From an uncultured bacterium (GTDB lineage Bacteria; Verrucomicrobiota; Verrucomicrobiia; Verrucomicrobiales; Akkermansiaceae): DNA of 36,724 bases. Below the pieces are notes generated by a model. The model searched no databases. It saw only the letters and a program-made list of their open reading frames with translations, and was not told the DNA's origin. The translations under genes and the position numbers were made by a program. How positions within the stretch are numbered: position 1 is the stretch's first letter; each line of letters starts with the position of its first letter. The stretch spans positions 1 through 36,724 of the forward strand of contig CAMEZO010000007.1 of the NCBI GenBank assembly GCA_945947905.1. Reading direction: 5' to 3'. This document shows, one piece after another, positions 1 through 36,724 of the stretch.

Positions 1-732
1 CCTCGTTTGAGTTTTATCCCGAGTCGGATCCACCATACAGAGAGTTTACTAAGCCCCAATAGGGCTTGGGTACACGCAAACGGCGGCCCATTGTCACTTC
101 TGATGCTTTTGTGCAATCCGTACTTCTTGAACGTGTCCGTCATTGCCGCCCTCACACTTTCCTCCCGGCAGTCGCTCAAAAGTGTAACCGCCAAGACATA
201 TCGGCTAGCCGCATCCCGAATGGTCAAGGGGTAACACTTTCTCTTCCCGTCGCGTGAATACCACCATCCCTTAAAGTCGATGGTCCACTCATCGTTGACT
301 GTCGGTTCTTCCCCCTTGCTTTCATCCAATCTTACCTGCTCCACCCGGTTGCGGCGTCTTCGCGGCTTATCAATCATCCCCGATTTCCTGAGGATTCGAT
401 GAATGGTACTCCTTGCCGGAATCGGCTCCAAGCTCTCCCTGCGGAGCACGGATTGTATTTTATCCGCTCCCCAACTCTTATGAGCCTGCCGTATACTGAT
501 GATGCGACAGATAACCTCTGTGCTCAGCTTTGTCGGCTGATTCTTCGGGGCTCTGCACATGTCTCGAAGGCCCTGCGCACCGGCACTCTCATAGCGCTTC
601 AAGCCACTTGTATCCGGTCTTGCGGCTGATGTGAAACTTCTCGCAGGCCTCTGTCATTGTGACGGAGGCCTTCTGAACGTACTGAACGAACTCCATTCTC
701 ATTTGGTTACAGCTTTTGGATTCCCAAGGCAT
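1..732 (-). pseudogene. IS481-family transposase, frameshifted and cut by the window edge
   Basis: Read on the minus strand from ATG at 732, the protein starts MPWESKSCNQMRMEF and has an N-terminal helix-turn-helix (TEACEKFHISRKTGYKWL) typical of IS481 transposases. The frame then meets TGA at 589-591. One extra base near 597-603 explains this: without it translation continues as KRYESAGAQGLRDM and on through the DDE integrase core. The first catalytic Asp lies in WTIDFKGWW and the second in IRSDNGPPF, followed by the family-typical LGLSKLSVWWIRLGI. The catalytic Glu would lie beyond base 1. IS481 enzymes are normally a single ORF, and no slippery heptamer is visible, so I read this as a disabling frameshift; an assembly error is the alternative. 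Confidence 0.85.
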
Positions 733-738
733 AGCGTC

Positions 739-767
739 ATTATGCCACATTCTGCCCAAAAGTGTAA
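739..767 (-). promoter_or_regulatory. Promoter of the IS481 transposase
   Basis: On the minus strand, TTACAC (762-767) and CATAAT (739-744) are separated by 17 bp. The -10 ends 6 bp before the ATG at 732, the same close spacing seen at many genes in this window. Confidence 0.45.
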
Positions 768-987
768 CCTATGTGGTGGTATTTTTTTGTAACCTATCTC
801 ATGGAGATGTACCGGGATTACCCCCTACTCATACAAGGGAATCACGAAACAGAGATTAGATTTGGCTGAGTATTCTTGCACATTATGAATTGCCTTGTAT
901 CCGAGTATTTCCTCCCGATAAGTGCGAATTCAAAGGATTGATTGAGGGATGATTAATGGGTTGATTAAAATGCCTTGAACAATTATC

Positions 988-1016
988 TTGACTTAACAAG
1001 GAACGCGTGATAGCAT
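988..1016 (+). promoter_or_regulatory. Promoter of the 1026 membrane-protein gene
   Basis: TTGACT (988-993), 17 bp, TAGCAT (1011-1016); the GTG start at 1026 follows 9 bp later. This supports GTG 1026 as the start, since an in-frame TAG at 1011 excludes any longer protein. Confidence 0.5.
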
Positions 1017-1025
1017 CTCTGTATT

Positions 1026-2045
1026 GTGATAGTATCTAATGTTTCGATATACGGAAGGAAACTACTCCTTGGTATTCTGCCTTTATTTGTAATAAGTGGT
1101 TGCTTCTCTTTTCGTTTTTTCCTGCAATATATGCAAGAGCCCAGCAACGGTATTCTCTTTGGAAACGGTCTTTTTTTTCTTATCTTCATATTTTGTCTAA
1201 TATTCTTATTATACTTATTAGCAGGAAAGATACATATCCTTTGCGGCAACGGCAACGAAGCAATCTCTATTAAGTCTTCTTTTTTTACAGTAAAAGAAAG
1301 GCATATCACGCTTTCAAAAAACGATTGTTTATTATTACAATGTGAAGAAGGTGAGCGACTTGAACGTTATGATATTTTTCACTCACGCGTGCGCATGTCA
1401 GTAATTCCTATCTACTATGTGATAAAAGCAGAGGATAACGGAGAGCTTATATTGAGATTCAGCGAGAAACAAGCCGCTATAGAAGCCTTTGATTATATAT
1501 GTCAAAGTTTCCCAGCTATAGATAGAAGGGTAGATTTTGGTGACGAAAAGCGTATTTTAAGGGTGCGCAAACTTCTTTGGTTAATGACATTGAAGAATTT
1601 CCTTCTTTTTGTTTCTATTGTAACCAGCTTAGTAAGTATAGTTTTATTTTTCTTTTCGTATTGTATTCATGCTGATGTATTCGAAAAAAACTGGGAACGA
1701 TGCAATATCTATGTTGTACGTGAACATGCAGATAATGCTTATGTAAGGGTGCGAATCTCTAAACAGTCAAAAGAACTAAAATGCAGAGTTTTGAGTAACG
1801 ATTTGTCGACTTTGAGTGATGCGGCTAAAAAAAGAGAGGAAATAGAGGCATACATAGCGTTCGGCAATTCTCCCGAGCTAAGACTTTCTTCTCCTAATGT
1901 AACAAATTTTGTGTTGTTCATATCTATGGCAGGTGGCATGCTGTTCATATCGATGTCTCTATTTTTTCTTTTCATCAGAACTAAAAATAAATTACGATTG
2001 GAAACTTCCGTTACTGAAAGAGGCAACACGCTCTTATATTGGTAA
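1026..2045 (+). CDS. Hypothetical membrane protein with four transmembrane helices
   Basis: 339 aa, not recognised. Four hydrophobic segments are visible, at about residues 12-34, 46-68, 187-214 and 295-320, giving two helix hairpins. Between helices 2 and 3 lies a soluble stretch of about 115 residues; between helices 3 and 4 about 80. The first soluble part, with alternating beta-like segments (SSFFTVKERHITL, VIPIYYVIKAEDNGELILRF), could be a bacterial PH-like fold, but that is a guess from pattern only. The start is GTG with no Shine-Dalgarno sequence; a promoter ends 9 bp upstream. The base composition is clearly AT-richer than the operon that follows, and the neighbour is an insertion sequence, which together suggest recent acquisition. 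No operon partner is visible; the next gene is convergent. Confidence 0.75.
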   Translation: MIVSNVSIYGRKLLLGILPLFVISGCFSFRFFLQYMQEPSNGILFGNGLFFLIFIFCLIFLLYLLAGKIHILCGNGNEAISIKSSFFTVKERHITLSKNDCLLLQCEEGERLERYDIFHSRVRMSVIPIYYVIKAEDNGELILRFSEKQAAIEAFDYICQSFPAIDRRVDFGDEKRILRVRKLLWLMTLKNFLLFVSIVTSLVSIVLFFFSYCIHADVFEKNWERCNIYVVREHADNAYVRVRISKQSKELKCRVLSNDLSTLSDAAKKREEIEAYIAFGNSPELRLSSPNVTNFVLFISMAGGMLFISMSLFFLFIRTKNKLRLETSVTERGNTLLYW

Positions 2046-2165
2046 AGGGATTTCACGCTCCTGCATGCCGCCGAGGAAGTGTTTTCTTTATGCTTTCAAA
2101 ATCCCTGAAAGTCTTACAGATCGTCAGGCGGAGATGAGACACAGGGCGAATTTAAAGGGCTGTGG

Positions 2166-2732
2166 TCAGCTCTCTATGCTCGAGATAAGGGCGGAGACGG
2201 GATCGGGGAGCCACCCCTCCGGCACGGGCGTGCGGGAAAGGAGGCAGCGACGAATGGCAGAAGACGAGGCGGGGTGGTAAGCTCCGTCGATGAAGAGAGA
2301 ACGCACACCGGGACGCGGCTGCGGGGGAGCACCGCGGTGGTAGACGATAAAAGTAAGGTGGGTGATGAGGTAATCATACCCGGCCCAGCGGTGAAGCTGC
2401 TCCCACTGATCCGTCCCGAGCAGCCAGAACAGCTCGTCCTCCGGGCATTGAGTACGGAAGGCCTCTACCAGGCGCCAACTCCAACTGGGGGCCGGCAGGC
2501 GCAGGTCAAGATCCGACACCTCCGCCCAAGGCACCCCCTCCACCGCCGCACGGAGCAACTGCAGGCGCACCTCGGCCGGAAACAGCCCCGCCCCCTCCTG
2601 CTTAAAGGGTGAGCGGTTGGCCGGCAGAAACACCACCCGCTGCAGGCCCGCCTGTTCCTGCGCCGCCGCCGCGATAGCCAAGTGACCGGCGTGCACGGGG
2701 TCAAAACTTCCGCCGAAGAGGCAGGTCTTCAT
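2166..2732 (-). CDS. nadD: Nicotinate-nucleotide adenylyltransferase
   Basis: Joins ATP and nicotinate mononucleotide to give deamido-NAD in cytoplasmic NAD synthesis. The nucleotidylyl-transferase signature GGSFDPVHAGHL is at residues 7-18 (the H-x-G-H motif that binds ATP phosphates), and the C-terminal SSSAIRR near residue 157 matches the family ISSTxIR motif. LLGTDQWEQLHRW in the middle also fits. The length of 188 aa is normal. The start ATG (2732) shares one base with the stop of the upstream M23 gene (TGATG), so the two are translationally coupled; an in-frame GTG one codon earlier (2735) is the alternative start. It is the last gene of the nusA-infB run. No clear terminator is seen in 2046-2165. 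Confidence 0.93.
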   Translation of the reverse strand: MKTCLFGGSFDPVHAGHLAIAAAAQEQAGLQRVVFLPANRSPFKQEGAGLFPAEVRLQLLRAAVEGVPWAEVSDLDLRLPAPSWSWRLVEAFRTQCPEDELFWLLGTDQWEQLHRWAGYDYLITHLTFIVYHRGAPPQPRPGVRSLFIDGAYHPASSSAIRRCLLSRTPVPEGWLPDPVSALISSIES

Positions 2733-3415
2733 CACAGTCCCTCGGTATCTTTGTAGGGCAGGAAACCGCCGATGGGGAGCTTAATGAGCTTACCCGGCTC
2801 CGGAGTCAGGCGGCGGTAGTGATTGATGAAATCTGAGAGGCTCCCGTAGTTGCGGGCGTTCTTGGGGATACCCTGCTGCCCGCAGTTGACAAGCACGTTA
2901 TAATGCAACTCCGAGTGCAGGTGAGCCGGAAACATCCCCCGATTGGTACCGATGGTGCCGATCTGGTCCCCGCGCTGCACGATTTGGCCAAGGACCACAT
3001 CAATGCGATCCAGATGCCCGTAAAGAGTCTGGCAGCACAGCACCTTACCTGTTTTGGGTTCACGGAAAGCATGGCGAACGATAACCACGTTTCCCCAACG
3101 CCCGCGGGCATCCGCCGCGTAGGTCACCAAGCCGGTGCCGATGGTGTAAACGGGATCCCCCAAATCTGAATTACCGCCGCCGTTGCCGTTCCAGTCCTCA
3201 CCCATGTGGCGGGGAGAAGCGAGACGAAGGCCGCGGGACTTGTAGTACCCCGCGCCGTCCGGCTTGCCGACGGGGTAATCAAACCCATCTGCCAGCGGAA
3301 CGAAAGCCCACTTGCCATCCGGCGTTTTGCGAGCCATTTCCACAGCATTGATCGGCGCACTGCTCACGGCGAGCAGCGCAAGAATCAGCAGTAAGCGGCG
3401 GTAAAGGTGAGCCAT
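2732..3415 (-). CDS. Secreted M23-family metallopeptidase
   Basis: 227 aa with an N-terminal signal sequence (hydrophobic residues 8-20, likely cut near residue 24). The M23/LytM zinc-site motifs are complete: HMGED (His70, Asp74), YGHLD (His134) and HLH at 165-167. Members of this family cut peptide cross-links of peptidoglycan or act as scaffolds. With all ligands present this one should be an active endopeptidase in the periplasm. It lies 69 bp after the AsmA-like gene and overlaps nadD by one base, so it belongs to the end of the nusA operon. There are no LysM or coiled-coil regions, so it is a catalytic domain plus signal peptide. Its peptide specificity cannot be read from the sequence. 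Confidence 0.85.
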   Translation of the reverse strand: MAHLYRRLLLILALLAVSSAPINAVEMARKTPDGKWAFVPLADGFDYPVGKPDGAGYYKSRGLRLASPRHMGEDWNGNGGGNSDLGDPVYTIGTGLVTYAADARGRWGNVVIVRHAFREPKTGKVLCCQTLYGHLDRIDVVLGQIVQRGDQIGTIGTNRGMFPAHLHSELHYNVLVNCGQQGIPKNARNYGSLSDFINHYRRLTPEPGKLIKLPIGGFLPYKDTEGL

Positions 3416-3484
3416 GGGCGCATTGTATCACACGCACCCCCCACCCCGCAAGCCCCAATTTCGGGCTGACGCAAAATAGCCCCC

Positions 3485-6400
3485 TCAACGCCGCTTGCGG
3501 GATGACTTGCGCGCGGGTTTGGGATGCAGCAGCGGCTCCGGCTTCTTGGAAGTCGGGTGCGCCTCCCCGAAGATGGACTTGATCATACGCAGGTCTTTCT
3601 CCGGAATACCGGGACGGAGCAGGACGCTCCACGAAATCTCGTTGACGGTGCCGGTTATCTTAAAATTGAAAAGATAATCCAGCGTTGAGAACAGGAACCC
3701 CGGCAAGCTGTTGACCTTAGGCTCCAGCGTCGCGCTGATACCCAGGGTGTCCAGGTTGATATCAAAATCATTCACATGCACGTTCAGGTTATTTCCCTTC
3801 ACCTTGAAGGACTCAGCCAGAAGATGCCCGCCGACGATACCGAAATCCGCATAGGCCTCGCGCAGGGTCATGTTGGTGAAATGGTTGATAAACGGGATGT
3901 GATTGATAGGCCCCGTAAAGGCATGATCAATGAAGGTATCCCAGGGATTTTCCTCATCCGTGTCCGGCTTCTTGGCCGCCTTCTTACCGAGCACACCGGT
4001 CTTTGTGCCGTCCTGCTGCGCCTCCTTCTTGTTGCGGTTGAAGAAAGACATCACGCGGTTGGGGATAAGCGTAATCAGCGAGCGCACGGGACTGAAAATT
4101 CCCAGCTCCAGCAGATTACCATCAATGACGGAGAGCGAGCCGTAGCCCTTGAGATTGTTGAGGTCCGGCAACTGATAGCGGAAACGGAAATCCGCAGCGC
4201 AAAGAGCACGGCTGAGATCCGCCCCGTAGGCAGCGGCAAGCTCGCGCAGGTTCACGTTCTTCATGTTCACATACCCATCCAGCAAGGTATGCTCACCGCT
4301 GAAATCAATGTTCAACTGAGCATTGACAATACCCGAGAAGGTCATCGCGTTCAGCCGATCCAGATAAACCGAGGTATCATTGATGCGGATGAAACCGGTG
4401 AGCTTGTCCAGCGGGTAACCCGTACTCAGGAAATCGAAAACGGTATCCCGAGGAGCACGCAGGCTGATGGTCCCCGTCATGGGCTGCGTGCAGTCATCCG
4501 CAATGGGGAAACGGCAGTAGTCCGCCCGCACATCCACGGGAGAGAAGAACAGGACATCCTTCATGAAGTCGCGGAGCGGGTAATAGAAAGTACCGATGGA
4601 ATAGGCGGGGTAAACGGTACCGGAGAGCTTGTTGAGCTCCACGGTACTGCGCTGAATATCCAGCACCACGGACTCACCCTGCAGAACGCTGCGCGCGGGG
4701 GGATTCGCCCGGTCATCCGGAGCAAGCTCGCTCTTCGCCAGCTCCCTGAGCCAGGGCGCATTATTGAAGTCCATGTAGGGGTTGCGCAGGGTGATAATCG
4801 TCTCTCGCGGGATGATGTTACCCTGTGCGTCCTTCATGCCGCTCTTCTCCACCACATCCACGATGCAGCTCACCGTATTCAGGGCGGAGAACGGTTGCAC
4901 GCCGTCCTCCTTGTTCGGCACCTCTTCTCCCGTGGGCTTTCCGTCCGCGTCTTTCACCGCCTTGATGCCGCCGAGGAGGTACTCAATGTTCCGGAGCTCG
5001 GCACGGCAGACGCTGTGCAGGGAGAGGCCGTTCGAGTAATCGATGGTCACATCGATATCCGATACCTTGGACTGCGCCCCCGCGGGCATGCGAAAATCAC
5101 GGATAATCTCGTGAGCAGCGTTCAGGTCCAACAGCTCATCGATAACGGTAGGCAAGATATCCGTCTCGCCGGTAATATGCACCTGCCCCGCTGTGTTCCC
5201 CCGGAATCGGGTGTTGAGCTGCTGCTTGCCGGGCAGATGCGTGAGCTGCAGGGTACCGGAGTACTGCACGGGGGCACCGGCTTTCTCCTGACGCGCCTGC
5301 GCCGCCACGGACAGCGCTACCTCGTTCTCCCGCCCGCGGAGCATGGGAACATTGTGGGACGTGCGCACCAGGTGAGGCAGCTCCACCCGAGCCTCGGCAG
5401 CGTGCAGGCAGGGCCCTTCTGCCAAGCCCAAGGTGGCGCTTCCGGCCAGCGTCAACGCCTCCGGCCAGCGGATGTCCTCCGTCTGTACCCCGACCGCCGT
5501 CAGGAAATCCGCCAGGGTCGCAGGGTGGAGGTTAGCCTGCATATCCCGCAGGCTGATGATGTTATCCGCACTCCAATCCACGACCAAGGAGAGAGCCTGC
5601 CCCGTCTCCGTATCCCCCAAGAGGCACTGCAGGGCCGCCTGTTGTGCCCCCGGAGAGTCGGCCCGCACAGAGAGCTCGCCGTACTGACGGCTGCCGTAGG
5701 AGAAAGCCCCTGTACCGAGCTCGAGCGCCACACGGGTCGGGCGGAAAGCCTTGTCCCCCTTCAGCGGAATGTCGTCCGCCTCGAACTTCTTCAGCGCCGC
5801 GTTGTCGACCCGCGCCTCGCCGAGGGTGAGGGAATGCGAGGCACCGGTGATCGTGAGCTGCTCGATGGCATCCCACCCCTGCGGGAGCCGGCATGCCACA
5901 TTCAGGCTCACCCCCGGAATACTGAGGGAAAGTTCCCCCGCGCCGCCGGAAATACGGCGTGCCGCCAGAGTCAATCGCGGCTGCACGGCTTCCTTGTTCA
6001 TGGGCGGGACCAGCTCCTCCAGCGCAAGGGTGAGCCCCTCCGCATGCCAATCCGCGCCGTCCGCATGCTCCGCCGCGGCCTGCAGCGAGACTCCGGCTAC
6101 CCCCAAAGCCTTCTCCCCGGACGGCGGCTGCAGCTCGCGCGCGTGCAGATTCACCTGCAGCCCGCTGAGGGTCTGTGCCTCCTCGCCTGTACCGAGGTGC
6201 ACGCTGTCCGCCGAGAGGCGCACCTGCGCATGCCGGACAAAGGGCAGCTCCGTGGCCGACTCCGCCCGACACCCCTCCGCCACCAAGCTGATGCGCGGCC
6301 CGAGCAGCTCCGCCTCCCCGTAACTGAGTCCCGGCATGCGGACGACGGCGTGCACATACTCCGGGCGGGGAATGAGCTCCTCCAAGCGGGTCGGCTCCCC

Positions 6401-7864
6401 GTCAGCGGGGGAAGCAACAAAACGCAGCTTGGCATCGAGCCCCAGGGAGCTGCCGAGGGTAAGCCCCTCCGGCAGCGCTATGGGGGAGCCGGTGAAATAC
6501 TCCGCAATATCAAGCACATCCTGCACATCCACCTCGCCGTGCAGGTAAGCTACATCGGCTTCCCTGCCGGTGTTGAACATGCCCTCGATACCGCGATCAT
6601 CATCAAACATGATCTTGAGCTTGTCCACATGCAGACGTTGCCCGTTGTAGAAAAAAGAAAGGTAAGCCTGCTTCAGAAGCGTGGGCCCCAGGTACAGGTC
6701 TTTCTGGTCCAGGCCCACACGCACCTCCGCCCGCTTGGGGGCCTCCCCGGGGATGTCGGAAAGCTCGGCATTGGCCTTCACGGAGATGCCCAGCGGCATC
6801 TTGGCGTTGCTGCGAATACCGCGCAGAACGGGGGGAATATCATCTCCGAGAACGGTTCGGAGCAGGTCGAAGAGCATGAGTTGCCCGTCAATCTGCAGAG
6901 CTGCCTCTCGTGTGTTGAGGTCATACGCTCCGCGCAGAGCAATCTCCGTATCGGGTTGCACCGTGCGGAGGGAGATACTGTTAACATGCAGACGCCCGGT
7001 GTGGTACTCCACATCGGCCTTGAAGTCCCGGAGGTGGATGACGGGCAGCTCCTGCACCTCCGTGCCCTCCGCCTCCACCCCGGGAAGCGGCGGCAGGGTA
7101 ATACCGGCCATCGGCTTGACGTCCAACTCCTCGATATCGAAACGCGTGCGGACATGCAGCGGCGGGGTTCCGGAGCCGTCCCATTTGCCGAGCCCCACGG
7201 AGGTGTAGATATGGATGTGCGGGGCGCCCGCGGACTTCAGGTTCTCGATCCGCTCATAGACGGTGTACAACAGTTCGCGATTCTCCCGCAGCAGGGCCGC
7301 GATGTCCAAGGGAGCGGTGTCCTTCTTCTCCTGAGTCTCGGCCGGGGTGGGCAGATTGATGCGGCCGCTGAAGTTCAGGTCCAGAAAGTCCTGCACACAG
7401 AGGTGGGCCGTAGCAATGCCGAGGGCACCTTTTCGGTCACCGTTCAGCACAATGCCGCCCGTGGTCAGCTCCAGCGTTCGGCCCCGATCGTCGACCGGCA
7501 GGCTGATGCGCGCCTTGCCCAACCCCACCTGCACGGGCACGACTTCGCCGCACAGCAGGGGCATGAGCCGAACGCCTGCAGAGATATCATCACAGTGCAG
7601 CAGGCGTTGGGTACGTGCACGGTCGGCGTATAATTCCACCCCCTCCACCTTCAGGCCGAGCCCGAGGTCCGGGGCCAGATAAGCTTCCTCGATCTTGAGG
7701 TAGATACCCTCCCGCTCCGCACGCTCGCAGACGCAGTCCAGCAGCGGGCGCGGAATGCCCACCCAAGTGAGCCAAGCCACGCCTAACACCACGGTGAGCA
7801 GCGCAAGCAAGCACAATGCCGGCAGCACGATGCTTTTTCGCCTGATGGGTAGCCTGCGCACCAT
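3485..7864 (-). CDS. Large AsmA-like envelope protein
   Basis: 1459 aa. A basic N-terminus (MVRRLPIRRK) is followed by one transmembrane helix at residues 13-33. A very long periplasmic region then has repeated amphipathic beta segments of the kind seen in AsmA/YhdP/TamB-like proteins (for example LHVDKLKIMFDDDRGIEGMF, FSGIVNAQLNIDFSG, INDTSVYLDRLNAM). The C-terminus is rich in Arg and Lys. Proteins of this class are thought to form long grooves that carry phospholipids between inner and outer membrane. The assignment rests on architecture rather than a strict motif. The gene starts 15 bp after rbfA and precedes the M23 peptidase by 69 bp, so an envelope-maintenance gene is wired into a translation operon. 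The minus-strand frame is open for 4.4 kb with no break. Confidence 0.75.
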   Translation of the reverse strand: MVRRLPIRRKSIVLPALCLLALLTVVLGVAWLTWVGIPRPLLDCVCERAEREGIYLKIEEAYLAPDLGLGLKVEGVELYADRARTQRLLHCDDISAGVRLMPLLCGEVVPVQVGLGKARISLPVDDRGRTLELTTGGIVLNGDRKGALGIATAHLCVQDFLDLNFSGRINLPTPAETQEKKDTAPLDIAALLRENRELLYTVYERIENLKSAGAPHIHIYTSVGLGKWDGSGTPPLHVRTRFDIEELDVKPMAGITLPPLPGVEAEGTEVQELPVIHLRDFKADVEYHTGRLHVNSISLRTVQPDTEIALRGAYDLNTREAALQIDGQLMLFDLLRTVLGDDIPPVLRGIRSNAKMPLGISVKANAELSDIPGEAPKRAEVRVGLDQKDLYLGPTLLKQAYLSFFYNGQRLHVDKLKIMFDDDRGIEGMFNTGREADVAYLHGEVDVQDVLDIAEYFTGSPIALPEGLTLGSSLGLDAKLRFVASPADGEPTRLEELIPRPEYVHAVVRMPGLSYGEAELLGPRISLVAEGCRAESATELPFVRHAQVRLSADSVHLGTGEEAQTLSGLQVNLHARELQPPSGEKALGVAGVSLQAAAEHADGADWHAEGLTLALEELVPPMNKEAVQPRLTLAARRISGGAGELSLSIPGVSLNVACRLPQGWDAIEQLTITGASHSLTLGEARVDNAALKKFEADDIPLKGDKAFRPTRVALELGTGAFSYGSRQYGELSVRADSPGAQQAALQCLLGDTETGQALSLVVDWSADNIISLRDMQANLHPATLADFLTAVGVQTEDIRWPEALTLAGSATLGLAEGPCLHAAEARVELPHLVRTSHNVPMLRGRENEVALSVAAQARQEKAGAPVQYSGTLQLTHLPGKQQLNTRFRGNTAGQVHITGETDILPTVIDELLDLNAAHEIIRDFRMPAGAQSKVSDIDVTIDYSNGLSLHSVCRAELRNIEYLLGGIKAVKDADGKPTGEEVPNKEDGVQPFSALNTVSCIVDVVEKSGMKDAQGNIIPRETIITLRNPYMDFNNAPWLRELAKSELAPDDRANPPARSVLQGESVVLDIQRSTVELNKLSGTVYPAYSIGTFYYPLRDFMKDVLFFSPVDVRADYCRFPIADDCTQPMTGTISLRAPRDTVFDFLSTGYPLDKLTGFIRINDTSVYLDRLNAMTFSGIVNAQLNIDFSGEHTLLDGYVNMKNVNLRELAAAYGADLSRALCAADFRFRYQLPDLNNLKGYGSLSVIDGNLLELGIFSPVRSLITLIPNRVMSFFNRNKKEAQQDGTKTGVLGKKAAKKPDTDEENPWDTFIDHAFTGPINHIPFINHFTNMTLREAYADFGIVGGHLLAESFKVKGNNLNVHVNDFDINLDTLGISATLEPKVNSLPGFLFSTLDYLFNFKITGTVNEISWSVLLRPGIPEKDLRMIKSIFGEAHPTSKKPEPLLHPKPARKSSRKRR

Positions 7865-7879
7865 GGAGCCGCCTTCGCC

Positions 7880-8266
7880 TCAGATTTCCGGGTCGCTCTC
7901 CCCCTCCGGCAACGGGGGAGCCTTCGGTAGGTTTTTGTCGATGTCCTCCAACAGATTCACCAGCTCCACCCCGCGGCGGGCCGAGTCATCGTGCTTGAAG
8001 GTGAGGCGAGGCGTGCAGCGCAGGACAACCCGCTTGCTCAAGGCTCGCTGGATCTCACCCCGGTGCCGCGTGAGCTTATCAATCACCTGCGCGGGAGCCA
8101 TACGGCCCACCACACCGACCCACACACGGCCTTCCTTCAAGTCCTCCGTCACCTCCACGTCCAGAATGGAGACGATGGTGCCGTGCCATTCAAACTCCTT
8201 CTGAATGTAGGTGCCGATCTCCCGCTTGAGGAGCTCGTTGACTTTTTCTAATCTGCGGGATGCCAT
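7880..8266 (-). CDS. rbfA: Ribosome-binding factor A
   Basis: 128 aa. A small KH-fold protein that binds the 30S subunit during 16S rRNA maturation. The N-terminus (SRRLEKVNELLKREIGTYI) and the strand-helix region (VTEDLKEGRVWVGV) are typical, and the central ALSKRVVLRCTPRLTF matches the family consensus of RxxPxLxF. The Pro/Glu-rich tail after residue 113 is variable in the family. It starts 6 bp after infB, the usual infB-rbfA order. Confidence 0.92.
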   Translation of the reverse strand: MASRRLEKVNELLKREIGTYIQKEFEWHGTIVSILDVEVTEDLKEGRVWVGVVGRMAPAQVIDKLTRHRGEIQRALSKRVVLRCTPRLTFKHDDSARRGVELVNLLEDIDKNLPKAPPLPEGESDPEI

Positions 8267-8272
8267 GCGGAA

Positions 8273-10354
8273 TCAGAGCGTTTGCTGAATCTTCTCGAGC
8301 AGGTAACACTCGATGACGTCGCCTTCCTCGTAGTCGTTGTAGTCGGCCAAACGAATACCGCACTCCAAACCGGCCTTGACCTCCTGCACCTCGTCCTTGA
8401 AGCGGCGCAGCGTAGACATCTTGCCGTCGAAGACCACCTGCCCGTCGCGAATAACACGCGCCTCACCCGTGCGCAGCATCTTACCGTCGCTCACATAAGC
8501 ACCGGCGGCCTTGCCCTTGTTGGCGCGGAACACCTGCTTCACCTCGGCATGGCCGAGCACCGTCTCACGGGTCTCCGGCTCCAACAGGCCGAGCATGGCA
8601 TCCTTCACCTGGTCGATCAGCTCGTAGACGATGGAGAAGATCTTAACCTGCACGCCCTCGCGCTTGACCACGCGCACGGCGTTCGACTCGACCTTGGTGT
8701 TGAAGCCCAGGATAATCGCGTCCGCGGAAGAGGCCAGCAGCACATCACTCTCCGAGATGGGGCCGGCAGCCGCACCGATGAAGCGGCACTCCACCTTCTC
8801 ACTCTCGATATCAAGCAAGGCTTTCTTGATGGCTTCCACAGAACCCTGCACGTCCGCCTTGAGCACCAGGTTGAGCATTGCTTTCTGGTCTCCGTTGTTG
8901 CTGAGAATGGACGTGATGTCCTCCAAGCGGGAGCGGCGGGGGGCAGCCAAACGCTCGCGGCGCTGCTCCTCCTTGCGCTCCTCGGAGAGCTTGCGGGCCT
9001 CGCGGTCATTCTTCATGGCCACCAGCTCGTCGCCCACGTTCGGGGTCTCCTCAAAGCCGGAGATCTCCGCGGGCATGCCGGGCGTGGCTTTCTTGATTTT
9101 CTCGCCGCGGTCGTTGAGCATGGTCTTGACCTTGCCCGCCGCCGCACCGCAGATGAAGGGCGTGCCCACCTTGAGCGTGCCGCTCTGCACGATCACCGTG
9201 GCCGAGCTGCCCTTGCCTTGCTCCAGGCGCGACTCGATGATAGAGGCGCGGCAGTTGGCGCGCGGGTTGGCTTTCAGCTCCAGCACCTCCGCCTGCAGGC
9301 AGAGGAGGTCCAGCAGGCTGTCGATGCCCGCGCCCGTGGCAGCGGATACATCCACGCATTCCACATCACCGCCGAAGTCCGTGGGAATGAGCCCCTCTTC
9401 CATCAGCTGAGTGCGCACGCGCGTGGGGTCAGCCGCCGGCAGATCGCACTTGTTCACAGCCACGATGATGGTCTTGTTCGCAGCCTTGGCGTGCATGATG
9501 GCTTCCTTCGTCTGCGGCATGATGCCGTCGTTGGCGGCCACCACCAGCACCACGATGTCCGTCACATCCGCGCCGCGGGCTCGCATCTCGGTGAAGATGG
9601 CATGGCCGGGGGTATCGATGAAGGTAAGAGTCTGATCTCCGTGTTGCACGGTGTAGGCGCCGATGTGCTGGGTAATGCCGCCGGCCTCACCGGCCACCAC
9701 TTTCGTGCGGCGGATGTAGTCCAGCAGGGAGGTCTTGCCGTGGTCCACGTGGCCCATCACCGTGATGATGGGGGTGCGCAGGCGCAGGGCATCCTCCGGT
9801 TCTTCCTCTACCGCAACGGGTTCCGGCTCCTTGATGGGCTCCGCGGCGGCCTTGACGCCGGCCCCCTTCTCGCGGCGCACGCGCTCGTGCGCGAAGCCGT
9901 GCTTCTCACACAGGGCGGAGATTTGGTCGTTGTCCAGCATCGTGCCGGGGTTGGCAAAGACGCCCATGGGCATTAACTCCGCAATGAGCTTGAAGGGTTT
10001 TAAGCCCATGAGGCTCGCCAGCTCGGAGACAGAGACCGGGGCCTTGACGTTGATCACATTGCCCGACACAGAAGCCGCTTCCGGTGTCTCGGCCGGTGCA
10101 GGAGCAGGAGCCGGCGGCTCCGGGGCTGCGGGTTGAGCGGCAGCCGGCTTGGGGGCCGGGGCTGCGGGCTGCTCCGCCGTGCGGCTCTTGGTCTTGCGCG
10201 GGCTCAGCAAGTCCAGCGCTTCCTTGCGGGGGGGCGTCGACTTGCTCGCGGCAGACGGTGCGGCCGCAGGAGTAGCGGGGGCCGCTGCCTTCTTCTTCTT
10301 ACTTCCGCCCAGTAGGTCCAGGACCTCCGGCTTTTTCTTGGGTTTTTCCGGCAT
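8273..10354 (-). CDS. infB: Translation initiation factor IF-2
   Basis: 693 aa. A GTPase that brings initiator tRNA to the 30S subunit. From the N-terminus: a Lys/Ala/Pro-rich flexible region (1-100) in which a short LDLL-plus-basic motif occurs twice (residues 12-22 and 48-57), then one IF2_N module (about 103-160), then the G domain with G1 GHVDHGKT (201-208), GGITQHIG, G3 DTPGH, G4 NKCDLP and G5 SAATG. Domains II-IV follow, including a clear IF2 C-terminal beta barrel ([21 protein letters not shown]). The protein is shorter than the 890-aa E. coli form because the N-terminal part is reduced. It starts 28 bp after nusA and ends 6 bp before rbfA. Confidence 0.97.
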
Positions 10355-10382
10355 GAAATCGTATAGAAAAATGATGGGTTAA

Positions 10383-11678
10383 TCAGATACCGCGAGCCTT
10401 GGCTATAATCTCACCGGCCTCGGCTTCGCTGATTTGAGCAGCCTCCGCCAGATCCGCAGGGTTCGTATCGTCCCCCGCTATCTGCTCCACGGTGGTGAAG
10501 CCGCCCTGTACAATGCGCCCTGCTATCTCGGCAGAGATGCCCAGGCTTTCGGCCAGGGCCTCGGTGCCTTCCTTGGCCAGGGCCTTGACTGCCGCACCGG
10601 CATCGTGCGGTACCACCAGCACCTCCCAGCGCTCGTTCTTGGCAGAAATCAGGCGGCCCGTCAGGCGCACATTCTGCCCGCGGCGGCCCTTCGCCTTGGC
10701 CGCGGCTTTGTCGTCCGCCACCACCACGGTCACCTTGCGGGTCTTCTCGTCCACAATCACGTCCAGCGGGTTGATCGGATCCAGCGATTGCAGCACCATG
10801 GAGGCCTTGTCGTCCGTGTATTCCAGAATGTCAACTTTCTCGTGGTTCAGCTCGTTGACGACATTCTTGACGCGCACGCCGCGGATGCCGACGCAGGCGC
10901 CGATGGGGTCCACATTCGGGTCCGACGTGCGCACCACCATCTTGCTGCGGTAACCGGGCTCGCGCACCACGGTGACGATGCTGATAGTGCGGTCCGCAAT
11001 CTCGGCCACCTCGCTCTCGAAGAGGCGACGCACCAACTCGCTGCTGCTGCGGGAGAGGATGAGCTCCTTCGTGCCGCGGTTGCGGTCCTCGCGCACATCC
11101 TTGACCAGGAAGCGCATCTTGTCCCCGGGGGAGTACTCCTCGCCGGGGACGCGCTCGCGCTGCGGCATCACGCCTTCAAAGCGGTCTACCTCCACAATCA
11201 CATCGCCTTTCTCGTAGCGCTTCACCGTGCCGGTCACCACTTCGTTCACGCGCTCGCGGAAGTTGTCCGCCAGCATCTCCTGCTCGGCCTTGCGGATGCG
11301 CTGCTGCATCGTCTGCCGCGCCGTCTGCACCGCTATGCGGCCGAAGTCCTTGGGGGTCACGTTCACGGAAATCGTGTCGCCGACCTTAAAGGTCTTTTCC
11401 GCTGCCGCCGGGGAGGCCTGGATCACGGAGTTCTTGATCTCGTTGTACGGGTCGCGGAACTCGGCGTCGTCCACTATAGTCATGACGGCCTTGATCTTGA
11501 CCGTGCCCTTCTGCGGGTTAATCACCGCGCGCAGCTTCCGTATGCGGTCTGCACCGGGTACCATCTTGGAGTATGCCGTCAGGAAGGAGGCTTCCAATGC
11601 CTTGAGGACGCACTCGCGCGTGAGGTCCTTCTCGCGTACATAGTAATCAATAAGTGCGGAAATGTCTGTGGTGGCCAT
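10383..11678 (-). CDS. nusA: Transcription termination/antitermination factor NusA
   Basis: 431 aa. Binds RNA polymerase and nascent RNA and modulates pausing, intrinsic termination and rRNA antitermination. The N-terminal polymerase-binding domain (residues 1-125), S1 domain (about 135-200, VTGTVKRYEKGDVIVEV), KH1/KH2 region with the signature DPNVDPIGACVGIRGVRV, and a C-terminal helix-hairpin-helix-like part (GRIVQGGFTTVEQIA) are visible. It is first in its operon: the usual upstream rimP is absent here. There is no good Shine-Dalgarno sequence before ATG 11678. The promoter lies about 100 bp upstream with a terminator-like hairpin in the leader, which suggests attenuation, plausibly autogenous. 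Confidence 0.96.
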   Translation of the reverse strand: MATTDISALIDYYVREKDLTRECVLKALEASFLTAYSKMVPGADRIRKLRAVINPQKGTVKIKAVMTIVDDAEFRDPYNEIKNSVIQASPAAAEKTFKVGDTISVNVTPKDFGRIAVQTARQTMQQRIRKAEQEMLADNFRERVNEVVTGTVKRYEKGDVIVEVDRFEGVMPQRERVPGEEYSPGDKMRFLVKDVREDRNRGTKELILSRSSSELVRRLFESEVAEIADRTISIVTVVREPGYRSKMVVRTSDPNVDPIGACVGIRGVRVKNVVNELNHEKVDILEYTDDKASMVLQSLDPINPLDVIVDEKTRKVTVVVADDKAAAKAKGRRGQNVRLTGRLISAKNERWEVLVVPHDAGAAVKALAKEGTEALAESLGISAEIAGRIVQGGFTTVEQIAGDDTNPADLAEAAQISEAEAGEIIAKARGI

Positions 11679-11722
11679 GTGCTTGCTGTTTCTGTGTGGT
11701 GCTTTCTCGGCAACGGCTCAAC

Positions 11723-11747
11723 AAAAAAGAGCGGGCCGCGGACCCGC
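11723..11747 (-). terminator. Terminator-like hairpin in the nusA leader (possible attenuator)
   Basis: Read on the minus strand: GCGGG, a 7-nt loop, CCCGC, then TCTTTTTT. The stem occupies 11731-11735 and 11743-11747 and the T-run 11723-11728. It sits between the nusA promoter and the nusA start codon, and the only gene upstream is on the other strand, so it can only act on the nusA operon transcript. The terminated RNA would be about 50 nt. Confidence 0.65.
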
Positions 11748-11779
11748 CCCAATCTGTAAGACCGGAACCTTTCGCGCTT

Positions 11780-11808
11780 ATTCTAGCCCGCCCGGAGGCG
11801 TTTGTCAA
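11780..11808 (-). promoter_or_regulatory. Promoter of the nusA-infB-rbfA operon
   Basis: On the minus strand a full consensus TTGACA (11803-11808), 17 bp, TAGAAT (11780-11785). Transcription would start near 11773, giving a leader of about 95 nt before nusA that contains the hairpin at 11723-11747. Confidence 0.85.
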
Positions 11809-11890
11809 GAACAATGCTGCCCTTTGTGCAGAAAAATGACGCACTTCCTCCCGACTGCCTCGCCGTGCGCAAAAAGTCACCAACGGATGC

Positions 11891-11919
11891 TTGACACCGC
11901 TCCCGCCGGATGATAGACT
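11891..11919 (+). promoter_or_regulatory. Promoter and ribosome site of the fucosyltransferase gene
   Basis: TTGACA (11891-11896), 17 bp, TAGACT (11914-11919). ATG is 21 bp downstream and is preceded by AGGA at 11931-11934, so unlike many neighbours this gene has a short normal leader with a Shine-Dalgarno-like sequence. It is divergent from the nusA promoter. Confidence 0.75.
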
Positions 11920-11940
11920 GGGAAAAGCACAGGACGCATC

Positions 11941-12894
11941 ATGAAAATAGCCACGGATGATACTGATTTATGCCGAATCCTCAGCGAGTGGGTGCAGGAG
12001 CACTTCCCCGCCGTCGAGCTTCTGCCCCCGGATCGCTTCACGGAGGCGGATCTCCTCATCTGCGGGGATTTCAGTTACAAGCATGAGCAATTCGACGGCA
12101 TTCGTCTCTTCCTCACCGGGGAGAATCATGCGCCGAATCTCAACCTGTACGATTACTGCCTGACGCACGAGCCCATCAAGACGGATCGCTGCCACCGCTT
12201 GCCGTACTGGCTCTTCATCGCCCTCACCGACCCGAAGTATCGCCGGGAGCTTACGGGGCCGCGCCCGCCCTACACGCCGGAGTCGCTCACGGCAGAGAAG
12301 CGGGAGTTCTGCGCGTTCGTGTGCCGCAATCCCGTTTGCCGAAAGCGTAACAGTCTCGTGCGTCATCTCAACAAACAGCGCCGCGTGAGCTGCGGCGGGC
12401 CGCTGATGAATAATATCGGTTACTGTGTCGAGGATAAGGAGGCTTTCATGCACAAGCACCTTTTCGCCATTGTGTACGAGAATGAGTCACACCGGGGCTA
12501 CCAAACGGAGAAGCTGCCGGATGCCCTCTGCGCCCGCACCATCCCCGTCTATTGGGGTAACCCGGATGTGGCTTCCGAATTTAACAGGCAGGCTTTTATC
12601 TCGGCGAATGATTTTCCCGATGAGAAGGCGCTCCGTGAGCACCTCCTTACCCTCGCCGAAGACCCGGTGCGTATGGTCGACATCCTCAATGCCCCGCCCC
12701 TGGCCTCCCCGGACATCATCGACCGCGCCGAACAAGAGCTCAAAACCTGGTTCTCCGCTATCCTTGCCTGCGGCCCTCACGCCGTCCGCCGCACCCGCCT
12801 CCAGCGCATCCTCGCCGTCCTGGAGCGGTTCTACGGCCACGGCCTCTTCCGCACCCTCCGCCGCATCTCCCGCAGCCTCCGCAACAAAAACTGA
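11941..12894 (+). CDS. GT10-family alpha-fucosyltransferase
   Basis: 317 aa. Likely moves fucose from GDP-fucose to a GlcNAc or Glc residue of a surface glycan (alpha-1,3/1,4). The N-terminal half fits the GT10 acceptor domain. The conserved KREFCAFVCRNPVC (120-133) and the GT10 signature FAIVYENESHRGYQTEKL (175-192, with Glu180, Lys191) followed by IPVYWG (201-206) are clear, as in Helicobacter pylori FutA/FutB. No signal peptide or membrane helix is seen. The C-terminal 40 residues are rich in Arg and amphipathic, as in the membrane-attached tails of bacterial enzymes, but heptad repeats are absent. The gene is alone between divergent nusA and a convergent autotransporter gene. Acceptor and linkage cannot be read from the sequence. 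Confidence 0.88.
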   Translation: MKIATDDTDLCRILSEWVQEHFPAVELLPPDRFTEADLLICGDFSYKHEQFDGIRLFLTGENHAPNLNLYDYCLTHEPIKTDRCHRLPYWLFIALTDPKYRRELTGPRPPYTPESLTAEKREFCAFVCRNPVCRKRNSLVRHLNKQRRVSCGGPLMNNIGYCVEDKEAFMHKHLFAIVYENESHRGYQTEKLPDALCARTIPVYWGNPDVASEFNRQAFISANDFPDEKALREHLLTLAEDPVRMVDILNAPPLASPDIIDRAEQELKTWFSAILACGPHAVRRTRLQRILAVLERFYGHGLFRTLRRISRSLRNKN

Positions 12895-13063
12895 CCAAAG
12901 GGCCCACGGATTGAACAGAGGGGAGAGGAGTCGGGCTGACGCCTTGAGGAGACCATCTAACGCTGATCCCGTGGAGACCGAGAGGCATCTGACTGCGCGG
13001 CTCTGTCAAATCGGCGGTAATCAATCTCATCCTACCTCCGCATCCGGCCGTGATTTGACGAAA

Positions 13064-13095
13064 GGGCCTGCCGCGGTGCGGTGTGCGGCAGGCCC
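13064..13095 (-). terminator. Terminator of the autotransporter gene
   Basis: An 11-bp perfect stem (GGGCCTGCCGC with GCGGCAGGCCC) around a 10-nt loop, followed on the minus strand by TTTCGTC. It lies 11 bp past the autotransporter stop. The T-run is short but the stem is strong. No clear hairpin for the convergent fucosyltransferase gene is seen in 12895-13063. Confidence 0.6.
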
Positions 13096-13105
13096 GGTGG
13101 ATGGT

Positions 13106-16100
13106 TCAGAAAGTCACGCGATACCCGACGGAGCCGTTGAGGGAGGAGGCATCGCCCCGGCACTCCCACGACACGTCGAAGAAGAGGTCGCCCTCCGTTG
13201 ACCCGAGCGGGATCACAATGCCGGCACCGAATTCTCCTCCGAAGGCCCCTGCGCGGGCACTGCGGATGCGCCCACCCTGCGGAATACCCGGTAGGCTGAC
13301 ATCAAGAGTGCTGCGCCGATCACCGATATCAAACTCGGCAAGGGCACGAAGCTCAAGCACCGAGGTTCGGTTGTAGAGGTTCTCCCCGATGACGCATTGG
13401 AAGCGGACACCGACGCCTGGTGTGAAGGTGGTGAGGGTTTGGCTGCCGAAGTGGAGGGCGGCATCGCTGCCGGTCTCGGTGAAATCGTTGATTCTCGTGT
13501 GCCGCAGGGCGAGGGAGACGAGCGGTTGCAGACATGCGTCCGCCTCCTCGTTCAGAGCAACAGCGTATCCCGCTTCGTAGAGGAAGCCGAGGCCGCTGCC
13601 GCGGAAATCTCCACTTGTCTCATACCCCACCTGATTGCTAATTGTTGCATTTCGTTTCATCGTACCGTCTGCCACGCAGGCTGTGGCGATGAAGGTATGC
13701 GTCCAGTTACCGGAGGCATAAATGGCAAAGGGGGAGACGTGGTAAGTGTTCAGATGTCCATCCACCGTGCCCGGGCACTTGGCGGACCACTTGCCGAACA
13801 TGGCCGTAGCAGCCAAGCCCAGGGTGAGATCCGGCGACACACTCACATCCATCCCGACGGTTCCGCCCCATGAGCTGTGGGTATACCCGGGGTCAAGGTC
13901 TTCGCTGCCGTGTGTCTCGTGATGTCCCTCTCCGGCAAACCAAGCGTTGAAGTAGGGGAGATCCTCGTGGACGACATCGCGGGCCAGGCCCATGTGAGAT
14001 GCACGGCTGCGGAGGCTGCGTAACTGGCGCTCCACGTCTCCGGAAAGGGCTTGGGAGAGGACCGTCGCCGCCGAACCGGCCAGGGAGGCCAGCATCTCCT
14101 CCGTCATTGCGTTATCATCCACGGTGTTCATCAGCGCCGCGAGGGCGCCGTCCGGGGCGTTGAGCTGGGGATTTTTCGCGGCGAAAGCGGCGGAGAGCAA
14201 AGAGGCACCCGTGGCCGCATTGCCGCTCGCGCCCACATAGCGCTGAGTCACGTAGTTCGGGTTGAGGTCAGAGGAGAGAATGGCTTGCTGACCCGCCTCA
14301 TCCCAGGCAAGGGTATAGGCATATTTAGCCCCAGCGACAGCCGCGCCGTCGGCCGCCTGCCCGTTCAGGGTCAAACTCGTGCTGCTACCGTTTGCCGATG
14401 CATCGGTGAGCTTCAGCAGGGTCATTTTCTCCGGCAGCACCTTCAGCAGGTCATCGCTGAGAGAGAAGTCCAAATCGGTGGTACCGGCAGCCAGGCGTTG
14501 GGCTGTGAGGAGGGACCCCGAGTTCCCGAGGGTAACGGAGGCCGTGGAGAACGCAAGTTCGCCGTGCACGGTCAGGGAGGCTGCTCCCTGTGCCGAGCCC
14601 AGGGTCAGTGCCCCGAGCTTTGCCTGCGCGGAGTAGATGTGGGAATCGCCGCTGAGAAGGGTCATCTGCCCTGCCTGCACGGAGGCCGCAACTGCATCCG
14701 CCGAGCCGACGAGTAGCTCCGTGGCCTGAACCTTGCCCATCTGCAGGGCGGAATCGGCCTTACTCAGGTGTTGCAGGTTCAGGGCCGTGCTGCCGATCAG
14801 GTCGCCGGTGCTCACCGTCCCGGTCCACCCGCTGCCGAGGGTGATTTTCTCCGGCAACAGAGAGGTGTTATCCAAATTAAACGCGCCGGCACCGGTCAGG
14901 GAGATGCCACCTGCCGGGGCAGAGAAGGAGGCGGCGGAGAGTGTCTTACCGTTCAGGTCAACCGTTCCGCCTGTAGCCGTCGAGGAAATGAAAACGCCCC
15001 CGGTCTCAGCCCCGAGGCTCAGGGTACCCCCGTTGAGAACCAAAGAGGTAGCACCGACAAACTCGGCGCCCGCATCATAGGTGACCGTGCCGGTGGTGAT
15101 GAAATATTCCGTACCGGGTGCAGCGGTGTAGGTGAGCTTGTCACCTGTAGTATTCAGCGTGGCGCTGATGTTCTGCCCGTCCAGCTTCCATTGCACACCT
15201 GTAGCAGCGGTTGCGCTCCCGGTGCCCGTAAAGAGAGTAAACTCGGTAACCCGTGAGGCAAATCCGTTGTTATCAGCACCACTGTAGGTAATGGAATCCG
15301 TGCGCGTCACTCCCGCGCCCAAGGCAATGGTGCCGCTGTACGTCACACTGCCGCTACTGGTGAAAGTCCCATCCAGAGTGCAGTTCGTCAGGTTCAGGAC
15401 GCCGCTGTTGACAGCATTGCTCTTCACCGTCCCGCCCGTCAGGTTAATAGTGCCGGCATTGAATGTCTCGGAGCCCATGGAATACCCCTCGATACTCAGG
15501 GTGCCGTTGGGGTGAACAACAACACCGCCGGCCGTAAGCGAAACACCTTTGATTTCCAAATCGGCGCTTCCATTAACAAGGAGATTGCCGGCAATGTTCA
15601 GAGTGGCATTACTGCCCTCAGTACCATTCTTCCAGCTCCAGCCCGTACCGGAGACGCTGACGGATGCCGCGTTGATGGTGCCATCCAGCTTCACTGCCTC
15701 ACCTGTACCCGTGAAATAGACGTCATAGTTTTCCTTCCAAACGCGGTCCTTTGCGTCGACAGCAGTGTAATGCCACGATGCATCCGCCGTCCAGTTGTCG
15801 CCGGGACCGGAGGTGTTCCAGTAGAGCGTACCGGCATCCAATGCCGACGTATAGGTGAGAGAAATGTTCGTAACTGAAATAACCGCGCCGCCGCCGGCAT
15901 TTGTACCTCCTGCGAAGTTGGCATTCCAAACCACGAAAAGCTGCGTAGAAGCAGAGATCGTGCCTGAGTAGGAGGAGGATACCGTTTTATCTTTCTCAGC
16001 AGCTGCCGGTGTAATGAGCTCCTTGGCGGTGGTGCCATCATAGCTCCAGAGGGAATACCCGGTCCGCTGGGTAGTAGCAAAGTTCAGCGTGATGCTTGTT

Positions 16101-16426
16101 ACCTCTTCGTCTGTCACCACCCCCAAGGCGACATATTCACCGGAAAGCCCGGGGCGGCTGGTAAATGTAAATGACGTGGGGCTAATAATACTGATATCAC
16201 TGCCGTAATCACTGAAACTATAACCCTGCCCCGTACCACCGAACCAGCCAACCTTATCGCTACCGATTGCACCGGCAAGATTCTGCACGATTGCAGCACT
16301 TGCTCCGGTGCCGATTCCGGAGTTATTTCCGAGCACCCAAGTAAAATCTGTGCTCAGAGGAAGCGTTATAGACTCTGCCGAAGCGAGCCCCGCGGAGAGG
16401 AGAAGAAGAAAGAGCATTCGTTTCAT
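13106..16426 (-). CDS. Autotransporter (type Va-like secretion) surface protein
   Basis: 1106 aa. A signal peptide (MKRMLFLLLLSAGLASA) is followed by a passenger of about 800 residues, then a C-terminal beta-barrel from about residue 815 to the end, with alternating strands (TVGMDVSVSPDLTLGLAATAM, SVLELRALAEFDIGD) and a final aromatic residue (GYRVTF), as outer-membrane barrels require. The passenger is rich in Gly, Ser, Thr and Ala with short repeats such as INLTGGTVKSNAVNSGVLNL, fitting a beta-helix. WNTSGPGDNWTADASW resembles segments in passenger-repeat proteins of Verrucomicrobia. No protease triad is recognised, so the passenger may be structural or adhesive. A single gene with its own promoter and terminator. 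The barrel assignment is firm; the passenger's function is unknown. Confidence 0.85.
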   Translation of the reverse strand: MKRMLFLLLLSAGLASAESITLPLSTDFTWVLGNNSGIGTGASAAIVQNLAGAIGSDKVGWFGGTGQGYSFSDYGSDISIISPTSFTFTSRPGLSGEYVALGVVTDEEVTSITLNFATTQRTGYSLWSYDGTTAKELITPAAAEKDKTVSSSYSGTISASTQLFVVWNANFAGGTNAGGGAVISVTNISLTYTSALDAGTLYWNTSGPGDNWTADASWHYTAVDAKDRVWKENYDVYFTGTGEAVKLDGTINAASVSVSGTGWSWKNGTEGSNATLNIAGNLLVNGSADLEIKGVSLTAGGVVVHPNGTLSIEGYSMGSETFNAGTINLTGGTVKSNAVNSGVLNLTNCTLDGTFTSSGSVTYSGTIALGAGVTRTDSITYSGADNNGFASRVTEFTLFTGTGSATAATGVQWKLDGQNISATLNTTGDKLTYTAAPGTEYFITTGTVTYDAGAEFVGATSLVLNGGTLSLGAETGGVFISSTATGGTVDLNGKTLSAASFSAPAGGISLTGAGAFNLDNTSLLPEKITLGSGWTGTVSTGDLIGSTALNLQHLSKADSALQMGKVQATELLVGSADAVAASVQAGQMTLLSGDSHIYSAQAKLGALTLGSAQGAASLTVHGELAFSTASVTLGNSGSLLTAQRLAAGTTDLDFSLSDDLLKVLPEKMTLLKLTDASANGSSTSLTLNGQAADGAAVAGAKYAYTLAWDEAGQQAILSSDLNPNYVTQRYVGASGNAATGASLLSAAFAAKNPQLNAPDGALAALMNTVDDNAMTEEMLASLAGSAATVLSQALSGDVERQLRSLRSRASHMGLARDVVHEDLPYFNAWFAGEGHHETHGSEDLDPGYTHSSWGGTVGMDVSVSPDLTLGLAATAMFGKWSAKCPGTVDGHLNTYHVSPFAIYASGNWTHTFIATACVADGTMKRNATISNQVGYETSGDFRGSGLGFLYEAGYAVALNEEADACLQPLVSLALRHTRINDFTETGSDAALHFGSQTLTTFTPGVGVRFQCVIGENLYNRTSVLELRALAEFDIGDRRSTLDVSLPGIPQGGRIRSARAGAFGGEFGAGIVIPLGSTEGDLFFDVSWECRGDASSLNGSVGYRVTF

Positions 16427-16434
16427 CGCTCCAC

Positions 16435-16463
16435 CCTATACCTCATTTCCCGCCCCGAGTCAA
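16435..16463 (-). promoter_or_regulatory. Promoter of the autotransporter gene
   Basis: On the minus strand TTGACT (16458-16463), 17 bp, TATAGG (16435-16440), 8 bp, then ATG at 16426. GGAG at 5 bp before ATG could be a ribosome site, but it would be mostly upstream of the expected transcript start, so another promoter further upstream (weak TTATGC/TATGAT pair near 16493-16522) is possible. Confidence 0.45.
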
Positions 16464-16765
16464 GCACAAAAAGCAGCCCGACCGCCGTACATCATACCAT
16501 AAACCGAAACCCCGCATAATTCCTCTATTTTTCCACATTTTCGTCACCCGATATAACGGATCGCCTCGATAAGCGAAACTATACAGATGAGGAGCCGAGC
16601 AAATGTCGACTGAGATTTCACACCGCTGTGGCAAATCAGAATCGAGAGGAAGGTAACCGCGGAATGAAAGGAATTCGGGGATAGTCTATGGCCGGCAGGA
16701 TATATAGGGAAACGCTGAGGGCAAACCGGGCCGAGCATTCAACATCTACCCCGAGAACGGGCGAG
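16464..16765. other. Intergenic region without a recognised gene
   Basis: About 300 bp between the autotransporter promoter and the L,D-transpeptidase stop. It is AT-richer than its surroundings. I see no convincing ORF, tRNA or strong terminator, only a weak CCCCG/CGGG hairpin near 16750. Confidence 0.5.
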
Positions 16766-17551
16766 TCAGCGGGGGTTTACGAACACGGGCATGCCGACGT
16801 AGGTGTATTTCCAGAGGAAGGCTGCGGTTTTGGCGCTGAGGCGGATGCAGCCGTGGGAGGAGGGGTGGCCCACCATGGCGCCCTGGTGGAAGCCTACGCC
16901 GTCATTCGTGAGGCGCTGGAAGTACTCCATGCGGGCCGAGTTATACAGATTCGAGCGGTGGTGGAGGTCCTTCTCCTTGATGTGGAAATAGCCCGTCGGG
17001 GTAGGTTTGGAGGCACGACCGCTGCAAACATCGAAGCGCAGCAGCACCTTTTCGCCGTCCATGAACACGCCGCGTTGGGTAGAAAGGTTGACAATAATGT
17101 GTTTTCCACGGAGCTCCGCCTGCAGGATCTCCTCTGCGTAGGTCTTGTTGAAAGCATTGGCCTCGCTGTAGGCCCGCCAGCAGGCGGCGGTCAGAGCCTT
17201 CTTGCGAGCGGCACGCATAAGCTTACGCTGGGGCTCCGTCAGGGCCGTCCCGGCGGCGACCTCCTCGGGCGTGGGCTTGATGTCCTCCGGGTAGCGGAAA
17301 CAGGACTGCGTGGTCCCCCGCCCCGGCACGGGCGGACGCGCTGCGAGCTCCGCCTGCTGCGGGTTGAGCCCCCACTCCGGCAGCAGCTCAATGCTCACCG
17401 GCTGCCGCATGCGCCGATACGAGGCGGCCTGCGGGTCGCGATACTTCATCTCCACCACCTCCTCGCCCGCGGGGGCAGCAGCCTCCCCTGCCCGGCCGGG
17501 AAGGCCGCACAGAAGCACGCCGAAAAAGAGGCAACGGAAAACAAAGTGCAT
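16766..17551 (-). CDS. L,D-transpeptidase (YkuD family)
   Basis: 261 aa from ATG 17551. A short signal sequence (FVFRCLFFGVLLCGLPGRAG) leads to a Pro/Glu-rich linker and a C-terminal YkuD domain (about residues 150-261). The catalytic signature GHPSSHGCIRLS holds His233, Cys235 and Arg237. Such enzymes make 3-3 cross-links in peptidoglycan or attach proteins to it, in the periplasm. A longer frame to 17623 exists, but the consensus promoter (17561-17589) lies inside that extension and the signal peptide begins at 17551, which decides the start. The central charged stretch RKLMRAARKKALTAACWRAY is unusual but not recognised as a domain. The gene is divergent from menD. Confidence 0.88.
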   Translation of the reverse strand: MHFVFRCLFFGVLLCGLPGRAGEAAAPAGEEVVEMKYRDPQAASYRRMRQPVSIELLPEWGLNPQQAELAARPPVPGRGTTQSCFRYPEDIKPTPEEVAAGTALTEPQRKLMRAARKKALTAACWRAYSEANAFNKTYAEEILQAELRGKHIIVNLSTQRGVFMDGEKVLLRFDVCSGRASKPTPTGYFHIKEKDLHHRSNLYNSARMEYFQRLTNDGVGFHQGAMVGHPSSHGCIRLSAKTAAFLWKYTYVGMPVFVNPR

Positions 17552-17560
17552 AGGCGCGGC

Positions 17561-17589
17561 ATTGTAACGGTGCGCCGCCGTTCTGTCAA
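17561..17589 (-). promoter_or_regulatory. Promoter of the L,D-transpeptidase gene
   Basis: On the minus strand TTGACA (17584-17589), 17 bp, TACAAT (17561-17566), 9 bp, ATG. A near-perfect sigma70 match; the expected transcript start is within 2-4 bases of the start codon. Confidence 0.8.
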
Positions 17590-17649
17590 GGCAATTCCGA
17601 CGCCCCTCGGGGGTATGACTCACAACAGCCCCCGCCGGAAATGCGGGTC

Positions 17650-17678
17650 TTGCCTTTTCCGGCGAGCTGTGCTACAAT
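17650..17678 (+). promoter_or_regulatory. Promoter of the menDBC operon
   Basis: TTGCCT (17650-17655), 17 bp, TACAAT (17673-17678), 6 bp, GTG at 17685. The expected transcript start coincides with the GTG, so menD is probably translated from a leaderless message. Confidence 0.7.
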
Positions 17679-17684
17679 CGGGAC

Positions 17685-19274
17685 GTGGCAGAATACAGCA
17701 ACATACCGGCGGTGCGCAGTTTGTGCGCGTTGGTGGCAGCGCACGGCATTCGATGCTGTGTGCTGTGTCCGGGTAGCAGAAATTCTCCCATTGTGCGCAC
17801 GTTGGGGGCCATGGATGGGATGGAGTGTCGGGAGGTAACGGATGAACGGAGCGCAGGCTTTGCGGCGCTCGGGTGGAGCAGCCGGGTCGGGGAGCCGGTG
17901 CTGCTGTGTGTCACCTCCGGCTCGGCCCTGCTGAATGTGCACCCTGCCGTGGCCGAGGCAGCCTACCGCAAGCTGCCCCTCTTGGTGGTGTCCGCCGACC
18001 GACCGGAGGAATGGATAGGCCAGCAGGACGGGCAGACGCTGCCGCAACCGGAGGTGTACGGCGGTCTTGTACGTTACGCCTGTCATCTACCCGCAGCCGA
18101 CGACGAAGCGGAGCGACTGCACCGCAACCGACTGATCAACGAAGCCCTGCTCGAACTGCGGCGGCACGGCGGAGGCCCCGTGCACATCAACATCCCCCTG
18201 CGGGAACCTTTATTCGGCACGGATGCCGCCCCCCTGCCGACGGAGCGGGTGATACGGCGCACGGAAATGGCCACCATGCGCCGCGAGGATGAAGAAGAGC
18301 TGCTGAACATCGTCGCACGCCTGCCGCGCAGACTGATTCTGTTAGGCCAATTACCCGAAGCCCCCGAGCTACCGCCGGAGTTGGCCGAAAAAGGATTTGC
18401 CCTAGCCGGCGAGCACCTGAGCAACGCAGCATCCCTCACCCAAACGCGCCCCGATGCCGTGCCGGGGGCGCAGAGCCCGCAGCTCCTCATCACGATGGGC
18501 GGTTGTTTGGTATCCAAGAAGCTGAAAAACATGCTGCGGCAGAACCCGCCGGAAGAGCACTGGCATGTGAGCCGAGACGGAGCATGCCCCGACACCTTCG
18601 GCTGCCTGACACGCTGCATCGAAGGCGACCCGACAGAGCTGTGGGAGCTGCTGGCCGCCTTCGCCGAACCCGGGGACACCGCCTATGCCGCCGCTTGGCA
18701 ACGCACCGTTCCGCCGCCGCAACATCCCTACTGCGGCCCCGCCCTCGTGGGCGCAGCCATGGCCGCTCTGCCACCGAACAGCGTGCTGCACTTGGCCAAC
18801 AGCTCCGCCGTGCGCTATGCGCAGTTCTTCCCCCTACCCCCGGGAACACATGTAGAATGCAACCGAGGCGTGAACGGCATCGAAGGCTCCCTCTCTGCGG
18901 CCCTGGGCTATGCGGAAGGCGACGAACGACTGAACCTGCTCATCATCGGCGACCTGAGCTTCTTCTACGACATGAACGCCCTGTGGCAGGCGCGGCCTAG
19001 CGGCAACATGCGCATCCTGCTCCTCAACAACGGCGGCGGCGGTATCTTCGATGCCCTGCCCGGCCTGCAGCCCACCCCCGCCATACGCGGCAACAACCCG
19101 CGCAGCGCCGAGGCCTGGGCACGCTGCTGCGGCTGGCGCTATCTACCCGTGCGCAGCGAACAAGACCTCCCCACCGCCGTGACGGCACTCACTTCCCCCT
19201 GCTCCCCCGCCCCCGTGCTGGTGGAAGCCTTCACCGACAGCGTGAACGATGCACAAATACTCCGACAGATATGA
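17685..19274 (+). CDS. menD: SEPHCHC synthase (menaquinone biosynthesis)
   Basis: 529 aa. A thiamine-diphosphate enzyme that adds the succinyl semialdehyde unit from 2-oxoglutarate to isochorismate, the first committed step of the classical menaquinone route. The N-terminal CPGSRNSPI and [13 protein letters not shown] (with the cofactor-activating Glu) and [16 protein letters not shown] are typical. The C-terminal part has [32 protein letters not shown] and the ThDP/Mg segment [12 protein letters not shown] with [11 protein letters not shown]. The start is GTG 17685, at the predicted transcript start. The stop overlaps menB by 4 bases (ATGA). The genes for isochorismate synthase and MenH are not in the window. 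Confidence 0.95.
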
Positions 19275-20089
19275 AACACGACTGGACCCCCATCAAAGAA
19301 TACCGCGAAATCCTCTTTGAACAATACAACGGCATTGCCCGAATCACCATCAACCGCGAACGCTACCGCAACGCCTTCACCCCGCTGACCACAGCCGAGA
19401 TGAGCGATGCCCTGCACCTGTGCCGCGAGATGCCGAATATATCGGTCGTGGTGCTCACCGGCGCCGGCGACACGGCCTTCTGCGCGGGCGGCGACATGAA
19501 CGTGAAAGGACGCGGCGGCTATGTGGACGAAGCGGGCGTTCCCCGGCTCTCCGTGTTAGATGTACAGAAGCAGATCCGCAGCCTGCCCAAGCCTGTTATC
19601 GCCGCTGTGAACGGCTTTGCTATCGGCGGCGGCCATGTGCTGCATGTCGTCTGCGACCTCACCATTGCCTCCGAGAACGCCGTCTTCGGCCAAACCGGCC
19701 CGCGCGTGGGCAGCTTCGATGCCGGCTTCGGCTCCTCATACATGGCCCGCTGCATCGGCCAGAAAAAGACACGCGAGATCTGGTTCCTCTGCCGCAAATA
19801 TACGGCACAAGAGGCCCTCGACATGGGCTTGGTCAACAAGGTGGTTCCCCTTGCGCAACTGGAGGACGAATACGTGCAATGGGCGGAGGAGATGATGCAG
19901 CACTCCCCCATTGCCCTGCGCCTTATCAAAGCCGGACTCAACGCCGAGCTGGACGGCCAAGCAGGCATCCAGGAACTGGCGGGCGACGCCACCATGCTGT
20001 ATTATATGTGTGACGAAGCCCACGAAGGCTCCCGCGCCTTCCTGGAGAAACGCAAACCGGACTTCTCGCAATACCCCAAGCTGCCATGA
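19271..20089 (+). CDS. menB: 1,4-dihydroxy-2-naphthoyl-CoA synthase
   Basis: 272 aa. A crotonase-fold enzyme that closes the second ring of the naphthoquinone from o-succinylbenzoyl-CoA. The oxyanion-hole segments [13 protein letters not shown] and [15 protein letters not shown] are present. The stretch [20 protein letters not shown] is nearly the same as in E. coli MenB, as is the C-terminal [19 protein letters not shown]. Length and active-site pattern fit MenB rather than a general enoyl-CoA hydratase. It overlaps menD by 4 bases and menC by 4 bases, so translation is coupled. Confidence 0.96.
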
Positions 20090-21090
20090 TGCGGCACCGG
20101 CTCCGCTGTCCCGGTCTGCGCCTGCACGTGCAACGGCGGGTGCTGCACTTCCGCGCCCCCAAGCGCACCTCCCTCCACACCCTGCGAGAGCGGGTAACAT
20201 ACATCATCACCGCCCGCGACGCCGAGGGCCGCGAGGGACACGGCGAGAGCTGCCGCATGCCGGGACGCTCCCCCGAACCGGAGGCGGGCTACGCCGAAGC
20301 TCTGGAAGCCGCCTGCCGCCGGGTCGAGGCGCAGGAAGGTTTGGCCCCGGACGACCTACGGGACTTCCCCTCCGCGCGCTTCGGCATCGAATGCGCCCTG
20401 ACAGACCTCTTCGACCTATGGCCGAAGGAACCGGCACGGGCCGAGCTGCACCGGCTCATCTGGCCCGGCACGGCGGAAGACATGCTCGCGGCCATGGAGC
20501 AGGGCGCGCAACAGGGCTTCCGCGTCCTCAAGTTCAAGCTGGGGGCCCTCCCCTTTGCAGAAGAGCTCGAGCTGGTGCGCGAGGCCGCCCGACGCTTTCC
20601 TCACTGCACCCTGCACGGCGATGCTAACGGAGCCTATTCACCGGAGAATCTCCTCCCCCGAGCGGAAGCCCTGGCAGCGGCGGGGCTTCATTGGCTGGAG
20701 CAACCGCTGCCCCCCGGCTCCCCCGATTCATCGGCCCTGCTGCCCGCCCTGCCCCTCCCCGTCGCGCTGGACGAAGAGCTGACACCCCACTGCTCCCGTG
20801 AGGCCCGGGAACGGCTCCTGGACGAGCTGAAGCCCGACATGATTATCATCAAGCCCATGCTGCACGGCGGCATGGCAGGCGCAGAAGAATGGGCTGCCGC
20901 CGCCGAAACCCGAGGCATCGCGTGGCGGGCCAATTCGGCGCTGGAGAGCCACATCGGCCTGCAGGCCCTGCTGCGTTGGTGCGCCCACCGCGCCCCCGGA
21001 GCCATCCAGGGACTCGGCACCGGACAACTCTACACCGACGACCTACCCACGCCCCTCCGTTTCTGCCCGCCGCATCTTTTTTTGACATAA
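20086..21090 (+). CDS. menC: o-Succinylbenzoate synthase
   Basis: 334 aa, enolase superfamily. Dehydrates SHCHC to o-succinylbenzoate. The barrel carries the expected residues: KxK in VLKFKLG (about residue 148), metal ligands in DANGAY, LEQPLP and LDEEL, and the last Lys in IIKPMLHGG. The N-terminal capping domain is divergent and Arg-rich. ATG 20086 overlaps the menB stop; a second ATG directly follows. The order menD-menB-menC, without menH or menE, differs from the E. coli cluster. It ends 40 bp before the next gene. Confidence 0.9.
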
Positions 21091-21130
21091 TTTGAACGAA
21101 CGGGCCGCCAGCGGTGTCTCACGCTGTATT

Positions 21131-22015
21131 ATGAAAGCAGCAAAACTCCTCGCATTAGCCCTCGCGGCCGCCCCGTTGGCCGTGGCCGATATTATTGTTC
21201 CCCCCGCCCCCCGCGCCTTCTCGATCACCGATGACTGCGATGTGATGGCAGAAAACACCGTCCGCGCCACACTGGTGAGCAAGACCGACACCACCGCTGT
21301 GTTTGAGGTGCTGGAGAACCTGGCCTACAACCGCCCCGTGCGCTACGGCGACCCGAAACTCACCAACAATGCCCGCTTCGAGGTCTCCCTTACCCCCGTA
21401 CCCGGCCAGCCCGCTGCCGTGGCACAGAAGATCGCCGGCATGCAGCCCGGTGAGGAGGCCACCATGATCGTGCGCCACCTCTTCCTCTTCGCCCCCGCCG
21501 CCGGGCAGGACCCGAACGTGCGCCCCGTCACCCGCATTGCGCTGCGCAAGGATGCCGTCGCCCCCACTCCCGCCCCGATGCCGGGCACCGGTCTGACGGG
21601 CATCCCCGCCGGCAGCATGCACTCGGAGAGCGTCTCCGTCACCGTCATCAACGGCGTCCGCACCGAGATCCGCACCACCACGGACCAGCTCCCCGGCCAG
21701 CCGCCCGTCACCCGTAAATATGTGAACGGCGTGGAGGTTGACCCTGCCACGAACGCCCCCCTGACCACCCCCACCCCGTCAACACCGGCAGCTCCGGCGA
21801 CACCTGCCACCCCGCAGCAGCCCGCCGCCCCTGCGGCCCCGGCCCAACTGCCGGCCACACCCCTTACCCCGGCCACCCCGGCCACCCCGGTAGCTCCCGC
21901 CGCACCGGCTCAACTGCCGGCGACTCCTGCCGCCCCGGTTGCCCCGGCTCCGCAGCCCGCAGCCCCCGCCGGCTCCACGGCTAACGACGAGTCGCAGACG
22001 ATCATCGAAAACTGA
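21131..22015 (+). CDS. Secreted protein with Pro/Ala/Thr-rich tail
   Basis: 294 aa, not recognised. A signal peptide (MKAAKLLALALAAAPLAVA) is followed by a domain of about 115 residues with beta-strand character (FEVLENLAYNRPVRYGDP, EEATMIVRHLFLFAP), a linker, and from about residue 215 a low-complexity tail built of PATP/PAAPAQL units. AAPAQLPATP occurs twice. The tail could span the cell wall or be glycosylated; that is inference. The start ATG 21131 is chosen because it opens the signal peptide; the frame is open 39 bp further upstream. No promoter with the local spacing precedes it, and it starts 40 bp after menC, so it is probably cotranscribed with the menaquinone genes although nothing shows a shared function. 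Confidence 0.75.
   Translation: MKAAKLLALALAAAPLAVADIIVPPAPRAFSITDDCDVMAENTVRATLVSKTDTTAVFEVLENLAYNRPVRYGDPKLTNNARFEVSLTPVPGQPAAVAQKIAGMQPGEEATMIVRHLFLFAPAAGQDPNVRPVTRIALRKDAVAPTPAPMPGTGLTGIPAGSMHSESVSVTVINGVRTEIRTTTDQLPGQPPVTRKYVNGVEVDPATNAPLTTPTPSTPAAPATPATPQQPAAPAAPAQLPATPLTPATPATPVAPAAPAQLPATPAAPVAPAPQPAAPAGSTANDESQTIIEN
21775..21995 (+). repeat. Coding low-complexity repeat (Pro/Ala/Thr)
   Basis: Imperfect tandem codons for PAAP, PATP and QLPATP in the tail of the secreted protein. The core CGGCYCAACTGCCGGC occurs near 21840 and 21907. Such a tract can change length by slippage without shifting the frame. Confidence 0.7.
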
Positions 22016-22041
22016 ACCTCGGTCTCGTCCTCTACCCGACA

Positions 22042-22077
22042 CCCCCGCGCCCTTCCCGGGTTGCGGGGGAGTTTTTT
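22042..22077 (+). terminator. Terminator of the menDBC operon
   Basis: CCCCCGC (22042-22048), 14-nt loop, GCGGGGG (22063-22069), then AGTTTTTT. A strong intrinsic terminator 26 bp past the last stop codon. Confidence 0.9.
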
Positions 22078-22104
22078 ATCCGAGAAACGAGCACCACGCC
22101 CCCG

Positions 22105-22117
22105 CCCCCCCCCCCCC
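22105..22117. repeat. C13 homopolymer
   Basis: Thirteen consecutive C (G on the other strand), preceded by five C and one G, between the menDBC terminator and the convergent rsmE stop. It lies outside any recognised coding frame or promoter. Confidence 0.9.
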
Positions 22118-22141
22118 GAGGGAGCATGACAAACGGTCGCC

Positions 22142-22879
22142 TCAATCCAAGGCGTAACGCGCGGCGGAAAGAGCCATAAACGCCGCCGTCTCAACGCGCA
22201 GGATGATGGGCCCCAGGGAAATGGGCGCGTAACCCGCCGCAGCGGAAGCGGCATATTCCGCGGGAGAAAAGTCCCCCTCCGGCCCGATGAGAAGCACAAC
22301 AGCCCTGTGACCGGCGGCACGGGCAGCCTCCAGCGTCTCGCGCATGGGCCGCGCCTCGGGCGTGATGGCGCACTGCAGCCGGAGGGACGGCAGATCCGCG
22401 CGCTGCAGGAAGCGGGGGAAAGCCTGCGGCGGCTCCACCACGGGGAGCAGGTTCACCCCGGATTGCTTGCAGGCCTCCAGAACGGTTCGCTGCCACTTGG
22501 CAGCCTTGGCAGCGGCATCCCCCGCACCGGGGCGGGCGATGGTGCGCTCCGTCACCAACGGGATGATGCGGCAGGCCCCGAGCTCCACCGCCTTTTGGGC
22601 GATGAGGTCCATATTCGCCCCCTTGGGGATGGCGATGGCCAGGGTTATCTGCGCCACGGGAGGCAGCGGCGGCAGCGGACGCAGCACCTGCAGCTGCATG
22701 GCAGAGCTTCCCTCCGACTGCACCAAGCGAGCCACGGCAGCCCGCCCCGCGCCGTCGAATACCTCCACCTCCTCACCCGGGCGCAGGCGCATCACGCGCA
22801 GGGCATGGCGCGCCTCCTCCCCCTCCACGCGCAGGGAGGGGGCATCGAAATCCGCCCCGGGTGTATAACAACGGTGCAT
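22142..22879 (-). CDS. rsmE: 16S rRNA m3U1498 methyltransferase
   Basis: 245 aa. A SPOUT-class methyltransferase that methylates U1498 of 16S rRNA. The N-terminal PUA-like domain (HALRVMRLRPGEEVEVFDGAG) and the C-terminal knot are clear: KGANMDLIAQKAVELGACRI, the SAM-binding LLIGPEGDFSPAE and LGPIILRVETAAFMAL. The start at 22879 shares one base with the dnaJ stop (TGATG). A longer frame to 22921 would run into dnaJ and is rejected. Last gene of the grpE-dnaJ-rsmE operon. Confidence 0.94.
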   Translation of the reverse strand: MHRCYTPGADFDAPSLRVEGEEARHALRVMRLRPGEEVEVFDGAGRAAVARLVQSEGSSAMQLQVLRPLPPLPPVAQITLAIAIPKGANMDLIAQKAVELGACRIIPLVTERTIARPGAGDAAAKAAKWQRTVLEACKQSGVNLLPVVEPPQAFPRFLQRADLPSLRLQCAITPEARPMRETLEAARAAGHRAVVLLIGPEGDFSPAEYAASAAAGYAPISLGPIILRVETAAFMALSAARYALD

Positions 22880-24021
22880 CAGGAAAGATACTTGCGCGCA
22901 CGGGCGGCGAACTCCGCACACTCCGGCTGGTTGGCCTCCTTCAGCGTCTCGGCGAAAGCCTCCAGGGCCTTCTTCTGCGAGCTGCTGAGGTCAGAGGGGA
23001 TCTCCACCTGCACCTCCACCAGCAGGTCCCCGCGCCCGGAGCCCTTGAGGACGGGCATTCCCTTATCGCGCAGGCGGAAAGTGGTACCATTCCGGGTAGC
23101 CGCCGGCAGTTTCAACTTCGCGGGGCCGTCCGGGGTCGGCACGGTAATCACGCCACCGGTCAGGGCCAGGGCGAGCGGCACGGGCATCTCGCAGAGCAGG
23201 TCATTCCCCTCGCGGGTGAACACCTCGTTGGGCTTCACCTCCAAGAACACATAGAGGTCCCCCGTCTCGCCGCCGTGCACGCCGGCATCTCCGTTGGAGG
23301 TAGAGCGCAGGCGCGTCCCCGTCTTCACACCGGCCGGCACATTCAGGGTAATCTGCACATCCTTGTGCACACGGCCCTCCCCGCGGCACTTGGGACAGGG
23401 GTTGCTGATGGTCTGCCCCGCACCATGGCAGGTGGGGCAGGTGCTCTGCTGCACGAAGAAACCGCTCTGGCGCGTCACCACCCCCGTTCCGTGGCAGGTG
23501 GGGCAGGTCTTGAAGCCGGCCGTGCCGTCCTTGGAGCCCGTGGCATGGCAGGCCTCGCAAGGCACCAGTCGCTCGATCTCCAGCGTCTTGGTGCAGCCGT
23601 GGTAGGCCTCCTCCAGCGTGATGTCCAGGTCATAGCGCAGGTCGCCGCCGGGCTGACGGGGATCCGCCTTGCGGCGTCCGCCGCCGAAACCGCCGAACCC
23701 ACCGAATCCCCCCATGCCGCCGAACATCTGGGCGAAAATGTCCATGGGGTCGGCAAAGCCACCGCCCGCGCCGCCGCCGGCGCCGTTCATGCCGCCGTTT
23801 TTGAAGGCCTCGTGCCCCATGCGGTCGTAGGCCGCGCGCTTGTCGGCATCGCTCAAGACCTCGTAGGCCTCGCCGATCTCCTTGAACTTCTCCTCGGCGG
23901 CCTTGTCATCCGGATTGCGGTCCGGATGATACTTCATGGCCAGCTTGCGGTAGGCTTTCTTGATGGTAGCATCATCGGCGTTCTTGTCCACGCCGAGAAT
24001 CTGGTAATAATCCTGTGCCAT
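22879..24021 (-). CDS. dnaJ: Chaperone DnaJ (Hsp40)
   Basis: 380 aa. Stimulates the ATPase of DnaK and delivers unfolded substrates. The J domain has the HPD motif at residues 32-34, followed by a Gly/Phe-rich region with repeated GGFGGFGG. The zinc domain has all four CxxCxGxG-type repeats ([32 protein letters not shown]), and the C-terminal substrate-binding domains follow. This is a full type-I DnaJ. It is 20 bp downstream of grpE and coupled to rsmE. dnaK is not in the window. Confidence 0.97.
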
Positions 24022-24041
24022 AGCAAATCTTGCGTGGAATG

Positions 24042-24617
24042 TTAGGCCTTATCCTCCTGCTTCTCGGGCGCGGCAGCCGTCACCACATTCACGGGGCGCA
24101 GCAGGCGGTCCTTGAGTCGGAAGCCGCGGCGCAGGATGCGCAGGATGGTTCCCTCCGGTTGGTCGGAGGCCTCGCTCATGATGGCCTCGTGCAGGTTGTG
24201 GTCGAACATCTGCCCCGGCTCGCAGGGGATGGCTTGCACGCCCTGCCCCTCCAGGAAGGAATGCAGCTGCTTCTGCACCATGCTCATGCCCACATAAATC
24301 ATGGAGGAGGTATCCTGCCCGGCCATCTGCATGCCCATTTCGAAGTTATCGATAACAGGCAGAAGCTCCTCCAGCAGGCCCTGGTTCGCATACTTGGCGA
24401 ACTCGGCGCGCTCCTTGGTGCAGCGCTTGCGGTAGTTGTCGTATTCGGCCGCGGTGCGCAGGGCGGTCTCGCGCCACTTGGTCAGCTCGTCCACGGGCTG
24501 TTCGGGGGTCTCCTCTGCGGGGGCCTGCTGCGGTGCGGCTTCATCGGGGCTCTGCGCGGTCTCATCGGCGGGGATGTCCTCCTGTCCTTGCTCGTTCTTG
24601 ATTTCGTCTTCGTTCAT
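24042..24617 (-). CDS. grpE: Nucleotide exchange factor GrpE
   Basis: 191 aa. Releases ADP from DnaK. An acidic, Pro/Gln-rich disordered N-terminus (1-45) precedes the long dimerising helix ([20 protein letters not shown]) and the C-terminal beta domain ([20 protein letters not shown]). The ATG at 24617 is chosen over an upstream ATG at 24704 because a consensus promoter occupies 24624-24652 and the GrpE-like acidic sequence begins here. No CIRCE element is visible, so heat control by HrcA is not indicated. Confidence 0.95.
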
Positions 24618-24623
24618 GGCCGT

Positions 24624-24652
24624 ATAATACCCCCAAAGCGCCCCTGCGTCAA
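24624..24652 (-). promoter_or_regulatory. Promoter of the grpE-dnaJ-rsmE operon
   Basis: On the minus strand TTGACG (24647-24652), 17 bp, TATTAT (24624-24629), 6 bp, ATG. The -10 is so close to the start codon that the message should be leaderless. Confidence 0.7.
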
Positions 24653-24716
24653 CCACCCGTTGCGGCATACCGTCGGAAAGTCTCGGCAAAATGACAGAAC
24701 GCACCGCATCCCGCGC

Positions 24717-24745
24717 TTGACATCCCCCCTGCGCTGTGCCACAAT
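24717..24745 (+). promoter_or_regulatory. Promoter of the alpha/beta hydrolase gene
   Basis: TTGACA (24717-24722), 17 bp, CACAAT (24740-24745), 7 bp, ATG 24753. An in-frame ATG at 24744 lies inside the -10 and is therefore unlikely to be the start. Confidence 0.65.
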
Positions 24746-24752
24746 GGCGGGC

Positions 24753-25610
24753 ATGAAGAAGCTGTGTGCCATCGTGACGAACCTGCTGCTGACGGTTCCT
24801 TTCTCCCTGCTGTTGCTTGTGACGGCCCTTTGGTTGGTCTGCACGGCGATGGGTTGCTCACCCATCAACCGCTTGGTCTACCCCGGCAGCCTGCACTCCA
24901 TGCCGGATGCCGCCTGCGGGCACGAGCAGCAGCATATTACCCTGAAGACGCCGGACGGTACGCAGTTGGCGGGCTGGTTCTTCAACCGGGGCACGGGTAA
25001 GCCGCTCGTGATGATGTTCGGCGGTAACAATATGAACGTGGGTTCCTTCACGGACATCGCAGCGGCGGATTCCGAGCGCTCCTACCTGCTGTTGAATTAC
25101 CGAGGCTACGGCGACAGCAAGGGAACCCCGAACCAGAAGGACATTGTGCGGGATGCCGTGTATGCCCTGGAGCTCAAGCAGGCGGAGCTCGGCAACCCGC
25201 CGGTGATCATCGTGGGCTACAGCATCGGCACGGGGGTGGCCTGCCAAGTGGCTTCCTCGGGAACCATTGTCCCGTCCAAGCTGATCCTGATCTGTCCCTT
25301 CGACTCGCTCACTTCCGTGGCCACCGGTTTTGTGCCGCTGCTGCCGCATCTCCTGCTCTCGGACAGCTACGATTCCGTTGCGGCGGTCTCGCGTCTCTAC
25401 TGTCCCATCAGCATTCTGCGCGCGCAGTTCGATGAGGTCATTGCTCCGAAGCACACGGACCGCCTGATCGAGGAAATCACGAAGAGGCGTAAACAGAAGA
25501 CGCCTAAACAAAGCCCGGCCGTCTTCTCCTTCCCCGCCGGGCATAACAACATCTTCTCCGCGCCGGGATTCAACGAAACCCTGCGGCAGCAGATGGAGCT
25601 TACCCGCTGA
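24753..25610 (+). CDS. Membrane-anchored alpha/beta hydrolase
   Basis: 285 aa. A hydrophobic N-terminal segment (residues 8-33) ends in TAMGC; Cys35 could be lipidated, but the box is not typical, so a signal anchor is equally possible. The hydrolase fold has the oxyanion strand LVMMFGGNN, the loop NYRGYGDSKG, the nucleophile elbow GYSIG (Ser157), an acid at Asp227 (RAQFDE) and His264 (PAGHNN), so the triad is complete. It resembles the YfhR/FSH-type serine hydrolases. Its substrate is unknown. It is divergent from grpE and 57 bp upstream of hemL, which has its own promoter. Confidence 0.82.
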   Translation: MKKLCAIVTNLLLTVPFSLLLLVTALWLVCTAMGCSPINRLVYPGSLHSMPDAACGHEQQHITLKTPDGTQLAGWFFNRGTGKPLVMMFGGNNMNVGSFTDIAAADSERSYLLLNYRGYGDSKGTPNQKDIVRDAVYALELKQAELGNPPVIIVGYSIGTGVACQVASSGTIVPSKLILICPFDSLTSVATGFVPLLPHLLLSDSYDSVAAVSRLYCPISILRAQFDEVIAPKHTDRLIEEITKRRKQKTPKQSPAVFSFPAGHNNIFSAPGFNETLRQQMELTR

Positions 25611-25632
25611 GCCCCGCGGCCGCAATTCGGGC

Positions 25633-25661
25633 TTGCATGCGGGGCGGGCATGCCGTATACT
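25633..25661 (+). promoter_or_regulatory. Promoter of hemL
   Basis: TTGCAT (25633-25638), 17 bp, TATACT (25656-25661), 6 bp, ATG 25668. Confidence 0.7.
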
Positions 25662-25667
25662 GGGCGC

Positions 25668-26954
25668 ATGCCTATTTCCGATGAGCTGTTTGAGCGGGCC
25701 TGCCGGGTGATACCGGGCGGGGTCAATTCTCCCGTGCGGGCTTTCCGCCGCTTGGGTCGTGCACCTTTCTTCGTAACAGAAGCCGCGGGGGCTCACCTCC
25801 GCGATGAGGATGGGCGGGAGTACATCGACTACGTGGGCACTTGGGGGCCTGCCATTCTGGGCCACGCGCCGCAGTGTGTGCTGAAGGCCGTGCAGGAGGC
25901 CGTGCCGCGCGGGCTGGGCTACGGCATTCCGACGCGGGTGGAGGTGGACATGGCGGAGACCATCTGCCGCTTTTTCCCGAATATCGAGAAGGTGCGCATG
26001 ACCAACAGCGGTACGGAGGCCACCATGAGCGCCGTGCGACTGGCGCGCGGTTTCACCGGGCGGCCCTACATCATCAAGTTTGCGGGCTGTTACCACGGTC
26101 ATGCGGACAGCCTGCTGGTGTGCGCCGGCAGCGGGGCCCTGACCCACGGTGAGCCGGACAGCGCGGGGGTGCCGGCGGAGTATGCCGCGCTGACGCTGGT
26201 GCTGCCCTACAACGACACCGCCGCCGTGCAGGCAGCTTTCGCAAGCCACCCGGGACAGATCGCGGGTATCATCGTGGAGCCTTACCCCGGGAACGCCGGT
26301 TTCTACCTGCCCAAGCCCGGTTTCCTGCAATACCTGCGCGACATCACGGCGCGGGAGGGGGCTTTGCTCATTTTCGATGAGGTCATGACCGGGTTCCGCA
26401 TCTCGCCTTCCGGGGTGCAGGGGAAGGAGGGTATCTGCCCGGATATCACGACCCTCGGTAAGATCATCGGCGGCGGGCTCCCCGTCGGGGCGTTCGGCGG
26501 GCGGCGGGACATCATGGACTGCGTGTCGCCCCTCGGGCCGGTCTACCAAGCCGGCACGCTCAGCGGCAATCCCGTGGCCATGGCTGCGGGGCTCGCCCAA
26601 CTGCGCGAGCTGGAGAGCACGGATGCCTACGCGCGGCTGGAGTCCCTCGGCGCGCGGCTGGAGGAGGGGCTGCGGCGTACCCTGCACGACCTGCACCTGC
26701 CTCTCACCTTCAAGCGCAGCGGGTCCATGTTCTGCCTCTTCTTCACCACGCAGGATGTGGTGGATCTGGACACCGCGCAGACGGGGGATTTCGAGATGTT
26801 CCGCCGCTACTTCCTCTCCATGCTGGAACAGGGGGTGTACGTGGCGCCCTCGCCCTACGAGACCGGGTTCATCTCCACGGCGCACACGGAGGCGGACATC
26901 AATGCCACCGTGGCGGCCATGGACCGGGCCCTGCGCTGTGCCGTCGGTCGCTGA
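25668..26954 (+). CDS. hemL: Glutamate-1-semialdehyde 2,1-aminomutase
   Basis: 428 aa. A PLP enzyme that turns glutamate-1-semialdehyde into 5-aminolevulinate, the start of haem synthesis by the C5 pathway. The N-terminal PGGVNSPVRAF, the cofactor region NSGTEATMSAVRLAR, FDEVMTGFR (Asp237) and TTLGKIIGGGLPVGAFGG with the Schiff-base Lys265 are diagnostic and separate it from other class-III transaminases. The ATG at 25668 is chosen: the next ATG upstream (25650) lies inside the promoter. The gene is monocistronic by promoter evidence; hisS follows 86 bp later. Confidence 0.95.
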   Translation: MPISDELFERACRVIPGGVNSPVRAFRRLGRAPFFVTEAAGAHLRDEDGREYIDYVGTWGPAILGHAPQCVLKAVQEAVPRGLGYGIPTRVEVDMAETICRFFPNIEKVRMTNSGTEATMSAVRLARGFTGRPYIIKFAGCYHGHADSLLVCAGSGALTHGEPDSAGVPAEYAALTLVLPYNDTAAVQAAFASHPGQIAGIIVEPYPGNAGFYLPKPGFLQYLRDITAREGALLIFDEVMTGFRISPSGVQGKEGICPDITTLGKIIGGGLPVGAFGGRRDIMDCVSPLGPVYQAGTLSGNPVAMAAGLAQLRELESTDAYARLESLGARLEEGLRRTLHDLHLPLTFKRSGSMFCLFFTTQDVVDLDTAQTGDFEMFRRYFLSMLEQGVYVAPSPYETGFISTAHTEADINATVAAMDRALRCAVGR

Positions 26955-26986
26955 CGCTCCCGCTGCGGCAGGTCGCAAATACAGGC

Positions 26987-27014
26987 TTGAAATCTGCCGC
27001 GGCTCGTGTATAAT
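26987..27014 (+). promoter_or_regulatory. Promoter of hisS
   Basis: TTGAAA (26987-26992), 16 bp, perfect TATAAT (27009-27014). ATG 27041 is 26 bp further, so this message should have a leader of about 20 nt; it has no strong Shine-Dalgarno sequence. Confidence 0.75.
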
Positions 27015-27040
27015 ACCCCCAACCTCATTTTTCATCACAT

Positions 27041-28330
27041 ATGCCGGACGCACGATTCTCCCCTCTGCCGGGTTTCCGCGACTTTGCGCCGCAGGAATAC
27101 GCTTTGCGCACCTACCTCTTCAACACTTGGCGGCGCGTGGCGCATCGCTATGGTTTCGTGGAGTGGGAGGCCCCTACCATCGAGTCCACTGAGCTTTACC
27201 TCAAGAAGTCGGGCGGTGAGCTGCCCACCCAGCTCTTCCGCTTCAAGGATCAGGGGGAGCGCGATATCACCGTGCGCCCGGAGCTGACGGCTTCCCTGGG
27301 CCGCATCGCCGCTGCCTACCAGCGGGAGTACACGAAGCCGCTCAAGTGGTTCGAGATCGGTAGCTGCTTCCGCTACGAGAAGCCGCAGAAGGGCCGCCTC
27401 CGTGAGTTCGTGCAGTTCAATGCGGACATCCTCGGCGAGGCCGGTCCGGAGTCGGATGCGGAGCTTATCGCGCTGGCCGTGGATTGCATGCGCGAGTTCG
27501 GGTTCACGCCGCAGGATTTCGAGGTACGCATCAGCGACCGCGAGGTGTGGCTGCGCTATGCCGCCGAGCACGGGGTGCCGGAGGAGAAGACGGGGGATTT
27601 CCTGGCCGTCATTGATAAGTTCGAGCGCGATCGCCCCGAGTACTGCCAGGAGAAGCTGGATGCCTTCGGTATGCAGCGCGCGGATTTGGTGGAGTTTATC
27701 GCCAACCCGCCCGCCGGCTGCTCGCCGCGCTATGATGCCGTGCTGGCCGAGCTGACGGCCCGCGGCTTGCAGGATTATGTGAAGCTGGACCTGTCCGTGG
27801 TGCGCGGCTTGGCCTACTACACCGGCTTGGTGTTCGAGATTTTCGACAAGGGGCACACCCTCCGCGCCGTGGCAGGCGGCGGTCGCTACAACGGGCTGGT
27901 GAAGACGCTCTCCGCAGGTGCTGTGGATATGCCTGCCACGGGCTTTGCCATGGGCGACGCGGTGATTGCGCACCTCATCGAGTCCTGCCCCGCTGCCCGC
28001 GCCCTGCGCGATGCCGCCACCAAGCCCGATGCCTGCGACGTGGCTCTCATCCTGGCCGCTCCGGAGATGCGTCCCGCCATGCTCGCGCTGGCCTCCGCCC
28101 TCCGCGACGAGGGTATCCGTGTCGACCTCCCGCTCTCGCCCGCCAAGATGGGCAACCAGCTCAAGCGCGCCGAGAAAATCGGGGCCACCTACGCCGTCGT
28201 CATCGGCTCGGAATACCCCTCCCTCAGCGTCAAAACCCTCGCCACCCGCGAATCCGTCACCACGGACATCGAGGGCCTCACCGCCCTCCTCCTCAACAAC
28301 GGCATCGAGGACTCCCCCGACGAGGAGTAA
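27041..28330 (+). CDS. hisS: Histidyl-tRNA synthetase
   Basis: 429 aa. A class-II synthetase that charges tRNA-His. Motif 1 region (YGFVEWEAPTIESTELY), motif 2 (TVRPELTASLGR with WFEIGSCFRYEKPQKGRLREF), the histidine-binding VVRGLAYYTGLVFEIF and motif 3 (GGGRYNGLV plus GFAMGDAV) are all visible. A C-terminal anticodon-binding domain runs from about residue 330 (CDVALILAAPEM to the end). Length is usual. It ends 21 bp before a strong hairpin. Confidence 0.96.
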   Translation: MPDARFSPLPGFRDFAPQEYALRTYLFNTWRRVAHRYGFVEWEAPTIESTELYLKKSGGELPTQLFRFKDQGERDITVRPELTASLGRIAAAYQREYTKPLKWFEIGSCFRYEKPQKGRLREFVQFNADILGEAGPESDAELIALAVDCMREFGFTPQDFEVRISDREVWLRYAAEHGVPEEKTGDFLAVIDKFERDRPEYCQEKLDAFGMQRADLVEFIANPPAGCSPRYDAVLAELTARGLQDYVKLDLSVVRGLAYYTGLVFEIFDKGHTLRAVAGGGRYNGLVKTLSAGAVDMPATGFAMGDAVIAHLIESCPAARALRDAATKPDACDVALILAAPEMRPAMLALASALRDEGIRVDLPLSPAKMGNQLKRAEKIGATYAVVIGSEYPSLSVKTLATRESVTTDIEGLTALLLNNGIEDSPDEE

Positions 28331-28350
28331 ACGCACCACTTCTCCCCCAC

Positions 28351-28385
28351 GCGGCGCGCCCCGGCCACCCCGCCCGGCGCGCCGC
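28351..28385 (+). terminator. Terminator of hisS
   Basis: A 10-bp stem (GCGGCGCGCC with GGCGCGCCGC) and 15-nt loop, followed by ATTTCTT. The stem is strong but the T-run is broken, so efficiency is uncertain. Confidence 0.6.
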
Positions 28386-28390
28386 ATTTC

Positions 28391-28558
28391 TTACCCCCCC
28401 CCCGAGAGTAATACGAACAGCGAGACACAAACCTTCCCCTCTATTGCTGCCAAATACAAGCCCGCCCCACAGTAAAAAAGATGATGTAGCAACAGCAGCA
28501 GCGTAGCTACCCCCTTGACCGCATTAGTGACCCAAACATTGAATTGACTGTTCTCCAT
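28391..28558 (-). pseudogene. N-terminal remnant of an acyltransferase-3 (OafA-like) membrane protein
   Basis: From ATG 28558 (GAGG 7 bp upstream) the 55-residue product NAVKGVATLLLLLHHLFY, then GKVCVSLFVLLSG, matches the first transmembrane helix and the GK.xVSLFVxLSG element of acyltransferase family 3 proteins, which O-acetylate surface glycans. It ends in a run of ten G (SGGG, then TAA). A full protein would need about 300 more residues. No other frame past the G-run gives acyltransferase sequence: it goes straight into the hisS terminator. So most of the gene is gone, apparently broken at the G tract. A functional micro-protein is possible but not supported. Confidence 0.6.
28394..28403. 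repeat. C10/G10 homopolymer at the break of the acyltransferase remnant
   Basis: Ten C on the plus strand, directly before the stop codon of the minus-strand remnant. Tracts of this length slip during replication and are known contingency switches in surface-glycan acetylase genes; here no intact downstream frame remains. Confidence 0.85.
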
Positions 28559-28571
28559 TCCGCCTCGGAGT

Positions 28572-28733
28572 ATACAGCATTTGCAAGCTGTATGCACTCT
28601 GAGTCGTAAGTCGTTGAGTATCAAGGGCTTACAACAGCACCCCCAATTCGGCCCGATTACAGGAGGGGACAAGAAGCCCTTATTCCTCAAGGTTTTCCGA
28701 ACATATGGCTTGACTACAGCATTGCAAATGCAC
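28572..28733. repeat. Cluster of inverted and related repeats upstream of the acyltransferase remnant
   Basis: Three pieces of structure: a 7-bp hairpin ATACAGC/GCTGTAT (28572-28593) with loop ATTTGCAA; a second, related copy TACAGCATTGCAAATGCAC (28715-28733) resembling 28573-28597; and an inverted repeat AAGGGCTT/AAGCCCTT (28623-28630, 28674-28681) with inner CCCC/GGGG pairing. It contains no gene I recognise. It may be the end of a lost mobile element or an RNA; neither is shown. Confidence 0.45.
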
Positions 28734-28750
28734 ACCCCGGCGGGGTACAG

Positions 28751-28784
28751 AAAAGCGGCCCGACCTGTGGGGAGGAGGGGCCGC
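28751..28784 (-). terminator. Terminator of tkt
   Basis: On the minus strand GCGGCCC, 16-nt loop, GGGCCGC, then TTTTCT, 21 bp past the tkt stop. Confidence 0.8.
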
Positions 28785-28805
28785 GTGAAGGGGGTGGCGG
28801 GGGCG

Positions 28806-30815
28806 TCAGATGCTGCGGGCGGCGGCGATGAGGTTCTCAACGTTCATGCCGAGGTCGCTGAGGACGCGGGCGCCGGGGGCAGAGAAGCCGAAGTCGTCAA
28901 TGGAAACGATGGTTCCCTGCGGGCCGACGTAGCGGTACCAGAGGTCGCTCTTGCCGGCCTCGATGGCCACGCGGCGTTGGCAGGAGGAGGGAAGCACCTC
29001 CTCGCGGTATTCGGCGGGCTGGTTGTTGAAGCGCCACATGGAGGGCATGGAGACCACGCGCACGTCGTCGCCCAAGAAGTTGGCAGCCTGCAGGGCCAAG
29101 ATGAGCTCCGAGCCGGAGGCAATGATGATGCGGGAGGGCTGCTCCGTCTTCTCGCGGCGGGCAATGTAGGCACCCTTGAGCGTGCCGTTGCGGCGCTGCT
29201 CAGCCGTCAGCTCCGGCGTGACCGAGGTGAGGCTGGGCACGTTTTGACGCGTCAGGATGAGGGCGGTCGGCCCATTGCGGCGCTCCATGGCGCACATCCA
29301 AGCACCGGCCGTCTCCTCCTCGTCCGCAGGGCGCACCACATCCAAGTTCGGGATGATACGCAGGCCGGTCACCGTCTCCACCGGCTGGTGGGTGGGCCCG
29401 TCCTCGCCGACGGCCACGGAGTCATGCGTCAGCACATAGGTAACAGGCAGATGCGCCAGAGCCGCCACGCGAATGGCCGCGCGCATGTAGTCCACGAACA
29501 CGCAGAACGTGCCGGCGGACACACGGAAGAGGCCATCGTAGGCGATACCGTTACAGATAGCTGCCATGGCGTGCTCGCGGATGCCGAACCAGAAGTTGCG
29601 GCCCTTGTAGTTATCCGCAGAGAAATCCCCGCCGTTGTTCAGATAATTCTTGTTGGACGAGAAGAGATCCGCACTCGTGGAGAGGAAGCCCGCGTAGGCA
29701 TCCGCAATGGCGTTCTCCGCCACGGAACCGGAAGCGCGGGTCGCCAGCTTGGTGCCCTCCGCAAAGGGCGGGATGAGCGCGCTGCATACCTCCGGTGCCA
29801 CGCCGTCCGCCGCCAAGGCCACACCGCCGTCCAGCTCCGCAGCCTTCTCCGGGTACGCCCTGCGCCAGTCCTCGTACACAGCCAGCCACTCGGCGTAGCT
29901 CGCCTCGCGCTCCGCCTTGAGCCCCGCCATATAGGCGCGCACCTCGTCGGACACATAGTAACGGGTATCCGTGGGGAGCCCCCAGTTGGCATGTGCCTCC
30001 GCCCACGCCTTGGCACCGCCCTCGCCGTGGCCCTTGGTGGTACCCTCCACCCCGGGCACGCCCTTGGCGATCACCGTCTTGGCAATGACAATCTTGGGGC
30101 GTCCGTTGCGCTCCAAGCGGCACACGCTCAGCACGTCGCTCACCTGCTCGAGGTCATTGCCGTCGATGGTGAAGGCATCCCAGCCCTGGGCCGTGAAGCA
30201 AGCCGCAATGTCGTCAATCTGGGTCACCTCGATGGGGGCGTCCAAGGTGATGCCGTTGGCATCGTAAATCAGCACCAGGTTATCCAGCTTGAGGGTACCG
30301 GCAATGGCCGCCGCCTCGCGGGAAATACCCTCCTCAATGCAGCCGTCGCCGGCCAGGCAGTAGATGGTCTGATTAAAGATTTCGTGCTCCGGCGTATTGA
30401 AGCGCGCCGCAGCATGCTTGGCAGAAATAGCAAAACCCACCGCATTGGCAATCCCCTGCCCCAGCGGCCCCGTGGTGCACTCCACCCCGATGGCGGGGTT
30501 GAACTCCGGGTGACCGGGAGTCTTGGAGCCCTTGCTGCGGAAGGCCTTGAGGTCATCCATGCTGAGGGGGAAGCCCGCCAGATGCAGCCAAGCATACAAG
30601 AACATGGAACCATGGCCGCCGGACAGGATAAATCGGTCGCGGTTCAGCCAACGGGGCTCGGAGGGGTTCACCTTCAGCATGTCGCCGTACAACACAGCAC
30701 CGATCTCTGCACAACCAACAGGCAGACCCATGTGGCCGGAGGCCTTATCGAAGATGGCATCGATGGCCAAACCGCGCGCTTCATTGGCTGCCTTTTGTAA
30801 AATTTCCACGTTCAT
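28806..30815 (-). CDS. tkt: Transketolase
   Basis: 669 aa. A ThDP enzyme that moves two-carbon units between sugar phosphates in the pentose phosphate pathway. The N-terminal SGHMGLPVGCAEIGAVLYG and GGHGSMFLYAWLHLAGF, TTGPLGQGIANAVGFA, and the ThDP/metal motif GDGCIEEGISREAAAIAG to DANGITLD are present. The pyrimidine domain has FWFGIREHAMAAICNGIA with the catalytic Glu. It has the usual full length. It is a single gene, with promoter and terminator both visible. AAGGAG is 17 bp before ATG, overlapping the promoter spacer, and so cannot be in the mRNA. Confidence 0.96.
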   Translation of the reverse strand: MNVEILQKAANEARGLAIDAIFDKASGHMGLPVGCAEIGAVLYGDMLKVNPSEPRWLNRDRFILSGGHGSMFLYAWLHLAGFPLSMDDLKAFRSKGSKTPGHPEFNPAIGVECTTGPLGQGIANAVGFAISAKHAAARFNTPEHEIFNQTIYCLAGDGCIEEGISREAAAIAGTLKLDNLVLIYDANGITLDAPIEVTQIDDIAACFTAQGWDAFTIDGNDLEQVSDVLSVCRLERNGRPKIVIAKTVIAKGVPGVEGTTKGHGEGGAKAWAEAHANWGLPTDTRYYVSDEVRAYMAGLKAEREASYAEWLAVYEDWRRAYPEKAAELDGGVALAADGVAPEVCSALIPPFAEGTKLATRASGSVAENAIADAYAGFLSTSADLFSSNKNYLNNGGDFSADNYKGRNFWFGIREHAMAAICNGIAYDGLFRVSAGTFCVFVDYMRAAIRVAALAHLPVTYVLTHDSVAVGEDGPTHQPVETVTGLRIIPNLDVVRPADEEETAGAWMCAMERRNGPTALILTRQNVPSLTSVTPELTAEQRRNGTLKGAYIARREKTEQPSRIIIASGSELILALQAANFLGDDVRVVSMPSMWRFNNQPAEYREEVLPSSCQRRVAIEAGKSDLWYRYVGPQGTIVSIDDFGFSAPGARVLSDLGMNVENLIAAARSI

Positions 30816-30823
30816 GCGCGCCT

Positions 30824-30852
30824 ATTCTACTCCTTTTTCCCCCGCTTGTAAA
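30824..30852 (-). promoter_or_regulatory. Promoter of tkt
   Basis: On the minus strand TTTACA (30847-30852), 17 bp, TAGAAT (30824-30829), 8 bp, ATG. Confidence 0.75.
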
Positions 30853-30909
30853 GAATAAACATCTGCCCGATGCAGGCTTTCTTGCACCGCTCCACCCCAC
30901 CATGGCCTG

Positions 30910-30940
30910 AAAAAGCCGCCGGGGACACCCCCGACGGCTT
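30910..30940 (-). terminator. Terminator of the glycosidase gene
   Basis: On the minus strand a 12-bp stem with one mismatch (AAGCCGTCGGGG with CCCCGGCGGCTT) and a 4-nt loop, ending in five T. It lies 22 bp after the stop. Confidence 0.9.
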
Positions 30941-30962
30941 GTGAAATGACTGCTACCTATAC

Positions 30963-33047
30963 TTATTCAGCAGGAATGGCCTCCAGCACCAGCACCTGGA
31001 AGGGCGCCAGCTTGATCTGCACGGGCTTGCCGGCCTGCACGGTCTGCGCGGGCAGCGCATCGCCCTTGGGAGAGCTAAGCGTGTACTTCACCGGGGCGCC
31101 GACGGGCAGTTCGAACACTGCAGCGGGGTCAAAGCTGAAGGTCTGCTCCTGGGCGGCAGGGTTGCGCAGGGTCAGGATACCCTTGGCCGGGGACCAGGCA
31201 CCAAAGCCGTACACGGCCAAGTCGGCGGGGTCGCCGCCCACCCAGTGAGCATCCACCAGGGTTTCCCCGTTGCTGCGGGCCCACTTGGCCGCCGCTGCCA
31301 GGGTATCCCACTCCGCCTGCGTGAGCATGGAGGGGGTGATGTAGAGCTCCTCCATCTGGGTGCCGAGGCCGAAGCCGCTCCAGATCTCGTTGGCCAGATC
31401 ATCGCCCTCCGTGGTCGTCAGGCCGCGGGCGCCCTTGTTGTAGATCACGCCGTGGGTCATGAGCGAGTTGATCGGGAAGAGCGGGGAGATCTTCGCGTTG
31501 TTCTGATAAATCATCGCGTCGCGGAAGGTGATCCACTGATTGCGGGAGGAACCCTCGCCGCAGAAGTCGTGATCCCAGTTGCCGCGCCAGATGGAGTCCG
31601 CAATACCGAACCAGAACGGGGAGGCCCAGGTACCGGTGGTCAGGTTGATGAAGATGTCCGGACGCTCGGCACGCAGCTCGCCGATGAGCGAGATGATGGC
31701 CTCGAAGTCCGAACCGAAGCGGGAGCCCTTGATGGGCTGGGCCTCGGCGGAGGTGCCGTCCAGCTTGAAGTGATTGATACCGTTCTCGCGGATCATGTGC
31801 AGGCACATCTCGCGGAAGCGCTCGTAGTACTTCGGACCGGTCAGGGCGAAGCCGGACTCGTTGGTCTCGTACTTATCACCGGCGGCCTTGATGCGGTTTT
31901 CCTTCGGCTGACCGTAGCCACCCCAGGGGGAGAACCACACACCGGGACCGGCACCGTAGCTCTCCGCCAGCTTGCGCACGTTGCGGAACTCCTGCGGCAG
32001 GCCCTTGTGGAACTCCCACATGGTCTCCGTGTCGTCCCAGCCGTCATCCATCATGAAGGAGTCCATCACCACGCCGCGCTTCTTCACCAGCTCCTCGCCG
32101 AAGATCTTGACCACCTCCAGCGCCTGCTTCTCATCGTAGCGCGTAAAGTAGCCGATGTCGTACCAGGTGTTGTAGTTCAGGAAGGGGGCGTAAGCGCGGG
32201 CGCGCTCCTTGTTCACATAGTCCAGCTGGAAGGTGCGGCGCAGCTGCCCCGCAGCGCAGAAGCCCAGCACGGCGGAATAGGTGCAGGGCGCGGCCTTCGC
32301 GCGATCCTTCGTGCGCGGCAGCGGTATATCCGTACTGCGCTTGATGAAGCAGCGGAAGCCGTCCGCATCCGTCTCACCGGCGCTCAGCGGACTCTCCACA
32401 CCGGCAAACAAGCGGTTACCGGCAGCCACCACGGGCGCGCCCTTCACGCTGCCCTCCACGCGGGCCTCGGGGGCCTTCACGTTCAGCAGCGTCACCTTGC
32501 GCATGGGCATGGGGAACTGCATCGGGCGGATGTCCAAGCCCACGCGCACATAGGGTTGCCCCTCGCGCAGCTCCAGCCACCAGGTCAGGTAGTAACCATC
32601 CGTCGGCACCACAAAGGGCACCTCCAGACGCTGCCCCTTCCGGCGCTCCACCAAGCGGCGGCTGTCGGCCACCGGGGCCAGCTCCTTCAACACGGGAGCA
32701 GAGCACTGCATGTCCCGCGCAGTAATGTCGTGCGTTGTCTCCGCCTGCTCTTTCTTGGAGCACGCCTCGTCCGTGTTCTCATCCAGCGTCGTTACGCTGA
32801 AGATGTCGCTGCCCAGATCATAGGTGCGGCCGTTGATCTTATCCTGAACGGTCACAGAGGCGAGCTTGCGGCTCACCACATCCACATTCACGGTGATGTA
32901 TTCGTTTTCGAGCGTCATGGAGTTCATATTCCGGTTAAGTGATGTCCCTGCCGGCACCGGCGCAGCCGCTGCTGCCCCATTCACCGTGCAGAACCCGCCA
33001 GCCAGCATGCCCAACGCGAGCACGCCTTTGATAATGTTGGAGGTCAT
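30963..33047 (-). CDS. Secreted clan GH-D-like glycoside hydrolase (alpha-galactosidase-like)
   Basis: 694 aa. A signal peptide (NIIKGVLALGMLAGGFCTVNGAAA) is followed by a beta-sandwich domain (about 40-290), a catalytic barrel (about 290-600) and a C-terminal beta domain (about 610-694). The barrel has MMDDGWDD (332-339), as in GH27/GH36 enzymes, and HFKLDGTSAE with Asp430 in the position of the clan nucleophile. GNWDHDF (489-495) may supply the acid/base, which I cannot confirm. An alpha-galactosidase acting on mucin or dietary glycans would fit a gut bacterium. Database relatives of this type are sometimes labelled enterotoxin without evidence. The start at 33047 is supported by the promoter 6 bp upstream. 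It is not an operon with tkt. Confidence 0.68.
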   Translation of the reverse strand: MTSNIIKGVLALGMLAGGFCTVNGAAAAAPVPAGTSLNRNMNSMTLENEYITVNVDVVSRKLASVTVQDKINGRTYDLGSDIFSVTTLDENTDEACSKKEQAETTHDITARDMQCSAPVLKELAPVADSRRLVERRKGQRLEVPFVVPTDGYYLTWWLELREGQPYVRVGLDIRPMQFPMPMRKVTLLNVKAPEARVEGSVKGAPVVAAGNRLFAGVESPLSAGETDADGFRCFIKRSTDIPLPRTKDRAKAAPCTYSAVLGFCAAGQLRRTFQLDYVNKERARAYAPFLNYNTWYDIGYFTRYDEKQALEVVKIFGEELVKKRGVVMDSFMMDDGWDDTETMWEFHKGLPQEFRNVRKLAESYGAGPGVWFSPWGGYGQPKENRIKAAGDKYETNESGFALTGPKYYERFREMCLHMIRENGINHFKLDGTSAEAQPIKGSRFGSDFEAIISLIGELRAERPDIFINLTTGTWASPFWFGIADSIWRGNWDHDFCGEGSSRNQWITFRDAMIYQNNAKISPLFPINSLMTHGVIYNKGARGLTTTEGDDLANEIWSGFGLGTQMEELYITPSMLTQAEWDTLAAAAKWARSNGETLVDAHWVGGDPADLAVYGFGAWSPAKGILTLRNPAAQEQTFSFDPAAVFELPVGAPVKYTLSSPKGDALPAQTVQAGKPVQIKLAPFQVLVLEAIPAE

Positions 33048-33053
33048 GCCCCC

Positions 33054-33082
33054 ATTCTACCACACCCCGAGCCCCTTGGCAA
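33054..33082 (-). promoter_or_regulatory. Promoter of the glycosidase gene
   Basis: On the minus strand TTGCCA (33077-33082), 17 bp, TAGAAT (33054-33059), 6 bp, ATG. Confidence 0.75.
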
Positions 33083-33176
33083 GCCGAATGTCACACTCGC
33101 CGTCAGGATTTCACCCGGTTCTGACCCCGCACGGGGTTGTCACAGCCGTTCAATCAGGCACATCCGGCCCGAAGTC

Positions 33177-33205
33177 TTGCCAAGGCAAGGGGTGCATGAT
33201 ATACA
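33177..33205 (+). promoter_or_regulatory. Orphan promoter-like sequence without a gene
   Basis: TTGCCA (33177-33182), 17 bp, TATACA (33200-33205) on the plus strand, matching the architecture of the real promoters here. No good ORF follows; it points into the 3' end of the minus-strand gene 33310-34767 and would give antisense RNA. The rest of 33083-33309 holds only a short CCCC/GGGG hairpin near 33128. Confidence 0.4.
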
Positions 33206-33309
33206 GTGTACGGAATTCCCTTGCATCCCGCCGCCCCCTCCTCTCTACTGTCACAGCGTCATGCAGTCAGCACAGAGCCGGGAATTTCTCCTATCTTCCT
33301 TCTTACGTC

Positions 33310-34767
33310 CTACTCCTCCTCTCCCCAAGCCTTGGGCAGCGTGAAATGGTACAGATAGCTGCCGGTCCAAATGAAGGAGTCCTCCCAAGACGAATTGCCT
33401 TCTTCTTCGTCGTCGACTTCCTTTTCACCTATGATTTCATCACAGGCGACAGCGATGAGCTCCCGGCCTCCGTTCAGGAGGGTCGGAAGGAAGGCCAGCA
33501 AATGGGGCGACTGAATCTCGACAACCTCGTTGCAGCCGGGGCGAATGATTATGTAGGAGTAAAGATTGTTCTCTCGCTGTCGAAACTGCATAAGAGCCAC
33601 ACCGAATTTTCCGATCTTCTGCGGCAGATACTCCGACAACAACCAACCATGCCCTTCGCAATCATCCCAATCCGGTGCCCTGTTCAGGCGCGTATGAAAA
33701 TCCCCGACATCCACCGGGGTACCGTCCGTGCGACAATAGGCATAAAGGGTACGCTGGTCCTCCTTAGCCGTGGTCCAATAGAAGAATAACAAATCATCCT
33801 GCGGGCTCGCACCTGTCAGGCATCCGTAGGTACTCCGAACCTGCTGCGCGAGTTCATTCTCTGCCGGTTCCCATTTCAAAAGCGTGTCGCGGATACTTCC
33901 ATCCGAATTCCTCAAACAAAGCTCAAAGTCGGTTTGAAAAAAGAGAGAACTCCTGAGGGCCTCATCCTTCTTGCGGCAGTATTCAAGGATATGCTCTGAT
34001 GTTCCGGGCATCTCGTAGAGAGAAGGGTCGGTAAACTTATCCAAAGACGGATTGCTCACTAACCACAATCCTGTACCGAAGGGACGCTCTTCAGCATCTG
34101 AATAGTATTTATTGTCCGGGTATTGACATGGCCCGAAAATATCTACAAGTTCGAATAGTTCCTTCCACATCCCCATGGGCAAGATACGTTCGTACCATCG
34201 GAGCATCGCCTGATAGGCACGCATCCTACGGTCGGGGTGTACAAGCATGCAGCTATCGGCCACGAACCTACCCTCAAAATCGCAGATATCGAAACCGCAG
34301 AATACCAAAGCATGCGAGAAGCTGAGATATTCCTCGCCGGACGCAGTCTGCCCCATTGTCCCTCCTCCGCCGCCATCTCCCTCTTCTCTTCCCAGATAAG
34401 GATAATCCACACAAACTAAACGATGTTCAGCCGGATGGTAGATGTAGGTGTCGGGAGAAGAACAACTTTGACGACCTTGTATAACGAGCACCTTCTTCTC
34501 GGGATGGAGAAAGAGGGCGGGATAACTCAAACCATGATTTCCCCGAGGGTCCGGAAAGGGAAATCCTCGGCAGGCGGTCATGGTCTCCGGAGCAGAGGGT
34601 TCATACCACCCGGTCTCCGTCCGGGGGCGCACCGTTATCCGGCAAACAGGTTCCCGCTCCTGCTGCACCGCTGCGCTATCGTTTTCCTCCTCCGCATGGG
34701 CAAGGCCAACGGGCGATGCAATAATAAAAGGCAGACAGAATAAGGCACTGAGTATACTTGTTTTCAT
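33310..34767 (-). CDS. Hypothetical secreted protein
   Basis: 485 aa, not recognised. A signal peptide (MKTSILSALFCLPFIIASPVGLAHA) is followed by a mature protein with many aromatic beta segments spaced through its length (DTYIYHPAEHRLVCVDYPYL, QRTLYAYCRTDGTPVDV, SGSYLYHFTLPKAW-like end), which might form a propeller or beta-sandwich; that is only a pattern impression. It has a glycine run (GDGGGGG) and an acidic stretch (DDEEEG) near the C-terminus, and several Cys that could pair. The base composition is less GC-rich than the housekeeping genes. It has its own promoter and shares the promoter-to-start arrangement with the gene at 34984-35772. No terminator is evident downstream. Confidence 0.7.
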   Translation of the reverse strand: MKTSILSALFCLPFIIASPVGLAHAEEENDSAAVQQEREPVCRITVRPRTETGWYEPSAPETMTACRGFPFPDPRGNHGLSYPALFLHPEKKVLVIQGRQSCSSPDTYIYHPAEHRLVCVDYPYLGREEGDGGGGGTMGQTASGEEYLSFSHALVFCGFDICDFEGRFVADSCMLVHPDRRMRAYQAMLRWYERILPMGMWKELFELVDIFGPCQYPDNKYYSDAEERPFGTGLWLVSNPSLDKFTDPSLYEMPGTSEHILEYCRKKDEALRSSLFFQTDFELCLRNSDGSIRDTLLKWEPAENELAQQVRSTYGCLTGASPQDDLLFFYWTTAKEDQRTLYAYCRTDGTPVDVGDFHTRLNRAPDWDDCEGHGWLLSEYLPQKIGKFGVALMQFRQRENNLYSYIIIRPGCNEVVEIQSPHLLAFLPTLLNGGRELIAVACDEIIGEKEVDDEEEGNSSWEDSFIWTGSYLYHFTLPKAWGEEE

Positions 34768-34779
34768 AGCGATGTAGGC

Positions 34780-34808
34780 ATTATCGCACCGCCGACTTCC
34801 TTTGTCAA
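34780..34808 (-). promoter_or_regulatory. Promoter of the 33310-34767 gene
   Basis: On the minus strand TTGACA (34803-34808), 17 bp, GATAAT (34780-34785), 12 bp, ATG. GCGATAAT and CGCTATGAAAA are shared with the promoter of the next gene. Confidence 0.75.
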
Positions 34809-34929
34809 CCCTCTTTCCCTTTCCGGGGTGAGATATTTTTCATAACCTATCCGAACGGAGCCAAGCACATCGATCAGTTTCCGCTCCTTCCGAAAATTCC
34901 GCGCCCACAACCCACCCCGTCCTCCGCCC

Positions 34930-34959
34930 CCGGCGGCAGGGAGTCTCACACGCCGCCGG
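34930..34959 (-). terminator. Hairpin downstream of the 34984-35772 gene
   Basis: An 8-bp stem CCGGCGGC/GCCGCCGG with a 14-nt loop, 24 bp after the stop. No T-run follows, so it may only stabilise the RNA end. Confidence 0.4.
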
Positions 34960-34983
34960 CACACCCACTCCTGTCCTTTATTT

Positions 34984-35772
34984 CTACTCCTTTTTCACAG
35001 CCTTGATGAGTGCATAACGAAAGCAGAAGTCTGTATTGTCTGTTTCATCTGTATAATATGTTTTTTCTATCCTGTACACTCCTAACGGAAGTTTAACATG
35101 GGTTGTCGCAACATCCGGTGAGGGGTCGGTGGAAAACCTCCGATAGAAGACAAAATCCTCCTTCTTCAGATCCTTGAACGGAACGTTGCTGCGCTCCTCT
35201 CTCAGTAAATAAAAGTTATAGGTCGCGGGGATATGGATATTGTCGTAGTCATCGAGGATCTCATTGATGATGAGCAATTCGAAGTGATCTTTCTTAAGCT
35301 CGATGAGAGCTATCCCACCCGCAAGCATCCGGCCTGTTCCGTAAGTCCCTTCCGGAATCATCCTTCCGCTGAATACACTTACCATGGGCTCACCGTCGCT
35401 GCACACATGGTCAGGGTACGGGTCTCGACTGAAGCTCTCTAAACTTTCCCCCTTCAGGTAGGTATCCGCATGGAAAAGCCACTGCCTCCCACTACTGCGA
35501 TACCATTGAAGAGTATGCCAGAAATGTTCGATAGTCACGCTGTTATTTCTGTGGCGGAAGGTAGGAATCTCTTTCCTATTCGCCTCAATATCTCCTTTCA
35601 AGGCTATCAACGCACTCCGCTCCCACGGCAATTCGCCATAATCATAGACATAACAGTCCCAAATACGCAGGTCATACCGACTGAGCATTCGTTCATGTAC
35701 AGTATAAACTCCGTACAGAATCCCCATAATGAGAAGAACGAATGCGAAAATACAGAGAAGACGTTTTTTCAT
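34984..35772 (-). CDS. Hypothetical membrane-anchored protein
   Basis: 262 aa, not recognised. The N-terminus MKKRLLCIFAFVLLIMGILYGVYTV is a single hydrophobic segment without a clear cleavage site, so the protein is probably tethered to the membrane with the rest outside. The body has Tyr- and Asp-rich segments (RIWDCYVYDYGELPW, TYNFYLLREERSNVPF) and ends VKKE. The ATG at 35772 is chosen over an in-frame start at 35898 because the promoter occupies 35786-35814 and the hydrophobic segment begins here. The gene is less GC-rich than the core operons. It is followed by another exported unknown on the same strand and preceded by a divergent one. Confidence 0.7.
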   Translation of the reverse strand: MKKRLLCIFAFVLLIMGILYGVYTVHERMLSRYDLRIWDCYVYDYGELPWERSALIALKGDIEANRKEIPTFRHRNNSVTIEHFWHTLQWYRSSGRQWLFHADTYLKGESLESFSRDPYPDHVCSDGEPMVSVFSGRMIPEGTYGTGRMLAGGIALIELKKDHFELLIINEILDDYDNIHIPATYNFYLLREERSNVPFKDLKKEDFVFYRRFSTDPSPDVATTHVKLPLGVYRIEKTYYTDETDNTDFCFRYALIKAVKKE

Positions 35773-35785
35773 AGCGAACGGGGAA

Positions 35786-35814
35786 ATTATCGCACTTACT
35801 GCTCCGATTGACAA
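35786..35814 (-). promoter_or_regulatory. Promoter of the 34984-35772 gene
   Basis: On the minus strand TTGTCA (35809-35814), 17 bp, GATAAT (35786-35791), 13 bp, ATG. Confidence 0.7.
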
Positions 35815-35854
35815 CTCTCTTTCTGACACGACTGCACCACAGGAGGCATTCAGT

Positions 35855-35878
35855 CCACGGATGACACAGATTGCACGG
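35855..35878. repeat. CACGGAT-type interspersed repeat remnant
   Basis: CCACGGATGACACAGATTGC followed by ACGG resembles the short element with CCACGGATTACACAGAT-like sequence that is scattered in intergenic DNA of many bacteria. Only one copy is in the window. Confidence 0.4.
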
Positions 35879-35980
35879 AAAACAGAGCCGTGCGGCAACT
35901 GCGGGAGTCTTCATGCCGCGCTCTCACCACCGGTTGATACATTGTATGAACAGAAAAGGATAAATTGACGGGAAAAGAAC

Positions 35981-36009
35981 TTGACGTCCACTCGGTAAAA
36001 TGCTACATT
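35981..36009 (+). promoter_or_regulatory. Promoter of the 36046 gene
   Basis: TTGACG (35981-35986), 17 bp, TACATT (36004-36009); ATG 36046 is 36 bp further. GAGGAA at 36019-36024 is too far to be a ribosome site. Confidence 0.6.
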
Positions 36010-36045
36010 CCGTGCTTGAGGAATAATATACCCCTCTACCGCGCC

Positions 36046-36724
36046 ATGTTTTCTACCATCCGTTCATTCCGACGTCTCCTCGCCGGCTGCGCCTGCCTCT
36101 CTTGTCTTTCCGTGGCTGTCGCCCAAGAAGAGCCCACGCCTCATGCGACATCCCAGGCGACGACGGCAGCTTCCAAGGTCATCACGCTGGAATTGCATGG
36201 TGACATAAAGCGTCACTATCTTCCCACGACCGGTCTTACTTCCTCCCCCAACATTTTTGCTTCGGATGATACGGATTATTTCCTTGTCTTGAGCGTAGCG
36301 GACGAGGCTTTTCGATTTTTTGTAATTTCGTGGGATTCAATGTGCCCTACTCTCATAGAAGAGGATTGGATTGATGTTGTACACGGAGGATATACATGCA
36401 GTGATGATATGACAGAACGGGATTCCAATCTTGATATCCAAAGGGCTGATATGTACAAAAATTATTTTGCGTTGTATTGTCTCGGTGACCGAATTCAGTA
36501 TTACAGAGCAGATGGAAAAAGAATCGCTACAGTCTGGGAAGCCAACACCGTGAGAGACAAGGCCTATACTGAGAATCCGGATGAGTTATCTGTCTATTTC
36601 GAGCTCAAGCAGAAGATAGAAAATGGCGGAGCAGGGTCCAAAGCAGAGGTATTCCAATCGAATGCTGACATCCCCTCCGTACAGAAGGCTTGGGAGGAGC
36701 GTGAGGCCGCAGGCCTGTATTACA
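36046..36724 (+). CDS. Hypothetical secreted protein, 3' end outside the window
   Basis: At least 226 aa; the frame is still open at the last base. A signal peptide (MFSTIRSFRRLLAGCACLSC to about AVAQ) is followed by a short Thr/Ala/Ser-rich linker (residues 30-43) and a folded-looking region (DTDYFLVLSVADEAFRFFVI, YFALYCLGDRIQYYRADGKR). LAGC in the signal region could be a lipobox (Cys15), but the hydrophobic stretch continues past it, so cleavage near AQ-EE is more likely. Not recognised. Codon use is mixed: GC-rich at the 5' end, AT-richer after about 36240. It is divergent from the 34984-35772 gene, forming a small group of exported unknowns. Confidence 0.7.
   Translation, partial: MFSTIRSFRRLLAGCACLSCLSVAVAQEEPTPHATSQATTAASKVITLELHGDIKRHYLPTTGLTSSPNIFASDDTDYFLVLSVADEAFRFFVISWDSMCPTLIEEDWIDVVHGGYTCSDDMTERDSNLDIQRADMYKNYFALYCLGDRIQYYRADGKRIATVWEANTVRDKAYTENPDELSVYFELKQKIENGGAGSKAEVFQSNADIPSVQKAWEEREAAGLYY

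Follow-up and report, generated by a model that had tools for sequence, protein, structure and literature searches.

A terminator hairpin conserved before nusA in Akkermansia and other Verrucomicrobiota: a candidate transcription attenuator

Introduction

The rimP-leader, predicted by Naville and Gautheret (2010), is a terminator hairpin belonging to the 5' region of the nusA- and infB-containing operon, lies 4-130 nt before the first gene, and has been termed the most ubiquitous transcription attenuator (PMC2965389). It has a G-rich 5' arm, a C-rich 3' arm and a stem of the form GGGc(...)gCCC followed by a U stretch, and in its general form no antiterminator is visible. RimP and NusA were both named as candidate regulators and NusA was favoured (PMC2965389), so the idea of a leader attenuator with NusA as its candidate regulator has been known since 2010. 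Rfam holds the leader of the rimP-nusA-infB operon as RF01770 (rimP), a model of 102 positions.

In E. coli, NusA represses its own operon, according to the statement cited in PMC2965389. There, two terminators lie upstream of rimP together with RNase III sites (PMC6511841), and the gene order is metY-rimP-nusA; in both respects E. coli differs from the locus described here. In B. subtilis, as Jayasinghe and Babitzke (2025; PMC12288461) relate from Mondal et al. (2016), NusA controls its own expression by stimulating termination in the nusA leader. As here, the B. subtilis attenuator consists of an intrinsic terminator within the nusA operon leader, but the NusA effect was measured there, whereas the Akkermansia leader is known from sequence, and we liken the two by description. 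Our literature search found no transcript-end data for Akkermansia, and a single paper naming Verrucomicrobia, rimP and nusA together, whose title and abstract concern another subject.

Results

The window (the whole stretch of DNA analysed, 36,724 nt) is contig C7 of a 2.19-Mb Akkermansia genome, and the nearest public relative found is an Akkermansia MAG (L032) with 94% NusA identity. The genes from nusA to nadD are tightly spaced on a single strand, the minus strand (Table 1); among them, the 1459-aa protein gave no match in a Pfam profile search and a weak, GspN-like NCBIfam match below the cut-off. A sequence-only reading of this DNA had proposed that a consensus promoter, followed by a GC stem with a U-run, precedes nusA. 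Indeed, the promoter tops the 5 promoter-like sites in the scanned 10 kb (1.7 expected), and the hairpin with its T run (11750..11723) is the strongest of 14 terminator-like sites in 10 kb (7.6 expected). The order of these parts was also given correctly, while the distances shift slightly: the stem lies 29 nt from the -10 (about 25 had been claimed), and the last U lies 44 nt, not 45, from the nusA ATG. The same reading saw nothing else upstream on this strand, which is not strictly correct, as a minus-strand autotransporter gene is present there. The hairpin is not simply the 3' terminator of that gene, because the GT10 gene, a divergent promoter-like site and the nusA promoter intervene.

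Table 1. Features of the nusA leader and its surroundings, with coordinates in the window
Feature	Coordinates	Strand	Basis or remark
nadD (nicotinate-nucleotide adenylyltransferase), putative operon	2166..2735	-	profile search
M23 peptidase, putative operon	2732..3415	-	profile search
1459-aa protein, next gene of putative operon	3485..7864	-	directly downstream of rbfA
rbfA	7880..8266	-	profile search
infB (IF-2)	8273..10354	-	profile search
nusA (NusA_N, S1, KH domains)	10383..11678	-	profile search; ATG at 11678
Segment after U tract, complementary to 5' region	11709..11722	-	lineage-swap test; MFE fold
U tract, six T	11723..11728	-	first T can also pair in stem
Terminator hairpin GGGGCGGGTC-CGC-GGCCCGCTCT	11728..11750	-	GC-rich, 10 bp
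AGATTGGGGC, 3' arm of possible competing hairpin	11746..11755	-	last five bases are part of terminator stem
5' block GTTCCGGTC	11760..11768	-	98-100% per column in 54 distinct window-clade leaders
GC-rich discriminator AAGCGCG	11773..11779	-	
Sigma-70-type nusA promoter TTGACA-17-TAGAAT	11780..11808	-	consensus match 11/12
Divergent promoter-like site TTGACA-17-TAGACT	11891-11919	+	facing GT10 gene
GT10 glycosyltransferase gene	11941-12894	+	
Autotransporter gene	13106-16426	-	

Judging from the position of the -10, the 5' end of the nusA RNA is expected at about 11771-11773, and the U tract is the predicted 3' end of a leader RNA of roughly 50 nt. Of the 54 aligned leaders of the window clade, 53 have a promoter spacer of 17. 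Many leaders carry a GC-rich discriminator (often GCGCG) after the nusA -10, a feature that could place nusA under stringent or growth-rate control. Compared with shuffled sequences, the 99-nt region folds only modestly better (z -1.3), and the case for the element therefore rests on conservation and covariation.

Conservation within the genus was examined by searching 76 Akkermansia genomes for the pattern GGGTN{3,8}CCCGCTCYTTTTT, with the reversed pattern as control. Exactly one match per genome was obtained in 73 of them, against one match in total for the reversed control, and every one of the 73 shares its contig and strand with nusA and precedes the gene by 27-50 nt (median 41). As for the genomes with no match, nusA was not found in the assembly of G079, while in G028 and G034 a slightly different hairpin is present before nusA (L083, L025). 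A hairpin of this kind thus stands at 75/75 of the nusA loci found in Akkermansia. Across 54 distinct leaders of the window clade, the stem arms and the U tract are 92-100% identical, save one G/A column (72%); the U tract is long and without interruption (6-7 T). The columns AGTTCCGGTC are identical at 96-100% and GATTGG at 98-100%, while most columns of the loop, the spacer and the post-U-tract segment reach about 33%-80%.

The same kind of hairpin was found in leaders from other genera of the family and from other families of the order. Further out, reading 40 leaders of other orders and classes of the phylum by eye revealed a GUGGG/GCGGG...CCC core with a T run behind it in about 33, a different hairpin in 3, and no visible hairpin in 4 (L191, L210, L221, L227). 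In genus g20, the leaders L159 and L160 have a different hairpin core, AAGCAGGGUA...UAUCCUGCUU plus U. Loss of stem pairing in relatives had been named in the sequence-only reading as grounds for refuting it; we ran this check, and with the pairing conserved across the phylum the reading is not refuted. Its proposal that a promoter-proximal terminator is positioned to attenuate nusA-infB-rbfA is likewise supported by the phylum-wide stem pairing and by the genus-wide, single-copy occurrence before nusA.

To assess covariation, the 3' letters of 111 distinct hairpins from the phylum were shuffled 5,000 times, a procedure that does not preserve relatedness. Outer pairs 1, 3 and 4 and inner pairs 1 and 2 beat all shuffles (0/5,000), the pairing of outer pair 5 was reached by 10/5,000 shuffles, and outer pair 2 is invariant. 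The pattern used for collecting the hairpins constrains the letters at the outer pair positions; the inner positions are unconstrained, and inner pairs 1 and 2 are paired in 91% and 82% of the hairpins, respectively, with several pair types. A GGG:CCC core is found in the 111 hairpins, the preceding base being U or C and its partner A or G, although core and neighbouring pair are partly fixed by the pattern that gathered them. The sequence kept beyond pairing across the phylum (GUGGG/GCGGG...CCCRCUC) suggests recognition.

We found no RimP_N domain (PF02576) in 39 genomes of the genus and order or in 69 Verrucomicrobiota genomes, and no RimP C-terminal domain (PF17384) in the same number (0/69) of Verrucomicrobiota genomes, in searches whose controls were each positive in 10 of 14 well-known genomes and which a very divergent RimP could escape. 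With the RimP domains undetected in the phylum sample, the element therefore goes with nusA, not with rimP. The window has rbfA, although RimP was undetected in the 69 Verrucomicrobiota genomes. Like the rimP-leader, the Akkermansia element is a terminator hairpin at the 5' end of an operon with nusA and infB, has the same G-rich and C-rich arms and U stretch, and falls, at 44 nt, within the described distance from the first gene. Unlike the rimP-leader, it stands directly before nusA as the first gene, its core is GUGGG/GCGGG...CCCRCUC, and it has an invariant 5' block that is clade-specific. In the E. coli rimP leader (L235), the terminator CUGGGCUUUAGGCCC with its 7 U likewise lies immediately ahead of the first gene. 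A general Rfam search at the nusA leader locus gave no match; RF01770 in particular did not reach its gathering score (47 bits) there, this model being above cut-off in 1/14 control genomes. On its sequence features, the element is a conserved putative nusA attenuator, a RimP-less variant of the rimP-leader kind.

We also looked at the sequences flanking the hairpin. On the 5' side, 11760-11768 together with 11759 can pair with 11755-11746, giving 10 bp that overlap the 5' arm of the terminator. When the window RNA was folded as a growing transcript from an assumed start, this hairpin (GUUCCGGUCU:AGAUUGGGGC, 10 bp, -11.3 kcal/mol) was predicted before the 3' arm of the terminator emerges, and at the U tract a shortened competing hairpin and a shortened terminator coexist in the predicted fold. 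When upstream sequence was shuffled as a control, leaders of the window clade gave a z of about -0.6 and those from other genera of the family one of about 0; in roughly one third of draws, other upstream DNA matched or exceeded the native pairing. With dinucleotide shuffles and other upstream DNA windows equally strong, we rejected the competing hairpin as a proven antiterminator; in the window clade it is a possible structure, not above controls, in a place where the general rimP-leader has none visible.

No regulon of the 5' block emerged, since among the matches listed for the genus AGTTCCGGTC showed no enrichment relative to the reversed control; the window itself reads AGGTTCCGG at this place. 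Sister genera have a different conserved block, ACUYYUGACG. Judged by eye, the sister-genus block ACUCUUGACG bears some likeness to GCUCUUUGACA, the rrn boxA in these genomes, while the block of the window clade shows no resemblance to rrn boxA; a boxA reading of the 5' block was set aside, as it has resemblance alone behind it.

On the 3' side, many lineages show complementarity between the 5' region and the stretch that follows the U tract, e.g., GUCUUCC:GGAAGAC in L060. With a single sequence drawn at random from each genus, exchanging segments between lineages showed native pairs to be stronger than swapped ones (median z -2.0 to -2.9, median p 0.028 to 0.003), and control segments further downstream gave z near 0; with clustered representatives, z was only -0.1 to -1.9. 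Two variants of the test were discarded, namely a swap among close relatives (0/5,000), inflated by relatedness, and one with representatives chosen after seeing the pairs (z -4.8), which was biased. An outer stem between the 5' region and the post-U-tract segment thus has moderate support from sequence, and it would form only in read-through RNA. GUCU follows the U tract in 31/37 sister-genus leaders, 12/13 of the muciniphila group and 2/54 of the window clade (loci L121-L160, L085-L087 and L235 underlie the GUCU observation), and likewise in the E. coli rimP leader (UUUUUUUAUGUCUUG).

Discussion

NusA binds RNA polymerase and aids hairpin formation in its exit channel. The best explanation of our observations, and one we hold to be reasonably probable, is a nusA-leader attenuator through which NusA exerts negative feedback. 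RNA polymerase would start some 50 nt ahead of where the U tract ends; at the GC hairpin and U tract a fraction of the transcripts would stop, yielding a short leader RNA, while the remaining ones would read through into nusA-infB-rbfA. NusA most likely raises termination at this site, such that high NusA would lead to lower nusA expression. In the window clade, the 5' block GUUCCGGUC may pair first with the base of the terminator 5' arm and slow the folding of the terminator, so that a terminator strong in itself would become adjustable. The downstream genes would be coupled to the attenuator as well, though for the three genes below rbfA we infer this from gene packing only. We consider NusA the probable sensor because of the precedents in B. 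subtilis and E. coli and because the element accompanies nusA where RimP is missing. A point against it is that in B. subtilis most terminators that depend on NusA are weak ones (PMC12288461), while the U tract of the window clade is long and uninterrupted.

An attenuator might also answer to another sensor, such as a ribosomal or other RNA-binding protein, NusG, Rho or the speed of polymerase, acting on the 5' block with NusA as a general helper. That block is particular to its clade and hardly varies, as expected of a protein site, and sister genera have a different but conserved, somewhat boxA-like one; but the likeness was judged by eye, and since clades that differ in their 5' blocks share the terminator core, the conserved part can do without the block, and we regard another sensor as unlikely. 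It is quite unlikely that the hairpin senses nothing and simply cuts nusA transcription by a fixed fraction. Behind a near-consensus promoter, such a constitutive partial terminator would need no sensor, but a weaker promoter would achieve the same, and the specific sequence kept phylum-wide beyond pairing suggests recognition. The outer stem offers yet another role, in which the hairpin, closed by that stem in read-through RNA, would mainly protect, process or position the 5' end of full-length nusA mRNA without termination. The complementarity found in the lineage swap, with its controls near 0, and the action of RNase III in the E. coli metY-nusA-infB leader (PMC5371410) are in keeping with such a role, whereas nearly all members carry a T tract immediately behind the stem, which marks a terminator and makes this role very improbable.

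Returning to feedback by NusA, a more elaborate version, in which a phylum-wide attenuator works without RimP and the window clade adds an invariant, competing 5' hairpin and a strand beyond the terminator with which the leader closes again in read-through RNA, strikes us as doubtful when taken as a whole. That the element has been kept before nusA in a phylum without detectable RimP argues for NusA as the regulator, and the shortness of the nusA leader makes a direct test of this possible. These bacteria probably abort many of their nusA messages early, and, by analogy with the described systems, NusA itself may set how many get through.
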